Positions 1 to 64,000 of a stretch of DNA of 64,000 bases are shown piece by piece. The stretch is from the NCBI GenBank assembly GCA_913009205.1, contig CAJVYC010000002.1, forward strand, positions 1 to 64,000, read 5' to 3'. The notes beneath the pieces were generated by a model that worked only from the letters and a program-made list of their open reading frames with translations, ran no database searches and was not told where the DNA came from. How positions within the stretch are numbered: position 1 is the first letter of the stretch; the number at the start of each line of letters is the position of its first letter. Both the position numbers and the translations under genes were made by a program. This stretch comes from an uncultured Fluviicola sp. (lineage in GTDB: Bacteria > Bacteroidota > Bacteroidia > Flavobacteriales_D > Crocinitomicaceae).

Positions 1-979
1 TTATAAACCTTTTTATAGTTTGATTAACACCATCTGAAATTCTAATGATATAAACTCCTTTTGATAATTCACTTACATTTATTTTATCTGTATTCATTGG
101 CTGACTTAATACTTCTTGACCAAGTATATTTATAATTTTAATATTCAATCCCTCTACATTATCAAGATTACCAAAATCAATATTAATATAGTCGGTGGTG
201 GGATTAGGATAAATGTTAACGTTACTTTCATAGTTAGCAGTGTTAGTGCTTAAAACCTCAGATTCATATAAAGTGATTATCTCTTCTTGGGTTAAGGCAC
301 GGTTCCAGATGCCGGTGTCGTCTATCGAGCCGTTAAAAAGCTTATTAAAGGTTGTATTGGTAGATGAAGAAAATACAAATAAATCTACAGGGTTAATTGG
401 AAAATTATCATTTTCGGGCTTACTCATTACAACATTACCGTTGAAATAAAGTTTAACAGAGTCAACTGAAACAACAACTGCTAAGTGAACCCAAGTATTG
501 CTTTGAATTTGGCCTGTAGGACTTAAGTTAGCCCCATTATTCTCGAATGCCCCATTTCCTGCAAGAAAATAAATAGAGCCGTTGGAATTAATTGACAAGG
601 CGTATTGTTGGTCACCGGTTGCAGCATTATTTGTATGTGTAAATATCTTTGATGCCGCAGGTGCTGTTGCAAGTTGGTTAACATTTATCCATGATGCAAT
701 GGTAAGTTTGTTGGTAGATGCTACACTTAAATTAGTGGAATTGCCAATAATGTAATCATCAATCCCGTCGAAGTTATACGCACTATTTGAATTGCCAAAT
801 CTATCATTTGTCAATGTAGCTCCATTAACTGTCCCATTATTTCCATTGCCACTTTCATCATTGGCATTGCCATTAAAAGGCCAATAGCCTAAAAGACCAT
901 TAGCAGGCACATAAGCAGGTGGTTGTGCAAGTGAGGTGAACGATAATAGTATAACGAGTGATAGTAAAAGGGTTTTCAT
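1..979 (-). CDS. LamG-like secreted protein with T9SS type A sorting domain (3' end cut by window)
   Basis: The frame opens at an ATG at 979 and runs off the left edge with no stop after 326 codons. Residues 1-19 form a signal peptide (MKTLLLSLVILLSFTSLAQ). Next comes a region typical of LamG/concanavalin-like folds (GLLGYWPFNGNANDESGNGN near the start; later NTWVHLAVVV and GSIDDTGIWNRALTQEEI). The C-terminal 75 or so residues match a type IX secretion type A sorting domain (NIYPNPTTDYINI, LSKGVYIIRI, ending IKRFI). Only one to a few codons should be missing. Inferred role: a cell-surface or secreted protein, possibly carbohydrate- or cell-binding. Substrate unknown. Confidence 0.85.
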   Translation of the reverse strand, partial: MKTLLLSLVILLSFTSLAQPPAYVPANGLLGYWPFNGNANDESGNGNNGTVNGATLTNDRFGNSNSAYNFDGIDDYIIGNSTNLSVASTNKLTIASWINVNQLATAPAASKIFTHTNNAATGDQQYALSINSNGSIYFLAGNGAFENNGANLSPTGQIQSNTWVHLAVVVSVDSVKLYFNGNVVMSKPENDNFPINPVDLFVFSSSTNTTFNKLFNGSIDDTGIWNRALTQEEIITLYESEVLSTNTANYESNVNIYPNPTTDYINIDFGNLDNVEGLNIKIINILGQEVLSQPMNTDKINVSELSKGVYIIRISDGVNQTIKRFI

Positions 980-1052
980 AGTGGCTTTATTAGTTTTCGA
1001 AACCTAAGATGTTGATTTTAATCGAATTAACAAAGGTTTAGACATAGTAACC

Positions 1053-1091
1053 CCTAAGAAGTATCAAATTTCTTAGGCGTTTTGTTTTTTC
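1053..1091 (+). terminator. terminator-like hairpin with no upstream gene
   Basis: CCTAAGAA (1053-1060) pairs with TTCTTAGG (1070-1077) around a 9-nt loop, followed by a T-rich tract (CGTTTTGTTTTTTC). The T tract lies on the plus strand, but no plus-strand gene precedes it in the window. It could end a short RNA or antisense transcript, or be chance. Confidence 0.4.
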
Positions 1092-1241
1092 TAAAGATTT
1101 TAAATGATACCAGTTAAAGCGCTATTTCTGTCTAATTTTAGCGTATTCATTTTTTGTTTAACGATTAGCATGCAGGATTAAACAAAAAATTAAATACCTT
1201 TACAGTCATAATATTATAGACCATCATAACATACTAGAGAT

Positions 1242-1652
1242 ATGAACAAAACAGCCATTGTCCGCTGCGAACATTTCAATGCAGCACACAGATTACACAA
1301 TTCTAATTGGAGTGATGAAAAAAACCGAGAAGTTTTTGGCAAATGCAATAACCCTAGTTATCACGGACACAATTATGAATTAGAAGTCAAGGTGATTGGT
1401 TTCTGCGATCCAGATACGGGTTACGTTATGGATACAAAACTTCTTTCCGACATCATTAAAGACAAGGTGCTTGATAAATTTGATCATAAAAACTTAAATG
1501 TCGACACAAGCGAATTTGCAGGCTTAAACCCTACGGCTGAAAATATCGCGATGGTTATTTACAATCTCCTTAAGCCGGAGTTAGATGAAAACCTCGAATT
1601 GAAAATAAAACTTTACGAAACGAGAAGAAACATTGTTGAATACCCCTACTAA
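1242..1652 (+). CDS. queD: 6-carboxytetrahydropterin synthase / 6-pyruvoyl-tetrahydropterin synthase family
   Basis: 136 residues, the usual length for QueD/PTPS. The zinc ligands are visible: His16 (FNAAHR) and His41/His43 (YHGHNY). The catalytic Cys35 sits in FGKCNNPSYHGHN, and the other catalytic residues in FDHKNLN and the C-terminal YETRRNIVEY. The family converts 7,8-dihydroneopterin triphosphate either to 6-carboxytetrahydropterin (queuosine route) or 6-pyruvoyltetrahydropterin. folE, which makes that substrate, lies 1 kb downstream on the same strand. The QueD role is the likelier one in this phylum, but sequence alone does not settle it. The ATG start fits the family N-terminus. Confidence 0.92.
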   Translation: MNKTAIVRCEHFNAAHRLHNSNWSDEKNREVFGKCNNPSYHGHNYELEVKVIGFCDPDTGYVMDTKLLSDIIKDKVLDKFDHKNLNVDTSEFAGLNPTAENIAMVIYNLLKPELDENLELKIKLYETRRNIVEYPY

Positions 1653-1708
1653 ACTTTTTTGTTTAAAATCGACAGGAGAATACAAAACTCTAATCTTATT
1701 TTATAAAA

Positions 1709-2470
1709 TTAGAGAAGCTTCCTAATAGCTATAAAAACAAGGATCATCAGGGAATACCATAAAAAGAAATAAGCGATATATTCTTTGTATCCCAAAACCA
1801 ACATCAAACTTATAGTTAGAAGTTGAAAGCCCAATCCGAAAGTTGACAGCGCCGTCATTAGTATATTTGGAAGTCGTTTGCCTTTAGAAGCATTCGCATC
1901 TAGAGCGTAAATAGTTTTATCAAAGACTCCATAAAGCGCTTTGTAAATTCCGAAAAGAAGAGTTACATTTTTTTGCGTTTCTCCCTTTAAAGCGGTTGGA
2001 GTTTCATTTTCAAAAATTCGACTGGTCGTATCACCATTCAAGTTATTTCTCAAAATAACATAGTAATAATTGTACAAGGTGCCTTGCAGTTGAATTCCCA
2101 AGAATGCCAAAATGCAGTATATAAAATGAACCTCAGTAATGTACCACAATGCTATAAAAATGAGCATGTTTAGGAGTATATCTGCCACAGAGTCGAGGTA
2201 GCGTCCAGTATATGAAGGTGTATTTTTTACTCTTGCTAATTCTCCATCGGCCGCATCTAAGATCGATTTAAACAGTAAGAAAAAAGCTGCTGCCCAGTAA
2301 TATCCAAAAACGATACACCCAATTCCAATCAATCCCGAAACAATAAACCAAATTGTTACATCAATAGGTGTACATGACGTTTCTTTGAGCGAATTAGCGA
2401 TAATCCTGGCAACAGGCCTTCCATAATCTGAAAGGTCTATAAACTTGTGTTCTTTAGGCAATTTAGACAT
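1709..2470 (-). CDS. CDP-alcohol phosphatidyltransferase family membrane protein
   Basis: 253 residues with about six hydrophobic segments. The complete CDP-alcohol phosphotransferase signature D-x2-D-G-x2-A-R-x8-G-x3-D-x3-D runs from Asp72 to Asp97 (DAADGELAR ... GRYLDSVAD). These aspartates bind the divalent metals and the CDP moiety. The family joins an alcohol to a CDP-activated lipid (or CDP-alcohol to a lipid) in the inner membrane. The product (phosphatidylinositol, phosphatidylglycerol-phosphate, ether lipid or other) cannot be read from sequence. It lies opposite in strand to queD and folE and looks monocistronic. Confidence 0.88.
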   Translation of the reverse strand: MSKLPKEHKFIDLSDYGRPVARIIANSLKETSCTPIDVTIWFIVSGLIGIGCIVFGYYWAAAFFLLFKSILDAADGELARVKNTPSYTGRYLDSVADILLNMLIFIALWYITEVHFIYCILAFLGIQLQGTLYNYYYVILRNNLNGDTTSRIFENETPTALKGETQKNVTLLFGIYKALYGVFDKTIYALDANASKGKRLPNILMTALSTFGLGFQLLTISLMLVLGYKEYIAYFFLWYSLMILVFIAIRKLL

Positions 2471-2597
2471 ACTACTTTTTGGTTGTCATTTTTTCGTATG
2501 ATTCAAACCTAAACATTAGATATTTCAGTTAAACAACAAATGTACAATAGCTGTTCAGTAAAACCTACACTAAATCACTAATTTTGTTTAATCTTTA

Positions 2598-2627
2598 TTG
2601 GTATTCGCTAAACAAATCATAACTTTG
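2598..2627 (+). promoter_or_regulatory. Bacteroidota-type promoter for folE
   Basis: TTG at 2598-2600 and a perfect TAnnTTTG box (TAACTTTG, 2620-2627) are 19 bp apart, the normal spacing for the primary sigma factor of this phylum. Transcription should start near 2631. That gives a leader of about 84 nt before folE, which contains a 12-codon open frame (2676-2714). Confidence 0.7.
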
Positions 2628-2675
2628 TACCATAAAAGAAAGCAGTTTACAATCAAAAAGAAACTTCTGGAAGTT

Positions 2676-2714
2676 ATGAAAGAAGACCAAACATACTCTT
2701 ACATACTAAAATAG
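2676..2714 (+). CDS. possible 12-residue leader peptide abutting folE
   Basis: ATG at 2676 opens a frame encoding MKEDQTYSYILK. It ends in TAG at 2712-2714, directly against the folE ATG at 2715 (TAGATG). It lies inside the predicted folE leader transcript. The direct stop-start contact would suit translational coupling. No homology can be claimed for so short a peptide, and chance is quite possible. Confidence 0.25.
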   Translation: MKEDQTYSYILK

Positions 2715-3413
2715 ATGAAATTGAAAACAACAAATTCAACACCGACTAATAGCAACACAATTAGTGATCTATCCATTGATGAGATGGGAGACGATCATAT
2801 ATATAACGGCTTAGAAACGCCAATGAAAGCAGATGCACATACACTATCCGACACAGAGAAAAAAGAGAAAATATCTGCCTTATTTGAACAGATTATGGAT
2901 GTAATGGGAATGGATCTTACAGACGATTCTTTAAAAGATACGCCGAAAAGAGTTGCGAAAATGTATATTGAAGAAATCTTCTCTGGACTTAATCCTGAGA
3001 ACAAGCCAAAGATTTCGTTGTTTGAAAATAAGTACCAATACAACCAGATGTTGGTTGAAAAAAACATTACATTTTACTCCAATTGCGAACATCATTTTGT
3101 TCCTTTCACTGGTCATGCGCACATCGCTTATGTTTCATCGGGGAAAGTTATTGGCCTATCAAAATTGAATAGAATTGTGCAATATTATGCGAAACGTCCG
3201 CAAGTACAAGAGCGATTAACAAATCAAATAGCAATGGATTTGAAGATGATTTTAAATACAGAAGACATAGCAGTTATAATCGATGCAAAGCATTTATGTG
3301 TTTCTTCTCGTGGAATTAAAGACACTACCTCTGCTACCGTTACTTCTTATTATGGAGGCGTGTTTAAGCAGCCACACAAAATTACTGAACTACAAAGCTA
3401 TTTGAATCGATAA
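2715..3413 (+). CDS. folE: GTP cyclohydrolase I
   Basis: 232 residues. Makes 7,8-dihydroneopterin triphosphate from GTP, the entry step to folate, tetrahydropterin and queuosine/7-deazaguanine synthesis. The type I (FolE) zinc ligands are present: Cys124 and His127 in SNCEHHF, and Cys195 in HLCVSSRG. The GTP-binding and catalytic core (VIGLSKLNRIV, RPQVQERLT, TTSATVTSYYGG) is intact. The first 45 residues are Ser/Thr/Asn-rich and probably disordered, as in many FolE proteins. The ATG at 2715 follows a good promoter at 2598-2627; Met24 is a less likely start. The queD neighbour fits supply of the shared pterin precursor. Confidence 0.95.
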   Translation: MKLKTTNSTPTNSNTISDLSIDEMGDDHIYNGLETPMKADAHTLSDTEKKEKISALFEQIMDVMGMDLTDDSLKDTPKRVAKMYIEEIFSGLNPENKPKISLFENKYQYNQMLVEKNITFYSNCEHHFVPFTGHAHIAYVSSGKVIGLSKLNRIVQYYAKRPQVQERLTNQIAMDLKMILNTEDIAVIIDAKHLCVSSRGIKDTTSATVTSYYGGVFKQPHKITELQSYLNR

Positions 3414-3649
3414 TTTGTTTGCGTAGCATTCATAGCTAAATTCCGAAGTTTGTGAAATTAACGGCTGATGAAATGAATCATTTTTTCTGAAATGTTACTT
3501 ACTTTTATTCGAAGTAAGAAAAGCATTTTAGGATTTAAGTTGGATGCTAGTAGAGCAAAAAATTTCATTTCTAAAAAAGTAAGCGGTTTTTGAAATTATT
3601 CTTCCGATCTTAAACCTCGAATTTTGAACTGAAAATCATCATCGATTAA

Positions 3650-4090
3650 ATGGAACTAATTACAATTAAAGTCTTCGATACTGCGATTGAAGCCCACATC
3701 CTAAAAAACAGATTAGATGGTGAAAATATAGCGTCTTATATATTCGATGAAAACATTGTAACATTGAATCCAATGCTAAACTTCGCTGTTGGTGGAATTA
3801 AAGTAAAAGTGCCTAAGCAAGATTACTCAAAAGCGAAAAACATCTTACTTGAATTAGACCAGACTCCTTACACAGACAATGAAGACAATATTATAAAATG
3901 TCCAAATTGTGAATCTCAAAGTTTCTATTCCGATTTCAAATCAATGAAAGATCCAAAAGGTTTTTTTGCGATGATAGCGGCCTTTGCATTGACCGCTTTT
4001 CCTATTTACGCCAAATCCGTTTATAAATGCAAAGAGTGCGGTACTGAATTTGAGAAAAATAGCAACGCCGAACAACAAGGCACTAGTTGA
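3650..4090 (+). CDS. DUF2007-type protein with C-terminal zinc ribbon
   Basis: 146 residues. Residues 1-70 resemble the DUF2007 family (putative signal-transducing proteins): a short alpha/beta domain with IEAHILKNRLDGENI and a KVPKQDYSKAKNILLEL tail. A zinc ribbon follows, with Cys84/Cys87 (CPNC) and Cys127/Cys130 (CKEC). Between the pairs is a hydrophobic stretch (residues 104-119) that may touch or cross the membrane. The combination is common in Bacteroidota but has no established function. Confidence 0.75.
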   Translation: MELITIKVFDTAIEAHILKNRLDGENIASYIFDENIVTLNPMLNFAVGGIKVKVPKQDYSKAKNILLELDQTPYTDNEDNIIKCPNCESQSFYSDFKSMKDPKGFFAMIAAFALTAFPIYAKSVYKCKECGTEFEKNSNAEQQGTS

Positions 4091-4185
4091 TCACCTCCTT
4101 TCAAGAATCGCTACTTGATCAGGAGAAAGCAATAGAAAATAAACGCCTGTTGTTAGAGAGGACAAATCCAGAATTAAATGAATAA
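4087..4185 (+). pseudogene. possible 32-codon ORF or gene fragment after the DUF2007 gene
   Basis: A short frame, offset from the preceding gene, reads protein-like (SFQESLLDQEKAIENKRL). It ends at TAA 4183-4185. The only start is TTG at 4087, which overlaps the preceding stop. It looks like the charged helical tail of a lost gene or a small coupled peptide. No family is recognised. Confidence 0.2.
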
Positions 4186-4282
4186 CTACTTATAAAACGT
4201 TTACTAAACCCTTTATTTGCTAAAATCAACCAAATGGGTTGAACGGTTTTCATTGAAAACTAGGATTTATTAAATTTCGGAC

Positions 4283-4738
4283 ATGAATATGAGATATTTA
4301 TTAAATTTTTTAGTTGTTGCACTCTTAGTCGTTGTTTCTAGTTCTTTTAAAGCGAAGCCGCCTGTAAAAACATACACTATTTCGATTAATATCACGAATA
4401 TCCGAAACAAAAAGGGTAAAATTCAGCTTCAATTGTACCGGACTCAAAAGGCATTCAAAGCAGAAGTCCCTTATAAAACATTCCGCATTTCCAAGAATGA
4501 TGTAACTGGGAAAACACTTGATTTCAAGATCACGGGACTTGAGCCAAACCATTATGGCCTTGCATTATTGGATGATGAAAACGGGAACAAGAAAATGGAT
4601 TACGGTTTGGTTTACCCGAAAGAAGGCTTTGGATTTTCAGATTATTACCACACGGCATGGTCTAAACCGACTTTTTACAAATTCAAACTGTATTTAAATA
4701 CGGACAAGTCAGTGACGGTGAAAATTCGCTACATGTAA
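4283..4738 (+). CDS. DUF2141 family secreted protein
   Basis: 151 residues with a signal peptide (residues 1-22, MNMRYLLNFLVVALLVVVSS). The rest fits DUF2141: a small beta-sandwich with INITNIRNKKGKIQLQLY near the start, LEPNHYGLALLDDENGNKKMD (an acidic loop with Ca2+-binding character), and a terminal YLNTDKSVTVKIRY strand. Members are exported proteins of unknown role, widespread in Bacteroidota. Met1 or Met3 could be the start. Confidence 0.8.
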   Translation: MNMRYLLNFLVVALLVVVSSSFKAKPPVKTYTISINITNIRNKKGKIQLQLYRTQKAFKAEVPYKTFRISKNDVTGKTLDFKITGLEPNHYGLALLDDENGNKKMDYGLVYPKEGFGFSDYYHTAWSKPTFYKFKLYLNTDKSVTVKIRYM

Positions 4739-4823
4739 AGAAAAGACTATTAAAAATTCAATTGACTTGAGTTCCCGTGACGTCGGCTGTAATTCCAACA
4801 TCTACTATTCAAGTAATGGTAAA

Positions 4824-6308
4824 TCACAACTTCAATTTCTTAACTGTCCGATAGGAGAGAATGAAAAACAATCCAATTCCAGCCATATTAAAGAAAGCAT
4901 ACGGCGCATAGGAAAGTGTATCGATCTCCAATGTCGCTGCCATATAAATCGCTGTTACGTGCCAAGGAATTAGTGATTCGAATAAGGTCATTGAATTTTC
5001 CATGGATCGCGATAACATTGGAAGTGAAACGCCGCGTTCTCTAAATGAATCTCGAAACAATTGCCCGACCGTTAAAATTGAGAACGTTGCATTTCCAGTT
5101 ACACCATTCAAAAGGGCACCAGAAACAAAGGCAGCAACAATTAGGCTAAATGCAGATTTAACACCTTTCAATAGCAAATACATTAACTTATTTAAAGCAC
5201 CCGAAACTTCCATTATCGCTCCGAATGCGATGGCCAAAATACAGAACAACACAGCACCGCTCATCATTCCTTCAAATCCACCTCGGTTGAGTAAAGTCGT
5301 AAGAACATTCATTACATTCATCGGTGTTTTAAGCGGTGGAATATGTAAAACATCAACGGGCATTGGCGCTTCTTGGGCCCAATAGCTATTGCTAGCTAAA
5401 AAGTGAGTCATTTCCATATTGAACCCTGAAATCATTGATTTAGCGCCGTCTTGAATACTGAAACCGTTAAACGCCATCCCGATTATTATGGCAGCAATGC
5501 ACGATGAAACCATTAGAGCAATTGGATTGTACCCTTTGTATCCCCCCGCAAAAACAATGATTGGAGGAATCAACATCACTGGGTTGAAATTGTACATTCC
5601 ATCCAAAGCACCCATAACTCTTAACGCTCCTTCATTCTCACCTGCCTCTCCTCCATTCATAAATCCTAAAATCAAAAAGGAAATGACAGCAAGTCCTCCA
5701 GAGATTAAAACATTGGGCAACATTCCACGGATATGATCATAAACGGATATCTCTGCAGACATCGCACAGATATTCGTTGTGTCAGAAACGGGTGAGACTT
5801 TATCTCCAAATACAGCTCCAGAAATAACAGCCCCAGCAACCATCGGAAGTGGAACCCCCATGCTAATTCCAATTCCCATAAATGCAACTCCAGCAGTCGC
5901 AGCGGATCCCCAACTGGTTCCTGTGAACGTTGAAACAGTCGCTGTTACAAGGAATGCAGTTACTAAAAGATAATCGGGGTGTAAGAGTTTTAAGCCGTAA
6001 TAGATCAAGTAGGGCACTGTTCCACTGTACATCCATGTACCGACAATTCCGCCAATAGCGATCAATATTAGAATGACAGGAAACGCCTTTTTAACAGTCT
6101 TTGCAATCGATTCGATCATTTCCTTGACAGATACTCCAACTGCGTATGCAACGATTCCTGCAACTAGAGTAGAGATTAAAAGAATGAACTTTAAATCAAT
6201 TTCCATCCACAGGTTTCCGACTCCAACAAAAAGACCCATCGCAAGCATTGGTATACTGGCCAACCAGAATGAAATTTCTTTTTTAGTATCGATTGAATTC
6301 GAATCCAT
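4824..6308 (-). CDS. nhaC: Na+/H+ antiporter NhaC family
   Basis: About 494 residues and 11-13 predicted membrane segments. The NhaC hallmark block is present: GTSWGSAAT, then AVFGDKVSPVSDTTN, then YDHIRGMLP. The C-terminal half has GNATFSILTVGQLFRD. The family exchanges protons for Na+ (some members couple malate or lactate). I start at the ATG at 6308 (MDSNSIDTKK). A longer reading from TTG at 6332 would overlap the divergent hut gene and adds an unlikely N-terminus. It sits head-to-head with the histidine-degradation genes, so a shared control region of about 50 bp is plausible. Confidence 0.92.
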   Translation of the reverse strand: MDSNSIDTKKEISFWLASIPMLAMGLFVGVGNLWMEIDLKFILLISTLVAGIVAYAVGVSVKEMIESIAKTVKKAFPVILILIAIGGIVGTWMYSGTVPYLIYYGLKLLHPDYLLVTAFLVTATVSTFTGTSWGSAATAGVAFMGIGISMGVPLPMVAGAVISGAVFGDKVSPVSDTTNICAMSAEISVYDHIRGMLPNVLISGGLAVISFLILGFMNGGEAGENEGALRVMGALDGMYNFNPVMLIPPIIVFAGGYKGYNPIALMVSSCIAAIIIGMAFNGFSIQDGAKSMISGFNMEMTHFLASNSYWAQEAPMPVDVLHIPPLKTPMNVMNVLTTLLNRGGFEGMMSGAVLFCILAIAFGAIMEVSGALNKLMYLLLKGVKSAFSLIVAAFVSGALLNGVTGNATFSILTVGQLFRDSFRERGVSLPMLSRSMENSMTLFESLIPWHVTAIYMAATLEIDTLSYAPYAFFNMAGIGLFFILSYRTVKKLKL

Positions 6309-6335
6309 AGGACGCACAAGATAGGGAAACAATGC

Positions 6336-6343
6336 TAAATTTG
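6336..6343 (+). promoter_or_regulatory. TAnnTTTG box upstream of the hut operon
   Basis: TAAATTTG matches the -7 consensus. It lies 15 nt before the ATG at 6359 and downstream of an alternative ATG at 6332, so it supports 6359 as the start. No TTG is found at the expected -33 distance. Confidence 0.45.
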
Positions 6344-6358
6344 TTTAAAACAGTTTTT

Positions 6359-7168
6359 ATGTCGGATCCCTTCCATATTATCGAGCCAAAAGGCAAGAAA
6401 ATTCCTTTTGTTTTAAGCGTGCCTCATTGCGGAACAGAATTCCCCTCAGAAATTATCGGAGACTATGTTCCCTCAATGGTGGCAGCTCCAGATGATACCG
6501 ATTGGTTCGTGCATGACTTGTATAATTTCGCTTCAGAGATGGGGATTACTATTATCCATGCAAAGTACAGCCGCTGGGTCATTGACTTGAACCGAGATCC
6601 AGAAAGCCTACCCTTGTATGACGATGGAAGAATTATTACTGGATTAACGACAACAACTGATTTCTTTGGGAAGGACATCTATATTTCTGAAGATAAAGTT
6701 CCAAATCAGGAAGAAGTTGAACGTCGACTAACGAATTACTATTGGCCATATTATCAAAAAGTTCAGACTTTGTTGGACGAAAGAAAAGCGGAGTTTGGAA
6801 AAACACTTCTTTGGGATGCACATTCAATTCGGCACCTTGTCCCAACGATTCGAAAAGAAGTTTTCCCAGATATGATTCTTGGAGATAACGACGGTAAAAC
6901 GTCACACCAAAACCTAATTGAGACAACACTTGCAGGATTGAAATCAGGAGAATACGGTATAAATCATAATACTCCTTTCAAAGGCGGACACATCACGCGT
7001 TATTTTGGTAAACCAGAAAACAACCAACATGCTTTGCAATTAGAGATGAATAAGATTCTCTACATGAACGATGAGGAGCTGGCGTTTGATGAAAGCCGCG
7101 CAACTAAAATGAGAGAAGTTCTGATCAGAACCTTCAACAACATAATTACTGAATTAGATCGTATTTAA
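6359..7168 (+). CDS. hutG: N-formylglutamate amidohydrolase
   Basis: 269 residues from the ATG at 6359. The N-formylglutamate amidohydrolase fold is recognisable: LSVPHCGTEFP (metal ligands), DDTDWFVHDLY, SRWVIDLNRDP, and LLWDAHSIRH with a GGHITRYFG block. The enzyme hydrolyses N-formyl-L-glutamate to glutamate and formate, the last step of the HutF-dependent histidine route. It is followed after 1 bp by hutF and then hutD. An ATG at 6332 would add nine residues but lies before a promoter-like box, so 6359 is preferred. Confidence 0.9.
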   Translation: MSDPFHIIEPKGKKIPFVLSVPHCGTEFPSEIIGDYVPSMVAAPDDTDWFVHDLYNFASEMGITIIHAKYSRWVIDLNRDPESLPLYDDGRIITGLTTTTDFFGKDIYISEDKVPNQEEVERRLTNYYWPYYQKVQTLLDERKAEFGKTLLWDAHSIRHLVPTIRKEVFPDMILGDNDGKTSHQNLIETTLAGLKSGEYGINHNTPFKGGHITRYFGKPENNQHALQLEMNKILYMNDEELAFDESRATKMREVLIRTFNNIITELDRI

Positions 7169-7169
7169 A

Positions 7170-8540
7170 ATGGGACATTTTTTCTTTGACAAAATCTTGC
7201 AAAATGACGGTTGGAAATCGAACGTCTTGATTTCAACGAATCCAAACGGAATTATTACTTCCATTCAAGAAAATGGAAAAAAAGAAGGAACGCGTGTCAA
7301 AGGACTAGCGATTCCTGGGTTTCAAAATGCACATTCTCATGCTTTTCAATATGCAATGGCGGGATTGGCTGAAGTGCACAATATATCGCATACATCCGAT
7401 GATTTTTGGTCGTGGAGAGATGCAATGTACAGGTTAGCACTCAGCGTGAACCCTGATCAAATGGAGAGTATTGCAGCGATGCTCTACGCGGAGATGTTGC
7501 GCCATGGATACACCAATGTTGCGGAATTCCATTATGTTCATCATGATAAAGATGGACAACATTACGATAACCTTGCTGAAATGGGAAGTCGAATGATTGG
7601 AGCAGCAAAAACGGCGGGAATTGGAATCACACTTGTTCCGATCTTCTATCAAAAAGGCGGATTTGGAAAAAATCCAACGGAAGGACAGAAACGTTTTATC
7701 TCTTCAGACATTGATAGTTATTTAAGATTATTAGAATCGAGTTCTGAGGCTTGCAAGCACTATTCGCAAGCAAATATCGGTTTGGGAATCCATTCGATGC
7801 GAGGCGTTGAACCCAATGATATTGCCGAGATAGCGAAGTCTGGACCGCAAGATATCCCATTTCACATTCACATCTCTGAACAATTAAAAGAGATAGAAGA
7901 TTCAATCGCCTATTTGAACAAACGACCAGTAGAATGGCTTCTCGAAAACGTGGATCTTAACGACAGGTACCATCTCGTTCACGCGACGCATCTTACAAAC
8001 GCGGAAACAGTTGGAATCGCGAAAAGCAAGGCAAACGTTGTTGTTTGTCCAAGCACCGAAGGAAACCTAGGTGATGGCATTTTCCCTCTTCGTGATTTTC
8101 AGGCGCAAGGTGGGAACTGGAGCATCGGAACGGACAGCCATGTTGGAATAAACCCATTGGAAGAATTAAGGCTTCTAGATTACGGACAACGTTTGATCAC
8201 ACACAAACGAAATACTTTCACTTCAGAAACCACAGGTAATAGCGGTGAATTTGCTATTAAAATGGCGACAGAAGCGGGAAGAAAAGCAATGAATAATTTT
8301 AGTTCGAACTATTTCAAAGTTGGCGGGATACTTAATGCTTCTATTCTAGAATCCAGCTCTCCTCTGCTTGCTACTTGTTCTGAAGCAAACTTGGCTTCCA
8401 GTATTATTTACACGGCAGACGCAACGCAACAGAGCGGCACTATCGCCAATGGTGTTTTACTTCCAAATGGAAAAAGCGGTAATTACGATCAAATCAAATT
8501 GGATTTTATAACGACTTTAAATGAGTTGAAAATCAGATAA
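7170..8540 (+). CDS. hutF: formimidoylglutamate deiminase
   Basis: 456 residues. An amidohydrolase-superfamily enzyme that deaminates N-formimidoyl-L-glutamate to N-formyl-L-glutamate plus ammonia. Metal and catalytic motifs are in order: PGFQNAHSHAFQ, later FHIHISEQ, then VHATHL and GTDSHVGINPLEELR. The N-terminal and C-terminal flanks form the usual small beta-domain. The previous stop is 1 bp away and hutD starts 1 bp after its stop, so the three genes are one operon. Its presence means this organism uses the five-step histidine pathway; hutH, hutU and hutI are not in the window. Confidence 0.93.
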   Translation: MGHFFFDKILQNDGWKSNVLISTNPNGIITSIQENGKKEGTRVKGLAIPGFQNAHSHAFQYAMAGLAEVHNISHTSDDFWSWRDAMYRLALSVNPDQMESIAAMLYAEMLRHGYTNVAEFHYVHHDKDGQHYDNLAEMGSRMIGAAKTAGIGITLVPIFYQKGGFGKNPTEGQKRFISSDIDSYLRLLESSSEACKHYSQANIGLGIHSMRGVEPNDIAEIAKSGPQDIPFHIHISEQLKEIEDSIAYLNKRPVEWLLENVDLNDRYHLVHATHLTNAETVGIAKSKANVVVCPSTEGNLGDGIFPLRDFQAQGGNWSIGTDSHVGINPLEELRLLDYGQRLITHKRNTFTSETTGNSGEFAIKMATEAGRKAMNNFSSNYFKVGGILNASILESSSPLLATCSEANLASSIIYTADATQQSGTIANGVLLPNGKSGNYDQIKLDFITTLNELKIR

Positions 8541-8541
8541 T

Positions 8542-9084
8542 ATGGACATCATTCGTTTTAAAGATGCAAAAGTTACGGAATGGTCTGGAGGTCAGACATT
8601 CGAAATTTTGATCAAACCACATGGTTCTCATTTCAAAGAAGGAAACTACGACCTAAGAGTCAGCCTTGCGACAGTTAATTTATCATCTACAACCTTCACT
8701 ACTCTGCCCGGTGTGAGCAGAACATTAACCGTTCTTGAAGGCGACTTAAAATTAATCAACGAAAATCATTTTGAAGTTTACTTAAAGCCCTACCAACAAC
8801 ATTCATTTTCAGGGGATGAAAGCATCAGAAGTCAAGGAAAAGTGAAGGACTTTAATGTAATGTGGAAAAACGGAAACGCTGTTGTTAAACACCTGTCTTA
8901 CTCACAAAACGCTTCAGTTTCAATTGAATCAAGAGCTGATGTAACACTTTTCTTTTTAGCCAAAGGATCCTTCAAATGTGGCATTGAAATAATTAGAGAG
9001 TCCGATTCTGTTGTTTCTCATAATACTTTGGAAATCACAACAATTCACCCATGTGAAATCCTGCAAGTTTCGTTTAATTACTGA
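8542..9084 (+). CDS. hutD: HutD family protein
   Basis: 180 residues, cupin-like beta-rich. HutD features include WSGGQTFEI near residue 15, DLRVSLATV, FTTLPGVSRTLTVLEGDL, and DFNVMWKNG. HutD is found with histidine-utilisation genes and is thought to limit histidine breakdown or sense an intermediate; its biochemical role is not settled. It is the last gene of the hutG-hutF-hutD operon. Confidence 0.88.
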   Translation: MDIIRFKDAKVTEWSGGQTFEILIKPHGSHFKEGNYDLRVSLATVNLSSTTFTTLPGVSRTLTVLEGDLKLINENHFEVYLKPYQQHSFSGDESIRSQGKVKDFNVMWKNGNAVVKHLSYSQNASVSIESRADVTLFFLAKGSFKCGIEIIRESDSVVSHNTLEITTIHPCEILQVSFNY

Positions 9085-9122
9085 TTAGCATCTCAGAGCA
9101 ATTCGAATTTCGAGGTTGGTAA

Positions 9123-9239
9123 AGTACAGAAATAGGAATACAAAAAGTCTTTGAAAATGATATTATTATTGAGGAAGAGCAAGCATGTGATTCCAAAGTA
9201 TACAGTGCTTATTTTGGCGGAACGCTTCCTAAATTATGA
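9123..9239 (+). pseudogene. possible gene remnant downstream of hutD
   Basis: A stop-free frame of 38 codons without a start codon reads GIQKVFENDIIIEEEQACDS and continues in protein-like composition to TGA at 9237-9239. A TAA lies immediately upstream in the same frame. No family recognised. It could be the tail of a deleted gene. The flank up to 9269 holds tandem ATTCCTA-type AT-rich repeats. Confidence 0.2.
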
Positions 9240-9269
9240 ATTAGACGAATTTCACGGAACCCATAATTC

Positions 9270-10160
9270 CTAATTCCTAATTCTATTAAACCATTGAGAT
9301 TCTCGTTTCAACAAAGCATCAAACTTCTTAGGCTGCTCCAATTCAGCAAACACCTCTTCATTTAAAATCGGATGCATAAACCTCAACGAAACGGCCGATA
9401 AGAAAAGTCCTTTGTGGTTCATGATATTCCCTTCTTCTCCATACAACTTATCTCCAACAATTGGATGGCCGATGTTCTTACAATGAATTCTTAATTGATG
9501 CGTACGGCCTGTTTTTGGTGTTAATTCAATCAAGGATAAAAAATCACTTTTCACCGAATGAACACTTTCGAGTAACCGCAATTCCGATTCAGACTCTTTG
9601 CCTTCTATCGAATCCTTAACAATCATCAATTCCTTCGGTTTCCCTTGGACAATGGCTCTGTATTTTTTCTCAATCGTTTTATCCTTAAACATCGATGAAA
9701 GCTTCCTGTGCGCCTCAGCCGTTTTTGCCAACAAAACAAGCCCGCTCGTTGCTGAGTCCAAACGATGAACCGGTTTCGCCCACTTGAGAGCATCTTCTTG
9801 AGAGGAAAGTTTTATTGAATTGACTAACGCATTTTCCAGTGTGCGAAACTGATTCCCACTAACAACGAGTCCCGGAGGTTTGTTAACAACCAATAAATAA
9901 TCATCGGAAAAAACGACTTCGATATCCAAAGGAAACTCTTTTGGAATTCGATTTTGAGGGTCTACGTATTCAATAATATCGCCTACCTTAATCCAAAAAC
10001 CTGACTCAGCTCTTTTAGAATTGATTAGTAATTCTTTACGCTTCAACGAATTCTTAACTGCATTTTTAGTCATGACTTGAGGAAAAACCCCAATCACATA
10101 ATCGACCAAACGAATGGGCGCATCAACTTTAAGAACAGTATGAGAATGGATCTTTATCAC
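9270..10160 (-). CDS. RluA family pseudouridine synthase
   Basis: 296 residues. An S4 RNA-binding-like domain (about residues 15-80, MTKNAVKNSLKRKELLIN) is followed by the RluA catalytic domain. The active-site block is VHRLDSATSGLVLLAKT, whose Asp is the catalytic residue, and the later TGRTHQLRIHCKNIGHPIVGD block is intact. It isomerises uridine to pseudouridine in rRNA or tRNA; the exact target (RluA, RluC or RluD type) cannot be read with confidence. Single gene, convergent with the hut operon. Confidence 0.9.
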   Translation of the reverse strand: MIKIHSHTVLKVDAPIRLVDYVIGVFPQVMTKNAVKNSLKRKELLINSKRAESGFWIKVGDIIEYVDPQNRIPKEFPLDIEVVFSDDYLLVVNKPPGLVVSGNQFRTLENALVNSIKLSSQEDALKWAKPVHRLDSATSGLVLLAKTAEAHRKLSSMFKDKTIEKKYRAIVQGKPKELMIVKDSIEGKESESELRLLESVHSVKSDFLSLIELTPKTGRTHQLRIHCKNIGHPIVGDKLYGEEGNIMNHKGLFLSAVSLRFMHPILNEEVFAELEQPKKFDALLKRESQWFNRIRN

Positions 10161-10306
10161 GGTTCGAAGTTAACATGGAAGTTCTGTTACTACTAATTCT
10201 TAGCGTAAATTTTACGATAATTATTCACCGTCAATATAAATTGTAATTCACTCTGAAAAAATGATCCAAATGCCTTATATTTAGTACAGTATAACTCTAC
10301 TACATT

Positions 10307-10530
10307 ATGAAAAAAATTGTGGTTACTAGCTTTTTTGCCTGCTTTGGTCTGCTCAATTTCTCCCAATAAAGCATAGTTTCCACTGGCGGATAAGCCTCTG
10401 GGCTTGGAGGAAGAGTGAGCTATTCAATTGGTCAAGTTGACTAAAGCAATAGCTAAGGACCGAATGGATCGATCAATCAAGGAGTACAAAAACCTTATGA
10501 GTTTTATGAATTGGGAATTAAAGAAATAGG
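10307..10530 (+). pseudogene. decayed T9SS-cargo gene, one frame with four in-frame TAA codons
   Basis: From ATG 10307 a signal-peptide-like start (MKKIVVTSFFACFGLLNFSQ) is followed at once by TAA (10367). The same frame then reads SIVSTGG, stop, ASGLGGRVSYSIGQVD, stop, SNS, stop, GPNGSINQGVQKPYEFYELG. The pattern STGG-x-ASG-x-GG-x-VSYSIGQV ... GVQ-PYE is that of a common short family of Bacteroidota secreted proteins that end in a T9SS sorting domain, which here is missing. No frameshift is needed to read through. A terminator follows. Confidence 0.7.
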
Positions 10531-10550
10531 GTTCAAATTATTCTATAAAT

Positions 10551-10591
10551 CAAAAACTCCCTCCCGATAAAATCGAGAGGGAGTTTTTGAT
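10551..10591. terminator. bidirectional rho-independent terminator
   Basis: CAAAAACTCCCTC (10551-10563) pairs perfectly with GAGGGAGTTTTTG (10577-10589) around a 13-nt loop. T tracts flank both sides, so it can serve the OmpA-like gene on the minus strand and any transcript of the fossil on the plus strand. Confidence 0.85.
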
Positions 10592-10600
10592 TAAGTCAGT

Positions 10601-11806
10601 TTATCTTACTTTGAAGGTAACTCTTCTACTTTTTGCTAGAGCCAAATCTTCATCTTCAACTAAATCTTCTTCCGTAACATCAGGATTTGGTGAATCACTG
10701 CCTTTTTGAGAAGGAATTAATCTTCCCTTATCAATTCCTCCGGCAATTAAATACTCCATCACAGACCCAAGACGTTTTCCATCCATATCAGCATAGAAAT
10801 CGTTTTCTATTGCAACTTCATCTTCCATTGCGTTGTTGTGCGCATTGATTTGAAGTTTCATTTCTGGATTTGCTTTCAATTGTTCAATAATGAAATTCAA
10901 AGACCCTTTGCCTTCTGAGTTCATTTTATCTCTACCAAAGGCGAAGAAAACTCGGTGTTCTTCAATTTGATCCGAAACAGTCATTTCCTCAGTTATTTGA
11001 AAAACCTTTTGATAAATTGTAGTTGAATACGAATCCCCTGCTTCTTCAGCAGCACATTCACATCTTTCTCCCTTATCGCTATCCAACAATTGAACTGAAA
11101 CCTCATCAACATAATAGTAAGCCGCAATAAGTTCTTTTACCTTAACGTCTTTACTTTTCTTCATTCTTTCGTACTTCGTTTCGTCATCAGACAAAAAGTT
11201 TCCAAGCATAATGTACTTCTCACCTCCCGTAGAAATAAATGTTCCACAAACTTCCGTCCAGTTGTAACGAGCATTCATAATCTTCATGTCATTGTTGAAA
11301 TGAACCACACTTGGCTCATCAATGATAGGAAGCTTAGCGTCCGTACCTTTCGGTTTTTTCAAGAACAATGCCCCAATATTATTCGAAGCGTATTTTGAAG
11401 CTTCTGAAAGAGACACATTAAATTTAACGCAGTAGGTCATTCCCTTTTTCATAGGAGCATCCATCTTACTCATGATGTAACTTCTAGGAACTTTATTCCC
11501 ATAAGAATAACTAACAATTCCAGCATAATTATCACCGTCTTTTGCAACTTCAGATCCATAAATATTTTCTGGAACGCTTAAGTCAGGAATATTACTGGAA
11601 ACAAATAAATCAGCACGCACACCTGTTGGAGATGTCCAGCCTGTTGCATTTGCAATCGATCCCAATCGTTTTACTTTTTTATCCGTAGACTCAAAACTTG
11701 GATTTGCAACCAAATTCTCACTGTCTTGAGACGAAGCAAAAAACGACAGCGCCACGAAGGTCATTGTTGAGATTACTTTAATTCTGTTCTTAGTAGTGAT
11801 TTTCAT
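10601..11806 (-). CDS. OmpA-family outer membrane protein with N-terminal carbohydrate-binding-like domain
   Basis: 401 residues with a signal peptide (FVALSFFASSQ around residues 17-27). Residues 30-240 form a beta-rich domain (NLVANPSFES start, ending YYYVDEVSVQLL), similar to the CBM-like domains of Bacteroidota OmpA proteins. Residues 285-401 are an OmpA/MotB-type peptidoglycan-binding domain (FFAFGRDKMNSEGKGSL, LQINAHN, KRLGSVMEYLIAGGID, SRRVTFKV). Inferred role: anchoring the outer membrane to peptidoglycan. Its start overlaps the 3' end of hemE by 17 bp, suggesting co-transcription; Met15 is an alternative start. Confidence 0.82.
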   Translation of the reverse strand: MKITTKNRIKVISTMTFVALSFFASSQDSENLVANPSFESTDKKVKRLGSIANATGWTSPTGVRADLFVSSNIPDLSVPENIYGSEVAKDGDNYAGIVSYSYGNKVPRSYIMSKMDAPMKKGMTYCVKFNVSLSEASKYASNNIGALFLKKPKGTDAKLPIIDEPSVVHFNNDMKIMNARYNWTEVCGTFISTGGEKYIMLGNFLSDDETKYERMKKSKDVKVKELIAAYYYVDEVSVQLLDSDKGERCECAAEEAGDSYSTTIYQKVFQITEEMTVSDQIEEHRVFFAFGRDKMNSEGKGSLNFIIEQLKANPEMKLQINAHNNAMEDEVAIENDFYADMDGKRLGSVMEYLIAGGIDKGRLIPSQKGSDSPNPDVTEEDLVEDEDLALAKSRRVTFKVR

Positions 11807-12827
11807 AACTTTTAACTGTTTTAATAAATGTTTTTACCTTCTCAGGATCAACGTCCGGATAAACACCGTGCCCTAAATTAACAATATGTCTTTTACTTTT
11901 AAAAGAATCCAGCATATTATTCGTCAGCCTCTCCACCTCAGAATGTGATGAATATAAAGCACATGGATCTAAATTCCCTTGCAAAGTTCGTGTTTCTCCA
12001 ACCGTCTTTCGGATGGTATCCATTTGCATGTTCCAATCAACTCCAATTGTATTGCAATCCATTTTAGATAACTCAACAACAGAATTGTAAGCTCCTTTGG
12101 CAAACAATGTCACCGGAACCTCATTAATTGCCGAAGCAATTCTTTCCATGTATTTCAATCCAAACTCGGCATATTGTTCTTTTCCAAGAATTCCCGCCCA
12201 AGAATCAAAAACCTGTACCATATGAGCACCTGCTTTTACCTGAGCTTTGATATACCGAATTGTCACTTCTGTAATACTGTTTAGCAACTCGTGTGCCAAA
12301 CTAGGATTTGTGTAAAGTATCTTTCTAGATTCCGAGAATGTTTTCGAGCCTTGACCTTCTGTCATGTAACAAAAGATCGTCCATGGAGCGCCTGCAAAAC
12401 CAATCAATGGAACCCTACCATCGATTTCCTTACTCGCAATTCGTATGGCCTCCATTACGTAACCCAATCTATCTTCAACATCGAAATCAGTATCGATTGA
12501 TTTCAAAGCTTCTTCCGTTCGAACCGTTTTTTCAAACCAGGGTCCTTTCTTCTCAATTAATTGGTACTCAAGTCCCATTGCTTCAGGAACTACTAATATA
12601 TCTGAAAAAATAATTGCTGCGTCAACATCTAGGATATCAACAGGCTGAACCGTTACTTCAGCAGCACGCTCAGGCGTTTCAACAAGTTCTTTAAATCCAG
12701 ATAGCGAACCGCGCACTGCTCTATACTCAGGAAGAATTCTACCTGCTTGTCTCATGAGCCAAACTGGATAACGTTCGATATTCTCCCCTCTAGCTGCTCT
12801 TAATATTAAATCGTTCTTCAAATTCAT
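11790..12827 (-). CDS. hemE: uroporphyrinogen decarboxylase
   Basis: 345 residues, typical HemE length. Converts uroporphyrinogen III to coproporphyrinogen III in heme synthesis. Signature blocks are intact: YPVWLMRQAGRILPEYRAVR (substrate carboxylates), DAAIIFSDILVVPEAMG (catalytic Asp), IGFAGAPWTIFCYM, and GNLDPCALY near the end. The gene is upstream of, and overlaps, the OmpA-like gene. A perfect TAnnTTTG box ends 5 nt before its ATG, predicting an almost leaderless mRNA. Confidence 0.96.
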   Translation of the reverse strand: MNLKNDLILRAARGENIERYPVWLMRQAGRILPEYRAVRGSLSGFKELVETPERAAEVTVQPVDILDVDAAIIFSDILVVPEAMGLEYQLIEKKGPWFEKTVRTEEALKSIDTDFDVEDRLGYVMEAIRIASKEIDGRVPLIGFAGAPWTIFCYMTEGQGSKTFSESRKILYTNPSLAHELLNSITEVTIRYIKAQVKAGAHMVQVFDSWAGILGKEQYAEFGLKYMERIASAINEVPVTLFAKGAYNSVVELSKMDCNTIGVDWNMQMDTIRKTVGETRTLQGNLDPCALYSSHSEVERLTNNMLDSFKSKRHIVNLGHGVYPDVDPEKVKTFIKTVKSYENHY

Positions 12828-12832
12828 TGCCG

Positions 12833-12840
12833 CAAAGATA
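12833..12840 (-). promoter_or_regulatory. TAnnTTTG box abutting hemE
   Basis: Read on the minus strand this is TATCTTTG, a perfect -7 match, only 5 nt from the hemE ATG (12827). With initiation about 4 nt after the box, the leader would be about 2 nt. Confidence 0.5.
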
Positions 12841-12876
12841 GTAATTTGGATTGTTACCTGTCTGTCGCTAGATAGG

Positions 12877-12916
12877 GATTATTCGATTGTTGAATAATTC
12901 GATCGTTAGATTATTA
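12877..12916. repeat. short TCGA-rich imperfect repeat
   Basis: Imperfect copies of ATTATTCGATnGTT occur here back to back. A similar TCGATTGTTCGAnnATTCGA-like patch lies at 48104-48160. It looks like a dispersed low-complexity intergenic element. Confidence 0.35.
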
Positions 12917-13010
12917 GCGCGCAATTCGTTTGGGATCTATTTAGAGAATCATTATACCAAGTGCATAAGTAGTGCGGCATATTGGTTAAATAAGTACACA
13001 ATCTAATATT

Positions 13011-13679
13011 TTACCACACAATCTCCTCACTTCCAAACGACTTCAAATAAGCATTTGCTTTAGAAAACGGCCTGCTGCCCCAAAAACTACGGTACGCCCC
13101 AAGTGGAGAAGGATGCGATGAACTTAGCACCAAGTTTCGCGAGCTGTCAACAGATTCAGCTTTCTTAATTGCCCCGTTTCCCCATAGTATGTAAACAATC
13201 TCTTCCTTTTCGCCTAATGCCTGAATGACTCCATCCGTAAATGTTTCCCATCCTTGTTTCTTATGACTTAGTGGCTCACCTTCGCGAACGGTTAAAATGG
13301 CATTCAACATTAAGACTCCTTGCTCTGCCCAGTGGTTTAAATCTCCATTCTCTGGCGGCTTAATTCCAAGGTCAGATTCTAACTCTTTAAAAATATTGAT
13401 TAAACTTTTTGGCAATGGCCTTACATCTGGTGCTGCGGAAAAACACAATCCATGCGCATGTCCTTTGGTGGGATAAGGATCTTGTCCTAAAACAACAACT
13501 TTCACTTTGTCAAAGGGGCAGGCTTCAAAAGCGCGAAAAATTTGATGTCTCTCTGGGAATATTGAATAAGGACTTTCCTCATAAGCATTATTAATGAACG
13601 CTTGCAATTTTTTAAAATAGGGTTTTGAGAATTCTTTTTCAAGTCGAATTTTCCAAGATGATTCTATCTCTAAGTCCAT
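13011..13679 (-). CDS. ung: uracil-DNA glycosylase (family 1)
   Basis: 222 residues. Removes uracil from DNA in base excision repair. The water-activating motif VVLGQDPYPTKGHAHGLCFS (Asp67) is intact, as are LLNAILTVREGEP and the C-terminal HPSPLGAYRSFWGSRPFS containing the catalytic His and the DNA-intercalation loop. The 5' end lies head-to-head with a lipoprotein gene starting at 13715. Confidence 0.96.
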   Translation of the reverse strand: MDLEIESSWKIRLEKEFSKPYFKKLQAFINNAYEESPYSIFPERHQIFRAFEACPFDKVKVVVLGQDPYPTKGHAHGLCFSAAPDVRPLPKSLINIFKELESDLGIKPPENGDLNHWAEQGVLMLNAILTVREGEPLSHKKQGWETFTDGVIQALGEKEEIVYILWGNGAIKKAESVDSSRNLVLSSSHPSPLGAYRSFWGSRPFSKANAYLKSFGSEEIVW

Positions 13680-13702
13680 ATCACGAATTTATAAAGAAGC
13701 AT

Positions 13703-13710
13703 TATCTTTA
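13703..13710 (+). promoter_or_regulatory. TAnnTTTA box abutting lipoprotein gene
   Basis: TATCTTTA, one mismatch to TAnnTTTG, ends 4 nt before the ATG at 13715. This predicts a leader of about 1 nt. Confidence 0.35.
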
Positions 13711-13714
13711 CCCC

Positions 13715-14491
13715 ATGAAGTACCTTTTTTTTATATTGATTTCGATCTCATTTATTTCTTGTGAATCTACAAAAAACGAAGAAGATCCAATAGTAACAGA
13801 CAAACCAGAAGAAACTCCTGTAGGAACATTAGAAGAGCAACTCACGCGTCAAATCTGTTCAAAGCTTAAAATTTCTGCGATAGAAAAGTACGATCTTAAG
13901 ATTTATAAAGAAGAATTGAATCGAGATGACAGCATTGATTGGATCATTGCAGTCAATCTTAAGGACAGAGCAATCAATGAGGCAATCGAAAATGGCAAAA
14001 CCGCAAAAATGGCTGAAATAGGCTTTTTGGGGAATTACAATTACTTCTTTTTTGTGGATGGGAAAACAAAAGAGCTTTCTAAAGAAGTCGTTGTGCCGTC
14101 TAGCGCCAAAGCTGAGTTAATAATTGGTTTCGAGAATATTACCTCACAAATACATAAGGATTTTGTAGTTGACTATAAGATTCGAAACTCGAGAAGAAGA
14201 CGGTTTTATGCAATCAATAATAATTCACCCTTGCAAGTTTGTGAAAACGTTATTTTCTACAACCTTGGATTGGACGGAAAAGAAACGGAATCATACGTTA
14301 TTGAATATGTAAACCATGAATCGAACGCTTCGAATGACATCGTTGTTTATGAAGGTTCATTGGAGCAAATAAAATTGGAGGTGCCAGACGATGTATATGC
14401 TCTCGTTCCAGAAATAAAATCAACAGGGAAGATTGATCGTATTTGGCATTATAGTCCAAAGCAAAGGAAATACTACATGATTCAACCCTAG
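13715..14491 (+). CDS. lipoprotein of unknown function
   Basis: 258 residues from the ATG at 13715. The lipoprotein signal is clear (MKYLFFILISISFISC, Cys16 acylated). An acidic spacer and then a mixed alpha/beta region (LTRQICSKLKISAIEKYDLK, DWIIAVNLKDRAIN) follow; no family is recognised. An upstream in-frame start at 13625 would overlap ung and hide the signal peptide, so it is rejected. The stop shares 4 bp (CTAG) with the stop of the convergent TonB-dependent receptor. Confidence 0.75.
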   Translation: MKYLFFILISISFISCESTKNEEDPIVTDKPEETPVGTLEEQLTRQICSKLKISAIEKYDLKIYKEELNRDDSIDWIIAVNLKDRAINEAIENGKTAKMAEIGFLGNYNYFFFVDGKTKELSKEVVVPSSAKAELIIGFENITSQIHKDFVVDYKIRNSRRRRFYAINNNSPLQVCENVIFYNLGLDGKETESYVIEYVNHESNASNDIVVYEGSLEQIKLEVPDDVYALVPEIKSTGKIDRIWHYSPKQRKYYMIQP

Positions 14492-16899
14492 AAGGTTGTG
14501 TTAAGTGAGATGATAAAATTCAATCCGGGTGCAGAAATCCCTGAGCCTAAAGTACGGTACAATTGATTGGTAATATTTTCTACTCCTGCATTTAAAGACA
14601 AATGCTTATTAAAAAATAAGGAGCCCTTTAAATTCAGCGTGTACCAAGCAGGCGTAAAGGCCAAACCATCTTCATCTAAAGCATACGAAGCATCATTTCT
14701 TTCTATCAATGGCAAATCGTCATAACTAACTTGACCATGATACACAGCATAAAATTCTAGGCTTAATTGACGGCGTTTGTAACGCAAAGCAGTTCTGCCG
14801 AATAAGGGAGCAACATGTGATTTAGGAAAATACACGGCACTATCAACATCCAACTCTACTCCTTTCTGAAAACTAATCGAACTAAACAACGATAAACCTT
14901 TGGCAAGCGAAACCTCAACTCCTCCTTGAACACCATAAACATGAGCATTTCCTGAATTTTGAATTGCTTGAACTTGACTTAGAACTCCATCATAAAGGAT
15001 ACTATCTTGCCCGTTCAACATATAGTTAGCGCGTGTTAAGTCGTTTTGTAAATAAGTATAGTATACAGCGGCATCAAGTTTGAGCTTTGCTTTAAACGAC
15101 TTTACAAACCCTAACTCAGTATTGTAAGCATGCTCTGCCTTTAGGTTTTCGTTTGGAACAACAACACTTCCAGGTTCTGAATCAAATACTTTTCCCAAAT
15201 CATCAATGTTTGGAGCTCTAAATCCAGAAGAAGCATTAAAATAATACTGTGATGTTTTGTCAGGATGAAAAACCAAGCCAATACTACCATTCAATGAACC
15301 TTTGTTATTGGCCGTTGATGCAATTGGATAAGGAAATAATGTTGTGTCGAAGTCGGCTTGAATGTAATATTGACTGTAACGAACTCCAGTATTCAAGATC
15401 CAAGTGTCAGTCAAGAAGTGTTTTAGGCTTGAGTAAACCCCGTACGCCTGCCATGTTGATCCGTCTGGGTATCGTGGATTGATGACTGTCGCAATTCCAT
15501 CATCATTTGCTCTGAATGCATTTGAACTTACCTTGTTATAAATCGCTTCAACACCATAAAACAAGGTCGTTCTTTTACTAAATACCTTATTTAAATCGAT
15601 ATTCATTGAAAGTGCATCAACCTCTTCAAACTGTCGACGGATGTTTGTACTTCCAAACTTTCTATCGTTTCTACTTTCCTTAAATCTTTGATATGCTAGA
15701 ATAGTTCTGAATTCATCAAACAACTTGGTTTTCTTGTCGGTAGTAAATGCCAATCGATTCATCATCCATTCTTGCGGACCGTAATACCATTCTTCGTAAT
15801 CCAAGTTTCCATCGTTGTCTATATCTAATGTAAGGCGGTCATAACGAGGAACATACTTCAAGTTAGTTGAGAAGTTAAATCCGTAATCAATACGGAAATG
15901 TTCTTTGACTTGAAATGAAAATTTCTGGATGGCGTTTAATTGATCATAACCTGTATGAACTTGCTTTCTTGGATTTGGATTAACAACTGTTGCGCCATTC
16001 TCTTGATAAGTAGGCCGTAAGAAATGATCATTGCCATGCTTGCCAACAGTTAAATCGCCGAATAACGAATAAGACAAGGATGTTGTTGAAGCAAACCTCT
16101 GCGTGCCATAACTGAAATCAGCATGACTTGAAGATTCGCGGCTTGCGCTTGAATACCGACTGAAAATATTTGTTTTTACGTACCGTCTTGTTGAATCTGG
16201 GGAGAACTTCGATTCTTTGGTAGTAAAGTCCATTACACCGCCGATGGCATCACTACCATACATTACAGAACCGGGACCAAAAGATATTTCGACATCTTCC
16301 AACGAACTCGGGTCGACGGATAGAACATTCTGTAAATTACCTGACCTAAAAATGGCGTTGTTCATTCGAACTCCATCGACAACAATCATTACTCGATTTG
16401 TTCCGAACCCTCTCAATTGAGGCGAACCTCCAGCCAATTGACTTTTCTGAATAAAGACATATCCACTCGATTCTAATAAATCAGCTGTTGTTTGTGGACT
16501 GTACAAGTCCAAATCTTTTATTTTTATTTGAGTGATTCTTACTGGAACTTCAGCCTTTTCTTGTTTCCATCGATTTGCGGTAACATCAATTCCATCAAAA
16601 TCCAACTTCAAATCAGAAAGTTCAACAGCAACAACTTTTTTTAACTCCGCCACAGAAAAGTAACCAGTAGAATAACTTGAATAGGAAATGAATATGGAAT
16701 CACATGAATAGAAGTGCTCAAGGTTGAATCTACCATCCAAATTCGCTATTTTTTGAATGGACAAATCGCTACATTCAATTTTTGCGCTTGGAATGTGCTT
16801 TCGAGTGAATTGATCTATCACAGTAATCTCTTGTGCAAAGACAAATTGAACCGTGAAAGCGAAACTTATTAATAACAGATATACCCTTAGATTACTCAC
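14488..16899 (-). CDS. TonB-dependent outer membrane receptor
   Basis: 803 residues: signal peptide (1-23), a CarboxypepD-regulatory-like beta domain (about 24-95, VIDQFTRKHIPSAKI), a plug domain (about 125-230, LLESSGYVFIQKSQLAGGSPQLRGFGTNRVMIVVDGVRMN), then a 22-strand-type barrel ending LNFIISLNTTF with a terminal aromatic residue. The plug and the barrel style resemble siderophore/heme-type receptors (hemoglobin/lactoferrin receptor group), but the ligand is not readable. It stands alone, without a SusD partner, which argues against a polysaccharide system. Confidence 0.9.
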   Translation of the reverse strand: MSNLRVYLLLISFAFTVQFVFAQEITVIDQFTRKHIPSAKIECSDLSIQKIANLDGRFNLEHFYSCDSIFISYSSYSTGYFSVAELKKVVAVELSDLKLDFDGIDVTANRWKQEKAEVPVRITQIKIKDLDLYSPQTTADLLESSGYVFIQKSQLAGGSPQLRGFGTNRVMIVVDGVRMNNAIFRSGNLQNVLSVDPSSLEDVEISFGPGSVMYGSDAIGGVMDFTTKESKFSPDSTRRYVKTNIFSRYSSASRESSSHADFSYGTQRFASTTSLSYSLFGDLTVGKHGNDHFLRPTYQENGATVVNPNPRKQVHTGYDQLNAIQKFSFQVKEHFRIDYGFNFSTNLKYVPRYDRLTLDIDNDGNLDYEEWYYGPQEWMMNRLAFTTDKKTKLFDEFRTILAYQRFKESRNDRKFGSTNIRRQFEEVDALSMNIDLNKVFSKRTTLFYGVEAIYNKVSSNAFRANDDGIATVINPRYPDGSTWQAYGVYSSLKHFLTDTWILNTGVRYSQYYIQADFDTTLFPYPIASTANNKGSLNGSIGLVFHPDKTSQYYFNASSGFRAPNIDDLGKVFDSEPGSVVVPNENLKAEHAYNTELGFVKSFKAKLKLDAAVYYTYLQNDLTRANYMLNGQDSILYDGVLSQVQAIQNSGNAHVYGVQGGVEVSLAKGLSLFSSISFQKGVELDVDSAVYFPKSHVAPLFGRTALRYKRRQLSLEFYAVYHGQVSYDDLPLIERNDASYALDEDGLAFTPAWYTLNLKGSLFFNKHLSLNAGVENITNQLYRTLGSGISAPGLNFIISLNTTF

Positions 16900-16958
16900 T
16901 ATTGCGAAAGTACGATTTGTACATCAGGCAACAATGAATGTGCCAAGAATTAATAAAT

Positions 16959-16966
16959 TAACTTTG
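16959..16966 (+). promoter_or_regulatory. TAnnTTTG box abutting hydrolase gene
   Basis: TAACTTTG, a perfect -7 match, ends 8 nt before the ATG at 16975, predicting a leader of about 5 nt. Confidence 0.5.
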
Positions 16967-16974
16967 TTATAATT

Positions 16975-17601
16975 ATGGAAGTTGAATTCAAACACACAAA
17001 AACATACCGTTACGAAATTATCAACCCCTCACCGTCCCCTAAAATCGTGATCTACGTATTGCATGGGTATGGTCAATTGGCCAAATTTTTCATTCGAAAA
17101 TTTCAATATTTATCGAAGGATATAATGATTGTTGCCCCCGAAGGAATGCATCGATTTTATTTAAGGGCATCTAGCGGACGAGTTGGCGCTTCTTGGATGA
17201 CAAAAGAAGCACGAGAATCTGATATTACTGACAACATTAATTGGCTCAATGAATTAGACAAACAAATTTCTGAACAGTATTCAATTTCAAAAAGAATATT
17301 GATAGGATTTTCGCAAGGTGGCGCAACTGCAGCAAGATGGGAAACTTTAGGAACTGTTTCATTTGACGAAATGGTTTTGTGGGCTTGTGTTTTCCCACCT
17401 GATTTGGAATTGAACGCTGAGGCTAGTCGCGTTAATAGGCCTTATTTCGTAATTGGTAGGGAAGATGAGTTTTATACTCCAGAACAGCAAGATGCATTGA
17501 TCGCATACTATGAGAAGAGAGGATATAATTGCATTCGATACCACGGAAAACATGATATTGAGAGTAAAACTTTAAATGAAATTGTTCGTCAAATAAATTA
17601 A
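16975..17601 (+). CDS. alpha/beta hydrolase, phospholipase/carboxylesterase-like
   Basis: 208 residues. Nucleophile elbow GFSQGG (Ser113), oxyanion region VLHGYGQ (residues 28-34), an Asp in GREDEFY and a catalytic-position His in the C-terminal YHGKHDIES. Size and layout match the cytosolic carboxylesterase / lysophospholipase-like group (YpfH/EstB type). No signal peptide. Substrate unknown. Downstream LolA starts 63 bp later and may be co-transcribed. Confidence 0.82.
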   Translation: MEVEFKHTKTYRYEIINPSPSPKIVIYVLHGYGQLAKFFIRKFQYLSKDIMIVAPEGMHRFYLRASSGRVGASWMTKEARESDITDNINWLNELDKQISEQYSISKRILIGFSQGGATAARWETLGTVSFDEMVLWACVFPPDLELNAEASRVNRPYFVIGREDEFYTPEQQDALIAYYEKRGYNCIRYHGKHDIESKTLNEIVRQIN

Positions 17602-17664
17602 AGTAAATATTGTCGACGTACTTTTGGCACAATTTTAGATATTTGCAAAGGAAAATAAAATAAT

Positions 17665-18303
17665 ATGAAATTAGTACTTATACTTTTTACCTTTTTAACG
17701 TTCGTCTCTTTTGGACAGGATGCAAAATCTCAAGGTATTTTAGATGATCTATCTAAAAAAATTAAAGCCCATACTTCTTTTTACATGGAGTTCAGTGCTA
17801 ATATCAAAAACACTTCGACTGGTACAGATGAAAATGAGACTGGAAAAGGATGGGTTAAAGGAGATAAATATTACGCTTCTTTTGGTGACAACACAATTAT
17901 CAGTAATGGTAAGAAGACTTGGACGGTTGTCAAGGAAGAGAAAACAGTTTACGAAGCGGATGAAGAGGATGAGGATGATGACATGATGAATCCTAAGAAG
18001 TTAATGACAATCTGGGAAAGCGGCTTCAAAAACAAATACGGAAAAGAAAAGCAATTGAATGGTGAAGCTATTCATGAGATTTATCTTTACCCTAAAAGCC
18101 CTGGAAGTGTTGATTATCATACGGTAGTCCTTTACATTTCGAAGACTAAAAACGAATTAAAGAAAGTTCTTTTAAAAATGAAAGATGGAACGAGAATGAC
18201 GTATCGCTTAACAAATTATACAGCGAATCCTGAAATCAACGATTCTAAATTCATTTACGAAGCAAAAAAATATCCTGGGTATACAGTAGTTAGAGATAAC
18301 TGA
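17665..18303 (+). CDS. lolA: LolA-like outer membrane lipoprotein carrier protein
   Basis: 212 residues with a signal peptide (MKLVLILFTFLTFVSFGQ). It has the Bacteroidota LolA pattern: ILDDLSKKIKAHTSFYMEFSANIKN, GKGWVKGDKYYASFG, ISNGKKTWTVV, and a C-terminal KMKDGTRMTYRLTNY. LolA carries lipoproteins across the periplasm to the outer membrane. An unusual acidic insert (DEEDEDDDMM) lies in the middle. A strong terminator follows. Confidence 0.85.
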   Translation: MKLVLILFTFLTFVSFGQDAKSQGILDDLSKKIKAHTSFYMEFSANIKNTSTGTDENETGKGWVKGDKYYASFGDNTIISNGKKTWTVVKEEKTVYEADEEDEDDDMMNPKKLMTIWESGFKNKYGKEKQLNGEAIHEIYLYPKSPGSVDYHTVVLYISKTKNELKKVLLKMKDGTRMTYRLTNYTANPEINDSKFIYEAKKYPGYTVVRDN

Positions 18304-18326
18304 TCTCGAATTAGGTATTAAAAATT

Positions 18327-18362
18327 AAAAGCCCACTGATTTAAATATCAGCGGGCTTTTTA
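18327..18362 (+). terminator. rho-independent terminator after lolA
   Basis: GCCC-A-CTGAT (18331-18340) pairs with ATCAG-C-GGGC (18347-18356) with one mismatch. A runs and T runs flank it on both sides. Confidence 0.85.
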
Positions 18363-18481
18363 CCGTTTAATAAATCAGGTATTTATTGCAATAAAATTAG
18401 GTGTATATTCTTCGTCAATCATAAATTATAAGCCTTAAATTGTAATGCCAACAAATAGTACTAACTAAAATACCACAGGAT

Positions 18482-18704
18482 ATGAATGACCCTAAAAAGT
18501 CGAGGGATAATGAATTATTCGATTACTAAAACACGAATGAAAACGCAAATGTAACTTAGTTGTATGGCAACAGAAAGACTGTTGTAGTAGCATTTTTAAA
18601 AGATAAATGTGGGAATGATTCTATTCGGCTCTCAACATTTATGGATGTATATGAACTGATTGAATTAAAACTAGTTTACCCACTTCCTTTAAAAAGGTTG
18701 AAGG
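18482..18704 (+). pseudogene. possible gene fossil with in-frame stops
   Basis: The 401-bp gap between lolA and the E1 gene holds one frame from ATG 18482. It reads MNDPKKSRDNELFDY, stop (18527), NTNENANVT, stop (18557), then a protein-like run (YGNRKTVVVAFLKDKCGNDS and on to YELIELKLVY) into the E1 3' end. Only two substitutions break it and no frameshift is required. No family recognised. Residual homology or chance cannot be separated by eye. Confidence 0.3.
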
Positions 18705-20705
18705 CTAATAGGCCAAAACTGAAGCTATAGCCTCATCCAATCTATGCTTGGGTAAAAATTGCTTTTCTAGGTCTTCAGCAAAAGGAACTGGAGTATCCAA
18801 AGAAGCAACTCGTTTTACCGGAGCGTCTAGATATTGGAAACAGTTCTCAGAAATCAACGCAACTATCTCACCACCGATACCACCGGTCATACAATCTTCG
18901 TGCAGAACGACAACTTTGCCAGTCTTCTTCACAGAATCGTATATCGTCTCCGTATCTAGAGGTAGTAGCGTTCTGAGATCAACTATCTCAATGCTTTGAT
19001 CGGAATGCTTTTCACCGTACTCTTTCGCCCAGTGAACGCCCAATCCATAAGTTATGATTGTGAGGTCTGAACCTTCATTTACGACTTTCGCTTTTCCAAT
19101 TTCAACTGTGTAATATTCAGTTGGAATTTCTTCGCGAATACTTCTGTATAGGAACTTGTGTTCGAACACCATTACCGGGTTTGGATCTTCAATCGCTGCG
19201 GCCAATAAACCTTTGGCTTCATACGGGTTTGATGGAAATACTATTTTCAATCCTGGCGTATGGAAGAACCATGCTTCATTGCTTTGTGAATGAAAAGGTC
19301 CAGCAGCTGATCCCGCACCCGTAGGCATTCGAATAACAACATCTGCGTTTTGTCCCCATCTCCAGTGCATTTTGGCAAGGTTATTTACAATTTGATTGAA
19401 TCCACAAGTTGCAAAATCGGCGAATTGCATTTCAACAACAGCTTTCATTCCTGCGATGGACAATCCAAGTCCTGCTCCTACAATTGCAGATTCACAGATA
19501 GGAGTATTACGCACTCTATCCTTTCCGAATTGTTCAACAAAACCTTCAGTCACTTTGAATACACCTCCGTATTCTGCAACATCTTGTCCCATTATTATAA
19601 GATCATCGTATTTTTCCATTGATTGGCGCAAACCGTCTTGAATGGCATCCACCAATCTTCTTTCGGTTGTTGCACCAGAACCTTCTTTAACTACTTGTTT
19701 GTAATCTGTAAAAAGGTCAGTCACTTCGTCTTCCATTGAAGGAACGATTGCAGGTTCTGCATATGCGATATCCAAACCGTCTTGAATTTCTTTTTTAATC
19801 TCTTTCGTGCATGACACTTGAATCTCATCTGTCAAAACACCCTCTTCTTTTAAGAAGCTCGTAAAGGCATCAAGTGGATCAAATGCTTTCCAATCATCCT
19901 GTAAACCTTCCGGGTAATATTTCGTTCCAGACGCTTCTTCATGACCTCTCATTCTGAACGTCATCAATTCTAGTAAAATTGGTTTTGGGTCATTTCGCAT
20001 TGACTCCGATATCTTACGAACCGCAGTGATAACCTCAAGAATGTTATTTCCATTGACTTGAATCGCTTCCATTCCATATCCAATACCTTTGTCAATGAAT
20101 TGCTCGCATCTGAATTGCTCAGACGATGGCGTTGAAAGACCCCAACGGTTATTCTCAATCGCAAAAATTACAGGTAAATCCCAAACAGAAGCAACGTTTA
20201 AAGCTTCATGAAAATCTCCTTCACTCGCTCCACCGTCTCCAGTAAAAACCAGTGTAGCCTTTTTCTCATCTCTAATTTTCGACGCAAGCCCTACTCCACC
20301 AGCCAAAGCCAATTGAGGCCCTAAATGCGAAATCATTCCAACAATATTGTATTCCTGAGTACCAAAATGAAAAGATCGATCTCTACCTTTTGTAAATCCA
20401 GACATCTTGCCTTGGAATTGGGCAAAAAGCCGGCTTAATGGAATGTCTCTCGTTGTAAAAACACCAAGGTTTCTATGCATCGGAAAGATGTACTCCTCAT
20501 TTTTCATTGCGTAAGTAGTACCGACAGAAATAGCCTCTTGTCCCCAACCAGAAAACCATTTTGTAATTTTACCTTGACGAAGAAGAATCAACATTTTTTC
20601 TTCAATCAATCGTGGCTTTAGGATTCTCTTGTAAATCCCAAGAAGTTCCGCGTCATCAAAACCTGTGCGGTTATACTCTATTGTTCTTTTATCAAGGACA
20701 GCCAT
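18705..20705 (-). CDS. fused thiamine-dependent 2-oxoacid dehydrogenase E1 (alpha plus beta)
   Basis: 666 residues. Residues 1-315 are the E1 alpha half with the thiamine diphosphate motif GDGGASEGDFHEALN ... NN. Residues 340-666 are the E1 beta half (GQDVAEYGGVFKVTEGF, ESAIVGAGLGLSIAGM, RMPTGAGSAAGPFHSQS). Alpha-beta fusion into one chain is common in Bacteroidota. It decarboxylates a branched-chain 2-oxoacid (or pyruvate) and passes the acyl group to E2. The branched-chain assignment is inferred from family similarity. E2 and E3 are not in the window. IcmF at 31.3-34.7 kb would fit downstream acyl-CoA handling. Confidence 0.93.
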   Translation of the reverse strand: MAVLDKRTIEYNRTGFDDAELLGIYKRILKPRLIEEKMLILLRQGKITKWFSGWGQEAISVGTTYAMKNEEYIFPMHRNLGVFTTRDIPLSRLFAQFQGKMSGFTKGRDRSFHFGTQEYNIVGMISHLGPQLALAGGVGLASKIRDEKKATLVFTGDGGASEGDFHEALNVASVWDLPVIFAIENNRWGLSTPSSEQFRCEQFIDKGIGYGMEAIQVNGNNILEVITAVRKISESMRNDPKPILLELMTFRMRGHEEASGTKYYPEGLQDDWKAFDPLDAFTSFLKEEGVLTDEIQVSCTKEIKKEIQDGLDIAYAEPAIVPSMEDEVTDLFTDYKQVVKEGSGATTERRLVDAIQDGLRQSMEKYDDLIIMGQDVAEYGGVFKVTEGFVEQFGKDRVRNTPICESAIVGAGLGLSIAGMKAVVEMQFADFATCGFNQIVNNLAKMHWRWGQNADVVIRMPTGAGSAAGPFHSQSNEAWFFHTPGLKIVFPSNPYEAKGLLAAAIEDPNPVMVFEHKFLYRSIREEIPTEYYTVEIGKAKVVNEGSDLTIITYGLGVHWAKEYGEKHSDQSIEIVDLRTLLPLDTETIYDSVKKTGKVVVLHEDCMTGGIGGEIVALISENCFQYLDAPVKRVASLDTPVPFAEDLEKQFLPKHRLDEAIASVLAY

Positions 20706-20724
20706 AGTTCAACATTGTTTAAAA

Positions 20725-20732
20725 CAAATCTA
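20725..20732 (-). promoter_or_regulatory. TAnnTTTG box for E1 dehydrogenase
   Basis: Minus-strand TAGATTTG matches the -7 consensus and ends 19 nt from the start codon. The predicted leader is about 15 nt. Confidence 0.45.
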
Positions 20733-20806
20733 ACAAATAGATCATTTCACTGTTAAATTAATCGGCATTAATTATTATCAATAAATCCCTCTAAATTGAT
20801 TTTTTA

Positions 20807-20814
20807 TACATTTG
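20807..20814 (+). promoter_or_regulatory. TAnnTTTG box abutting DREYN-repeat gene
   Basis: TACATTTG ends 3 nt before ATG 20818. If it is the -7 element, transcription would begin at or within 1-2 nt of the A of the start codon (leaderless). Confidence 0.4.
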
Positions 20815-20817
20815 AGT

Positions 20818-21156
20818 ATGAGAAATTTATTAACTACCGTAATTCTATTCCTATTACTCTCGAACAGTTATGCTCAAATAGTATTTGAGGTTGATAGAGA
20901 ATACAACGCAGATGTAAATGTTTTTGTCGTGGACAGGGAATACAATGCCGATTTAAAGGTTTTTAAGGAAGATCGGGAATATAAGGCTGGCGATAATGAC
21001 GGGAAATGGTTCTTTGTCGATCGCGAGTACAATGGAGAAATCAATGTGTTTTTCGTTGATAGAGAATATAACGCTGACATTAAAATATTCTATGTTGATA
21101 GAGAATACAATGCGGGATGGAATGAATTAGGCAAAAAGCACTTAATGGTTAAATAG
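20818..21156 (+). CDS. secreted DREYN-repeat protein (DUF6150-like)
   Basis: 112 residues. A signal peptide (MRNLLTTVILFLLLSNSYAQ) is followed by six copies of a roughly 13-residue unit VDREYNADVxVF; the third copy carries an insert, AGDNDGKWFF. Composition and the GDNDGxWFF block recall the family named DUF6150, recalled from memory. Such short repeated beta-strands should build a small solenoid or propeller-like fold. No enzymatic motif. A TTG six bases earlier is not needed as a start. Monocistronic, between a box at 20807 and a terminator at 21188. Confidence 0.75.
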   Translation: MRNLLTTVILFLLLSNSYAQIVFEVDREYNADVNVFVVDREYNADLKVFKEDREYKAGDNDGKWFFVDREYNGEINVFFVDREYNADIKIFYVDREYNAGWNELGKKHLMVK

Positions 21157-21185
21157 CGCATTAGTACTAAACAAGGTATTAGAAA

Positions 21186-21222
21186 TCAAAAAGCCCGAGC
21201 AGTTAATGCTCGGGCTTTTTTC
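21186..21222. terminator. strong bidirectional terminator
   Basis: A 14-bp perfect stem (AAAAAGCCCGAGCA at 21188-21201 with TGCTCGGGCTTTTT at 21207-21220) around loop GTTAA. It serves both the DREYN-repeat gene and convergent gdhA. Confidence 0.92.
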
Positions 21223-21241
21223 GATATATAATGGATATGAA

Positions 21242-22597
<1,356 letters not shown>

Positions 22598-22761
22598 TTA
22601 TAATTGGTTTATTTCAGGTGTAAATGTAAATAATTTTTAAGTTTCGAGCACATATTGTTAAATATATGTTTGGACTGCTAAATCTATTTTATGTTGGATT
22701 TGAACGACTAAAACATTGGTTTACATGTGTGAATAACTCTATAATCGTTAGATTTGAATTA

Positions 22762-22782
22762 TTAACTGCAGCAAGCAGTTAA
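22762..22782. promoter_or_regulatory. perfect inverted repeat, operator candidate
   Basis: TTAACTGC (22762-22769), loop AGCAA, GCAGTTAA (22775-22782). It lies in the divergent gdhA / T9SS-protein spacer, directly upstream of a -7-like TACATTTA (22790-22797). Confidence 0.4.
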
Positions 22783-22845
22783 CATATTTTACATTTAGGG
22801 GCAACTTATTTAAAGGCACCTCGTCTAGTGACTGAAAATAATTTT

Positions 22846-25575
22846 ATGATGACATATACTACAAAGGCATTAGCAACACTGTCTATTATCTTAGCCAGTT
22901 TCACATCTATTAATGCACAAACTACGGTTTGTTTAGGCAGTGATGCTACCGTATGTATCGGAAGTCCCGTTTTGATTCAGGATTGTAACCCTGGAGTAAC
23001 TACTGGAACTGTGGTAGCTAACCCATCAAACGTTTTCTTATCAGATGACTCCTGGAGTGCTGCAGTTCCAATTGGATTTAACTTTAATTTTTACGGAAAT
23101 ACATTTACAAATTGTGTGATTGGATCAAACGGACTTGTTTCATTCAATCTTGCAAATGCAAATGGATATTGTCCATGGGCTCTTGGTGGTGCTGGAACAA
23201 TGCCAAACCCTGGATTTGCATCAGCTTTAAACTCAATGATGCCCGCATACCACGATATTAACCCAGCTGCATCTCCAAACGGGTCAATTTATTATGAGAC
23301 TATAGGTACGGCTCCTAATCGGCGGTTTGTAGTTGTCTACAAAAATCTACAAAATTTCGGTCCTGTTGGATTCTGTGCCGACATGGCTTTGATAATGAAT
23401 GAAACTTCAAATACATTTGAGTTTCATTTAGGATACAAGTCTATGTCTCCGACTTGGAACGGAGGTCTGGCTATTCAAGGTTCTCAAAACGCAAGCGGAA
23501 CTCTGGCACATATTACTCCAGGAAGAAACAACACGCAGTGGACTGCAACTCAAGATTCTAGAAAGTGGACACCAACGTCACCGGGAAACACAAACAATTA
23601 TACAATTGGACAAATTCCATATGAAACAATAGTAAATACAGCAGTTGTGAACAACTTGGTTTGGGCAAATACTTTAAACGCAACAACATGGCCTTATAGC
23701 GGTGGCGATTTAAATATTCTCCAAGCAATCCCTGGTGTAACGGGATATTTTTTATCAAATTCTTTGCCAGCAGCTTGTTCAAATAATCCAATAATATCCT
23801 CGTCTGACACTACATTTATCACTGGAATTTCTTCCAGTGTATCAGCATCTATGACAGATGATATTTGTTCATCAGGAATTGGCACGGTAACAGCAACGCC
23901 AACTAGTGGCATTCCTGTTTATTCATATAACTGGCCGGGATTAGGTAACCAAACAACGCAATCTGTTAATGGAGTTTTTGCGGGAACTTATACTGTCCAA
24001 ATGATAGATGGAAATGGATGTGGATCTTCTGTAAATATAACAGTAGGAGATACTCCGGCTACTTTTCAAAGTTCTTTTACAGTTGTCTCTTGTCCTGGAG
24101 GCAGTGATGGTACGGCATTCGCTGAAATGGTTCCAATGCTTGGTAACATTACTTACCTATGGGATGATCCATTAATGCAAACTACACAAACTGCTGTCGG
24201 TCTCACAGCAGGACAGTACAATTGTACTATTACTTCAGACATTGGATGTCTTGGAGTGGTAACTATTGATGTTCTTGAAATCCCAGGATTAATTGCAAAT
24301 ATTGCAAACCAAACGGATGTTACTTGCAACAGTGGAAGTGACGGAATGATTGAATTAAATGTTATTCAAGGAACTCCTCCTTATACGTATTCTTGGGACA
24401 ATTCAGTATCGACAACAAATATTGCGTCAAACTTAATTGTTGGCGCACACTCAATAGATATAGCCGATTCTAACGGATGTATGATTAGTATTCAAGGTGT
24501 TCTTGGAGAGCCTACACCATTGAGCATTACGTTTGTAACTGCTAATACTCAAATTTGTCCAGAAGATGATATTCTTTTGGAAGTAACTGGAACTGGTGGT
24601 TCATCTCTTCACACATTTACGTGGTCTGAAAATGGAATCGTAATTGGAACTGGAGACCAAATCACAGTTGACCCTTTATTAACGAATACTACATACTGTG
24701 TTGTTATGTCTGAGGCATGTGGTTCACCAACAGATGAAGAATGTACTTTAATTTATTTCCCTATTCCGATTGTACCTAGTGCAATTCCTGATGAAGTTGA
24801 AAAATGTGTGCCGGGATATTATGAGTTCACAAATACTTCAACAAACGGTGGAGAGATTGCCACCACATATTGGGACTTTGGTTCACTTGAACTATCAATG
24901 TTAGAAGCAGGAAATGATTCTATATCAATGTGGTTTGACGAGGTTGGAACATATACCTTAAATATGACAATAACTTCTGTTTATGGATGTGTTTATGAAG
25001 ACTCTGTTTCGGCAATCATTGAAGTGAAGCCAACGCCAACAGCAGACTTCTTCTTCTCAACAAATCCGGCAACGATTTTTGAAACATCAGTGTTCATGCA
25101 AGACAAATCATCATTTGATGTTGTAGCATGGGATTGGTACAGTCCTGGTTCATTACCAATGACTAGTTCATCTCAGAATCCATCATTCCAATTCCCTGAA
25201 GGAGTTGTAGGTGAATACCCCGTAACGCTTTCTGTAGTAACAGAAAGAGGATGTTTAGATACAGTTACATATATCTTCAATGTTATTCCAGATGTATTGT
25301 TCTTTGCTCCGAACACATTTACGCCAGACGGGGATGAATTCAACCAAAATTGGAAACCTCAAATTTCTGGAATAGATATTTACGATTACGACATGTTCAT
25401 CTTCAACAGATGGGGAGAATTAATTTGGGAAAGTCATGATCCTTCAGCTGGATGGGACGGAACTTACCAAGGCAAGCCTGTTCAAAATGGAACGTATGCT
25501 TGGAGAGCTAGAGTAACAAATCTTTATGACGATGGTAAAGAAGAATTCACTGGATCAATTAATCTTATTCGATAA
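22846..25575 (+). CDS. large secreted protein, SprB-like repeats, PKD-like domain, T9SS type B sorting domain
   Basis: 909 residues from the ATG at 22846 (a GTG at 22828 would add six residues; Met8 is also possible). Signal peptide ends SINAQ. Residues 40-260 resemble the adhesin-type head of such proteins (FNFYGNTFTNCVIGSNGLVSF). Three SprB-like repeats follow (for example VTCNSGSDGMIELNVIQGTPPYTYSW), then a PKD-like region, and finally the gliding-motility-associated C-terminal domain (APNTFTPDGDEFNQNW ... FNRWGELIWES ... GWDGTYQGK). Inferred role: surface-exposed adhesin or sheath component exported by T9SS. Confidence 0.88.
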   Translation: MMTYTTKALATLSIILASFTSINAQTTVCLGSDATVCIGSPVLIQDCNPGVTTGTVVANPSNVFLSDDSWSAAVPIGFNFNFYGNTFTNCVIGSNGLVSFNLANANGYCPWALGGAGTMPNPGFASALNSMMPAYHDINPAASPNGSIYYETIGTAPNRRFVVVYKNLQNFGPVGFCADMALIMNETSNTFEFHLGYKSMSPTWNGGLAIQGSQNASGTLAHITPGRNNTQWTATQDSRKWTPTSPGNTNNYTIGQIPYETIVNTAVVNNLVWANTLNATTWPYSGGDLNILQAIPGVTGYFLSNSLPAACSNNPIISSSDTTFITGISSSVSASMTDDICSSGIGTVTATPTSGIPVYSYNWPGLGNQTTQSVNGVFAGTYTVQMIDGNGCGSSVNITVGDTPATFQSSFTVVSCPGGSDGTAFAEMVPMLGNITYLWDDPLMQTTQTAVGLTAGQYNCTITSDIGCLGVVTIDVLEIPGLIANIANQTDVTCNSGSDGMIELNVIQGTPPYTYSWDNSVSTTNIASNLIVGAHSIDIADSNGCMISIQGVLGEPTPLSITFVTANTQICPEDDILLEVTGTGGSSLHTFTWSENGIVIGTGDQITVDPLLTNTTYCVVMSEACGSPTDEECTLIYFPIPIVPSAIPDEVEKCVPGYYEFTNTSTNGGEIATTYWDFGSLELSMLEAGNDSISMWFDEVGTYTLNMTITSVYGCVYEDSVSAIIEVKPTPTADFFFSTNPATIFETSVFMQDKSSFDVVAWDWYSPGSLPMTSSSQNPSFQFPEGVVGEYPVTLSVVTERGCLDTVTYIFNVIPDVLFFAPNTFTPDGDEFNQNWKPQISGIDIYDYDMFIFNRWGELIWESHDPSAGWDGTYQGKPVQNGTYAWRARVTNLYDDGKEEFTGSINLIR

Positions 25576-25594
25576 AAGACTCGCCATAATAAAC

Positions 25595-25634
25595 CTTAAA
25601 GAGGTCTTGGTTAAATCCAGGCCTCTTTTTTTAT
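25595..25634 (+). terminator. terminator after T9SS type B protein
   Basis: AAAGAGGTCTTGG pairs with CCAGGCCTCTTT through a stem with one bulge and G-U pairs, followed by seven T. Confidence 0.7.
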
Positions 25635-25648
25635 GAATGGCATTGCAT

Positions 25649-25677
25649 TTGTAATACACCAAAAGTTATTAATTTTG
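25649..25677 (+). promoter_or_regulatory. Bacteroidota-type promoter for DUF4197 lipoprotein
   Basis: TTG (25649-25651), 18-bp spacer, TAATTTTG (25670-25677), a full consensus match. It lies 15 nt before the ATG at 25693 and so fixes that start. Confidence 0.7.
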
Positions 25678-25692
25678 AAAAAAATAAAACCC

Positions 25693-26436
25693 ATGAAAAA
25701 ACTATTCATACCACTTGCGTTAATTGCTACAATTTCAATCTCATCTTGTGATGTCTTGGAGGAAGTTGCTGGATCAGTATTATCAACTGAAGGAGCGGAA
25801 ACAGCTGAGCCAAACTTAACAGAAGGAGAAGTAATCTCTGGATTGAAAGAAGCTTTAACTGTTGGAATTAAAAATTCAGTTAATCTGACATCTGTAACAG
25901 ATGGCTTTTTAGGAAATAGTGAAATTCGATTGCCTTTCCCTGAAGATGCTCAAAAAGTAAAAGAAAAAGCAATGAATTGGGGTTTAGATGGTCAAGTTGA
26001 TAAATTTGAAACAACATTGAATAGAGCAGCTGAAGAGGCAACTAAAGAAGCCCTACCTATTTTTAAAAGTGCAATTGTTGGAATGAGTATTCAAGATGCT
26101 TTTGGAATTTTGAGAGGTGGAGACGGAGCTGCAACAACCTATCTTAAAGGTGCAACTTCGAGTGCTTTAAAAGACGCATTCAGACCTAAGGTTGAAGCGT
26201 CAATTGCAAAAGTGAAGTTAACAGAATATTGGAATCCAATTATTACAAAGTATAACTCCGCAATGACACTTACTGGAGGTGAAAAATTAAATCCAGATCT
26301 GAACGAATATGTAACCAATAAGGCAATTGAAGGCCTATTCATAATGGTAGCAAAAGAAGAAAACAAAATTCGATTGGATCCTATTGCTCGAGTTAGTGAT
26401 ATTCTTAAAAAAGTATTTGGTAGCCTAGGAAATTAA
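25693..26436 (+). CDS. DUF4197 family lipoprotein
   Basis: 247 residues. Lipoprotein signal MKKLFIPLALIATISISSC with Cys19 as the acylation site. The rest fits DUF4197: LTEGEVISGLKEALTVGI, LGNSEIRLPFPEDAQKV, RAAEEATKEALPIFKSAIVGMSIQDAFGIL, then a helical C-terminus. The start is set by the promoter at 25649-25677; a longer reading from 25633 would begin before it. Function unknown. Confidence 0.85.
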   Translation: MKKLFIPLALIATISISSCDVLEEVAGSVLSTEGAETAEPNLTEGEVISGLKEALTVGIKNSVNLTSVTDGFLGNSEIRLPFPEDAQKVKEKAMNWGLDGQVDKFETTLNRAAEEATKEALPIFKSAIVGMSIQDAFGILRGGDGAATTYLKGATSSALKDAFRPKVEASIAKVKLTEYWNPIITKYNSAMTLTGGEKLNPDLNEYVTNKAIEGLFIMVAKEENKIRLDPIARVSDILKKVFGSLGN

Positions 26437-26453
26437 GAACAACATACATCCAG

Positions 26454-26492
26454 TTAAAAGTCCTTCTCGTAAATCGGGAAGGACTTTTTTAT
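26454..26492. terminator. terminator after DUF4197 gene
   Basis: AAAGTCCTTCTCG (26457-26469) pairs with CGGGAAGGACTTT (26475-26487) around TAAAT, with one mismatch, then T6. Confidence 0.85.
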
Positions 26493-26522
26493 TGTGCTAA
26501 AGACTTAAATTGTCTACTTTTA
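26492..26522 (+). promoter_or_regulatory. promoter for nucleoside phosphorylase
   Basis: TTG (26492-26494), 20-bp spacer, TACTTTTA (26515-26522; one mismatch). The ATG at 26544 follows 21 nt later. Confidence 0.5.
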
Positions 26523-26543
26523 GTATTTACCAAAAAAGTACCT

Positions 26544-27407
26544 ATGCAATATCCTGCAACCGAACTTGTCCTAGACGCCAATGGTCATGTGTATCATCTT
26601 GGACTATCAATAGACAATGTTGCTGAAAATGTAATTCTCGTTGGCGATCAAGGCCGTGTGGATCTGGTAGCCTCATTTTTTGATTCTATCGAGCATTCGT
26701 CGCAGCACAGAGAGTTTGTTTGTAAAACTGGAATGTACAAAGGAAAACGAATTACTGCTCTTTCTACAGGAATAGGAACAGATAACATTGATATCACAAT
26801 CAATGAATTGGATGCGCTTTATAATATTGATATTGCGAATCGAGTTGACAAGAAGTACTTCACTTCCTTAAACCTTATTCGAATAGGCACTTGCGGTATT
26901 TTGCATCCTGAAATCCCCGTTCATTCATTTATCCTGTCAACACATGCGTATGGCTTGGATAATGTTGCCCATTTCTACGAAATTGAATTTAACGAGAAGG
27001 AAAAAGCATTGAATAAGGCAATCACGGATCATATTGGATTGCCAGAAGGAATAAAAACGTATACCACAGAAGCATCCTCTGGACTGTTTACCAAACTTAC
27101 CTCTGACAGAACCAAAGAAGGAATTACAGTTACATCAAGCGGATTTTATGGGCCACAAGGGCGTCAATTGCGTTTAAAGAACAGAACATCTGAGTTAAAT
27201 GATAAATTGACTTCATTCAATTCAGGTGGTCATCGAATTACAAATTTTGAAATGGAAAGTTCGGCATTGTTTAGTTTGGGGAAAGCGCTTGGACACGAAT
27301 GTGCTACTATTTGTCTTGGGATCGCAAACCGTCCAAACAAGGAATTCTCGACAGGATACAACGACGATATGCTGGAATTGATTGAATATGTTCTTGACCG
27401 AATTTAA
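26544..27407 (+). CDS. nucleoside phosphorylase (uridine/purine phosphorylase family)
   Basis: 287 residues. Phosphate-loop region VGDQGRVDLVASFFDS, FVCKTGMYKGKRITALSTGIGTDNIDI, and the substrate block SGGHRITNFEMESSALFSLGKALGHECATI (Glu/Met/Glu pattern) are those of the PNP/UDP phosphorylase family. It splits nucleosides to base plus ribose-1-phosphate. Whether it prefers uridine, a purine or a modified nucleoside is unclear. Its stop overlaps that of the convergent CHAP-like gene by 4 bp. Confidence 0.88.
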   Translation: MQYPATELVLDANGHVYHLGLSIDNVAENVILVGDQGRVDLVASFFDSIEHSSQHREFVCKTGMYKGKRITALSTGIGTDNIDITINELDALYNIDIANRVDKKYFTSLNLIRIGTCGILHPEIPVHSFILSTHAYGLDNVAHFYEIEFNEKEKALNKAITDHIGLPEGIKTYTTEASSGLFTKLTSDRTKEGITVTSSGFYGPQGRQLRLKNRTSELNDKLTSFNSGGHRITNFEMESSALFSLGKALGHECATICLGIANRPNKEFSTGYNDDMLELIEYVLDRI

Positions 27408-27883
27408 TTGGATTCAACAGGTCTATAGATGTACAATTTCCCTTTTTTAATTGCGTCCAGTCTCAATTTTGACGAACCTACTTTTCGACCATGCTCTGCG
27501 GTGTTTTGATGGAGAATAAGAATTAAATCTTCCGCAATCACTTTTTGGACAACAGCCGTATGGTGTTTCATCTCTTCATTGTATGTTGTATTGCCATCTT
27601 CCCATTCGAGTTTAATCTTTTCAAATTGAATTATATCTCCAGGCTTGATGCATTCCTTTTTCCAATTGATGAGTTCGCCATAGACTTCAAATTTGTCCCA
27701 TTTCGAATCTGTTTTATCAAGAACGTACTTGACTAAATCCCAGCATTCTCCACGATCAACTTTTTTTCCGATCTTCTTCTTCGCGAGCGTTACAATTTTT
27801 TTATTTATCTCAGGAATAGAGTCACAGTTTTGACTGAATAAAAATGGAGTGATAAAAAGAAATAAAATGAATACAATGCGCAT
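27404..27883 (-). CDS. secreted CHAP/NlpC-P60-like cysteine peptidase-fold protein
   Basis: 159 residues with a signal peptide (FILFLFITPFLFS). A papain-like order is visible: Cys47 in DRGECWDLV, His108 in KHHTAVVQ, then HQN at 125-127 as third polar residue. Size and spacing match compact CHAP- or BBLF-type amidases. It may cut a cell-wall peptide or process a substrate, but the fold assignment rests on pattern only. Confidence 0.6.
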   Translation of the reverse strand: MRIVFILFLFITPFLFSQNCDSIPEINKKIVTLAKKKIGKKVDRGECWDLVKYVLDKTDSKWDKFEVYGELINWKKECIKPGDIIQFEKIKLEWEDGNTTYNEEMKHHTAVVQKVIAEDLILILHQNTAEHGRKVGSSKLRLDAIKKGKLYIYRPVESN

Positions 27884-27971
27884 AGTGTTCTAACGTTAAT
27901 TAATAGTGGATATTTTATTGGTTGGTTGGAGTATTAGCTGTTTTTTTTATTAACACAAAGGCGCTATTCGC

Positions 27972-27988
27972 ACTCGGCTGAGCCGAGT
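27972..27988. repeat. perfect 17-bp palindrome
   Basis: ACTCGGCT-G-AGCCGAGT, a perfect palindrome with one central base. GCTGAGCCGAG recurs at 34922-34932. Role unknown; operator or mobile-element end are possibilities. Confidence 0.5.
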
Positions 27989-27992
27989 ATTA

Positions 27993-28085
27993 GACACAAT
28001 GAAGAACTTGGAGTAATGGTACAAAGCTTTGAAGACCCTAAGGTCTTCTTGTGTCCAAGTTCAACAGTCTATATCAAATTGTGTC
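27993..28085. repeat. nested three-stem inverted repeat (structured RNA or palindromic element)
   Basis: Outer stem GACACAA (27993-27999) with TTGTGTC (28079-28085); middle stem GAACTTGGA (28004-28012) with TCCAAGTTC (28054-28062); inner stem GAAGACC (28031-28037) with GGTCTTC (28042-28048), loop CTAA. All three are perfect and nested. It lies in the gap between the CHAP-like gene and cutC. No coding frame explains it. Confidence 0.6.
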
Positions 28086-28113
28086 CTTATGTGAAAATAG
28101 TTAGACAAATCTA

Positions 28114-28809
28114 TCATAAAATCTGCTTCAAAAGACGCTGAACCTTCTCTTCACTCACTTTCATAATAGTCTCTGAGAACATCGAAGATTCGTCCAAAAG
28201 ATGGTTTTCCGTGCTTGAAAAGTGAATCGCATCCGGTTGAACTTGATCTCTAATCTTAGTAATATTGGATGCATTGACGCCACCTCCTGGCATAATTTGG
28301 ATCCGGTTCCCTGCATAAGCTTTCATCTCCTTCAATATTGAAAGTCCAAGATCAACGTTTCTTGCCAGACCAGCAGAAAGAACGCGATTTACTCCCAATT
28401 CGATCAATGTGTCCAGCGATTTTACAAATTCAAAAGTATCGTCAAAGGCGCGGTGAAAAGAAACCGTCATTCCTTGCGCTTGCTCAATCATTAACCCGAC
28501 GGCTTTTTTGTCAATCAATCCACGTTCATTTAATGCACCAATAACGACACCTTGCGCCCCTATTGCTTTGCATTCACGAATATCGCGTAGCATTATTTGG
28601 ACTTCATCATTATTGTATCGGAAACCACCCGGTCGATGGCGAATCAAAACGTGTGTTTCAACTCCATAAGCCAAGGCGTATTCAATCAACCCTGGAGAAG
28701 GTGTAATACCACCTTGCTCCAAGTTTTGACACAATTCGATTCTCGATAAATTATATTTTTTTGCCAGTTGAATTGCTTCAATCGATGCTGCACATAATTC
28801 TAATTCCAT
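28114..28809 (-). CDS. cutC: CutC family protein
   Basis: 231 residues, standard CutC length. Conserved blocks: ELCAASIEAIQLA, RIELCQNLEQGGITPSPGLI, HVLIRHRPGGFRYN, VIGALN, VSFHRAFDD, RVLSAGLA, IMPGGGVNASNI. A TIM barrel historically linked to copper homeostasis; its enzymatic role is uncertain. It follows the GH20 gene after only 2 bp, so the two are almost surely co-transcribed, which hints at a role with amino sugars. Confidence 0.92.
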   Translation of the reverse strand: MELELCAASIEAIQLAKKYNLSRIELCQNLEQGGITPSPGLIEYALAYGVETHVLIRHRPGGFRYNNDEVQIMLRDIRECKAIGAQGVVIGALNERGLIDKKAVGLMIEQAQGMTVSFHRAFDDTFEFVKSLDTLIELGVNRVLSAGLARNVDLGLSILKEMKAYAGNRIQIMPGGGVNASNITKIRDQVQPDAIHFSSTENHLLDESSMFSETIMKVSEEKVQRLLKQIL

Positions 28810-28811
28810 AA

Positions 28812-31070
28812 CTAGTTTTTTCTTAAAAATTCTATTTCATCAATGAATGTCCATGGGACACTTCCTGCTCCGCCACTTCCTGCTGGAATCTCATCCAATG
28901 GCTTAATTACGAGTTTGATAAATTTTGATTTGGTGCTCGGAAAAGATATTTGATTCTGCCTATCCTTAAACTCATTTGCCCTTCCTATTTCCCGCCAATT
29001 TTCAGAATCATCCGAAGCATATAATGTCACCTTTTCTGGTAAATAAATCCACATTCCTTTGTTGTCATTAAATCCGATTTTAAGACCATTCACTTCTTTG
29101 GAACCATCCATATCAACGATCATTTCGATGTGATTTTCGTTGAATCCCAACCAATCTGTTCCCTTGAATTTTACTCCTGCTGAAATTCCATCTACTAAGT
29201 TTAAACTTCCGTTGTGATCGAATTTTGGATGTGGAGGTGTCACCAATTCAATTTCTCTTCCCAAATCACCAGAAAGATTAAAGTGATACATCAAGGTCTC
29301 GTTAAAATTATCTGATGTCAACAGATAAGTCATTTCACTGTCCCCCTTTCCAGAAGGTCTTTTTAAAGTCATCGTATCTTGAACAATAATTCTTGACCCC
29401 ATATCCACATACGATTCATGATCTCTAAAAAATGTAGAAAGCAAGTACTCCTCTGTTGATTGAGTCCCTTTGAAATTAACATTTAACCCTTCTGACGCTC
29501 TTCCAATTTTTAGCTGAGGATAATGTATTGAATTGGCAAAATTGACATTGTGAAGTTTCAAATAATCTTCCTGATACTTCAAATAGGTATCAAGAAATAT
29601 ATCGTATTCTGGTTTATTTTTACACCACAAACTTTGGATCAAAGCCAATGCTCGTGGAAAGGCCATGTACTCCACATGATCCATTGTGGTAATGTATTCC
29701 GTCCATAAATTGGCTTGCCCACCCAGAATGTATTTCTCTTGTTCTTCCGTCAACTCTTCTGGGACAGGATTGTATTTGTACACTTTTTCTAATGGTAAAT
29801 ATCCGCCAATTGCCAGCGGTTCTATATCATGAGCGCTTTGGTAATAATCGAAATAACAATATGCAGTTGGCGACATTACGACGTTATGCCCTTGTTTAGC
29901 AGCTTCAATCCCACCTTTTTCTCCACGCCAAGACATTACCGCTGCGTTTGGTGACAAACCTCCTTCGAGAATTTCGTCCCAGCCAATTAATTTACGTCCA
30001 CGTTCCATTAAAAACGCATCCATCTGGCGGATAAAATAGCTTTGCAGCTCATGTGTGTCTTTCAATTTATTTTTCTTGATCACTTTTTGGCACTGCTTGC
30101 ATTCTTTCCATCTTTCTTTCGGTGCTTCATCCCCTCCGATGTGGATATATTCAGATGGAAAAAGTTCAAGAACTTCAGCTAAAACGTCTTTCATGAAGTT
30201 GATTGATTTCACCTTGGAACAATAAACATCGTCAAAAACACCCCAAAGACCAGGAACAGTATTTAATTCACCTGTACAAGAAAGCTCAGGATATGCGGCT
30301 AATGCGGCTCGACTGTGTCCAGGCATTTCGATCTCAGGAACAACAGTAATAAACTTTGTATTCGCATAAGCAACTACCTCTTTAATTTCTTCTTGGGTAT
30401 AAAAACCGCCATAATTTTCAGTTTCGTATTTACGAGGTGAATCTGAGAAATGACCAATAACAGTGCTGTCTCTAAATCCACCAATCGATGTCAATTTAGG
30501 GTGTTTTTTAATTTCAATCCGCCAACCTTGATCGTCTGTTAAATGCCAATGGAACTTATTGAATTTGTACAAAGCCATCAGATCAATGAAGCCTTTAACC
30601 TCATCGACATTAAAGAAATGACGGCTAACATCAAGGTGCAATCCCCGCCAATCGAATCGAGGCTCGTCCATAATAAAGCATTTCTGAATCGCTAGTTGAC
30701 CGTCCTTCTCGATAATCATTTGAAGAATTGAATTCACGGCATAGAAAGCTCCGTTATCCGACTTAAAAGAAATCGCGATAGTATTCAAAATGTTCATTTC
30801 ATAGCTGTTTTCCGAACCATGATCGTCCCGTAAAATTCTTAAATCTTCTGATTTGCTTGTCTTTATTAAAACAACTGATCTTGCGGCCAACTCCTTTTCA
30901 AGGTAATTGTAGGTTGCTGGCAGCAAATCAGGGGCGTTAATTGTTAAGGTGTCAGAAACTATGAAATGACCTTGAACAGGAGAATACACCAACGGAGTTG
31001 GAATTATTGTGCATTGTGCAATAGCACTTGACGCAAATAGTATGCACAGAATAAAAATGATGTTTTTCAT
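28812..31070 (-). CDS. family 20 beta-N-acetylhexosaminidase
   Basis: 752 residues with a signal peptide (residues 1-19). GH20b domain at about 25-140, then the GH20 catalytic barrel: FDWRGLHLDVSRHF, FNKFHWHLTDDQGWRIEI, VVPEIEMPGHSRAAL, and the catalytic pair Asp314-Glu315 in HIGGDEAPKERW. The C-terminal 150 residues form a F5/8-type-C-like or chitobiase C-terminal beta domain. It releases terminal GlcNAc or GalNAc from chitin oligomers, peptidoglycan fragments or glycans in the periplasm or outside. Operon with cutC. Confidence 0.94.
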   Translation of the reverse strand: MKNIIFILCILFASSAIAQCTIIPTPLVYSPVQGHFIVSDTLTINAPDLLPATYNYLEKELAARSVVLIKTSKSEDLRILRDDHGSENSYEMNILNTIAISFKSDNGAFYAVNSILQMIIEKDGQLAIQKCFIMDEPRFDWRGLHLDVSRHFFNVDEVKGFIDLMALYKFNKFHWHLTDDQGWRIEIKKHPKLTSIGGFRDSTVIGHFSDSPRKYETENYGGFYTQEEIKEVVAYANTKFITVVPEIEMPGHSRAALAAYPELSCTGELNTVPGLWGVFDDVYCSKVKSINFMKDVLAEVLELFPSEYIHIGGDEAPKERWKECKQCQKVIKKNKLKDTHELQSYFIRQMDAFLMERGRKLIGWDEILEGGLSPNAAVMSWRGEKGGIEAAKQGHNVVMSPTAYCYFDYYQSAHDIEPLAIGGYLPLEKVYKYNPVPEELTEEQEKYILGGQANLWTEYITTMDHVEYMAFPRALALIQSLWCKNKPEYDIFLDTYLKYQEDYLKLHNVNFANSIHYPQLKIGRASEGLNVNFKGTQSTEEYLLSTFFRDHESYVDMGSRIIVQDTMTLKRPSGKGDSEMTYLLTSDNFNETLMYHFNLSGDLGREIELVTPPHPKFDHNGSLNLVDGISAGVKFKGTDWLGFNENHIEMIVDMDGSKEVNGLKIGFNDNKGMWIYLPEKVTLYASDDSENWREIGRANEFKDRQNQISFPSTKSKFIKLVIKPLDEIPAGSGGAGSVPWTFIDEIEFLRKN

Positions 31071-31096
31071 ACCCGCTAAATTAGAAAGTAGAATCT

Positions 31097-31189
31097 TTAA
31101 TTTACCATTATGGGATAACTAATCACGACATTACCTTGGGCAATACTTACCTCTTCTAATGGAATTCCAATAAAATAAGATTGACTCCA
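31097..31189 (-). pseudogene. possible short gene remnant
   Basis: A stop-free minus-strand frame reads SYFIGIPLEEVSIAQGNVVI and ends MVN before TAA. No start codon; a TAA precedes it. The look is protein-like but too short for a family call. Confidence 0.15.
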
Positions 31190-31328
31190 TTAACAAGCTA
31201 TTAACTATCCAACTGAAAATCAGTAGTGATTAGACCTCTCAAAGTGAGAGCGCAAATAAAGAAGATTGATTCGATTTTCAAAAGACAATACGCTCTTTTT
31301 TATCAACTAAATCGACTTTTCTACAGAA

Positions 31329-34300
31329 TTACATATTCCGTCTATACTGCCCTCCTACTTCAAATAAAGCATTTGTAATTTCACCCAAAGAAGCGTATTT
31401 ACTCGTCTCCATCAATTGTTCAAAGATGTTATGGTTCTGAATTGCGGCTTTCTGTATTTTTTGAATTCCATCAGCTACTTCAGTTTTAAAGGAGTTATTC
31501 AGTTCCTTCAACATTGTAATTTGATATTGCTTTTCTTCTTCGGTTGCTCTAATTACTTCTTCCGGAATCACAGTTGGCGATCCTTTTGAACTTAAGAACG
31601 TATTCACTCCAATAATCGGGAATTCGCCTGTGTGCTTCAACGTTTCGTAATACAACGATTCTTCTTGAATCTTAGATCGTTGGTACATCGTTTCCATTGC
31701 ACCAAGAACCCCACCACGTTCAGTGATACGATCAAATTCTGTCAATACTGCTTCTTCTACAAGATCTGTCAACTCTTCAATAATAAATGAACCTTGAAGT
31801 GGATTCTCGTTCTGTGTTAATCCCAACTCACGGTTGATAATCAATTGAATTGCCATTGCTCTACGAACCGACTCTTCAGTTGGCGTTGTAATTGCCTCGT
31901 CGTAAGCGTTTGTGTGCAATGAATTACAGTTATCGTAAATAGCGTAAAGTGCTTGTAACGTTGTTCTAATATCGTTGAAATCAATTTCTTGAGCGTGCAA
32001 TGAGCGACCCGAAGTTTGAATATGGTACTTCAATTTCTGAGCTTTAGGATCTGCTCCATATTTTTTGTCCAATGCTTTCGCCCAAATCCTTCTTGCAACA
32101 CGTCCGATAACTGCATATTCGGGGTCGATACCGTTTGAAAAGAAGAAAGATAAGTTAGGTCCGAATTTGTTAATATCCATTCCACGGCTTAAATAATACT
32201 CGACATATGTGAATCCATTCGCCAATGTAAACCCTAATTGCGTAATTGGATTCGATCCAGCTTCCGCGATATGGTATCCAGATATAGAAACTGAATAGAA
32301 ATTACGTACTGCATTTTCAATGAAGTATTCCTGCACATCTCCCATCAATCGCAACGCGAATTCAGTTGAGAAAATACATGTATTCTGCGCTTGATCTTCT
32401 TTTAAGATATCCGCTTGAACCGTTCCACGAACCTGAGTAAGCGTTACTTTTTTAATTTCAGCATAAACATCGGCAGGTAAAACTTGATCTCCTGTCGTTC
32501 CCAAAAGCATCAATCCCAATCCGTCGTTCCCTTCAGGAAGATCTCCTTGATAGGTTGGGCGAACTGTTCCTATCTTCTTATAAATTGCGGTAATTTTCGC
32601 CTCAATTTCTTTTTCTAATCCGTTTTCCTTGATGTACTTTTCACAGTTTTGATCAATTGCGGCGTTCATGAAGAACCCTAACAACATTGGCGCGGGGCCA
32701 TTTATCGTCATTGAAACAGAAGTCTTTGCGGCTGATAAGTCAAACCCAGAATACAATTTCTTCGCATCATCCAAACAGCAGATTGAAACTCCTGCGTTAC
32801 CAATCTTTCCGTAAACATCTGGGCGTTCACCTGGATCATTTCCGTAAAGTGTTACAGAATCAAATGCTGTAGAAAGACGCTTCGCAGGCATTCCCAAACT
32901 TACATAGTGGAAACGTTTGTTCGTTCTTTCTGGTCCACCTTCACCTGCAAACATCCGCGTCGGATCTTCACCTTCTCTTTTGAAAGGGAACAATCCAGCA
33001 GTGTAAGGAAATTCACCCGGTACATTCTCTTGCAACGACCATCTCAAAATATCTCCCCAACCTGTATACTTCGGCGTTGCTATTTTTGGAATTTGAGAAT
33101 GCGATAATGATTCCGAATGCGTTTGAATTGTCAATTCTTTATCACGAACCTTAAACTTAAATTCAGGGTTCTTGTACAATTGTTTTTTCGCTTCCCAGTT
33201 TTCTAGAATTGCCCAGTTCTTTGGATCAAAATTTAATTTTTCTAATTCTAATGCTTCTAGCAAACCTTTGATGAGCCTATCTTTGTCTTCAAGAGAAGAT
33301 TCTTTCATTGACTCAATTGAAGAATTCAATCCCCAAAGTCGATCAGCCACTTTAACTTGTGTGTCGACCCATTTATCGTAAGCACGGTTGCTCTCTGAAA
33401 TCTCAGACAAGTAACGCGTTCTTTCTGGTGGAATCACATAAATCTTCTCCGACATTTCTTCTGTAATCTCGAAAGTTGATTTCAAGTCTGCACGAGTTTT
33501 TTCAACAACCTTGTCCATGATCACCTTATACAAGGTGTTCATTCCTGGATCGTTGAATTGTGAAGCTATTGTTCCATAAACGGGCATTGTATCCACTGGA
33601 TCTTCCCATCTATTGTGATTTCTTTGGTATTGTTTTCGAACATCACGAACAGCATCTAATGCTCCACGTTTGTCGAATTTATTCAACGCGATAACGTCGG
33701 CAAAATCCAACATATCTATTTTTTCTAACTGCGTTGCCGCACCATATTCAGGCGTCATTACGTACAATGACATATCTGAATGGTCTAAAATCTCAGTATC
33801 CGATTGTCCAATTCCCGATGTTTCAAGGATGATTAAATCGAACTCTGCCGCCTTCAAAACATTGATTGCTTCCGCAACGTGCTTTGATAAAGCCAAATTC
33901 GATTGGCGTGTCGCCAATGAACGCATATAAACGCGGTCACTTTTAATCGAGTTCATTCTAATTCTATCTCCTAAAAGCGCACCACCCGTCTTCCGTTTTG
34001 AGGGATCGACAGAAACAACAGCTATATTTTTCTTTGGAAAGTCAACCAAAAAACGGCGTACCAATTCATCCACTAAAGATGATTTACCTGACCCACCTGT
34101 TCCAGTGATTCCCAAAACAGGGACCGCAGCGGCTTTGGCCATTACATTTACTTGTTCCAAGATGTCTTTTGAAGCATCAGCAAAATTTTCAGCAGCAGAA
34201 ATAATTCTGGCAATTGCTGGATCGCTTTTTTCAGTCAAATGATTGATTTCTCCGTTCAAATTATCTCCAACAGGAAAATCACAACGCTTAACAAGGTCAT

Positions 34301-34709
34301 TTATCATTCCTTGAAGTCCCATTGAACGGCCATCGTCTGGATGATAAATTCTTTCAATTCCGTAGGCTTCTAATTCAGCAATTTCAGATGGAAGAATAGT
34401 TCCTCCTCCCCCACCGAAGATTTTAATGTTTGGAGCTCCTTTTTCCTGCAATAAATCATACATGTATTTAAAGTACTCGTTGTGCCCTCCTTGATACGAA
34501 GTCATCGCAATTGCTTGCGCATCTTCTTGAATTGCACAATTCACTACTTCTTCAACAGATCTATCATGACCAAGATGAATTACCTCACAACCTGTTGATT
34601 GGATAATTCTACGCATGATATTGATAGCCGCGTCGTGCCCATCAAACAATGATGCCGCCGTTACGATTCGTACTTTATTTGAAGGGATGTAAGGTTCTAC
34701 TCTTTCCAT
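31329..34709 (-). CDS. icmF: fused isobutyryl-CoA mutase (B12-dependent acyl-CoA mutase, IcmF)
   Basis: 1126 residues with the IcmF layout: B12-binding domain 1-145 (DGHD at 23-26, where His25 is the cobalt ligand; SYQGGH), MeaI-type G-protein chaperone (P-loop GTGGSGKSS near 202-210, then [17 protein letters not shown]), and the mutase barrel (about 560-1126; [35 protein letters not shown]). It isomerises isobutyryl-CoA and n-butyryl-CoA (some members act on isovaleryl/pivalyl-CoA) with adenosylcobalamin, and the fused GTPase guards cofactor loading. It links to branched-chain 2-oxoacid breakdown. Confidence 0.95.
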
Positions 34710-35115
34710 AAATGCTATTTGTGATGCTTTTAAAAAGCCTTGTAAAAGTAGTGATTTAAGATGAATTAATTGCCTTTTAAAGCGATGTATTGGCGATTCG
34801 GAATATAGTTTTGCTGCTTTTTTCTAGAGCTGAAAAAGTACAGCGAAAAGGTCCCTAAAGCTGCATGACTCTCTTACCCAATATTGAATTCATGACTTGA
34901 AAATGAAGAACTCCTCTCTTAGCTGAGCCGAGATCGTCAAATAGCCCCATTTTCTAGCGCCACTTCATCGATTGGGTCCCAAGAAAAACATTCTAGGCGC
35001 ATTGTGCTTCGATAAATCAACTCTCCTTTTCAAATTCATAACTTCTAACCCATCATTTCTAATCCACACTTCGATAAACTCAGTGTAAATAATTCATAAT
35101 TCCCAATTAATCAAG
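34710..35115. other. gene-free spacer with short dispersed repeats
   Basis: I see no coding frame. It contains AATGAAGAACT (34902-34912) and GCTGAGCCGAG (34922-34932), both also present near 27977-28008, two copies of CTTCGATAAA (35007-35016 and 35069-35078), and an ACACT...AGTGT inverted repeat at 35066-35085. Confidence 0.5.
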
Positions 35116-35123
35116 TAGCTTTG
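35116..35123 (+). promoter_or_regulatory. TAnnTTTG box for ABC-F gene
   Basis: TAGCTTTG matches the -7 consensus, 19 nt before the ATG at 35143. No TTG at the -33 position. Confidence 0.5.
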
Positions 35124-35142
35124 CGCTCTTAAATAAGAGAAT

Positions 35143-36774
35143 ATGATATCGGTTAACGGAATTGGAATAGGTTTTGGCGGTGAAGATTTATTCGGTGATG
35201 TGAGTTTTGTGATTAATGAAAACGACAAGATTGCATTGATGGGTAAAAACGGAGCCGGTAAAACAACGATGATGAAGATCATTGCTGGAGAACTTAAAGC
35301 CAACAAGGGAACCGTTCAAGGTCCAGAAGATGCTGTTATCGCCTATTTGCCACAACACTTATTGACCGAAGATAATTGTACTGTTTTCGATGAAACGTCG
35401 AAAGCGTTTGGAAGTATTTTCCAGATGAAGGAAGATATGGAACGTTTGAACAAGGAATTGGAAACAAGAACCGATTACGAGTCGCAGGCGTATATGGACA
35501 TTATCGAGCAGGTTTCTGATATCGGTGAAAAGTTCTATTCAATTGAAGAAACGAACTTTGATGCGGAGATTGAAAAAGCACTTTTGGGATTGGGATTCAA
35601 ACGTTCTGACTTTACGCGGCAAACCAGTGAGTTTAGTGGTGGATGGAGAATGCGAATCGAACTGGCAAAAATCTTATTGCAAAAACCGGATTTGGTTCTT
35701 CTTGATGAGCCTACAAATCACATTGATATTGAATCTGTTTTTTGGCTCGAGGACTTCTTGCTAAACAAAGCAAAAGCTGTGATTGTAATCTCTCACGATA
35801 AAGCATTTATTGACAACATTACCAACCGCACCATTGAAGTAGCGATGGGACAAATATTTGACTACAAGGCCAATTACTCTCATTATTTGCAGTTAAGAGA
35901 AGACAGAAGGTTGGCTCAAATCAAGACGTATAACGAGCAGAAATTGTTTATCGCAGACACGAAACTGTTTATTGACAAGTTCAAAGGAACGTTCTCGAAG
36001 TCCAATCAGGTCAACTCTCGAAAACGAATGTTGGACAAACTTGTGATTGTTGAGGTTGATGATGTTGACACTTCAGCTTTGAACTTGCGTTTTCCTAAAT
36101 CACAGCGATCTGGAGATTATCCCGTAATAGCGAAGGAATTGAGTAAATCGTATGGTGACAGCGTTATTTTCAAGGATGCGAGTTTAGCCATTGCGAGAGG
36201 TGAAAAGGTATCTTTCGTTGGAAGAAACGGTGAAGGGAAATCGACGATGATTAAGGCGATCATGAGTGAAATCGAATACGAAGGCCAATGCGATTTAGGA
36301 CACAACGCGAAGGTTGGATATTTTGCGCAAAATCAAGCTTCGTTGTTGGATGGAGAATTGACCGTTTTTGAAACTGTTGATAATGTTGCCCTAGGTGAAA
36401 TCAGAACTCAGATGAAAAATATCTTGGGTGGATTTATGTTTAGTGGAGATGCTATTGACAAGAAGGTGAAATACTTGTCCGGTGGGGAAAAGACGCGTTT
36501 AGCGATGGTAAAATTACTTCTTGAACCTGTGAACGTTTTAATTCTCGATGAGCCGACAAATCACTTGGATCTTAAATCGAAGGATGTTTTGAAAGAAGCT
36601 CTCTTAGCTTTCGACGGAACGTTAATTCTTGTTTCTCACGATAGAGATTTCCTTCAAGGTTTGTCTCAAAAGGTATTTGAATTCAGAGAAAAACGAGTGA
36701 TAGAACATTTCGAATCAATTGACGAATTCCTGGCTCGAAATAGAATTGAAAGCATCAAAGCGATGGATTTATAG
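35143..36774 (+). CDS. ABC-F family ATPase
   Basis: 543 residues with two ABC modules and no membrane segment. Walker A motifs GKNGAGKTT and GRNGEGKST, signatures SGGWRMRIEL and LSGGEKTRLAM, Walker B LVLLDEPTNHID and LILDEPTNHLD. A linker of about 80 residues joins them (NYSHYLQLREDRRLAQIKTYNEQ). ABC-F proteins bind the ribosomal E site and act in translation or antibiotic tolerance. It most resembles the YbiT-type housekeeping branch; no resistance role is claimed. Confidence 0.93.
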   Translation: MISVNGIGIGFGGEDLFGDVSFVINENDKIALMGKNGAGKTTMMKIIAGELKANKGTVQGPEDAVIAYLPQHLLTEDNCTVFDETSKAFGSIFQMKEDMERLNKELETRTDYESQAYMDIIEQVSDIGEKFYSIEETNFDAEIEKALLGLGFKRSDFTRQTSEFSGGWRMRIELAKILLQKPDLVLLDEPTNHIDIESVFWLEDFLLNKAKAVIVISHDKAFIDNITNRTIEVAMGQIFDYKANYSHYLQLREDRRLAQIKTYNEQKLFIADTKLFIDKFKGTFSKSNQVNSRKRMLDKLVIVEVDDVDTSALNLRFPKSQRSGDYPVIAKELSKSYGDSVIFKDASLAIARGEKVSFVGRNGEGKSTMIKAIMSEIEYEGQCDLGHNAKVGYFAQNQASLLDGELTVFETVDNVALGEIRTQMKNILGGFMFSGDAIDKKVKYLSGGEKTRLAMVKLLLEPVNVLILDEPTNHLDLKSKDVLKEALLAFDGTLILVSHDRDFLQGLSQKVFEFREKRVIEHFESIDEFLARNRIESIKAMDL

Positions 36775-36780
36775 AGTCGA

Positions 36781-37641
36781 TCACTTCAAGATTAGCGTTG
36801 ATGTAATCGGATTGTGGTCTGATAATCGCAATGACTTCCCATTCATGATTTGCCTTGGTGATTCAATAATAGATCCAATCAATTTTGATCGCTTGTTCTT
36901 TCTTAGGAAGATAAAATCAATCCAATAGGATTTTCCGTTGGCCTCCATCAAATCATGATCCTTGAAATTACACGTGTTTTTTAATTTACCCATTGGCTCA
37001 AGCGTAGATGCATGAAGCGTTTTAGTCAAACTGTCGAAATTGGCTGTTGAAGCAGCAATATTGAAATCGCCAACATAAAGAACGGCGTTTGAATCACTAA
37101 TTTCTCGCTGAACCGTATTAATCACTTCTACTTGATTCTTTCTAATTCCAATTCGTTTAAGCCCCCTCCCCGCTTGCAGATGTGTCCCTAAAATATCCAA
37201 ATCTTTACCCTCAATATCCAGCGTAACATGAACAAGGCCTTTCTTTGCTAGTCGATCTGCGCCTGTTTTGTCTTTAAAAGAATAATGTTTAGGCTGATTT
37301 TTGAACTTCACTTTCGAATAAACAAACACGCCTGACGCTACTCCAAAAAGGGATTTCGGCCCAGGTTTCGTAATATTCGGATACGATTCAGCCATCAATT
37401 CATTTAGGTGCTTCGACGCTCGATTGTGAAATACCTCTTGCAGAATGATAACGTCTGCATTGGTTTCGATGAGGTAATTTGCGATGCTGTCAACCCGCTT
37501 CATTTGTTTGTCGGCCAAAATACTCGGGCGAAGAAAAACATTCCACGATACGATTTTCAGAGTATCTTGTGCGAATCCATTGCTGAAAAAGCAAATTAGA
37601 CTTACGCCGAAGAATAATGATATGAATAATGATCGGTTTAT
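36781..37641 (-). CDS. secreted endonuclease/exonuclease/phosphatase family protein with non-AUG start
   Basis: About 286 residues. The family core is clear: KIVSWNVFLRP at the mature N-terminus, ADVIILQEVFHN (metal Glu), GTHLQAG, YVGDFNIAA, and LSDHNPITSTL at the end. A typical signal peptide (NRSLFISLFFGVSLICFFSNGFAQ) precedes it in frame. No ATG, GTG or TTG exists before it: the first TTG is inside the conserved core at 37518. The best start is ATA at 37641 (giving xNRSLFISLFF), or ATC/ATT just upstream. A rare start or a single-base change (ATG to ATA) explains this. Substrate (DNA, phosphoester or lipid) unknown. Confidence 0.75.
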   Translation of the reverse strand: MNRSLFISLFFGVSLICFFSNGFAQDTLKIVSWNVFLRPSILADKQMKRVDSIANYLIETNADVIILQEVFHNRASKHLNELMAESYPNITKPGPKSLFGVASGVFVYSKVKFKNQPKHYSFKDKTGADRLAKKGLVHVTLDIEGKDLDILGTHLQAGRGLKRIGIRKNQVEVINTVQREISDSNAVLYVGDFNIAASTANFDSLTKTLHASTLEPMGKLKNTCNFKDHDLMEANGKSYWIDFIFLRKNKRSKLIGSIIESPRQIMNGKSLRLSDHNPITSTLILK

Positions 37642-37863
37642 GATAATCTCAATATACGAAATTATAAGCGATGGAATAATCTGTGTATTTCTATCTTTGG
37701 AAAAAAATTACAAGAAAGAAAATGACGGCATAAACCTGATGCAAAGGTAGTCCTCTTCAGTGTAAAGAGCTCGTAATTAAGCGCCTAAAAAAGATGTAGT
37801 TTCTTTTGTAAACTTCAAAAAATCAATGAGATTTAATACAATGGTTCTTATATATCAATAGGA
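37642..37863. other. spacer without recognisable genes
   Basis: AT-rich sequence upstream of the phosphatase-family gene (minus strand) and of the thioredoxin gene (plus strand). An in-frame TAA on the minus strand at 37708-37710 limits how far the phosphatase-family reading can extend. No other coding or repeat signal was seen. Confidence 0.4.
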
Positions 37864-37898
37864 TTGCAATAATAACCGGAATCATTAAATTACTTTTG
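37864..37898 (+). promoter_or_regulatory. promoter for thioredoxin-like gene
   Basis: TTG (37864-37866) and TACTTTTG (37891-37898, a consensus -7 box) are separated by 24 bp, slightly longer than usual. The leader would be about 48 nt. Confidence 0.5.
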
Positions 37899-37949
37899 TA
37901 AGTCTAAAGAATCAATAGAGTTCTAATAAAAAAGCAAAAAGTAGAAATT

Positions 37950-38498
37950 ATGAAATGGGAAGAATATCAATTGAAATTTGACCAAATACTAAGTGGCGAA
38001 TTCACAGATTCACCATATGACGATCCTGCATATGTTGAATATGTAAAATTGAACAACTCAAGATCTAAGAGATGGATTAAGAAAGGCGAATTAACGGATG
38101 ATATTAAGTCGAAGTTAGATTCAGTTCAAGCAAAACAAAAATGGATTCTTATCACGGAACCTTGGTGTGGTGACGCTGCCCATTTGACTCCGTTTATAAA
38201 AATGATGGCGGACTACTCTAAACATATTGAGTTAGAAATACAAAAAAGAGATAGCGAACAAAGCGAAATTCATAATTACCTAACGAATGGAGGAAAGTCG
38301 ATTCCTAAGTTAATAGTAAGAGATGAAAATGGAAAAGATTTGTACAATTGGGGACCCCGTCCAAAAGAACCTCAAGCGATTTTTATGAATCGCAAATCTT
38401 CAAATCAAACAGCGGAAGAGAATAAATCGGAATTACAAGTTTGGTATAACAAAGACAAAGGAATTTCAATGCAAAAAGAATTAGCCGAATTGATTTAG
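37950..38498 (+). CDS. thioredoxin family protein (single-cysteine, Thioredoxin_9 type)
   Basis: 182 residues, no signal peptide. The thioredoxin-fold region is residues 60-150: QKWILITEPWCGDAAHLTPF with one cysteine (Cys73) where the usual motif has CxxC, then the cis-Pro block SIPKLIV and a WGPRPKEPQ tail. The family (WCGD-A type) is common in Bacteroidota and Firmicutes. Lack of the resolving cysteine suggests a peroxiredoxin- or glutaredoxin-like mechanism, or a bacillithiol partner. bshB1 in this window shows that bacillithiol is made. Confidence 0.85.
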   Translation: MKWEEYQLKFDQILSGEFTDSPYDDPAYVEYVKLNNSRSKRWIKKGELTDDIKSKLDSVQAKQKWILITEPWCGDAAHLTPFIKMMADYSKHIELEIQKRDSEQSEIHNYLTNGGKSIPKLIVRDENGKDLYNWGPRPKEPQAIFMNRKSSNQTAEENKSELQVWYNKDKGISMQKELAELI

Positions 38499-38528
38499 AA
38501 TATATAGATGTTAGTAGTATAGAAGTGT

Positions 38529-38568
38529 GTAAAGACGGCGGAGAGCGGCTTCTTTACTATGTTTTTTT
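38529..38568 (+). terminator. terminator after thioredoxin-like gene
   Basis: GTAAAGA (38529-38535) pairs with TCTTTAC (38551-38557), extended by an inner GC pair, followed by TATG and seven T. Confidence 0.5.
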
Positions 38569-38575
38569 GACTAAA

Positions 38576-38606
38576 GTTGTAAGTTGCATTGAACCTGACT
38601 TACAAC
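38576..38606. repeat. inverted repeat at the trmN6 3' end
   Basis: GTTGTAAGT (38576-38584) and ACTTACAAC (38598-38606) are a perfect 9-bp inverted repeat that includes the trmN6 stop codon. It may help end the rpsP operon; the T tract is weak. Confidence 0.4.
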
Positions 38607-39304
38607 ACGTTGAAATGAAATTCTCTAGTAAGTTCTTTATACTCTTTCGAGTAACCGTTTGATTTGTCGCGAACCGAGAAATGGGATTCTTCAAGGATGC
38701 TTTTATAGTTACAACAGACAAAAATCACCCTTTTCGTATCACCACCTACTTTCCCATGAATTGAAATCTTCTCAATCATATGAAGGTTGGCACTGTTGCA
38801 TTGCTTTTTCCAAACTTGTTCATCCTCAACTGGAACGATAAACCAAAATTCACCATCATCAGATAGCAATCTTCGGGCTTTAAGAATAAACTCGCGCATC
38901 GGTAAACTTTTCTCGTGACGCGCGTTTGCTTTTCTATCATCTTGATTTACAAGTGTTGTCTGATAGTAAGGCGGATTGGAAACAATCAAATCGTATTTTT
39001 CTTCTGTTTCGTATTCTAAAAAATCACAATGATGGGTCTTAAGACGCTCTGGCCAAGGTGAGTTCTTAAAGTTAAGTTCGCCTTCAGCTGCAGAAAGCGC
39101 GTCCAATTCAATTGCGTCAATTGAAATGTCGGAATTGTTTTGAGCAATCATTAGTGACAGAACTCCTGTTCCAGAACCAACATCCAATCCTTTTTTACTT
39201 CCATTACTATTAACGAAAGATCCCAGAACCATTGCGTCGGTTCCAACTTTCATAGCGTTGTCGTTTTGAGTGATTTCGAATTGTTTGAATCGAAAGTTTG
39301 ACAT
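38600..39304 (-). CDS. trmN6: tRNA1(Val) (adenine(37)-N6)-methyltransferase-like
   Basis: 234 residues. Class I methyltransferase: RFKQFEITQNDNAMKVGTDAMVLG (family N-terminus), SAM motif GLDVGSGTGVLSLMIA, and catalytic SNPPYYQ (residues 109-115) typical of N6-adenine modification. It methylates adenine 37 of tRNA-Val in E. coli YfiC. It is the last gene of rpsP-rimM-trmN6, touching rimM at a single base. Confidence 0.9.
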   Translation of the reverse strand: MSNFRFKQFEITQNDNAMKVGTDAMVLGSFVNSNGSKKGLDVGSGTGVLSLMIAQNNSDISIDAIELDALSAAEGELNFKNSPWPERLKTHHCDFLEYETEEKYDLIVSNPPYYQTTLVNQDDRKANARHEKSLPMREFILKARRLLSDDGEFWFIVPVEDEQVWKKQCNSANLHMIEKISIHGKVGGDTKRVIFVCCNYKSILEESHFSVRDKSNGYSKEYKELTREFHFNVL

Positions 39305-39834
39305 TAACTTAAATAAATTTCGATGAGGCCTTCTGGTGTTTGAACGTGAAGTTCTTTCTTCTCACGATCCACTTTCGTGACGGTATCTTTGAGTAAGGGA
39401 ATTAGAATCTCCTTTGAATCTGGAGAAATTATTTGGAACAATGGATTGACTTTAAAATCGACTATTTGTTGCAGTTCTCCAACGGCTCCAAGTCTTGCGT
39501 CCACGATTGTAAATCCAGCAACTTCGTGATCATAATAATGAAGTCCTGTTAACTCAGGTAAAATTTGAGCAGGTAAATAGATATCTTTTCTCAAAAGTTT
39601 TCTAGCTCCATCTTCTGACGTAACACCTTCGAATTTTGCCGCAGCAAATCCTTTGTTCTTCAGTTTAAATGATTCTAGAAAGAAAGGGGTAAGTTGATCA
39701 TTAAGATCAATAAAAATCGCATCAAGTGTGCGATAGTCTTCAGGATTAGTAACGTCTAAAAACAACGAAACTTCACCTTTAAATCCGTGAAGTTTCGCTA
39801 CATATCCTAAATGAAAGCAATCCGCTTTTTTCAT
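39304..39834 (-). CDS. rimM: ribosome maturation factor RimM
   Basis: 176 residues from the ATG at 39834. RimM N-domain blocks DCFHLGYVAKLHGFKGEVSL and VTSEDGARKLLRKDIYLP, and a PRC-barrel C-domain (LTGLHYYDHEVAGFTIVD, NPLFQIISPDSKEILIPLLKD). It assists 30S head assembly around bS19. A longer reading from 39888 would extend into rpsP. The gap to rpsP is 28 bp and the rpsP-rimM order is conserved across bacteria. Confidence 0.93.
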   Translation of the reverse strand: MKKADCFHLGYVAKLHGFKGEVSLFLDVTNPEDYRTLDAIFIDLNDQLTPFFLESFKLKNKGFAAAKFEGVTSEDGARKLLRKDIYLPAQILPELTGLHYYDHEVAGFTIVDARLGAVGELQQIVDFKVNPLFQIISPDSKEILIPLLKDTVTKVDREKKELHVQTPEGLIEIYLS

Positions 39835-39862
39835 TCTTAATGTTTGTTGAAAGCTAAGCTTT

Positions 39863-40558
39863 CTACTCTGCTGCTGGTTTTTCTTCATCAGCTGGAGCTG
39901 CTGCTTCTGGAGCTGCTTCTGCTACTGGAGCTTCTTCTACTACTGGAGCTTCTTCAACTACCGTTTCTGGAGCTGCTTCTACTACTGGAGCTTCTTCAAC
40001 TACCGCTTCTGGAGCTGCTTCTGCTTCTGGAGCTGCTTCAACTACCGCTTCTGGAGCTTCTTCAACTACTTCTGGAGCTTCTTCAACTACTTCTGGCTCA
40101 GGAGTATTTTTAGCTTCAATTTCTTTAGCTCTCGCTGCTGAAACATCAGACTCTGCTTTCAATGCATCTGCTGCTGCTTTTTCTGCTGCTTTAGACAAAC
40201 CATCTTTCTTAGTCGCTACTTTACCTTCTTTCTCCTCTAACCACTTAGCGAACTTCTCTTCCACTTGCGCTTCAGTTAATGCTCCCTTAGCAATTCCTTT
40301 GATAAGGTGATTTTTGTAAATAACTCCTTTGTAAGACAAAATCGCTTTTGCAGTATCAGTCATCTCAGCACCTTTTTGTATCCATCCTAATGTTTTGTCG
40401 AAATTAATTTCGATAACTGCTGGATTAACATTTGGGTTATAAGTTCCTAATTTCTCAATGAAACGACCGTCTCTTGGAGCTCTGCTGTCAGCAGCTACGA
40501 TGTGGTAAAAAGGTTTACCTTTCTTACCGTGTCTTTGCAATCTAATTTTAGTTGCCAT
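39863..40558 (-). CDS. rpsP: ribosomal protein bS16 with long acidic Ala/Glu/Pro/Val tail
   Basis: 231 residues. Residues 1-85 are bS16 (MATKIRLQRHGKKGKPFYHI, GRFIEKLGTYNP). Residues 86-150 form a lysine/alanine-rich helix. From about residue 152 a low-complexity repeat follows, built of APE-x-VVEEAP units. Typical bS16 is 80-90 residues; Bacteroidota versions are extended, but this one is long. The tail is coded by imperfect DNA repeats (39866-40105) that could expand or shrink. First gene of the rpsP-rimM-trmN6 operon. Confidence 0.94.
   Translation of the reverse strand: MATKIRLQRHGKKGKPFYHIVAADSRAPRDGRFIEKLGTYNPNVNPAVIEINFDKTLGWIQKGAEMTDTAKAILSYKGVIYKNHLIKGIAKGALTEAQVEEKFAKWLEEKEGKVATKKDGLSKAAEKAAADALKAESDVSAARAKEIEAKNTPEPEVVEEAPEVVEEAPEAVVEAAPEAEAAPEAVVEEAPVVEAAPETVVEEAPVVEEAPVAEAAPEAAAPADEEKPAAE
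39866..40105. repeat. in-gene degenerate repeat of rpsP tail
   Basis: Many near-identical 18-30 bp units (plus-strand view CTTCTGGAGCTGCTTCTACT) encode the APEVVEEAP-like tail. It is coding, not a CRISPR array: there are no spacers and units are in frame. Confidence 0.8.
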
Positions 40559-40576
40559 ATCTAAATCTTATTGTTT

Positions 40577-40635
40577 GGAGTACGAAACTCCGTGTTAATA
40601 ATAATCCATCTTCTCGAGATGGGTCGGCAAAGATA
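40577..40635 (-). promoter_or_regulatory. rpsP promoter box and hairpin-containing leader
   Basis: Minus-strand TATCTTTG (40628-40635) is a perfect -7 box. The leader to the rpsP ATG is about 65 nt and holds two short hairpins: CCATCT/AGATGG (40606-40622) and GGAGT/ACTCC (40577-40591). Either could be an autoregulatory site for a ribosomal protein, or chance. Confidence 0.45.
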
Positions 40636-40797
40636 ACACTAATTCCAATAAAAGCTAGGAGGTTAAGTGAAAAAAGTCAAATTTCAGAATTGGATATTTC
40701 GATTCGATCCATGAGCGTGTAAAGCGGTATTTAACTTTCAACTTAAGAATCGAATTTTCCATAATTTAAATAGCACTAAAAATATGTTATAATTTTA

Positions 40798-41029
40798 TTA
40801 GAATTCGAAATAGACTAACTCTTCTTTTGGCAATGCCATCATTGCTTTAAAGAGCCAGTAAAGTCTGACAACAGCGCAAGTTATTCCAAACACAAACGCT
40901 AAAATTCTCCATTTACTCATTTTGATACTAAACGCCAAAAATAAAGGTTCAGCAATCATAGCAAGATCAATAAGATAGCCGAAACCTTCAAAAAAAAGGA
41001 CTAATCTCAAAATTTTCCGATGCTTTCAT
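40798..41029 (-). CDS. small membrane protein, possibly frameshifted at a T8 tract
   Basis: A 70-residue reading with two membrane segments (LAMIAEPLFLAFSI and ILAFVFGITCAVVRLYWLF) has no ATG start, only TTG at 41010. An ATG at 41029 opens MKASENFEISPFF in another frame, and joins the reading exactly if the run of eight T (minus strand, 40990-40997) had seven. So the gene is either TTG-started, broken, or expressed by slippage. No family recognised. Confidence 0.45.
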
Positions 41030-41314
41030 ACACTTTGTTAACAACAAACCAGTATCAACCTGAAAATATATTAATTAAAATAGCAATCAGAATTAGCCTT
41101 TCGAGGACATTCGGTTTTTCTTGACTGTGAAATTTTCCGTATTGGATGTATCAATGACTTCTTTCAGAGCTAACTAAATTAGTATTAGTTCAATACGATT
41201 AATCCATTCCGTTTTTTTCAATAAAAAATACCACTCATGTCAAAATTTTACCATTCAAATATTCTATTTTATATTTTACTATAAATTCACTATTTTCACA
41301 AAAAAAGCTGCTAC
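41030..41314. other. AT-rich spacer, nothing recognised
   Basis: No coding frame or repeat supported. Probably holds the promoters of the small membrane protein (minus) and the FadL operon (plus). Confidence 0.4.
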
Positions 41315-42556
41315 TTGAAAACTCCTGTATCGCATATAACTATTTTATTATCAATTCTTTTCTGTCTGCCTTTGATCAGCTTAGCTCAAGGCTATCAAGT
41401 CAATCTTCAAGGTCAGGCTCAACAAGGAATGGCAAGTGCAGGAACTGCTTTCATTCAGGACGCAGCAAGTGTTTTTTATAATCCTGGAGGAATGTCTTTT
41501 TTGGATAAAAGCCAAGTCATTGGAGGAGTCACGCCTACAATCTCAAACGGTCTTTTTACAGAAGCTGAAACGGGTGAATATGGAAGAACTACATCTCCAG
41601 TCGGAACTCCGTTTGCCGCTTATGGAGTTTACAAATTAAGCGATTCAAGCAAATTAAGCTTCGGATTAGGCGTTTATACACCTTTCGGAAGCACAGTTGA
41701 ATGGGAAGAAGGATGGGCTGGACGATTCGCGGTAACACGTTTACAACTCATGTCTATTTTTGTGCAACCAACTTTAAGTTATAAGTTGACAGACGCAATT
41801 GGTGTAGGAGCAGGATTTGTATACAGCTATGGTAAAGTAAACCTGCAAAAAGACCTACCGCTACAATTTCAAAATGGAGAATACGGTTCTGTTGAATTGG
41901 ACGGAACGGGAAGTGGATTTGGATTTAATGCAGGAATCTATTTCGAACCTGTAAAATGGCTTTCCGCTGGGTTTACATACCGTTCGCAAGTCAACATGAA
42001 CCTTAATAAAGGAATGTCTACATTCACTGTTCCAAGTTCGCTCGAAGAGAATTTTCCATCTGGAAACTTTACTTCATCATTGCCGCTTCCGAGCATTGTG
42101 ACATTGGGGTTTTCTTTCAAACCAAATGAAAAATTAACAATAGCGCTTGATATCAATCATGTTGGCTGGGTAGCTTATGACACGCTTGCCTTCGACTATG
42201 AGGTCAATACAGAATCGCTCGAAGACACGAAGTCGCCTCGGAATTATGAGAACACTTTTGCTTTTAGATTGGGTGCTCAATATGACTTCACAGAAAAAAC
42301 CGCTGCCCGCGCTGGAATTAGTTACGGTATATCTCCTGTTTCAAACGGATACGTTACACCAGAAACGCCTGATGCGAATCGAGTTAGTTATACCGTTGGT
42401 TTTGGCTACGCGATTAAAGAGCGTTTGAAGTTAGACGCGTCTTTGCTTTATACGCAAGTAACTCGGACGGATAAAAACATAGAAACGAATTTAGAAGGAA
42501 CGTTTAAAGTTATTGCTTTCGCGCCCGGACTTTCCATTTCATACCTATTCAAATGA
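41315..42556 (+). CDS. FadL/OmpP1 family outer membrane transport protein
   Basis: 413 residues from a TTG start; no ATG precedes the signal peptide (KTPVSHITILLSILFCLP, ending SLAQ). Family motifs: GMASAGTAFIQDAASVFYNPGGMSFL (N-terminal hatch), YTPFGSTVEWEEGWAGRFAVTRLQLMS, and a C-terminal FAPGLSISYLFK strand. The FadL family moves hydrophobic compounds such as long-chain fatty acids across the outer membrane. It overlaps the next gene by 4 bp (ATGA), so the two are translationally coupled. Confidence 0.9.
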   Translation: MKTPVSHITILLSILFCLPLISLAQGYQVNLQGQAQQGMASAGTAFIQDAASVFYNPGGMSFLDKSQVIGGVTPTISNGLFTEAETGEYGRTTSPVGTPFAAYGVYKLSDSSKLSFGLGVYTPFGSTVEWEEGWAGRFAVTRLQLMSIFVQPTLSYKLTDAIGVGAGFVYSYGKVNLQKDLPLQFQNGEYGSVELDGTGSGFGFNAGIYFEPVKWLSAGFTYRSQVNMNLNKGMSTFTVPSSLEENFPSGNFTSSLPLPSIVTLGFSFKPNEKLTIALDINHVGWVAYDTLAFDYEVNTESLEDTKSPRNYENTFAFRLGAQYDFTEKTAARAGISYGISPVSNGYVTPETPDANRVSYTVGFGYAIKERLKLDASLLYTQVTRTDKNIETNLEGTFKVIAFAPGLSISYLFK

Positions 42557-43881
42557 TGAAGATGAAACGACATATAATGTTCCTTGTATTAATCATTATT
42601 GCTTCAAGTTGTAAACCAAAGAAAGTTGAAGTGCCCGCCACTCTGGGAGATATTGATGTAACTTCTACCGTCGCGATTGGCGGAAATAGTTTTGCAGGGT
42701 ATTCGGATGACGCTCTGCATCTAGAAGGTCAAGAATATTCAATCCCAAGCATTATCTTGGACAGAATGGAAGAGTCAAATCAATTTAATCCATTCACGCT
42801 ACCCTATTTATCGTCTTCTTCAAACGGAATAAATTTGAACGGAGATTCAAAATTGATCTTGGGCTACAAAACCGATTGCAACAATGAGACTTCACTTTCG
42901 CCTATTCGAAAAGCAGTTTCAGGAAATGTTGATGATTTAAACAATTGGGTTTATGGAACAGACGGACCATTTTTCAACCTTTCCATTCCCAACCTAAAAT
43001 TTCAGGAACTGAACGATGTCGGATTAGGAAACCCTGCAAACGGTATTGGAAATTACAATCCGTGGTTCTCGAGAATTGCAAGTGATCAAGCAAACAGTTC
43101 AATTTTGTCAGATGCTGTGGCTTTAAATCCAACTTTTCTATTCCTTTCTATAGGACAAGATGACATCACTGATTTCGCAAAGTCGGGCACAACCGGAACT
43201 GCACTTCCTTCAAGCGTAGATTTTTTTAACGATTTACAGGAAGTTGCAACGGCATTCCCAAATACACAAGGCGTAATATCGATAATTCCAAACGTATTGT
43301 TAACGCCTTATTTCAATACTATCCCATACAATGGGCTGACTTTAGAAGCAGATCAAGCAGTCACAATAAATAACGTTTTCAATCCAATTGGAATATCTTT
43401 TAATGTGGGAGATAACGGTTTTTTAATAGAAGACTTAAGTGAACCTTTTGGAGTTCGAAAAATGGTGGAGGGTGAATTGGTTTTATTGAGCATTCCATTG
43501 GATTCCGTTAAATGTTTTGGCATGGGATCAATCGTTCCAATTCCAGATAGATACATTTTAACGCTGGATGAAATAACAGCTCTTAATCAAACATTGTTTC
43601 AATACAATAATGAAATATCAAGCTATGCTGCGACGTATAATTATGCTCTAGTAGATGCAACCGCGATATATCTTTCATTGCAATCAGGAATTGTTTACAA
43701 CGGCGTTTCAATATCAACCGAATTTGTTTCAGGAGGCGCCTTTTCTATGGATGGTCTCAACTTAAATCCAATTGGAAATGCGTTATTCGCGAACCAATAT
43801 ATAAAAGCAATAAATGACAAGTACAATGCTCGCATTCCGCTAGCGCCAGTCACGAATTACCCGGGAGTCTATTTCCCATAA
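42553..43881 (+). CDS. SGNH-like lipoprotein lacking all four hallmark residues
   Basis: 442 residues with lipoprotein signal (FLVLIIIASSC). It aligns with the Bacteroidota SGNH/GDSL family normally paired with FadL. Expected GNS-LTAGY is GGNSFAGY (Asn at the nucleophile position, Ser shifted), the block II Gly region reads NLSIPNLK, expected G-x-N-D is GQDD, and expected D-G-V-H reads DGLNLNPIG. The closing block GGAFSMDGLNLNPIGNALFANQYIKAINDKYNARIP is otherwise family-like. It is therefore a likely inactive lipase, perhaps a lipid-binding partner of the FadL porin. Confidence 0.82.
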   Translation: MMKMKRHIMFLVLIIIASSCKPKKVEVPATLGDIDVTSTVAIGGNSFAGYSDDALHLEGQEYSIPSIILDRMEESNQFNPFTLPYLSSSSNGINLNGDSKLILGYKTDCNNETSLSPIRKAVSGNVDDLNNWVYGTDGPFFNLSIPNLKFQELNDVGLGNPANGIGNYNPWFSRIASDQANSSILSDAVALNPTFLFLSIGQDDITDFAKSGTTGTALPSSVDFFNDLQEVATAFPNTQGVISIIPNVLLTPYFNTIPYNGLTLEADQAVTINNVFNPIGISFNVGDNGFLIEDLSEPFGVRKMVEGELVLLSIPLDSVKCFGMGSIVPIPDRYILTLDEITALNQTLFQYNNEISSYAATYNYALVDATAIYLSLQSGIVYNGVSISTEFVSGGAFSMDGLNLNPIGNALFANQYIKAINDKYNARIPLAPVTNYPGVYFP

Positions 43882-43900
43882 CACTTCAATAAATTAAACT

Positions 43901-45187
43901 ATGAAAAAAATCTACTTATTAACTTTGGCCTTAATTGGCATCCTTGGATCTGCGCAAGCACAAACTCCTTGCGACAATGGAAGGTATTACACTGAATTGT
44001 TCCCAAATGTGACAATAACAAATGGTGTTCAGTTTGGATCAAACACAACATGGACGGGATCAAACATGAACCTAAAAATGGACATCTATGAGCCAACTGG
44101 AGATACTGAAACAGAGCGGCCTTTGATTATTTGGGCGCATGGCGGTAGCTTTATCGCAGGAACGAGAACAGACGGTGATATTGTTGCACTGGCAAATGCG
44201 TTTGCGAAAAAAGGATTTGTTTGTGTTTCTATCGATTATAGAACAGGAATGTTTCCTATTGATTCTATAAATGCGGTTAAAGCGGTTGTAAGAGCTACAC
44301 AAGACATGAAGGGATCAATTCGTTTCTTCTATGAAGACCGACAAAATTCAAACACGTACAAAATTGACACGAACAACATTATCATTGGAGGAAGTTCTGC
44401 CGGAGCGGTTACAGCGCTTCACTTAGCTTATTTGAACAAGGATTGCGAAGTAGAGCAATATATTAGTAATGCAGCTTTAAATGCAATGGGTGGGCTTGAA
44501 GGTACAAGCGGAAGTCCAGGATATTCAACGAATGTGCATGCTGTGATCAATTTATGTGGTGCTTTAGCAAGTTATGGATGGATGGAATCAGGAGATATTC
44601 CATTTTGTTCGTTGCATGGAGATGATGACGGCACAGTGCCTTATAACACAGACGAAGCAAGTGTTGCTGGTTTTAATGTTATTCAAATGGATGGAAGTCG
44701 TGTTTTAAATGAACAAGCAAACTCAGTTGGAATTCAAAATAATTTCTACACACATTACGGAGCTGGTCATGCGGTGTACGCCTCAAGTGCCGCCTTCATG
44801 GACACAACTATTCGTTTCGTTACTGACTTTTTAGTGGATCATTTGGTTTGTTCTGAACCAATTCTTCAGCCAGACAATACGCCAACAGGAAATGCTGTTC
44901 TTTACCCACTTACGTATTGTGGACTTGGGATCAACGAGGGTAAAATTGAAATCAAAGCAAACATTTTCCCAAACCCATCGAACAATTTAATCACAGTTCA
45001 ATTGGAAGGGACTTCTAAAATTCATTCGATTGAAATTTTAGATCTATCAGGAAGATCAATTGAATCCTTTGATTTAAATGCATCGGAATATACATTTGAA
45101 AAGAACGGAATTGGATCGGGAACATATGTTCTTAAGATTACCGATTCGGAGGGAAGAACTGGAACGAGTAGAATTATATTCAATTAA
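43901..45187 (+). CDS. secreted alpha/beta hydrolase (esterase) with T9SS type A sorting domain
   Basis: 428 residues. Signal peptide ends SAQAQ. Oxyanion HGGSF at 80-84, nucleophile Ser166 in GGSSAG, an acidic residue in HGDDDGTVPY and a His in GAGHAVY complete a triad. The last 80 residues (NIFPNPSNNLITVQL ... GTYVLKITDSEGRTGTSRIIFN) are a T9SS type A sorting domain. It should act on the cell surface or outside as an esterase or lipase. It follows the FadL and SGNH-like genes after 19 bp, so released lipids could feed that porin. Confidence 0.88.
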   Translation: MKKIYLLTLALIGILGSAQAQTPCDNGRYYTELFPNVTITNGVQFGSNTTWTGSNMNLKMDIYEPTGDTETERPLIIWAHGGSFIAGTRTDGDIVALANAFAKKGFVCVSIDYRTGMFPIDSINAVKAVVRATQDMKGSIRFFYEDRQNSNTYKIDTNNIIIGGSSAGAVTALHLAYLNKDCEVEQYISNAALNAMGGLEGTSGSPGYSTNVHAVINLCGALASYGWMESGDIPFCSLHGDDDGTVPYNTDEASVAGFNVIQMDGSRVLNEQANSVGIQNNFYTHYGAGHAVYASSAAFMDTTIRFVTDFLVDHLVCSEPILQPDNTPTGNAVLYPLTYCGLGINEGKIEIKANIFPNPSNNLITVQLEGTSKIHSIEILDLSGRSIESFDLNASEYTFEKNGIGSGTYVLKITDSEGRTGTSRIIFN

Positions 45188-45231
45188 TTCTAGAGAGTTT
45201 CTTTAGAAATTAAACATTTTGTAAGCTACCT

Positions 45232-45270
45232 GTAAAAGCATCATTTTCGAATGATGCTTTTACTTTTTAT
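45232..45270. terminator. strong UUCG-loop terminator
   Basis: A 14-bp perfect stem, GTAAAAGCATCATT (45232-45245) with AATGATGCTTTTAC (45250-45263), closed by a TTCG tetraloop and followed by TTTTT. It ends the FadL operon. Confidence 0.93.
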
Positions 45271-45302
45271 AGCTAAATTCACCGTCATATCATTCTACAA
45301 TT

Positions 45303-47669
45303 ATGAAGATTTTTATCACTCTCGCTTTATTGACTCTCACAAACTTAGCTACTGCTCAAATAGAGAACAAGTCTAGCCTCAAGCTCCCTGAAATCATGAA
45401 AGGGAATGAGTTTATTGGGCATCAACCGAATAATATCCGTTGGACCTACGATGGTAAAACAATTCTTTTTGAATGGAACCCTGACAATGAATCGGGCGAT
45501 AGAACCTTTGGCTATTCATTGACAGACAAGTCAACGGTTTCAATTCAGCCGTCCTTTTACGAAGAGAATAGTGAATACAATCCGAGTCAATTTCAACCGA
45601 AGCTCTTCGATTATTTCACGCACAACGGAGCAATTTATCAATACGACATAAAAAACAAATCGACCGAAGTTTACCTTAAAATGGGGCAAGATGTTCGAAA
45701 CTTAATGAACGTTAAAGACAATTCAAGCTTCTATTATCAAATGGGGTCTGACATTTACAAATCAGAACGAGGATTGAATGCTTCATTGATTGTTCTTCAA
45801 TTTAAAAAAGAAGAAAAACCAGCAGAAGCAAAAAAACCAACCCATTGGGAAACACAAGAAGAAGAATTGTTTGAATTCCATAAAGACAGCAACAAGAAGA
45901 AAGCGTGGAACAAGGTTCAAGACTCCATTTGGGATGAGAAAACACCAATAGTTTATTTCGGCAAAAACTCGATTTCAAATGTTCAAATTTCACCAGACCA
46001 GCGATATGTTACATATAGATTAGACAAACGATCTGAAGGCAAAAGAACGCATGTTGATCACCACATCTCGGCTGACGGACACACGTACGCTAAAGATGCT
46101 CGTCCAAAAGTATCTGATAAAGACCCTTCGCATAAAATGGGGGTTTATGATCTTAAAAGAGATTCGACGTACCTCATCGACTTTTCAAAACTGACAGACA
46201 TTCGAAAAAAACCAGCTTACCTTTCTGAATATGGCGATACTGAATTGGAATACGAGAAAGACCGAAACATCATAATGCACAAGCTGATTTACACGGATAA
46301 CGGTGAGAGAAACATCATGGATATTCGCAGCTATGACAACAAAGACAGATGGATCGTTTCGGTTAACTTAAGGAGCGGGAAGGTTAGAGAATACATGCAT
46401 CAGCATAACGAAGCTTGGATTGGAGGCCCTGGAATTTCCTCCTGGAATATGGTTTCTGGAACTTTAGGCTGGATCAATGATGACACCTTCTACTTTCAAT
46501 CTGAAGAAACGGGATACTCGCATTTATATACATACGATATGATTCGCGATAATGACGCGAATACTACATCGTTAACTTCTGGGAACTGGGAGGTTCACGA
46601 TGTACAGTTGAGCAAAGACAAATCAAAATTCTTCATCACTGCAAACAAAACGCACCCTGGCGATAGAGGCTTTTACCATTTGATAGTCAAAGACAAAAAG
46701 CTAATTCCAATATTGACGAAAACAGGAAATCATGAAGTTAGTATTTCGCCTGATGAAAAGACGCTAGCGGTTCGGTATTCATCGAAGAACAAACCTTGGG
46801 AATTGTACACTGCTCCTAACAAAGTGAATTCAACTATAAGTCAAGTCACCAAATCGACAACTGCGGATTTTGAAAAGTATGAATGGTATGCACCAGAGGT
46901 GATCACATTCAAAGCATCGGATGGAGTTCCAGTTAATGCGAGGCTATATAAACCCGAAAAAGGGAAATCAAACGGAGCGGCAGTTGTATTCGTTCACGGT
47001 GCTGGATATTTGCAAAACGCTCATAATTTTTGGAGCGGATACTTTAGAGAATATATGTTCCACAACATGCTTCGCGACAACGGCTATACAATCATTGACA
47101 TAGATTACAGAGCGAGTAAGGGCTACGGTAGAGATTTTCGAACAGCGATCTACCGAAACATGGGAGGAAAAGACTTATCAGATCAAGTTGATGGAAGGCA
47201 GTATTTAATTGACTCTTTGGGAATTGATCCTGATCGAATTGGAATGTATGGAGGGTCTTACGGTGGATTTATCACGCTTATGGCATTGTTGAACGAACCT
47301 GGGAAATTTCAGGCTGGCGCTGCGATTCGATCTGTGACGGATTGGAACCATTATAACCATGAATACACGAGTAACATCTTAAACTACCCGACAACAGACC
47401 CAAAAGCATACGAGAAGAGCTCGCCGATTACTTTCGCGGACAACTTGGAAGACCGATTGATCATGTTGCATGGAATGGTTGATGACAACGTCCAATTTCA
47501 AGACGTAGTTCGAATGTCACAAAGATTTATTGAACTGGGAAAAGAAGATTGGGAATTGGCCGTTTATCCAGTTGAAGCGCACGGATTTAAAAAAGCCACT
47601 TCTTGGACGGATGAATACCGAAGAATTTATGAATTGTTTAACGAGGAACTTCTTCTAAAGAAAAAATAA
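45303..47669 (+). CDS. S9 family prolyl oligopeptidase-like serine peptidase
   Basis: 788 residues with a signal peptide (residues 1-19, ending ATAQ). An N-terminal beta-propeller region precedes the C-terminal hydrolase: GAAVVFVHGAGYLQN, nucleophile block GMYGGSYGGFITLMALL, Asp in LHGMVDDNVQFQD and His in VEAHGFKK. Domain order and size match S9 exopeptidases of the DPP-IV/acylaminoacyl type. It should trim Xaa-Pro or other peptides in the periplasm. It follows a terminator; a GNAT gene starts one base after its stop. Confidence 0.93.
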   Translation: MKIFITLALLTLTNLATAQIENKSSLKLPEIMKGNEFIGHQPNNIRWTYDGKTILFEWNPDNESGDRTFGYSLTDKSTVSIQPSFYEENSEYNPSQFQPKLFDYFTHNGAIYQYDIKNKSTEVYLKMGQDVRNLMNVKDNSSFYYQMGSDIYKSERGLNASLIVLQFKKEEKPAEAKKPTHWETQEEELFEFHKDSNKKKAWNKVQDSIWDEKTPIVYFGKNSISNVQISPDQRYVTYRLDKRSEGKRTHVDHHISADGHTYAKDARPKVSDKDPSHKMGVYDLKRDSTYLIDFSKLTDIRKKPAYLSEYGDTELEYEKDRNIIMHKLIYTDNGERNIMDIRSYDNKDRWIVSVNLRSGKVREYMHQHNEAWIGGPGISSWNMVSGTLGWINDDTFYFQSEETGYSHLYTYDMIRDNDANTTSLTSGNWEVHDVQLSKDKSKFFITANKTHPGDRGFYHLIVKDKKLIPILTKTGNHEVSISPDEKTLAVRYSSKNKPWELYTAPNKVNSTISQVTKSTTADFEKYEWYAPEVITFKASDGVPVNARLYKPEKGKSNGAAVVFVHGAGYLQNAHNFWSGYFREYMFHNMLRDNGYTIIDIDYRASKGYGRDFRTAIYRNMGGKDLSDQVDGRQYLIDSLGIDPDRIGMYGGSYGGFITLMALLNEPGKFQAGAAIRSVTDWNHYNHEYTSNILNYPTTDPKAYEKSSPITFADNLEDRLIMLHGMVDDNVQFQDVVRMSQRFIELGKEDWELAVYPVEAHGFKKATSWTDEYRRIYELFNEELLLKKK

Positions 47670-47670
47670 T

Positions 47671-48108
47671 ATGGAGTTAAGAGAAATCACATCAAAAGAA
47701 GAGATGTTGAAAAATTACGATCTTCTTTTAGAGGTTTACCCGAACTTAACAAAGGACGAATACAGCTCGGAATTGGATTTAATGCTTCAGCACAATTATG
47801 GTCAAGCAGGTGTTTTTGATGGTGAAATTTGTGCTGGTCTAACTGGATATTGGATTGGAACTAAACTTTGGTGCGGTAAGTATATGGAACTTGACAACGT
47901 TGTAGTTTCGAAAAAATATCGTCGATTAGGTATTGGAAATCAATTGTTTGATTTCTTCAAACAAAAAGCAGAAGAAGAAAAATGCACGATGCTGGCTTTG
48001 GACTCCTACAGAAAAAACCTTCCGTCTCATGATTTTTTCGAAGCGAATGGATACGAAGCTAGAGGTTTTCATTTCATTAATGTCTTGGACGAATCGAAGA
48101 TTCGGTAG
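47671..48108 (+). CDS. GNAT family N-acetyltransferase
   Basis: 145 residues. Acetyl-CoA site is KKYRRLGIGNQLFDFF (motif A, R/Q-x-x-G-x-G/A), with preceding MELDNVVV and following ALDSYRKNLPSHDFFEANGYEARGFHF. The acceptor substrate is unknown. It lies directly behind the S9 peptidase and is co-transcribed with it. Its 3' end overlaps a possible small secreted gene on the other strand. Confidence 0.88.
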   Translation: MELREITSKEEMLKNYDLLLEVYPNLTKDEYSSELDLMLQHNYGQAGVFDGEICAGLTGYWIGTKLWCGKYMELDNVVVSKKYRRLGIGNQLFDFFKQKAEEEKCTMLALDSYRKNLPSHDFFEANGYEARGFHFINVLDESKIR

Positions 48109-48287
48109 GTCGATTGTTCGATGATTCGAAGCTTAGAAAAATCGAATGATCGAGAATTCCTGACGCCCATATCAACGATAGAGTCGAGCATTTCATACAA
48201 CTCCGTACTGTCCGCTTGTGATCGACCAGATAAGGAAGCACAAAGCAACAGGCACATAAGATTAAGGTTGAAAAAAAATTGAGTCAT
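48069..48287 (-). CDS. possible small secreted protein downstream of VanX-like gene
   Basis: 72 residues from the ATG at 48287, only 5 bp behind the VanX-like stop. A signal-peptide-like start (MTQFFFNLNLMCLLLCASL) precedes an acidic segment (DSTELYEMLDSIVDMGVRN). The last third is coded by a TCGA-rich low-complexity stretch that also overlaps the GNAT 3' end, so it may be a truncated gene whose tail is not real. No family recognised. Confidence 0.4.
   Translation of the reverse strand: MTQFFFNLNLMCLLLCASLSGRSQADSTELYEMLDSIVDMGVRNSRSFDFSKLRIIEQSTYRIFDSSKTLMK
48104..48160. repeat. TCGA-rich imperfect repeat
   Basis: Imperfect copies of TCGATnnTTCGA and GATTCGAA-type words, similar in composition to 12877-12916. 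It lies across the convergent GNAT / small-gene 3' ends. Confidence 0.35.
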
Positions 48288-48292
48288 GAGGA

Positions 48293-49123
48293 TTAAATAG
48301 TTGATGGAACTAAGATAAGTATCGAATCGACAATTGTGTCCTTCTTGATTTTTGGCGAGACCCATCTCGTATGATTTCCAGATTCATCCAAAAGAAGGTC
48401 AAACAGCGATTCTGCGGCCAATCGAGAATAAGCATTGAAATGCCACCACTCGCTTGGAATTCCGTAGAATCGTTGAAAACGCATCACTTTCCTCAGTAAT
48501 TTTCTGTTATCGTATTGCTGTTTTGATAATTCTCCCGTTTTTAAAAAGTGAGCTTCCTTACTTGGGAATGCAATAGTCCTGAAATCATCGTAACCTGCTC
48601 CCATATCCAATTCTTGACCAAGCGAATCGCAAATTGTTAGATCCACTGATGTTCCGTAATTGTGACCTGAACCGTAAATTGGATTGGAGACGAACTTTCC
48701 TCGCAATCCTGCAGGAACTGTATCCATAGCATCCCACATCTCACGTTGCACATGCAGCGGACGAACAGCATCAAAAATTTTCAAACGTAATCCGGGGTAA
48801 AGCGAATCAAGATAATCTTGACAATGAACAAGTCGAATTCCAACTTCTTTTTGAACGAATAACTTATTTAACGTGTCGTATAGCACGGTTTTCATGAAAT
48901 TATTATCCGTTGAATACCTTAGATCGATTAAGATTCTTCTGTCCTTCAATTCTACTAAACCAAAAGAATCGTATCTCGCTAATACGCTTTCAGTCATTGG
49001 GTCTATCTCAATTATGATTGGTTCTTCAACAACTTCTATTTCATGTTTCGGTTCGACCTTGTTCTTTTCTCCACAAGAGAATAGGAAAATGGATACAATA
49101 GCGATCGCCGTTAGGAATTTCAT
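48293..49123 (-). CDS. VanX-like D-Ala-D-Ala dipeptidase lipoprotein (M15D)
   Basis: 276 residues with lipoprotein signal (IAIVSIFLFSC). The M15 zinc-peptidase motifs are intact: SGHNYGTSVDL (His and Asp ligands) and EWWHFN (catalytic Glu and third ligand His). The fold block RLKIFDAVRPLHVQREMW is VanX-type. It hydrolyses D-Ala-D-Ala or related dipeptides; attached to the membrane and lacking vanH/vanA genes, it is more likely a cell-wall recycling enzyme than a resistance factor. Confidence 0.88.
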   Translation of the reverse strand: MKFLTAIAIVSIFLFSCGEKNKVEPKHEIEVVEEPIIIEIDPMTESVLARYDSFGLVELKDRRILIDLRYSTDNNFMKTVLYDTLNKLFVQKEVGIRLVHCQDYLDSLYPGLRLKIFDAVRPLHVQREMWDAMDTVPAGLRGKFVSNPIYGSGHNYGTSVDLTICDSLGQELDMGAGYDDFRTIAFPSKEAHFLKTGELSKQQYDNRKLLRKVMRFQRFYGIPSEWWHFNAYSRLAAESLFDLLLDESGNHTRWVSPKIKKDTIVDSILILVPSTI

Positions 49124-49198
49124 TTAACAAAGAAACAAAATCTAAATTATTATAAAGAGACTAAAACTTTCTAATTAATTTAGCGCCAAATTAATTGT

Positions 49199-50395
49199 AT
49201 GCCGACTATATCCAACAAAGCGATTAAGATGCCAGAATCGCCAATACGTAAACTGGTACCTTACGCTGAAAAAGCCAAAGCGAGTGGTAAATCAGTGTTT
49301 CATTTAAATATTGGACAACCTGATATTGAAACCCCTCAAGTTGCTTTGGATGCCATAAGGAACATGGATCGTAAGGTGATTGAATACAGTCACTCGGCAG
49401 GATTTCAATCGTACCGTGATAATTTATCGAAGTACTACAAAAATGCAGGATTGCCTGTTGAATCTGAAAACATCCTTATTACAACTGGTGGATCTGAAGC
49501 TTTGACTTTTGGCTTTTTGACGACTTGTGATTTACACGATGAGGTCATTATTCCAGAACCATTTTATGCAAATTACAATGGATTTGCTGTTGCAGCTGGA
49601 ATAAAAGTCGTTCCTGTAACTGCAACTATCGAAAGCGGATTTGCACTTCCTCCAGTTGAAGAAATTGAAAAGAAGATCACCTCAAAGACAAAAGCGATTG
49701 TGATTTGCAATCCAGGAAATCCTACGGGTTATTTGTATTCTAAACAAGAATTGGAAAAACTTCGTGACATCGTTAAGGAACACGATTTGTTCTTATTCGC
49801 CGATGAAGTTTACAGAGAGTTCTGTTACGACGGAGCAACTCCATTCTCGGTGATGAATCTAGAAGGAATTGAAAACAATGTGATCATGATTGATTCTGTT
49901 TCTAAGCGCTACTCAATGTGCGGTGCTAGAATTGGAGCTTTGATTACGAAGAACGAAGAAGTAATGGCCGCTGCGCTCAAATTTGGGCAAGCGCGTTTGT
50001 CTCCTCCAACAATAGACCAGATAGCAGCAGAAGCAGCTTTAAACACACCCCAGTCTTACTTTGACAATGTTGTATCGGAATATGTTGAACGAAGAAACAT
50101 AATGGTAAATGGCTTGAATGAAATCGATGGTGTTTTCTGCCCAATACCTAGCGGAGCGTTTTATTGCGTTGCTAAATTCCCAGTTGATAATGCAGAGAAA
50201 TTCTGTCAATGGTTATTAGAAGATTTCGATTACAATGGAGACACAGTAATGATGGCGCCAGCAAGTGGTTTCTATTCTACAGAAGGGCTTGGTGAGCAAG
50301 AAGCTCGAATTGCATATGTATTGAACCAAGATTCACTTAAGATGGCTGTAAAATGCTTAGAAGAGGCTCTCAAAGTTTATCCAGGCAGAATATAA
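49199..50395 (+). CDS. pyridoxal-phosphate aminotransferase (class I/II, AspC-like)
   Basis: 398 residues. Fold type I aminotransferase: LNIGQPDIETP, TTGGSEALTFGFL (cofactor phosphate), CNPGNPTGYLYS, FADEVYREF (Asp to pyridine N), and DSVSKRYSMCGARIG with the Schiff-base Lys. Bacteroidota homologues act as aspartate or aromatic aminotransferases; the exact substrate is open. Monocistronic, with its own terminator. Confidence 0.92.
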   Translation: MPTISNKAIKMPESPIRKLVPYAEKAKASGKSVFHLNIGQPDIETPQVALDAIRNMDRKVIEYSHSAGFQSYRDNLSKYYKNAGLPVESENILITTGGSEALTFGFLTTCDLHDEVIIPEPFYANYNGFAVAAGIKVVPVTATIESGFALPPVEEIEKKITSKTKAIVICNPGNPTGYLYSKQELEKLRDIVKEHDLFLFADEVYREFCYDGATPFSVMNLEGIENNVIMIDSVSKRYSMCGARIGALITKNEEVMAAALKFGQARLSPPTIDQIAAEAALNTPQSYFDNVVSEYVERRNIMVNGLNEIDGVFCPIPSGAFYCVAKFPVDNAEKFCQWLLEDFDYNGDTVMMAPASGFYSTEGLGEQEARIAYVLNQDSLKMAVKCLEEALKVYPGRI

Positions 50396-50413
50396 ATTGT
50401 ACATTTTTAATAT

Positions 50414-50450
50414 TGAAGGCAGCTTTCTTAATAGGGAGTTGCCTTTTTTT
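50414..50450 (+). terminator. terminator after aminotransferase
   Basis: AAGGCAGCT (50416-50424) pairs with AGTTGCCTT (50436-50444) with one G-U pair, followed by seven T. Confidence 0.8.
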
Positions 50451-50502
50451 AACTTCAAATATATTTATCAATCGTTTATAAACTTTCAAATATTAGCGCA
50501 AA

Positions 50503-50538
50503 AAAAATCCTCCCTCGAATAAACAAGAGAGGATTTAA
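50503..50538 (-). terminator. terminator after T9SS type A protein
   Basis: AAATCCTC (50505-50512) pairs with GAGGATTT (50529-50536) plus a partly paired inner stem. On the minus strand the stem is followed by a T tract (plus-strand A run 50500-50507). Confidence 0.7.
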
Positions 50539-50554
50539 TATTTTCAGTAGTGAA

Positions 50555-51385
50555 TTACTTCTTAACGAAAGTATTTCTGATAGTTCCATCAACAGTAAGA
50601 ACTTCATAGAAATAAACTCCTGCATTTAAAGTAGAAATTTCAATTGAAGCGTTAGAACCGTTAACATCTGAAGTAGAGATAACTTTTCCATCCATTCCGA
50701 TGATAGTAACAGTAGATAATTCGTTAGAAGAAGTTACATTCAATACATCAGCAGCTGGGTTAGGGTAAACACCAACAGTTAATGAATTTTCTTCAATACT
50801 AACGCTCGAGCTAGAAACCTCTAATCCATCAACCAAGATCCAGTTCTCATCAGTACAATCGTAGTGACGTAAAATTACGTGAACCGAAGCTTGGTTTCCA
50901 GCAATAGAAGAAACATCAACAGACTCAGCAAACCATGTCTCACCTGCAGATAATGTAGTTTCGAATACTGGCGTTGGCAATGCTCCGCCTGCTAAGATTG
51001 CAGCTATATCAGAAGTCAAAATAACGTAAACAGCGTATTTCTCTTCGTACCATCCTGAAGCAGTTGTCTCTGGGCTTCCACATAACCAGTTTACATAAAC
51101 AGTAGACTCACCTGAACAATCAATTACTGGAGAAACACCTACGTTATCTGGAGTTAAAGGGTTTGTTGACCAAGAATTTGAAAGGTAGCCATCTGTTCCG
51201 TCGAATCCTGGAGCAGTAATTGCAGGATTGTTAATAATAACTGCAGACCAGTTGTTTCCGTCACCGTCTTGGTCAACGGCAGTCCATGCTGCGAAATCAG
51301 TAGAATCGGCTGCGCTATAGATAACCTGAGCGTTAACCGACGAAATAGCAGAAAGTACTACTAATAATAGTAAAATTTTTTTCAT
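50555..51385 (-). CDS. secreted protein, choice-of-anchor J-like domain, T9SS type A
   Basis: 276 residues. Signal peptide ends SVNAQ. The central part (residues 25-190) reads like a jelly-roll choice-of-anchor or MAM-like domain: DGDGNNWSAVIINNP, GFDGTDGYLSNSW, NVGVSPVIDCSGESTVYVNW, WILVDGLEVSS. The last 80 residues are a T9SS type A sorting domain (VGVYPNPAADVLNVTSS ... GVYFYEVLTVDGTIRNTFVKK). Exported or surface-bound; ligand unknown. It has its own terminator. Confidence 0.87.
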   Translation of the reverse strand: MKKILLLLVVLSAISSVNAQVIYSAADSTDFAAWTAVDQDGDGNNWSAVIINNPAITAPGFDGTDGYLSNSWSTNPLTPDNVGVSPVIDCSGESTVYVNWLCGSPETTASGWYEEKYAVYVILTSDIAAILAGGALPTPVFETTLSAGETWFAESVDVSSIAGNQASVHVILRHYDCTDENWILVDGLEVSSSSVSIEENSLTVGVYPNPAADVLNVTSSNELSTVTIIGMDGKVISTSDVNGSNASIEISTLNAGVYFYEVLTVDGTIRNTFVKK

Positions 51386-51540
51386 AGTTATAATTTTTAA
51401 TTAAGTTATAAATATACGACATTCGTGTGACTATTTAAATCTTAACTTAAGATATCTTAAATGGTAAATCTACAAAGCCGTTAGATTAATAAAAAAACCT
51501 TAGTATTCAACAATAGTCAAAGGATTAATCGAAACCAATC

Positions 51541-51942
51541 TTAATCCTTCTTTTGTGATGAAATTAACTCTGGGTCTGCCTTAATGAATAGGTTTGCCCA
51601 AATAATTTTAGATAAGGAATAGAAATACGGAGCCGTAACAATTGATGCAATTACAATAATTAAGATCTGCAATCCTACGGCCATGTCTTCAAAAAATAAA
51701 TTAAATGCGACCCAAAAAGTGACAAACAAAGCAACTCCTAGAGCATACGAAACGAACAGTGCACCAAAATAAAACCCAGGTTCTGGTGAGTACTTCAAAT
51801 CACATTTTGGGCAGTTTTTATAAATATCCCCAGCCTTTTTCAGATTGTAAGGATGCGACTTGAAAAAATCACCTTCCTGACACCGTGGACATCTCATTTT
51901 AAAAATACTGTAGAACTTCGAACCTTTAGAAAAAACCGCCAT
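51541..51942 (-). CDS. DUF983 family membrane protein
   Basis: 133 residues from the ATG at 51942. The N-terminal zinc-ribbon-like part MRCPRCQEGDFF ... NCPKCDLKY (two CxxC pairs) is followed by two membrane segments (GALFVSYALGVALFVTFWVAF and ILIIVIASIVTAPYFY). This is the DUF983 pattern. A longer TTG reading from 52020 would overlap the Fnr gene and is rejected. It follows the Crp/Fnr gene on the same strand, 64 bp downstream. Function unknown; family members sit near cytochrome oxidase genes in some bacteria. Confidence 0.85.
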   Translation of the reverse strand: MAVFSKGSKFYSIFKMRCPRCQEGDFFKSHPYNLKKAGDIYKNCPKCDLKYSPEPGFYFGALFVSYALGVALFVTFWVAFNLFFEDMAVGLQILIIVIASIVTAPYFYSLSKIIWANLFIKADPELISSQKKD

Positions 51943-52006
51943 AACTATGTATTTAGTGACAAAGATACAATGAATATCAGGACCGAAAAGGTGATTTATA
52001 TCAGGT

Positions 52007-52696
52007 TTAACCCCCGGCAACTTTTAATAATCCATCTTTGTTAAGAATTTCAATTTTTCTAGCGTGCGTTTTGATTAACTCTTCATCTTTAAAGTCTTTT
52101 AAAAGTCTTATCAGAGTCTCGGTGGCAGTCCCTACAAAATTAGCCAAATCTTCTCTTGAAAGGTTAATCAATTCATTGGTATAAATATCATTCAGAATAA
52201 CCAATGATGATGCTAATCTCTCTCGAACTGACTTTTGAGCCATATTTGTAACAAAAGTTGCGCGCTCAGCCAACTCGATAGATAGCTCTTTCATTATTCC
52301 ATTGCGCAGACTAGGATTTGTGTCCACCATATCCAAAAAGTCTGCTTTGTTAATAAAACAGATATTACTGTCTTCAAGAGTAGTTGCAGAAACTGTATAC
52401 GGTTCACCGCTAAACATTGCTCTAAAACCGACTATCTCACCTGCTACTGCTAAATGAATTATTTGTTCTTTACCTTCCTCTCCTCTTCCAAAAATCTTGA
52501 CTTTTCCTTCATTAATACAATAAACTCCTCTTGGCGCACTTCGTTCTAGAAAGAGTGGCTGATTCTTCTTATAAAAGGCACATGTTTTTGCACTATTCAT
52601 GATGTCAACATCAGAATCACAAAATGAAGCAAATAGAGAATTGTTTCTCGATTTACAATTCTCGCATCCAATATGTCTATATGATTTATCGAGCAT
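52007..52696 (-). CDS. Crp/Fnr family transcriptional regulator with four N-terminal cysteines
   Basis: 229 residues. Four cysteines in the first 40 residues (Cys11, Cys14, Cys26, Cys39; CENC start), then a cyclic-nucleotide-binding-fold domain (VYCINEGKVKIFGRGEEGKEQ, GEIVGFRAMFSGEPYTVSA) and a C-terminal winged helix (SREDLANFVGTATETLIRLL). The layout resembles Flavobacteria Fnr-like regulators that respond to oxygen or nitrosative stress through an iron-sulfur cluster, but the cysteine spacing differs from E. coli FNR. It is just downstream of the metal/redox group, separated by an orphan transcript signal. Confidence 0.88.
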   Translation of the reverse strand: MLDKSYRHIGCENCKSRNNSLFASFCDSDVDIMNSAKTCAFYKKNQPLFLERSAPRGVYCINEGKVKIFGRGEEGKEQIIHLAVAGEIVGFRAMFSGEPYTVSATTLEDSNICFINKADFLDMVDTNPSLRNGIMKELSIELAERATFVTNMAQKSVRERLASSLVILNDIYTNELINLSREDLANFVGTATETLIRLLKDFKDEELIKTHARKIEILNKDGLLKVAGG

Positions 52697-52709
52697 CCTT
52701 CATTTTACT

Positions 52710-52717
52710 TAAAGTTA
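52710..52717 (-). promoter_or_regulatory. -7-like box for the Fnr gene
   Basis: Minus-strand TAACTTTA, one mismatch to TAnnTTTG, 13 nt before the ATG at 52696. The predicted leader is about 9 nt. Confidence 0.4.
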
Positions 52718-52778
52718 ATAGTTTATGTCATTCTTTTGGAGGTAAATGTCTTTTTTGGTTCCAATCTATATTGACTTA

Positions 52779-52793
52779 ACGCAGATCATGCGT
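52779..52793. promoter_or_regulatory. ACGCA-N5-TGCGT inverted repeat upstream of Fnr
   Basis: A perfect 5-bp inverted repeat with a 5-bp spacer (GATCA), in the Fnr upstream region and just before the orphan plus-strand unit. Possible operator; no factor can be named. Confidence 0.35.
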
Positions 52794-52799
52794 GCTTTA

Positions 52800-52909
52800 G
52801 TTTCGTCTAACAAAATTTAAATTAATGCAATTAGAAACCAGACGGACGATTATTGGCTTCCAGAAAGAAACTCCATAGGTGGGGTAAACAGTAAGTAAGT
52901 TTTCATGTT
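52800..52909 (+). ncRNA. candidate short RNA or unknown small transcript ending at a strong terminator
   Basis: A plus-strand stretch between Fnr (minus) and the lipoprotein (minus) ends in a clear terminator (52910-52946), yet no plus-strand gene of normal size lies before it. The only small frame is a 17-residue ORF (ATG 52826; MQLETRRTIIGFQKETP). Promoter position is not clear. Candidates: small RNA, leader-type peptide, or remnant of a lost gene. Confidence 0.35.
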
Positions 52910-52946
52910 TCAGCTCTGGTTTAGTTTATCGAAATCAGAGCTTTTT
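52910..52946 (+). terminator. strong plus-strand terminator of unknown transcript
   Basis: AGCTCTGGTTT pairs with AAATCAGAGCT (one G-U pair), then eight T. The T tract is only on the plus strand, so it does not serve the minus-strand lipoprotein gene to its right. Confidence 0.85.
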
Positions 52947-52957
52947 TTTGGGAAGAA

Positions 52958-53452
52958 CTAAAAGTAAGATATAAGATCTGAAACGTCAGAGAATTCGCTA
53001 AAGTCAATTTTACTAAAGCGTTGCATTACTTCATTGTAGCGTACCATCTTTTCTTGAACTTTCATTCCTAATTCGATGATATCATCCGCATCCAATTTAG
53101 CTTCTATGCCTTCTTGTTGATTTTCAATGAATACAATCTCTTCTGACAATCTTTCAATCTCTAGAGCCGTTGATGACATTTCGGCAACTAGTGCCAATTT
53201 TTCAAAGGCATCCAACTCCCCTTCTTTCATTTTATCATAGGCATCCAACAACCCTTCCGCTAAGACAAGATATTCAGTAGCCAATTCATCGACAGCGTCT
53301 AAATACTCTTTAACCTCAGGTTCTCGCTCTTCCAACGCTTTTTCAGGCGTCTCATCAACTTGATCTTTGGTTGTATCACTCGACGCTTCTTCAGAACAGC
53401 TTGCAGCTAAAAACAATAAGAATATTGGCAGATATACGATGTACTTTTTCAT
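52958..53452 (-). CDS. acidic helical lipoprotein, unknown function
   Basis: 164 residues. Lipoprotein signal MKKYIVYLPIFLLFLAASC (Cys19). After an acidic linker the rest is a long charged helix or helical bundle (VDELATEYLVLAEGLLDAYDKMK, EIERLSEEIVFIENQ, VQEKMVRYNEVMQRF). No recognised family. It is the last gene of the group with the HMA-barrel protein (39 bp gap) and the secreted thioredoxin-like protein. A periplasmic accessory or metal/redox partner is an inference from context only. Confidence 0.75.
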   Translation of the reverse strand: MKKYIVYLPIFLLFLAASCSEEASSDTTKDQVDETPEKALEEREPEVKEYLDAVDELATEYLVLAEGLLDAYDKMKEGELDAFEKLALVAEMSSTALEIERLSEEIVFIENQQEGIEAKLDADDIIELGMKVQEKMVRYNEVMQRFSKIDFSEFSDVSDLISYF

Positions 53453-53491
53453 GATCGATGATTTTATAGCGTTCCCTAAAGATAGAGAAAA

Positions 53492-54859
53492 TTATAATCT
53501 CTCGTACTTACAACATGAATGAAGATTTTCATAAGCTACATCAGTAGCTTTGTGTGTGTCAGAGTCGTACCCAACTTCGGCAAGTGCTACTTTCAAATCA
53601 TCCAATGACAATTTCAAAGAGTCGAAACGCACTTTAAGCGATTGAGATTTTTGATCCCAATTGGCAAACGAAACACCAGCCATACTATTTAAAGTTCCTT
53701 CAATTGTTTCTTTACACATTCCGCAAATCCCAAAAACCTTGAAACGCTCTTCTTGATAAACGAACAATCTTTCTTCTTTTTGCACGAGTGTCTTTTTTGG
53801 TTCTTTAGCGAAGAAGCGGTATGAAATTCCACCGGTAATTTGAATTCCTGATGAAATCTGCGTCCCTCGCATAAATTGATACATTGGAATGTCAGCCGTT
53901 GCAAAAACAGAGATCTGTGGTTTCTTAAACATATATGTAGCCTGAGGCACAAAAGAAAGCATCGCACTTCCCGTAGACTCTTGCTCTATATTGTATAACG
54001 ATAAGATATTCAGGTTTTCATGTGCTTGCATTCTCCCAACCCATTCACCTTTAAGTTGGCCCAACAGACTCAATCTGTTGTTGAATACGCTTGTTCCTCC
54101 GTAAAAGCCAACTGTTGCATAATCACCAAATTTAATTCCCAAAGAGTTCCAACCTTTGTGAATATAGAGGGCGCTTGTAAATAATTTAAAATTCTTTTTC
54201 TTGAAATTCTTCAAATAGAATGCGTAGAACATCAAGTCATTGGACCCTGTTGTGGCTTGAACTGTTGGAGGCGATGTCTGCCAGATTTCAATAGAATCAA
54301 TGAATGGACTAGAAGGATCATCTTGATTCAAAAAATAGGATTGACCCACAAATGTTGAATCGTCATGTCTACCTAACGGCATTTTCAATCCCAACCCAAG
54401 TGTCAACTCAGATTGAATCGAATTTTTTTCATTTGAATAAACGTTGTATCGAGGAAAGAGGATTAAATCACCAAATCCCGATGAGGTAACCGACTCACTA
54501 TTAATATATTGAACACCGCCAGTCATAGTTGTGTCAGGATTCTCAGTAATCGTTCTGTTTAGATAATAACCCGCCGCTACTGAAAATGTCAACTTCTTTG
54601 TCAGGCCATAATCTGCTTTCAAGAAAAGGTAGTCGCTTGATAAATTATCGAAAAACGCAGTAGTATCTCTATCTCCAGACATAAATCGATCAGACCTTGT
54701 GTACTTATAAGAACCTACAAGTTGAACTTGTCTTTCTTGTAGAACACCAGCCGAAGCTCCACCTGCTAATGGAGAACCTCCACCACCAGAACAGCACCCC
54801 TGGCCAAAAGAGCTATTTCCAAGAAACAACGTAAGGATTGAAACAATTACTAAACGCAT
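53492..54859 (-). CDS. outer-membrane beta-barrel protein with C-terminal heavy-metal-associated (HMA) domain
   Basis: 455 residues. Signal peptide ends SSFGQ, followed by a Cys/Gly-rich start (GCCSGGGGSPLAGG). Residues 45-355 show alternating beta strands of a transporter-type barrel (SYKYTRSDRF, LILFPRYNVYS, LGLGLKMPLGRHDDSTF, ITGGISYRFF). Residues 370-455 are an HMA-type metal domain: FGICGMCKETIEGTLNSM (Cys379, Cys382), LKVRFDSLKLSLDDLKVALAEVGYDSD, ending HSCCKYER (Cys449, Cys450). Fusion of an outer-membrane barrel to an HMA domain is unusual and suggests copper- or other soft-metal handling at the outer membrane. Confidence 0.78.
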   Translation of the reverse strand: MRLVIVSILTLFLGNSSFGQGCCSGGGGSPLAGGASAGVLQERQVQLVGSYKYTRSDRFMSGDRDTTAFFDNLSSDYLFLKADYGLTKKLTFSVAAGYYLNRTITENPDTTMTGGVQYINSESVTSSGFGDLILFPRYNVYSNEKNSIQSELTLGLGLKMPLGRHDDSTFVGQSYFLNQDDPSSPFIDSIEIWQTSPPTVQATTGSNDLMFYAFYLKNFKKKNFKLFTSALYIHKGWNSLGIKFGDYATVGFYGGTSVFNNRLSLLGQLKGEWVGRMQAHENLNILSLYNIEQESTGSAMLSFVPQATYMFKKPQISVFATADIPMYQFMRGTQISSGIQITGGISYRFFAKEPKKTLVQKEERLFVYQEERFKVFGICGMCKETIEGTLNSMAGVSFANWDQKSQSLKVRFDSLKLSLDDLKVALAEVGYDSDTHKATDVAYENLHSCCKYERL

Positions 54860-54878
54860 AAGAAAGTAGATTTCTGAA

Positions 54879-55670
54879 TTACTTTACTTCGAATTTCTCA
54901 ACCACCGTTTCTTCATTGCTAGATACTTTCAGCATATAAATACCAGTTGCTAAATTATTCACATCTAGCTGAATTCCATCTACAAGAAGGTTTAAATCTG
55001 CCATTGAAACCGTTGAGAAAACTTTTCCATTCAATCCAATCACCTCTATAACCACAGCTTGAGGAGCAACCATTCCAACCGTAACGTTCAAAACAGAACT
55101 TGTTGGGTTAGGAAAACAAGAAACATCCAAATTGGTAACTTCCAATTCGGCAATTCCAACAGGTTGACACGCATTCGCAAGATCATCCAAAGCATAATTA
55201 ATTGATACCTCAGCTGCTTGACCGCTTGGTGAATTATTTTTATTATAATATACCTTATGATCTGTACATCCTAGAACGACAACCTTAGGCATTCCTGCTG
55301 ATCCATAATCAAACATATCTAATTCAGTAGAGCTAAAGAATTTTGCATTGGTAATACCACTTGCTGCGCACCAATCTTGAATCGTTACACATGAAGAATT
55401 TGAAAAATCATCCGTCATCCAATATTCAACGACACCTGGGTGACTAACAGCAAAACCCAAAACTGCATTGTGAACATCCAATAAAGGCCCCGCGCAAGTT
55501 GCACATGGCATTGTCCAACCTATTACAATTATTTTCCCAGCGTCTAATTCATCGAACAAATTATACGATGTTCCTGCGCAATCTGTAACTGTTGCATCTG
55601 TTGCATTCGTTTGTCCAAATGCTGTTGCGCTAAATAACAACGCCAACGTTAAACTTGCTAATAATTTCAT
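54879..55670 (-). CDS. secreted CxxC thioredoxin-like protein with T9SS type A sorting domain
   Basis: 263 residues. Signal peptide ends TAFGQ. A thioredoxin-like region follows: IIVIGWTMPCATCAGP with the active-site pair Cys56/Cys59, then GMPKVVVLG (cis-Pro position). More cysteines (DCAGTSYN, SSCVTIQDWCAAS, VLGCTDHK) are present. The last 75 residues are a T9SS type A domain (CFPNPTSSVLNVTV ... ATGIYMLKVSS). It would act at the cell surface. It is the first gene of the group with the HMA-barrel protein (20 bp gap), pointing to a joint metal or thiol function. Confidence 0.85.
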   Translation of the reverse strand: MKLLASLTLALLFSATAFGQTNATDATVTDCAGTSYNLFDELDAGKIIVIGWTMPCATCAGPLLDVHNAVLGFAVSHPGVVEYWMTDDFSNSSCVTIQDWCAASGITNAKFFSSTELDMFDYGSAGMPKVVVLGCTDHKVYYNKNNSPSGQAAEVSINYALDDLANACQPVGIAELEVTNLDVSCFPNPTSSVLNVTVGMVAPQAVVIEVIGLNGKVFSTVSMADLNLLVDGIQLDVNNLATGIYMLKVSSNEETVVEKFEVK

Positions 55671-55824
55671 ACACGTTTTATTTATAGGATTAGAGACTGC
55701 AATGTAACATGTATTTCTTTGAATTAATAATAGAATGTGTATTATTTAAGTCGAGTGAAGTGCGGGTTTATTTACTAGGAATCCAAACAATGCAATTTTC
55801 CAAATAAATCGTTACTTTCTCTAC

Positions 55825-56342
55825 TTGAAATTCAAATCGAAAATAGGGCACCTCGCCAAACTGAAAATGCATAACGTTACTGTAACGGATGAAATTCTAA
55901 AATCATTTTGGACAAAGGATGACATAGGATCGCTCTACAACCAGCGTTTCCACATCACTCTGGACGATCAGATTACATGGCAAGATGACTCTATTTCTTT
56001 GGGAAATAATACGGCCTATATTGCACTTTCAAAAGCGCGAATGAAGGAATTAAAAATTGATTTAGAATGATGAGCTTTCTGTAGAACTGAAACTCGATTT
56101 CTCAAAGTATGAGGTTCAAAGTTCCAGAGGAATTCACTGAAGTTATAGAGCAGGATCACGAGAGACGAGAGCGCTTCGATTCACTTCGAATGGGTGTTCA
56201 AAGAGCGATCATTTATCCGATCATTCAGATCAAATCCAGTGACAAAAAAATAGAGAAAAGCATCTTCTTTCTTGAAAACCTAAAACGCGCTCAAAAAGGA
56301 GAAGAAACAATGCATCATGTCTTAGGTAAAGATTTGCTCTAA
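55825..56342 (+). pseudogene. DUF1905/OmdA-like gene split by two single-base frameshifts
   Basis: The first part (from TTG 55825; VTVTDEILKSF, YIALSKARMKELKIDL) matches the DUF1905 half of a common protein, and the last part (56109-56342; FKVPEEFTEVIEQDHERRERF, ETMHHVLGKDLL) its OmdA/YdeI C-terminal half. The linking piece lies in a third frame (DELSVELKLDFSKYE, 56069-56112). Removing one T near 56068 and one G near 56112 would restore a continuous protein. Real pseudogene or assembly error; both shifts are +1. Confidence 0.7.
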
Positions 56343-56369
56343 TAATTATATATTTGAGCCATAAATATA

Positions 56370-57512
56370 ATGCTCATGTCTGTTTACTTGGATAACGCGG
56401 CGACAACGCCTATTGCACCAGAAGTTATAGAAGCTATGCTTCCTGTTTTGAAAGAAGGATTTGGAAACCCATCATCGGCCCATAGTTACGGTCGGAAGTC
56501 AAAGGCTCTTATCGAAACTTCAAGGCGTTCAATTGCGAAACACTTGAACTGTTTACCTTCCGAAATTATTTTCACTTCAGGTGGAACGGAAGCTGATAAT
56601 ATGGCGTTCAATTCCGCTGTAAATCAAATGGGTGTAACGCACATTGTCACTTCTAAGTTGGAACATCATGCAGTTGGACATACCGCTGAGCACATGAAGT
56701 CAGATGCAGTGCGCGTTTCTTACGTAAACGTTTGCAAAAAAGGAAACGTCGATTTAAAGGACCTTGAACGATTGCTGCAATATGAAGATAAAACGCTTGT
56801 ATCCTTGATGCATGCAAACAATGAAATATCAACTCTTCTTCCTATCGATAAGGTAAGTGAACTGTGCCGAAAATACAACGCACTTTTCCATTCAGATACC
56901 GTTCAAACAATGTGTCACTATAAATTTGATTTAAAAGCATTGGATATTGATTTCATTGCAGGAGCCGCACACAAGTTCCACGGACCAAAAGGAATTGGAT
57001 TTCTTTACATCAACAAAGACCGTAAGGCTGACGTGCTAATTCATGGTGGAGCTCAAGAAAGAGGTCTTCGCGGTGGAACGGAAAATGTTTACGGAATTGT
57101 TGGAATGGCGAAAGCAATGGACTTGGCTTATGAAGATCTTTTAGGTCATAAAAATCACGTACAGGAATTGAAAACGTACATGATCAACCAATTAAAAGAG
57201 TACTTCAACACAATTAATTTCCATGGCGAAACGGCCCCAGAAAAGTCATTGTATACAGTTCTAAATGTTTGTTTCCCTAAAAACGAAAAATCAAGCGTGT
57301 TACTTTTTACTTTGGATATGAAAGGCGTTGCAGTTTCTGGAGGTAGCGCTTGCTCCTCTGGAGCTTCGAAAGGTTCTCATGTTTTGGAAGGAATTGGAGC
57401 AGATATGGAGCGTCCGAATGTGCGTTTCTCATTCTCAAGACTCACAACTAAGGAAGAAATTGATTTTGCGCTTGATCAGGTAAAATCTGTTTTCGAGAAG
57501 ACATTGGCTTAA
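56370..57512 (+). CDS. cysteine desulfurase (IscS/NifS-like)
   Basis: 380 residues. Fold type I PLP enzyme: YLDNAATTPIAPEV, FTSGGTEADNMAF, HANNEIST, HSDTVQTMCH, AAHKFHGPKG (Schiff-base Lys) and the catalytic loop SGGSACSSGASKGSHVL (Cys). It mobilises sulfur from cysteine for iron-sulfur clusters or thio-modifications. The short active-site loop is of the IscS/group I type. Met1 or Met3 (56376) may be the start. Confidence 0.93.
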   Translation: MLMSVYLDNAATTPIAPEVIEAMLPVLKEGFGNPSSAHSYGRKSKALIETSRRSIAKHLNCLPSEIIFTSGGTEADNMAFNSAVNQMGVTHIVTSKLEHHAVGHTAEHMKSDAVRVSYVNVCKKGNVDLKDLERLLQYEDKTLVSLMHANNEISTLLPIDKVSELCRKYNALFHSDTVQTMCHYKFDLKALDIDFIAGAAHKFHGPKGIGFLYINKDRKADVLIHGGAQERGLRGGTENVYGIVGMAKAMDLAYEDLLGHKNHVQELKTYMINQLKEYFNTINFHGETAPEKSLYTVLNVCFPKNEKSSVLLFTLDMKGVAVSGGSACSSGASKGSHVLEGIGADMERPNVRFSFSRLTTKEEIDFALDQVKSVFEKTLA

Positions 57513-57531
57513 TTTCGTATTTTGTCATTGC

Positions 57532-58656
57532 ATGGAAGATAATGATATTCACATCCTCATATTAAGTTCTTGGTATCCATCAAAAGAATATCCCTTTTTA
57601 GGCAATTTCGTTGAGCGTCAAGCGCGACTCTTGGGGAAACGATATAAAGTTACCGTAGTTCATACAGTTGCAAAAGATAACGGTGCAATTGAATTCAAAA
57701 AATCCAAGAAAACAGAATTCAATGAAATTCTTGTTAAATACAATGGCAACGGACACATTTTCGCGAGAAAGAAACAAGAACGCGCTGCACTAATTCGCGG
57801 GATTGATAGTTTAGACAATGTAAATTTGATCATTGGAAATGTATTGCTGCCAAGAGGGTGGCAATTTTTAGTCGCAAGAAAGAACTTTGGATGTCCTGTA
57901 TATTATATCGAACATGGATCTTACTTTAGACCTAAAGGACCTTTTAAATGGGGCCGAATGCACCATTGGATTCTAGGTCAAATTCGTAAAAAATCAACAG
58001 AGATTATTGCCGTATCCGATTTTTTAAAAGTGGATATGCAGCCAAATTTCAAAAAAAGAGAAATCAATGTTATCGGAAATCATATTGATATTAATTTATT
58101 TTCCGCAAAGCCTAAGGTTAAGAATGACAAAACTCAATTCTTGCATGTTTCAACATTCGATCACAACACTAAAAACCCCGATGGAATAATTGAAGCGGTT
58201 GAATTGCTAAAAAAGGAAAACGCAAACTTCAAATTGACAATCATTTGCGATGAAGACATTGCAGATTGGATAAAGCACTGCGAAGAATTAGGCTTGAACG
58301 ATGTTATTGAATTTATTGGCCCGTTGCAATGGCACGAGCTTGCACCCTATTATCACGCGTCTGATGCATTCCTTTTGTTTTCAGATTATGAAACCTTCTC
58401 AATCGTATTAGCGGAAGCCTGGGCTACGGGAACACCTGTAATATCAACTTCTGTTGGAATTGCCAATGGAATGAGTTCTGAATTGGGAATTCAAGTTGAA
58501 AAAGGAATTAGCGAAGATCTAAAAAACGCGATGCTTCAATTTATGAATAGCGAAGTTCAATTCGATCAAAATAAGCTGGCAGCAAAAGCCGCAGAATATT
58601 CTTCAGCGTCAATATTAAACGAATGGACCAAACTTGTCGGTAAGCATGTTGGATAA
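57532..58656 (+). CDS. glycosyltransferase family 4 protein
   Basis: 374 residues, no signal peptide. GT-B fold with N-domain SSWYPSKEYPFLGNFVERQARLL and C-domain FLHVSTFDHNTKNPDGIIEAVELL, then the nucleotide-sugar block SDYETFSIVLAEAWATGTPVIST (E-x7-E style). It moves a sugar from an activated donor, probably in surface glycan or glycolipid synthesis; donor and acceptor are unknown. Its 3' end overlaps the next gene by 11 bp, so the two are coupled. Confidence 0.9.
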   Translation: MEDNDIHILILSSWYPSKEYPFLGNFVERQARLLGKRYKVTVVHTVAKDNGAIEFKKSKKTEFNEILVKYNGNGHIFARKKQERAALIRGIDSLDNVNLIIGNVLLPRGWQFLVARKNFGCPVYYIEHGSYFRPKGPFKWGRMHHWILGQIRKKSTEIIAVSDFLKVDMQPNFKKREINVIGNHIDINLFSAKPKVKNDKTQFLHVSTFDHNTKNPDGIIEAVELLKKENANFKLTIICDEDIADWIKHCEELGLNDVIEFIGPLQWHELAPYYHASDAFLLFSDYETFSIVLAEAWATGTPVISTSVGIANGMSSELGIQVEKGISEDLKNAMLQFMNSEVQFDQNKLAAKAAEYSSASILNEWTKLVGKHVG

Positions 58657-59092
58657 ACAATTGGTATATAAAACGCTAAAAACAGAGTTGATGGGTCGAA
58701 TCCATCGGATTCAAGTTCAATTTGATGAACTTCAAAAATCGCTCACAAACGAAACGAAAAGCTCTGCGGGTGACAAGCATGAAACAGGTCGTGCGATGGC
58801 TCAATTAGAGCAAGAAAAGCTTTCCAAATCGTTAAACCAAATGACATTGTTGCGCAGTGCGCTAGCAAAAGTGAATCCAGAAGATGAGCACTCGATCATT
58901 CAATACGGTAGTTTGGTTAAATCTAGCAGAGGCTATTTCTTCTTTTCCGTTGGACTTGGGCAAATAGATGTAGGCAGCGAAACCGTTTTTTGTTTGACGG
59001 CAACAAGCCCAATGGGACAGCAGCTTTTGGGGAAAAGTAAAGGCGATAGCGTTCAAATGAGCGGCCAGATTGAAATTCTAGATCTTATTTAA
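58646..59092 (+). CDS. GreA/GreB C-terminal-domain-like protein
   Basis: 148 residues from the ATG at 58646. An N-terminal coiled-coil-like part (LKTELMGRIHRIQVQFDELQ, SSAGDKHETGRAMAQLEQEKL) and a C-terminal beta domain (SIIQYGSLVKSSRGYFFFSVGLG, FCLTATSPMGQQLLGKSKGD) match Bacteroidota GreA/B-like proteins, often misannotated. The transcript-cleavage acidic tip of true GreA is not evident. Role in transcription is inferred. Overlaps the glycosyltransferase 3' end and meets the convergent T9SS gene. Confidence 0.75.
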   Translation: MLDKQLVYKTLKTELMGRIHRIQVQFDELQKSLTNETKSSAGDKHETGRAMAQLEQEKLSKSLNQMTLLRSALAKVNPEDEHSIIQYGSLVKSSRGYFFFSVGLGQIDVGSETVFCLTATSPMGQQLLGKSKGDSVQMSGQIEILDLI

Positions 59093-62048
59093 GAATAGTA
59101 ACATGTCCGTTAAATTCGTACTTCGAATCATTCAATAAATCCTTAGCGGTAATTGTCCAAACAAAAGTTCCAGCTTGAACGTATTGACCATTATACGTTC
59201 CATCCCAACCTTGATTAGGATCCTTATTGATCCAAATTTGTTGCCCCCAACGGTTGTAGAGGGTCAATTCAAAATTGTAAATATCTACTCCTTCGATATA
59301 GACATTCCAAAGCTGGTTGAATTCATCTCCATCCGGCGTAAATGTATTCGGAGCGTAAAAAATAACTTCGGGATATACTTGAACCAGTTGAGTAATCGTA
59401 TCAAAACAGCCCAATTCAGATTCAACAATTAAAATCACTTCATAGGTTCCTACTTGACCGTCTGGAAAATCTATTGTTGGGTTATAACTCGTCGAATTTG
59501 CTTGTGACCCTTCTTCGAAATACCATTGGTAATAAGCGCCGCCAATCGATCCATTATTGAAAACAACATTCGTATTGAACATAGTTACAGGCAAAGGACT
59601 GTAAGTAAAATTGGCTATGGGAACTGGCTGAACGACCAAAGCGCCTGGAAAAAATGCAGTTCCAACACAACCGTCAGATGAAGTTACAACCATTTCCAAG
59701 TCGTAATCCCCTGCCGTCCATGGCCCTGTTGATATCGACTCGAGACTTGAAAATAATTCAGTTCCATTTACAGTCCAGTTGATAATATCACTCAAATTCG
59801 GATCTGTTGTATTGATTATTTCAAACGTCGCTGGTTCGCACTGTGGTGGACTTGTGATTAAATAAGAAGGCTCAGGAACGGGTGAAACTGTCACCGTATT
59901 ACTAATCACAAAAGGAGTGGATTCACATCCGTCTGTAATCGTCACTGTATAAACTATTGTTGAAGCTGGAGAAACTGTTATTGCATCTATTCCAGCCGTT
60001 GTATTCACAGCCCCAGAACTCCACATGAAGGTATAAGGCGCACCCATTCCACCGCTTGCCGTAGCATTGATCGTCGTTTGATCACCAGGACAGATCGATA
60101 CGTTTGCGGAAATTGTTCCGTCCAGTGGAGGGTTAACCGTAACAATAACAGAATCAATTTCTGAAATACATCCGTTTTCATTTTCTGCATACACATAAAA
60201 AATAGAATCATTTATTGGCAACACATTTTGAGTATTAGTCGTGTCTGCTGTGAAATCCCAATGATAAGAGAAAACTGTTCCGCCAATTGCGGCAGCGCTA
60301 ATATCAGTTGAATCGTTTTGACAAATAAGAACATCTGCACTTGCTGTTACAACAACAGGTGATGGATCTATTACTAAAACGTTTTGACAAACAACACATC
60401 CAATTGCCGTTCGAGAACATACATTGTAAACACCACTTGGAAGGTTAACAAAGAAGGAATCTATTTGCCATGTTAATCCACCATCATTGCTGTAATCATC
60501 GGCTAAAAGATTGTCAACATGAATTTCTCCATCAGCCAATCCATTGCACGAAGGATCAACAAAGGTGACTAATTGCACAGGTGCTTGAACACTGACTACG
60601 ATTGTATCTGTTGCAGCACAAACCGGTGCAAATGTGATATCGTCTAAGGCAAAGTCATTTCCTGACCCTGCCGTACTTTGATTTACAATACTCAAAACTG
60701 CAGAAACTGCAGCTCCAGAGTTCCAAGAATCGGCAGCCTGTCCCCAAGTACAAATTCCGCCTGTTGAATTAACAGGACCAATAGCTACTCCATTTATGTA
60801 CAGCTGAAGATTTGCGGGATTCGGGTCATTACTGACACGCATTGCCCAGAAAGAGAATAAATAATCCGTATTGGGAGTTACAGGTACCGTTTGACTCCAA
60901 ACATTGATATTGGGAACCGATGCTCCGTTAGCAACAAACATATTGGTCGCTCCTGTAGTATGATCTGTACATCCAGGGAAATTATTATGTACAAGGTTTG
61001 CAGCTGTTGTGATTGCCCATTCTCCAGCATTCGAAAGCAGTCCCCATACTCCACCACTTCCAACTGCATATCCAGTTGTAAAGTTGTTTGATGCGGCAGT
61101 TGTGCCTCCTTCAAAATCTCCATTCGCTACGATGTTCGAAAGTGGAATTCCAGCAACGACACTGTACGTTCCAGAAGTTGTAGCGTTAATTGTTTGCGTT
61201 GTCGCTCCGTTCGACCATAAATAAGAATCAAATCCCGGCCCTGCATCTAAGATCAAAGCATTTCCCGAACAAAAAGATGTATCGTTTCCTAAATCAATAT
61301 CATTCATTAATGAAACGTCTACGGTTGATACAATAGGTCCACAGTTTGTTATTTCAGTATAAGAATACAGTCCAGAATTATTAACAGTTGGATCAAATGT
61401 CCCCAAATCCCCGTTAGTTAAGACTGAAGGTCCAGTCCATGTTCCACCAGCAGGAATAGCAGTAAAGAAAGGGAACAAGTCGAATGGAACAAGTGAAGAG
61501 CAATCTATATAAACGATATCTTCTGATGTTGAGCTTATACATTGAGTAAACAACATATCTTCCATCACAATATCGACACCGTTACCGCCTGTAGAGTTAC
61601 AATGAATCACAAATCGAACACCAGGGGTTGATGCAATGAAACTAAACGTTATTTGTTGAAATACATTTGTTAAATTAATTGTTGTAGACGCAAGAATATT
61701 ATTTAAATCGTCAAAAGCTGTGAAGGTGACATTGGTCACACCAAAAGATTGTCGTGTCCAAAATGAAATTTCAGCGTCTGATCCGACACAATAACCACTT
61801 ACTGTCCTATCGTAAACGTCTATATCTCCTAATCCATTGACAACGTTAAACCATCCATGTTGAGAGCCGCTAAGTATGTAAGCTGCATTATTCCATACCG
61901 AACCATAAGTTGTCCCAGGAATACTTCCAATTACTGGAGCTGCCCCTTCAAAATCTTCAAATAGCATTACTGTAGGGTTAGCACACTGCGCATTTGACCC
62001 AAACACTGCTATTAAACAAAATAAACCACTCAATAAAAAACTTTTCAT
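59085..62048 (-). CDS. large secreted protein with PKD-like domains and T9SS type B sorting domain
   Basis: 987 residues. Signal peptide ends GSNAQ. The N-terminal 190 residues are a MAM/choice-of-anchor-like beta-sandwich (EDFEGAAPVIG, GNGVDIVMEDMLF). Two Ig/PKD-like stretches, a second jelly-roll-like region (residues 300-480, VANGDFEGGTT) and an SprB-like unit (VDPSCNGLADGEIHVDNL) follow, then PKD (NFTYSPLPVTMFNTNVVFNN) and the type B gliding-motility C-domain (APNTFTPDGDEFNQLWNV ... LYNRWGQQIWINKD ... GWDGTYNG). A surface adhesin or matrix protein is the likely role. Confidence 0.88.
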   Translation of the reverse strand: MKSFLLSGLFCLIAVFGSNAQCANPTVMLFEDFEGAAPVIGSIPGTTYGSVWNNAAYILSGSQHGWFNVVNGLGDIDVYDRTVSGYCVGSDAEISFWTRQSFGVTNVTFTAFDDLNNILASTTINLTNVFQQITFSFIASTPGVRFVIHCNSTGGNGVDIVMEDMLFTQCISSTSEDIVYIDCSSLVPFDLFPFFTAIPAGGTWTGPSVLTNGDLGTFDPTVNNSGLYSYTEITNCGPIVSTVDVSLMNDIDLGNDTSFCSGNALILDAGPGFDSYLWSNGATTQTINATTSGTYSVVAGIPLSNIVANGDFEGGTTAASNNFTTGYAVGSGGVWGLLSNAGEWAITTAANLVHNNFPGCTDHTTGATNMFVANGASVPNINVWSQTVPVTPNTDYLFSFWAMRVSNDPNPANLQLYINGVAIGPVNSTGGICTWGQAADSWNSGAAVSAVLSIVNQSTAGSGNDFALDDITFAPVCAATDTIVVSVQAPVQLVTFVDPSCNGLADGEIHVDNLLADDYSNDGGLTWQIDSFFVNLPSGVYNVCSRTAIGCVVCQNVLVIDPSPVVVTASADVLICQNDSTDISAAAIGGTVFSYHWDFTADTTNTQNVLPINDSIFYVYAENENGCISEIDSVIVTVNPPLDGTISANVSICPGDQTTINATASGGMGAPYTFMWSSGAVNTTAGIDAITVSPASTIVYTVTITDGCESTPFVISNTVTVSPVPEPSYLITSPPQCEPATFEIINTTDPNLSDIINWTVNGTELFSSLESISTGPWTAGDYDLEMVVTSSDGCVGTAFFPGALVVQPVPIANFTYSPLPVTMFNTNVVFNNGSIGGAYYQWYFEEGSQANSTSYNPTIDFPDGQVGTYEVILIVESELGCFDTITQLVQVYPEVIFYAPNTFTPDGDEFNQLWNVYIEGVDIYNFELTLYNRWGQQIWINKDPNQGWDGTYNGQYVQAGTFVWTITAKDLLNDSKYEFNGHVTILK

Positions 62049-62175
62049 TCGCTTCTATTATAATTTTTTATAATTACAGTTTAGTGATATTCGTCTGTAA
62101 GCTAAACGTGAAAATAACACATGCGCTGCTAATTAGCAAAAGTAAGGGGTATACAAAGTGTTAACCAGTGATGAA

Positions 62176-62892
62176 TCAGATAAGGTCCGACAGATTGTCA
62201 ACACCAATAAAACGCTCAGCGGTGAACCCTTCCGCATATTTAAATCCAGCAGGACGACCAAATTCCATCATTCTCGCAGAAACTGATTCTAAAAAATCCA
62301 ATCCAGAAATTGGAGTTTCAGGTTCCGTTGAATCCGGATTGTAAAATTGTGTTTTATACGCTTGAACCGCATTTATTTTACGCTCATGGTATTTCGTAAC
62401 GTCCACAACGAAATCAGGTTTGATATAATAATCTTGAATGTAATGATAAACCGCATTAGGTCTGATTGCCTTTTGTTCACTTCCCTCCCACTCCGTTTTA
62501 CACATGATCAATCCTGATAGAAAACAAGATTCTGAAACCAGTTTTGAAGCACGTCCATGGTCAGGATGTCTGTCATTCAAGGCATTCATCAAAACAATTT
62601 CCGGCTGAAATCTTCGAATTTGTTCAATAATCAATCGTTTATTCACTTCGTTGATTTCAAAAAAACCATCGGTCATTTTCAGATTCACCCTTGCGTGAAT
62701 CCCCATGATTTCAGAAGCGGCTGTGGCCTCTTCGTAACGAGATTCAATCGTACCACGAGATCCCATTTCACCTTGTGTCAAATCGACTATTCCAACTTTA
62801 GATCCAGCTTCGATTTGTTTCATTAACGTACCTGCACAACCCAATTCAGCATCATCGGGATGTGCAGCAAAAACTAAAATATCTAATTTCAT
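62176..62892 (-). CDS. bshB1: bacillithiol biosynthesis deacetylase BshB1
   Basis: 238 residues. LmbE-type zinc deacetylase: AHPDDAELGCAGTL (residues 10-23, metal and catalytic Asp), LTQGEMGSRG, NALNDRHPDHGRAS (ligand His) and the C-terminal GRPAGFKYAEGF block characteristic of BshB1. It removes acetyl from GlcNAc-malate to make GlcN-malate, a precursor of bacillithiol. This implies bacillithiol as the low-molecular thiol here. It overlaps the ccsA stop by 4 bp (ATGA), so it is coupled to that gene. Confidence 0.95.
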   Translation of the reverse strand: MKLDILVFAAHPDDAELGCAGTLMKQIEAGSKVGIVDLTQGEMGSRGTIESRYEEATAASEIMGIHARVNLKMTDGFFEINEVNKRLIIEQIRRFQPEIVLMNALNDRHPDHGRASKLVSESCFLSGLIMCKTEWEGSEQKAIRPNAVYHYIQDYYIKPDFVVDVTKYHERKINAVQAYKTQFYNPDSTEPETPISGLDFLESVSARMMEFGRPAGFKYAEGFTAERFIGVDNLSDLI

Positions 62893-64000
62893 ATCTCATC
62901 AATTTCTGTCGAAGTGGCCTTATTAGTTCTAAGGTACACGTATCCATATTGTAAAGCGTTCGTTGCAGCAATCAAACCAAGAATAAGAAGCAATGGTTTT
63001 ATCATTACTAAGAATTCAGTTACGGATAATACCCAAAGCATGAAGCTCGTAAATAAGACAAAGCCTGCAATAAGTGCGATTTTTTTCTTAAAATACGAAG
63101 CGGCAACGTTCCCTTTAGTAATGTACAATTGGTTTTGAACCGATGCAATCTCAGTGAAGATATAAAGTATCACAACCATGGAAATCAACCATTCAGGAAA
63201 CTCTCCTAAGCCATCTCCATTCGCATACGAGTGCAAGCCGACCAAGTAGAAGTTCACTCCAAAGAATGTAAATAGAATGGAAGAAAACCCCCAGAATGAA
63301 AGCACATTGAATGTAAATTTATCTTTCAAAGCAGGAATGTAGCGTAAGTGCAAAATGACAGCATACACTAAAACCGCAACAAGTGCCCATGTTTCCTTTG
63401 GGTCCCATCCCCAATAGCGGCCCCAAGATTCATTTGCCCATATACCACCAAGGAATGTGCCGATCGTAAGCATGAACAATCCAATGATCATTGTTATTTC
63501 GGCAACATATCTGATTTCTGCAATTTCCAATCCAATTACTTCTCCTTTTCTCTTTCCTCTAAAAATGTAAAGGATAAGATTAATAAAGCCAAGCATAAAT
63601 GAAATACCTAATGGTGCATAACTCCCAGTAATGATGGCAACGTGAATCATCAACCAATACGATTTTAACACGGGCTGAAGTGGTGTGATTTCAGGATCCA
63701 ATAAATTCATATTGGCTACCCATAAAATAAAGAAGCCCAAAAGAGTTCCTCCTGCTAATATCGCTATACTCCTCCTAGCAAAAATTAAGCTGACTAAAAC
63801 GCCAACCCAAGCAATGAAAATTATTGCTTCAAAACCATTACTCCAAGGAGCTTCTCCCGTGATCATCATTCGCATATAGATCCCGTATCCATGATACAGA
63901 AACAATATACTAGTTAGACCGATCAATACCCATCCTATTGCTTTAAAAGCTTTCTTTACTCTTTGCGTGCGACGGATAAATACCTTGAAGAAATAAATGA
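62889..64000 (-). CDS. ccsA: cytochrome c biogenesis protein CcsA (5' end beyond window)
   Basis: At least 370 codons are in the window and the frame is open to the right edge (IYFFKVFIRRTQRVKKAFKA at the visible start). The CcsA/CcmC tryptophan-rich heme-handling motif WGRYWGWDPKETWALVAVLVYA is intact, with the flanking His residues (HVAIITGSYAPLG; HLRYIPALK; VGLHSYANG). About eight membrane segments. It delivers heme for covalent attachment to apocytochromes c in System II. In this phylum it is usually a roughly 1000-residue CcsB-CcsA fusion, so several hundred residues probably lie outside the window. Confidence 0.93.
   Translation of the reverse strand, partial: IYFFKVFIRRTQRVKKAFKAIGWVLIGLTSILFLYHGYGIYMRMMITGEAPWSNGFEAIIFIAWVGVLVSLIFARRSIAILAGGTLLGFFILWVANMNLLDPEITPLQPVLKSYWLMIHVAIITGSYAPLGISFMLGFINLILYIFRGKRKGEVIGLEIAEIRYVAEITMIIGLFMLTIGTFLGGIWANESWGRYWGWDPKETWALVAVLVYAVILHLRYIPALKDKFTFNVLSFWGFSSILFTFFGVNFYLVGLHSYANGDGLGEFPEWLISMVVILYIFTEIASVQNQLYITKGNVAASYFKKKIALIAGFVLFTSFMLWVLSVTEFLVMIKPLLLILGLIAATNALQYGYVYLRTNKATSTEIDEI

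Follow-up and report, generated by a model that had tools for sequence, protein, structure and literature searches.

Gene content of the locus

The window, a stretch of 64,000 nucleotides from an uncultured Fluviicola sp., carries three minus-strand genes encoding proteins of 263, 455 and 164 aa, followed on the same strand by a Crp/Fnr-family regulator gene and a DUF983 gene. A preliminary description of positions 52,007 to 55,670 had read these genes as a single metal and redox locus, and all of them are indeed present, judging from open reading frame coordinates together with Pfam and NCBIfam matches. The close spacing of the first three genes was also borne out, with gaps of 19 and 39 bp rather than the 20–39 bp given. 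The regulator gene (52007..52696) sits 261 bp past the third gene, which encodes a lipoprotein, and the DUF983 membrane protein gene (27.3 bits, cut-off 22.6) is its neighbor as described, lying at 51541..51942 and thus outside the segment in which it had been placed.

The first gene (54879..55670, minus strand) was described as encoding an exported CxxC thioredoxin-like protein with a type IX secretion system (T9SS) tag, and this description holds. Its product is a predicted T9SS cargo, combining a signal peptide (called by eye) with a C-terminal type A sorting domain at residues 186–260 (54891..55115) that exceeds the cut-offs of both PF18962 (43.1 bits, E 5.4e-11) and TIGR04183 (39.4 bits). 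A thioredoxin fold is predicted from a profile match to the solved thioredoxin 2l5o (E 5.4e-5), a CxxC motif (C56-A-T-C59, 55494..55505) and a GMP motif at the cis-proline place, with both cysteines and GMP kept in 16/16 aligned relatives. Pfam matched AhpC-TSA in seven of these 16 relatives and returned no thioredoxin match at E 0.1 for the window protein alone. In four of the 50 thioredoxins from the gene pair discussed below, Gln occupies the cis-proline place, and the protein may thus depart from the usual thioredoxin chemistry. An AlphaFold model built on a two-row alignment (window and locus L032) reached a pLDDT of only 47.5.

The second gene (53492..54859, minus strand) encodes a probable outer-membrane barrel with three cysteine-bearing elements. 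Right behind the signal peptide lies a CC motif (C22-C23, 54791..54796), whose residues are the sole invariant cysteines among ten aligned barrels. At the other end, a heavy-metal-associated (HMA) domain spans residues 373–432 (53564..53743) and contains the metal motif C379-G-M-C382, and a further pair, C449-C450, is found in the C-terminal CCKYER tail (53510..53515). The HMA domain, one half of the barrel fusion reported earlier, is confirmed (PF00403, 27.3 bits, cut-off 24.8), and its relatives among solved structures are mostly copper ATPase domains and CopZ, along with MerP, ZntA and others. For the other half, weak Pfam matches and weak strand alternation make a barrel the candidate fold. 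Phenol_MetA_deg and DUF5777 were each weakly matched by 3/10 barrels (best E 0.0015 and 0.0037, respectively), and the gene 2 profile aligns over its full length with a wider family in which 2/12 members match Phenol_MetA_deg (best E 8.9e-8). Strand alternation across 22 barrel sequences gave a mean z of 1.26, with the window barrel itself not significant (p 0.43). A profile search of solved structures yielded HMA relatives only and no barrel, NCBIfam has no family matching the barrel, and AlphaFold on the two-row alignment (window and L032) gave a pLDDT of only 29. None of the ten barrels matched, at E 0.1, the CopB/PcoB family of Pfam, which we take to be PF05275.

A conserved pair of thioredoxin-fold and barrel genes

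Comparison across genomes reveals that the real unit is a pair, in which a T9SS-tagged thioredoxin-fold gene stands directly upstream of a CC-bearing barrel gene; it is smaller and far more widespread than the stretch originally reported. The N-terminal CC is present in all 52 strong barrel loci, and the thioredoxin gene lies immediately upstream of the barrel in 49/50 loci with upstream DNA (L279 and L280 begin at a contig edge and were excluded from this count). Conservation of gene order, which the preliminary description had proposed as a check, therefore holds for the first two genes and fails for the rest of the stretch. Conserved in Bacteroidota, the pair spans many families of the class, plus one of another class (L095). 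Within the Crocinitomicaceae-type family, a strong barrel match was found in 9/200 genomes, which are the same nine that gave the strongest thioredoxin matches. Searches of open-licence PubMed Central articles returned no description of the pair.

Some loci deserve separate mention. Strong barrel matches in G653 (at a contig edge) and G1026 (in two pieces) stand outside the 52, and L271, whose barrel is broken by N, was excluded from the barrel tree. The thioredoxin gene of L262 overlaps the barrel gene and carries an extra domain, L252 has one T9SS gene between thioredoxin and barrel, and the CC of the L257 barrel is present on reading.

Neighboring genes outside the pair

The remaining genes of the stretch are probably mere neighbors. 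The third gene (52958..53452, minus strand) encodes a small helical lipoprotein with the lipobox LAASC and no family above cut-off in Pfam or NCBIfam. It accompanies the pair in one close relative only (G003), with weak matches elsewhere in six further relatives (8/40 genomes in all), so the gene is best regarded as accessory or neighboring, and its place in a conserved order is not upheld.

The regulator does have the four N-terminal cysteines ascribed to it (positions 11, 14, 26 and 40). It appears to fall outside the oxygen-sensing Fnr type, scoring 90 bits against the Fnr subfamily PRK11161 of NCBIfam (cut-off 228), and its C11-x2-C14-x11-C26 spacing, in which C26 is absent in some relatives, is presumably unlike that of E. 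coli Fnr; it may nevertheless bind a cluster. Membership of the regulator in the system is not supported. Close orthologs (E < 1e-70) occur in 15/24 same-genus relatives searched; the pair is known from just two of these, G003 and G004, where it sits on a contig other than that of the regulator. A hemN-like gene adjoins the regulator in 11/16 regulator loci, and no TTGA-N6-TCAA site (≤1 mismatch) was found within 54301–56518. The DUF983 gene travels behind the regulator, as also in G018 and L172, rather than with the pair, and is likewise judged outside the unit. The regulator shares a contig with a weak lipoprotein match in G017 and G020, at a distance of 13–15 kb, pointing to an old neighborhood more than to a system. 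The five-gene metal/redox locus was rejected as a unit, given the separate regulator and DUF983 genes and a lipoprotein gene found with the pair in G003 only.

Metal-binding tails and genomic context

The barrels differ in their C-terminal tails: six of the 52 carry HMA, 23 carry HMBD (PF19335) and 23 carry neither. HMBD was scanned in Pfam for one barrel, L233, and matched at E 3.9e-12. With a metal-binding domain on 29/52 barrels and a T9SS-tagged thioredoxin-fold protein as partner, the envelope theme of metal and thiol chemistry put forward for the locus is supported. The six HMA-fused barrels form one clade in the larger barrel tree (support 100/96; only 78/79 in the smaller tree), sister (100/98) to the barrels of four loci, L267–L270, in which HMA is a separate gene directly upstream of the thioredoxin gene. 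We propose that, in the lineage of the window, an HMA domain encoded by a separate gene in related loci became fused to the barrel. HMA trees are too poorly resolved to establish a single origin of fused and separate HMAs, which is not rejected either (p-AU 0.34). Similar to the HMA of the window are the C-terminal HMA domain of one CusB-like protein (49%) and small HMA proteins encoded next to genes of the HYC_CC_PP and MbnP types. Among plasmid records, the window barrel was matched in four, through its HMA only, and the HMBD barrel of L233 had no match.

HMA and HMBD domains serve further metals too, including Zn, Hg and Ag. The HMA class of L139–L141 groups with an HMA from the window genome whose neighbors are an iron repressor of DtxR type and a gene similar to TonB receptors. 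Upstream of the thioredoxin gene, CusB-type genes are found in 4/50 loci (L232, L233, L244 and L251; OEP and HlyD_D23/HMBD verified by Pfam in L233 and L251) and a multicopper oxidase in two (L245 and L258), with a separate HMA gene in 8/50 pair loci. Moreover, a multicopper oxidase gene directly follows the thioredoxin gene in 12/13 loci of a sister thioredoxin clade (recognized by an HWHG motif; one verified by Pfam). These CusC/CusB-type or multicopper-oxidase neighbors, together with the sister-clade oxidases, make copper or a similar soft metal likely. About 36 of the 50 pair loci have no recognized copper gene within five genes upstream, the window genome gave no Cu-oxidase_3 match, and no oxidase was found at the remote thioredoxin relatives L097 and L113.

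Proposed function and alternatives

We lean, by a little, towards the pair being a two-gene outer-membrane metal-handling unit, with copper(I) as the most likely substrate. Copper is the likely choice on the basis of domain type and gene neighbors; metal, direction and mechanism alike are inferred from sequence. The earlier proposal of outer-surface copper or thiol handling under redox control thus survives in its metal and thiol theme and loses its Crp/Fnr control. The barrel would span the outer membrane, its two ends facing the periplasm as is usual for such barrels, and there the HMA/HMBD tail and the CC could capture Cu(I). The barrel might then accept the metal or let it pass, and its thioredoxin-fold partner at the cell surface may receive, release or redox-adjust it. 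More tentatively, and with some doubt, the pair might constitute a passage devoted to Cu(I) through the Bacteroidota outer membrane, a relay with cysteine pairs on both faces in which tail and CC load the barrel and the T9SS-delivered protein receives the metal outside.

Export or detoxification is favored over uptake by analogy with the nearby Cus and multicopper-oxidase genes. Uptake seems unlikely; in that reading, copper would be bound or reduced outside by the thioredoxin-fold protein and imported through the barrel to the periplasmic HMA/HMBD for cuproenzymes. Such neighbors indicate efflux and detoxification, although MbnP-type proteins, which presumably belong to methanobactin loci, occur beside related HMA genes, and G000, a genome without a multicopper oxidase, still has the pair. 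Furthermore, HMA-thioredoxin-barrel genes follow a TonB-receptor gene in L139–L141 (Pfam on L139); this TonB neighbor, however, is limited to three closely related loci.

We regard as rather improbable a thiol/disulfide relay moving electrons between periplasm and surface, with metal domains that only protect or sense, since two unrelated metal-binding domains fused at the same barrel end are hard to explain without metal. It draws some backing from remote loci: a thioredoxin-fold gene adjoins the barrel in L098, L105 and L108 as well, a CxxC lipoprotein does so in L111 (weak Thioredoxin_9 match, E 0.047), and DUF3179 lies beside 10/12 remote barrels (recognized by eye; one verified by Pfam). 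Selenocysteine forms of DUF3179 have been tabulated (PMC9312934). The 23 barrels lacking a metal tail would suit a structural anchor, or a sink storing metal in its tail without acting as a conduit, with the thioredoxin helping to fold or attach other secreted proteins. This leaves the tight pairing (49/50) unexplained, and we give it very little credence.

Several known systems share features with the proposed metal-handling unit. We take the outer-membrane copper protein PcoB/CopB, with the multicopper oxidase PcoA/CopA, to be its likely working analogue. There, an outer-membrane barrel has an end that binds metal, and its gene neighbors that of an exported protein handling copper, an arrangement that the pair would probably share. 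The pair differs in lacking a CopB match (ten barrels), in having a T9SS thioredoxin-fold partner instead of an oxidase, and in using the Cys-based CC and HMA/HMBD instead of Met-rich sequence. CusCBA-type RND efflux systems are similar in bearing HMBD/HMA on Bacteroidota CusB and in gene adjacency (4/50 loci); the barrel, however, is not a TolC-like OEP by Pfam, and the window locus has no pump. The same family also has loci with a T9SS multicopper oxidase (L142–L154), which resemble the pair in their T9SS tags and sister thioredoxin-fold gene but have an oxidase where the pair has the barrel. Additionally, a Bizionia argentinensis study (PMC11213822) describes 'putative periplasmic CopZ' HMA chaperone genes adjoining CusB and CopA; these are of the same domain family, whereas the HMA of the window is fused to the barrel.

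Copper passage across the outer membrane is poorly understood, above all in Bacteroidota. The conserved pair, which combines a probable barrel, metal domains of two kinds that can replace each other, and a thiol protein at the surface, provides a defined object to test, and two unnamed protein families become candidates for copper handling.

Extent and spread of the conserved unit

As the preliminary description had it, three minus-strand genes of the window, with gaps of 19 and 39 bp, encode the thioredoxin-fold protein, the putative barrel fused to a metal domain (HMA) and the lipoprotein, and the Crp/Fnr regulator and DUF983 genes come after them. Compared across relatives, this order held for the pair of T9SS-tagged thioredoxin and barrel genes (49 of 50 loci), but not for the lipoprotein, regulator and DUF983 genes. 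Three close relatives, G003, G004 and G027, have the thioredoxin gene next to the barrel-HMA gene in the window's order; the lipoprotein gene lies beside them in G003 only, and none of the three carries the regulator or the DUF983 gene beside the pair. The window genome groups with G003. The conserved unit is the two-gene pair of thioredoxin and barrel. In the window the lipoprotein and Crp/Fnr genes occupy 52007-53452; in G017 and G020, relatives of the lipoprotein share a contig with the Crp/Fnr gene at a distance of 13-15 kb. Divergent from the thioredoxin gene, a gene of the YdeI/OmpD-associated type (55825-56342; PF13376 in its second half) is broken into two short frames, through either decay or sequence error; in L003 and L044 it is a single 171-aa frame.

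Among 200 genomes of the Crocinitomicaceae-type family, nine give barrel matches below 1e-100, and the strongest thioredoxin matches (<1e-49) fall in the same nine. One further pair was found in another class of the phylum (G226, L095). With a profile of ten barrels, matches below 1e-50 appear in 10 of 249 genomes sampled from the order and in 40 of 375 from the class; the two samples overlap. Fifty-two strong barrel loci were read, 50 with upstream DNA. In 49 of these 50 the first gene upstream, on the barrel's strand, is that of the thioredoxin; in L252 it lies one gene away. Because these loci share descent, 49 is not a count of independent events; the pair is nonetheless found across many families, and thus the gene order is kept.

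Redox control of the pair by the Crp/Fnr gene, as earlier suggested, may still operate but is not supported: close orthologues of the regulator (<1e-70) occur in 15 of 24 relatives and are often present in the genus where the pair is not, its score against the Fnr family (90 bits) is below the cut-off of 228, and no Fnr-like palindrome (TTGA-N6-TCAA, at most one mismatch) lies ahead of the pair in 54301-56518. A hemN-like gene adjoins the regulator in 11 of 16 loci.

Conserved cysteines and metal domains

Every one of the 52 barrels carries a Cys-Cys right behind the signal peptide, found by a pattern in 51 and by reading the sequence in L257, and an alignment of ten barrels shows no other invariant cysteines. 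CxxC is likewise present in 50/50 pair thioredoxins, 46 of which match the pattern of CxxC plus proline at the cis-proline place; the other four (L232, L233, L244 and L252) have glutamine there (MQ for MP), and in the first three the pair sits behind Cus-type genes.

The metal tails behind the barrel are interchangeable: as assigned by pattern, 6 of 52 are HMA, 23 are HMBD (Pfam-confirmed on L233, E 3.9e-12) and 23 are neither, with L251 showing CRM where others show CGM. HMBD also opens CusB-type proteins encoded next door. The six HMA barrels make up a single clade of the barrel tree (100/96), with L267-L270 as its sister (100/98). In L267-L270 a gene of its own encodes HMA, immediately upstream of the thioredoxin gene; such separate genes occur in 8 of 50 loci (L139-L141, L267-L271). 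The same parts therefore occur both split and fused, which argues for their working together. The HMA tree itself cannot show a single origin for fused and separate HMAs.

Copper-type neighbours and related units

CusB-type genes lie upstream of the thioredoxin in 4 of 50 loci (L232, L233, L244 and L251; Pfam confirms OEP and HlyD_D23/HMBD for L233 and L251), and L245 and L258 have a multicopper oxidase gene no more than three genes away; in most others of the 50, no copper gene was recognised among the five upstream genes. Cu-oxidase_3 matches occur in six of ten pair-carrying genomes, with none in the window genome.

A sister thioredoxin clade in the same family is represented by 13 loci (L142-L154), and in 12 of them an oxidase gene with the HWHG motif lies downstream of the thioredoxin gene; T9SS thioredoxin plus multicopper oxidase is a second conserved unit. 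The L145 oxidase was confirmed as a T9SS-tagged multicopper oxidase, with an HYC_CC_PP gene nearby. The thirteenth locus, L148, lacks the oxidase, and its thioredoxin frame (6535-7350) bears an oxidase-like C-terminal tail (compare L147 and L154), reflecting either a deletion between sorting domains or an assembly error. A small T9SS protein is often encoded between thioredoxin and oxidase in these loci.

The pair barrels are matched along their entire length by a profile built from 12 remote barrels (hhalign probability 100, E 9.5e-40), and DUF3179 genes adjoin ten of the 12 (by eye; Pfam on one). The remote barrels nearest to the pair clade, L098 and L111, again have a thioredoxin-fold or CxxC gene directly before the barrel, the L111 match being weak. 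Remote CC/CxC barrels next to DUF3179 (L099-L105, L108-L110) often have thioredoxin-fold genes nearby. The barrel subfamily L272-L278 has no thioredoxin neighbour; its barrel gene mostly lies downstream of a small-lipoprotein gene (about 120 aa), and L274 also has an HMA gene and one for a metal-sensitive repressor (PF02583).

Ten pair barrels gave no family match to PcoB/CopB (Pfam, E 0.1); PcoB/CopB with PcoA is nevertheless what we take to be the nearest working analogue of the pair. The conserved pair, the Cys-Cys, the export tag, the exchangeable metal tails and the split and fused forms of HMA are observed; we infer the barrel fold, its location in the outer membrane, the metal (copper) and the direction in which it is handled.
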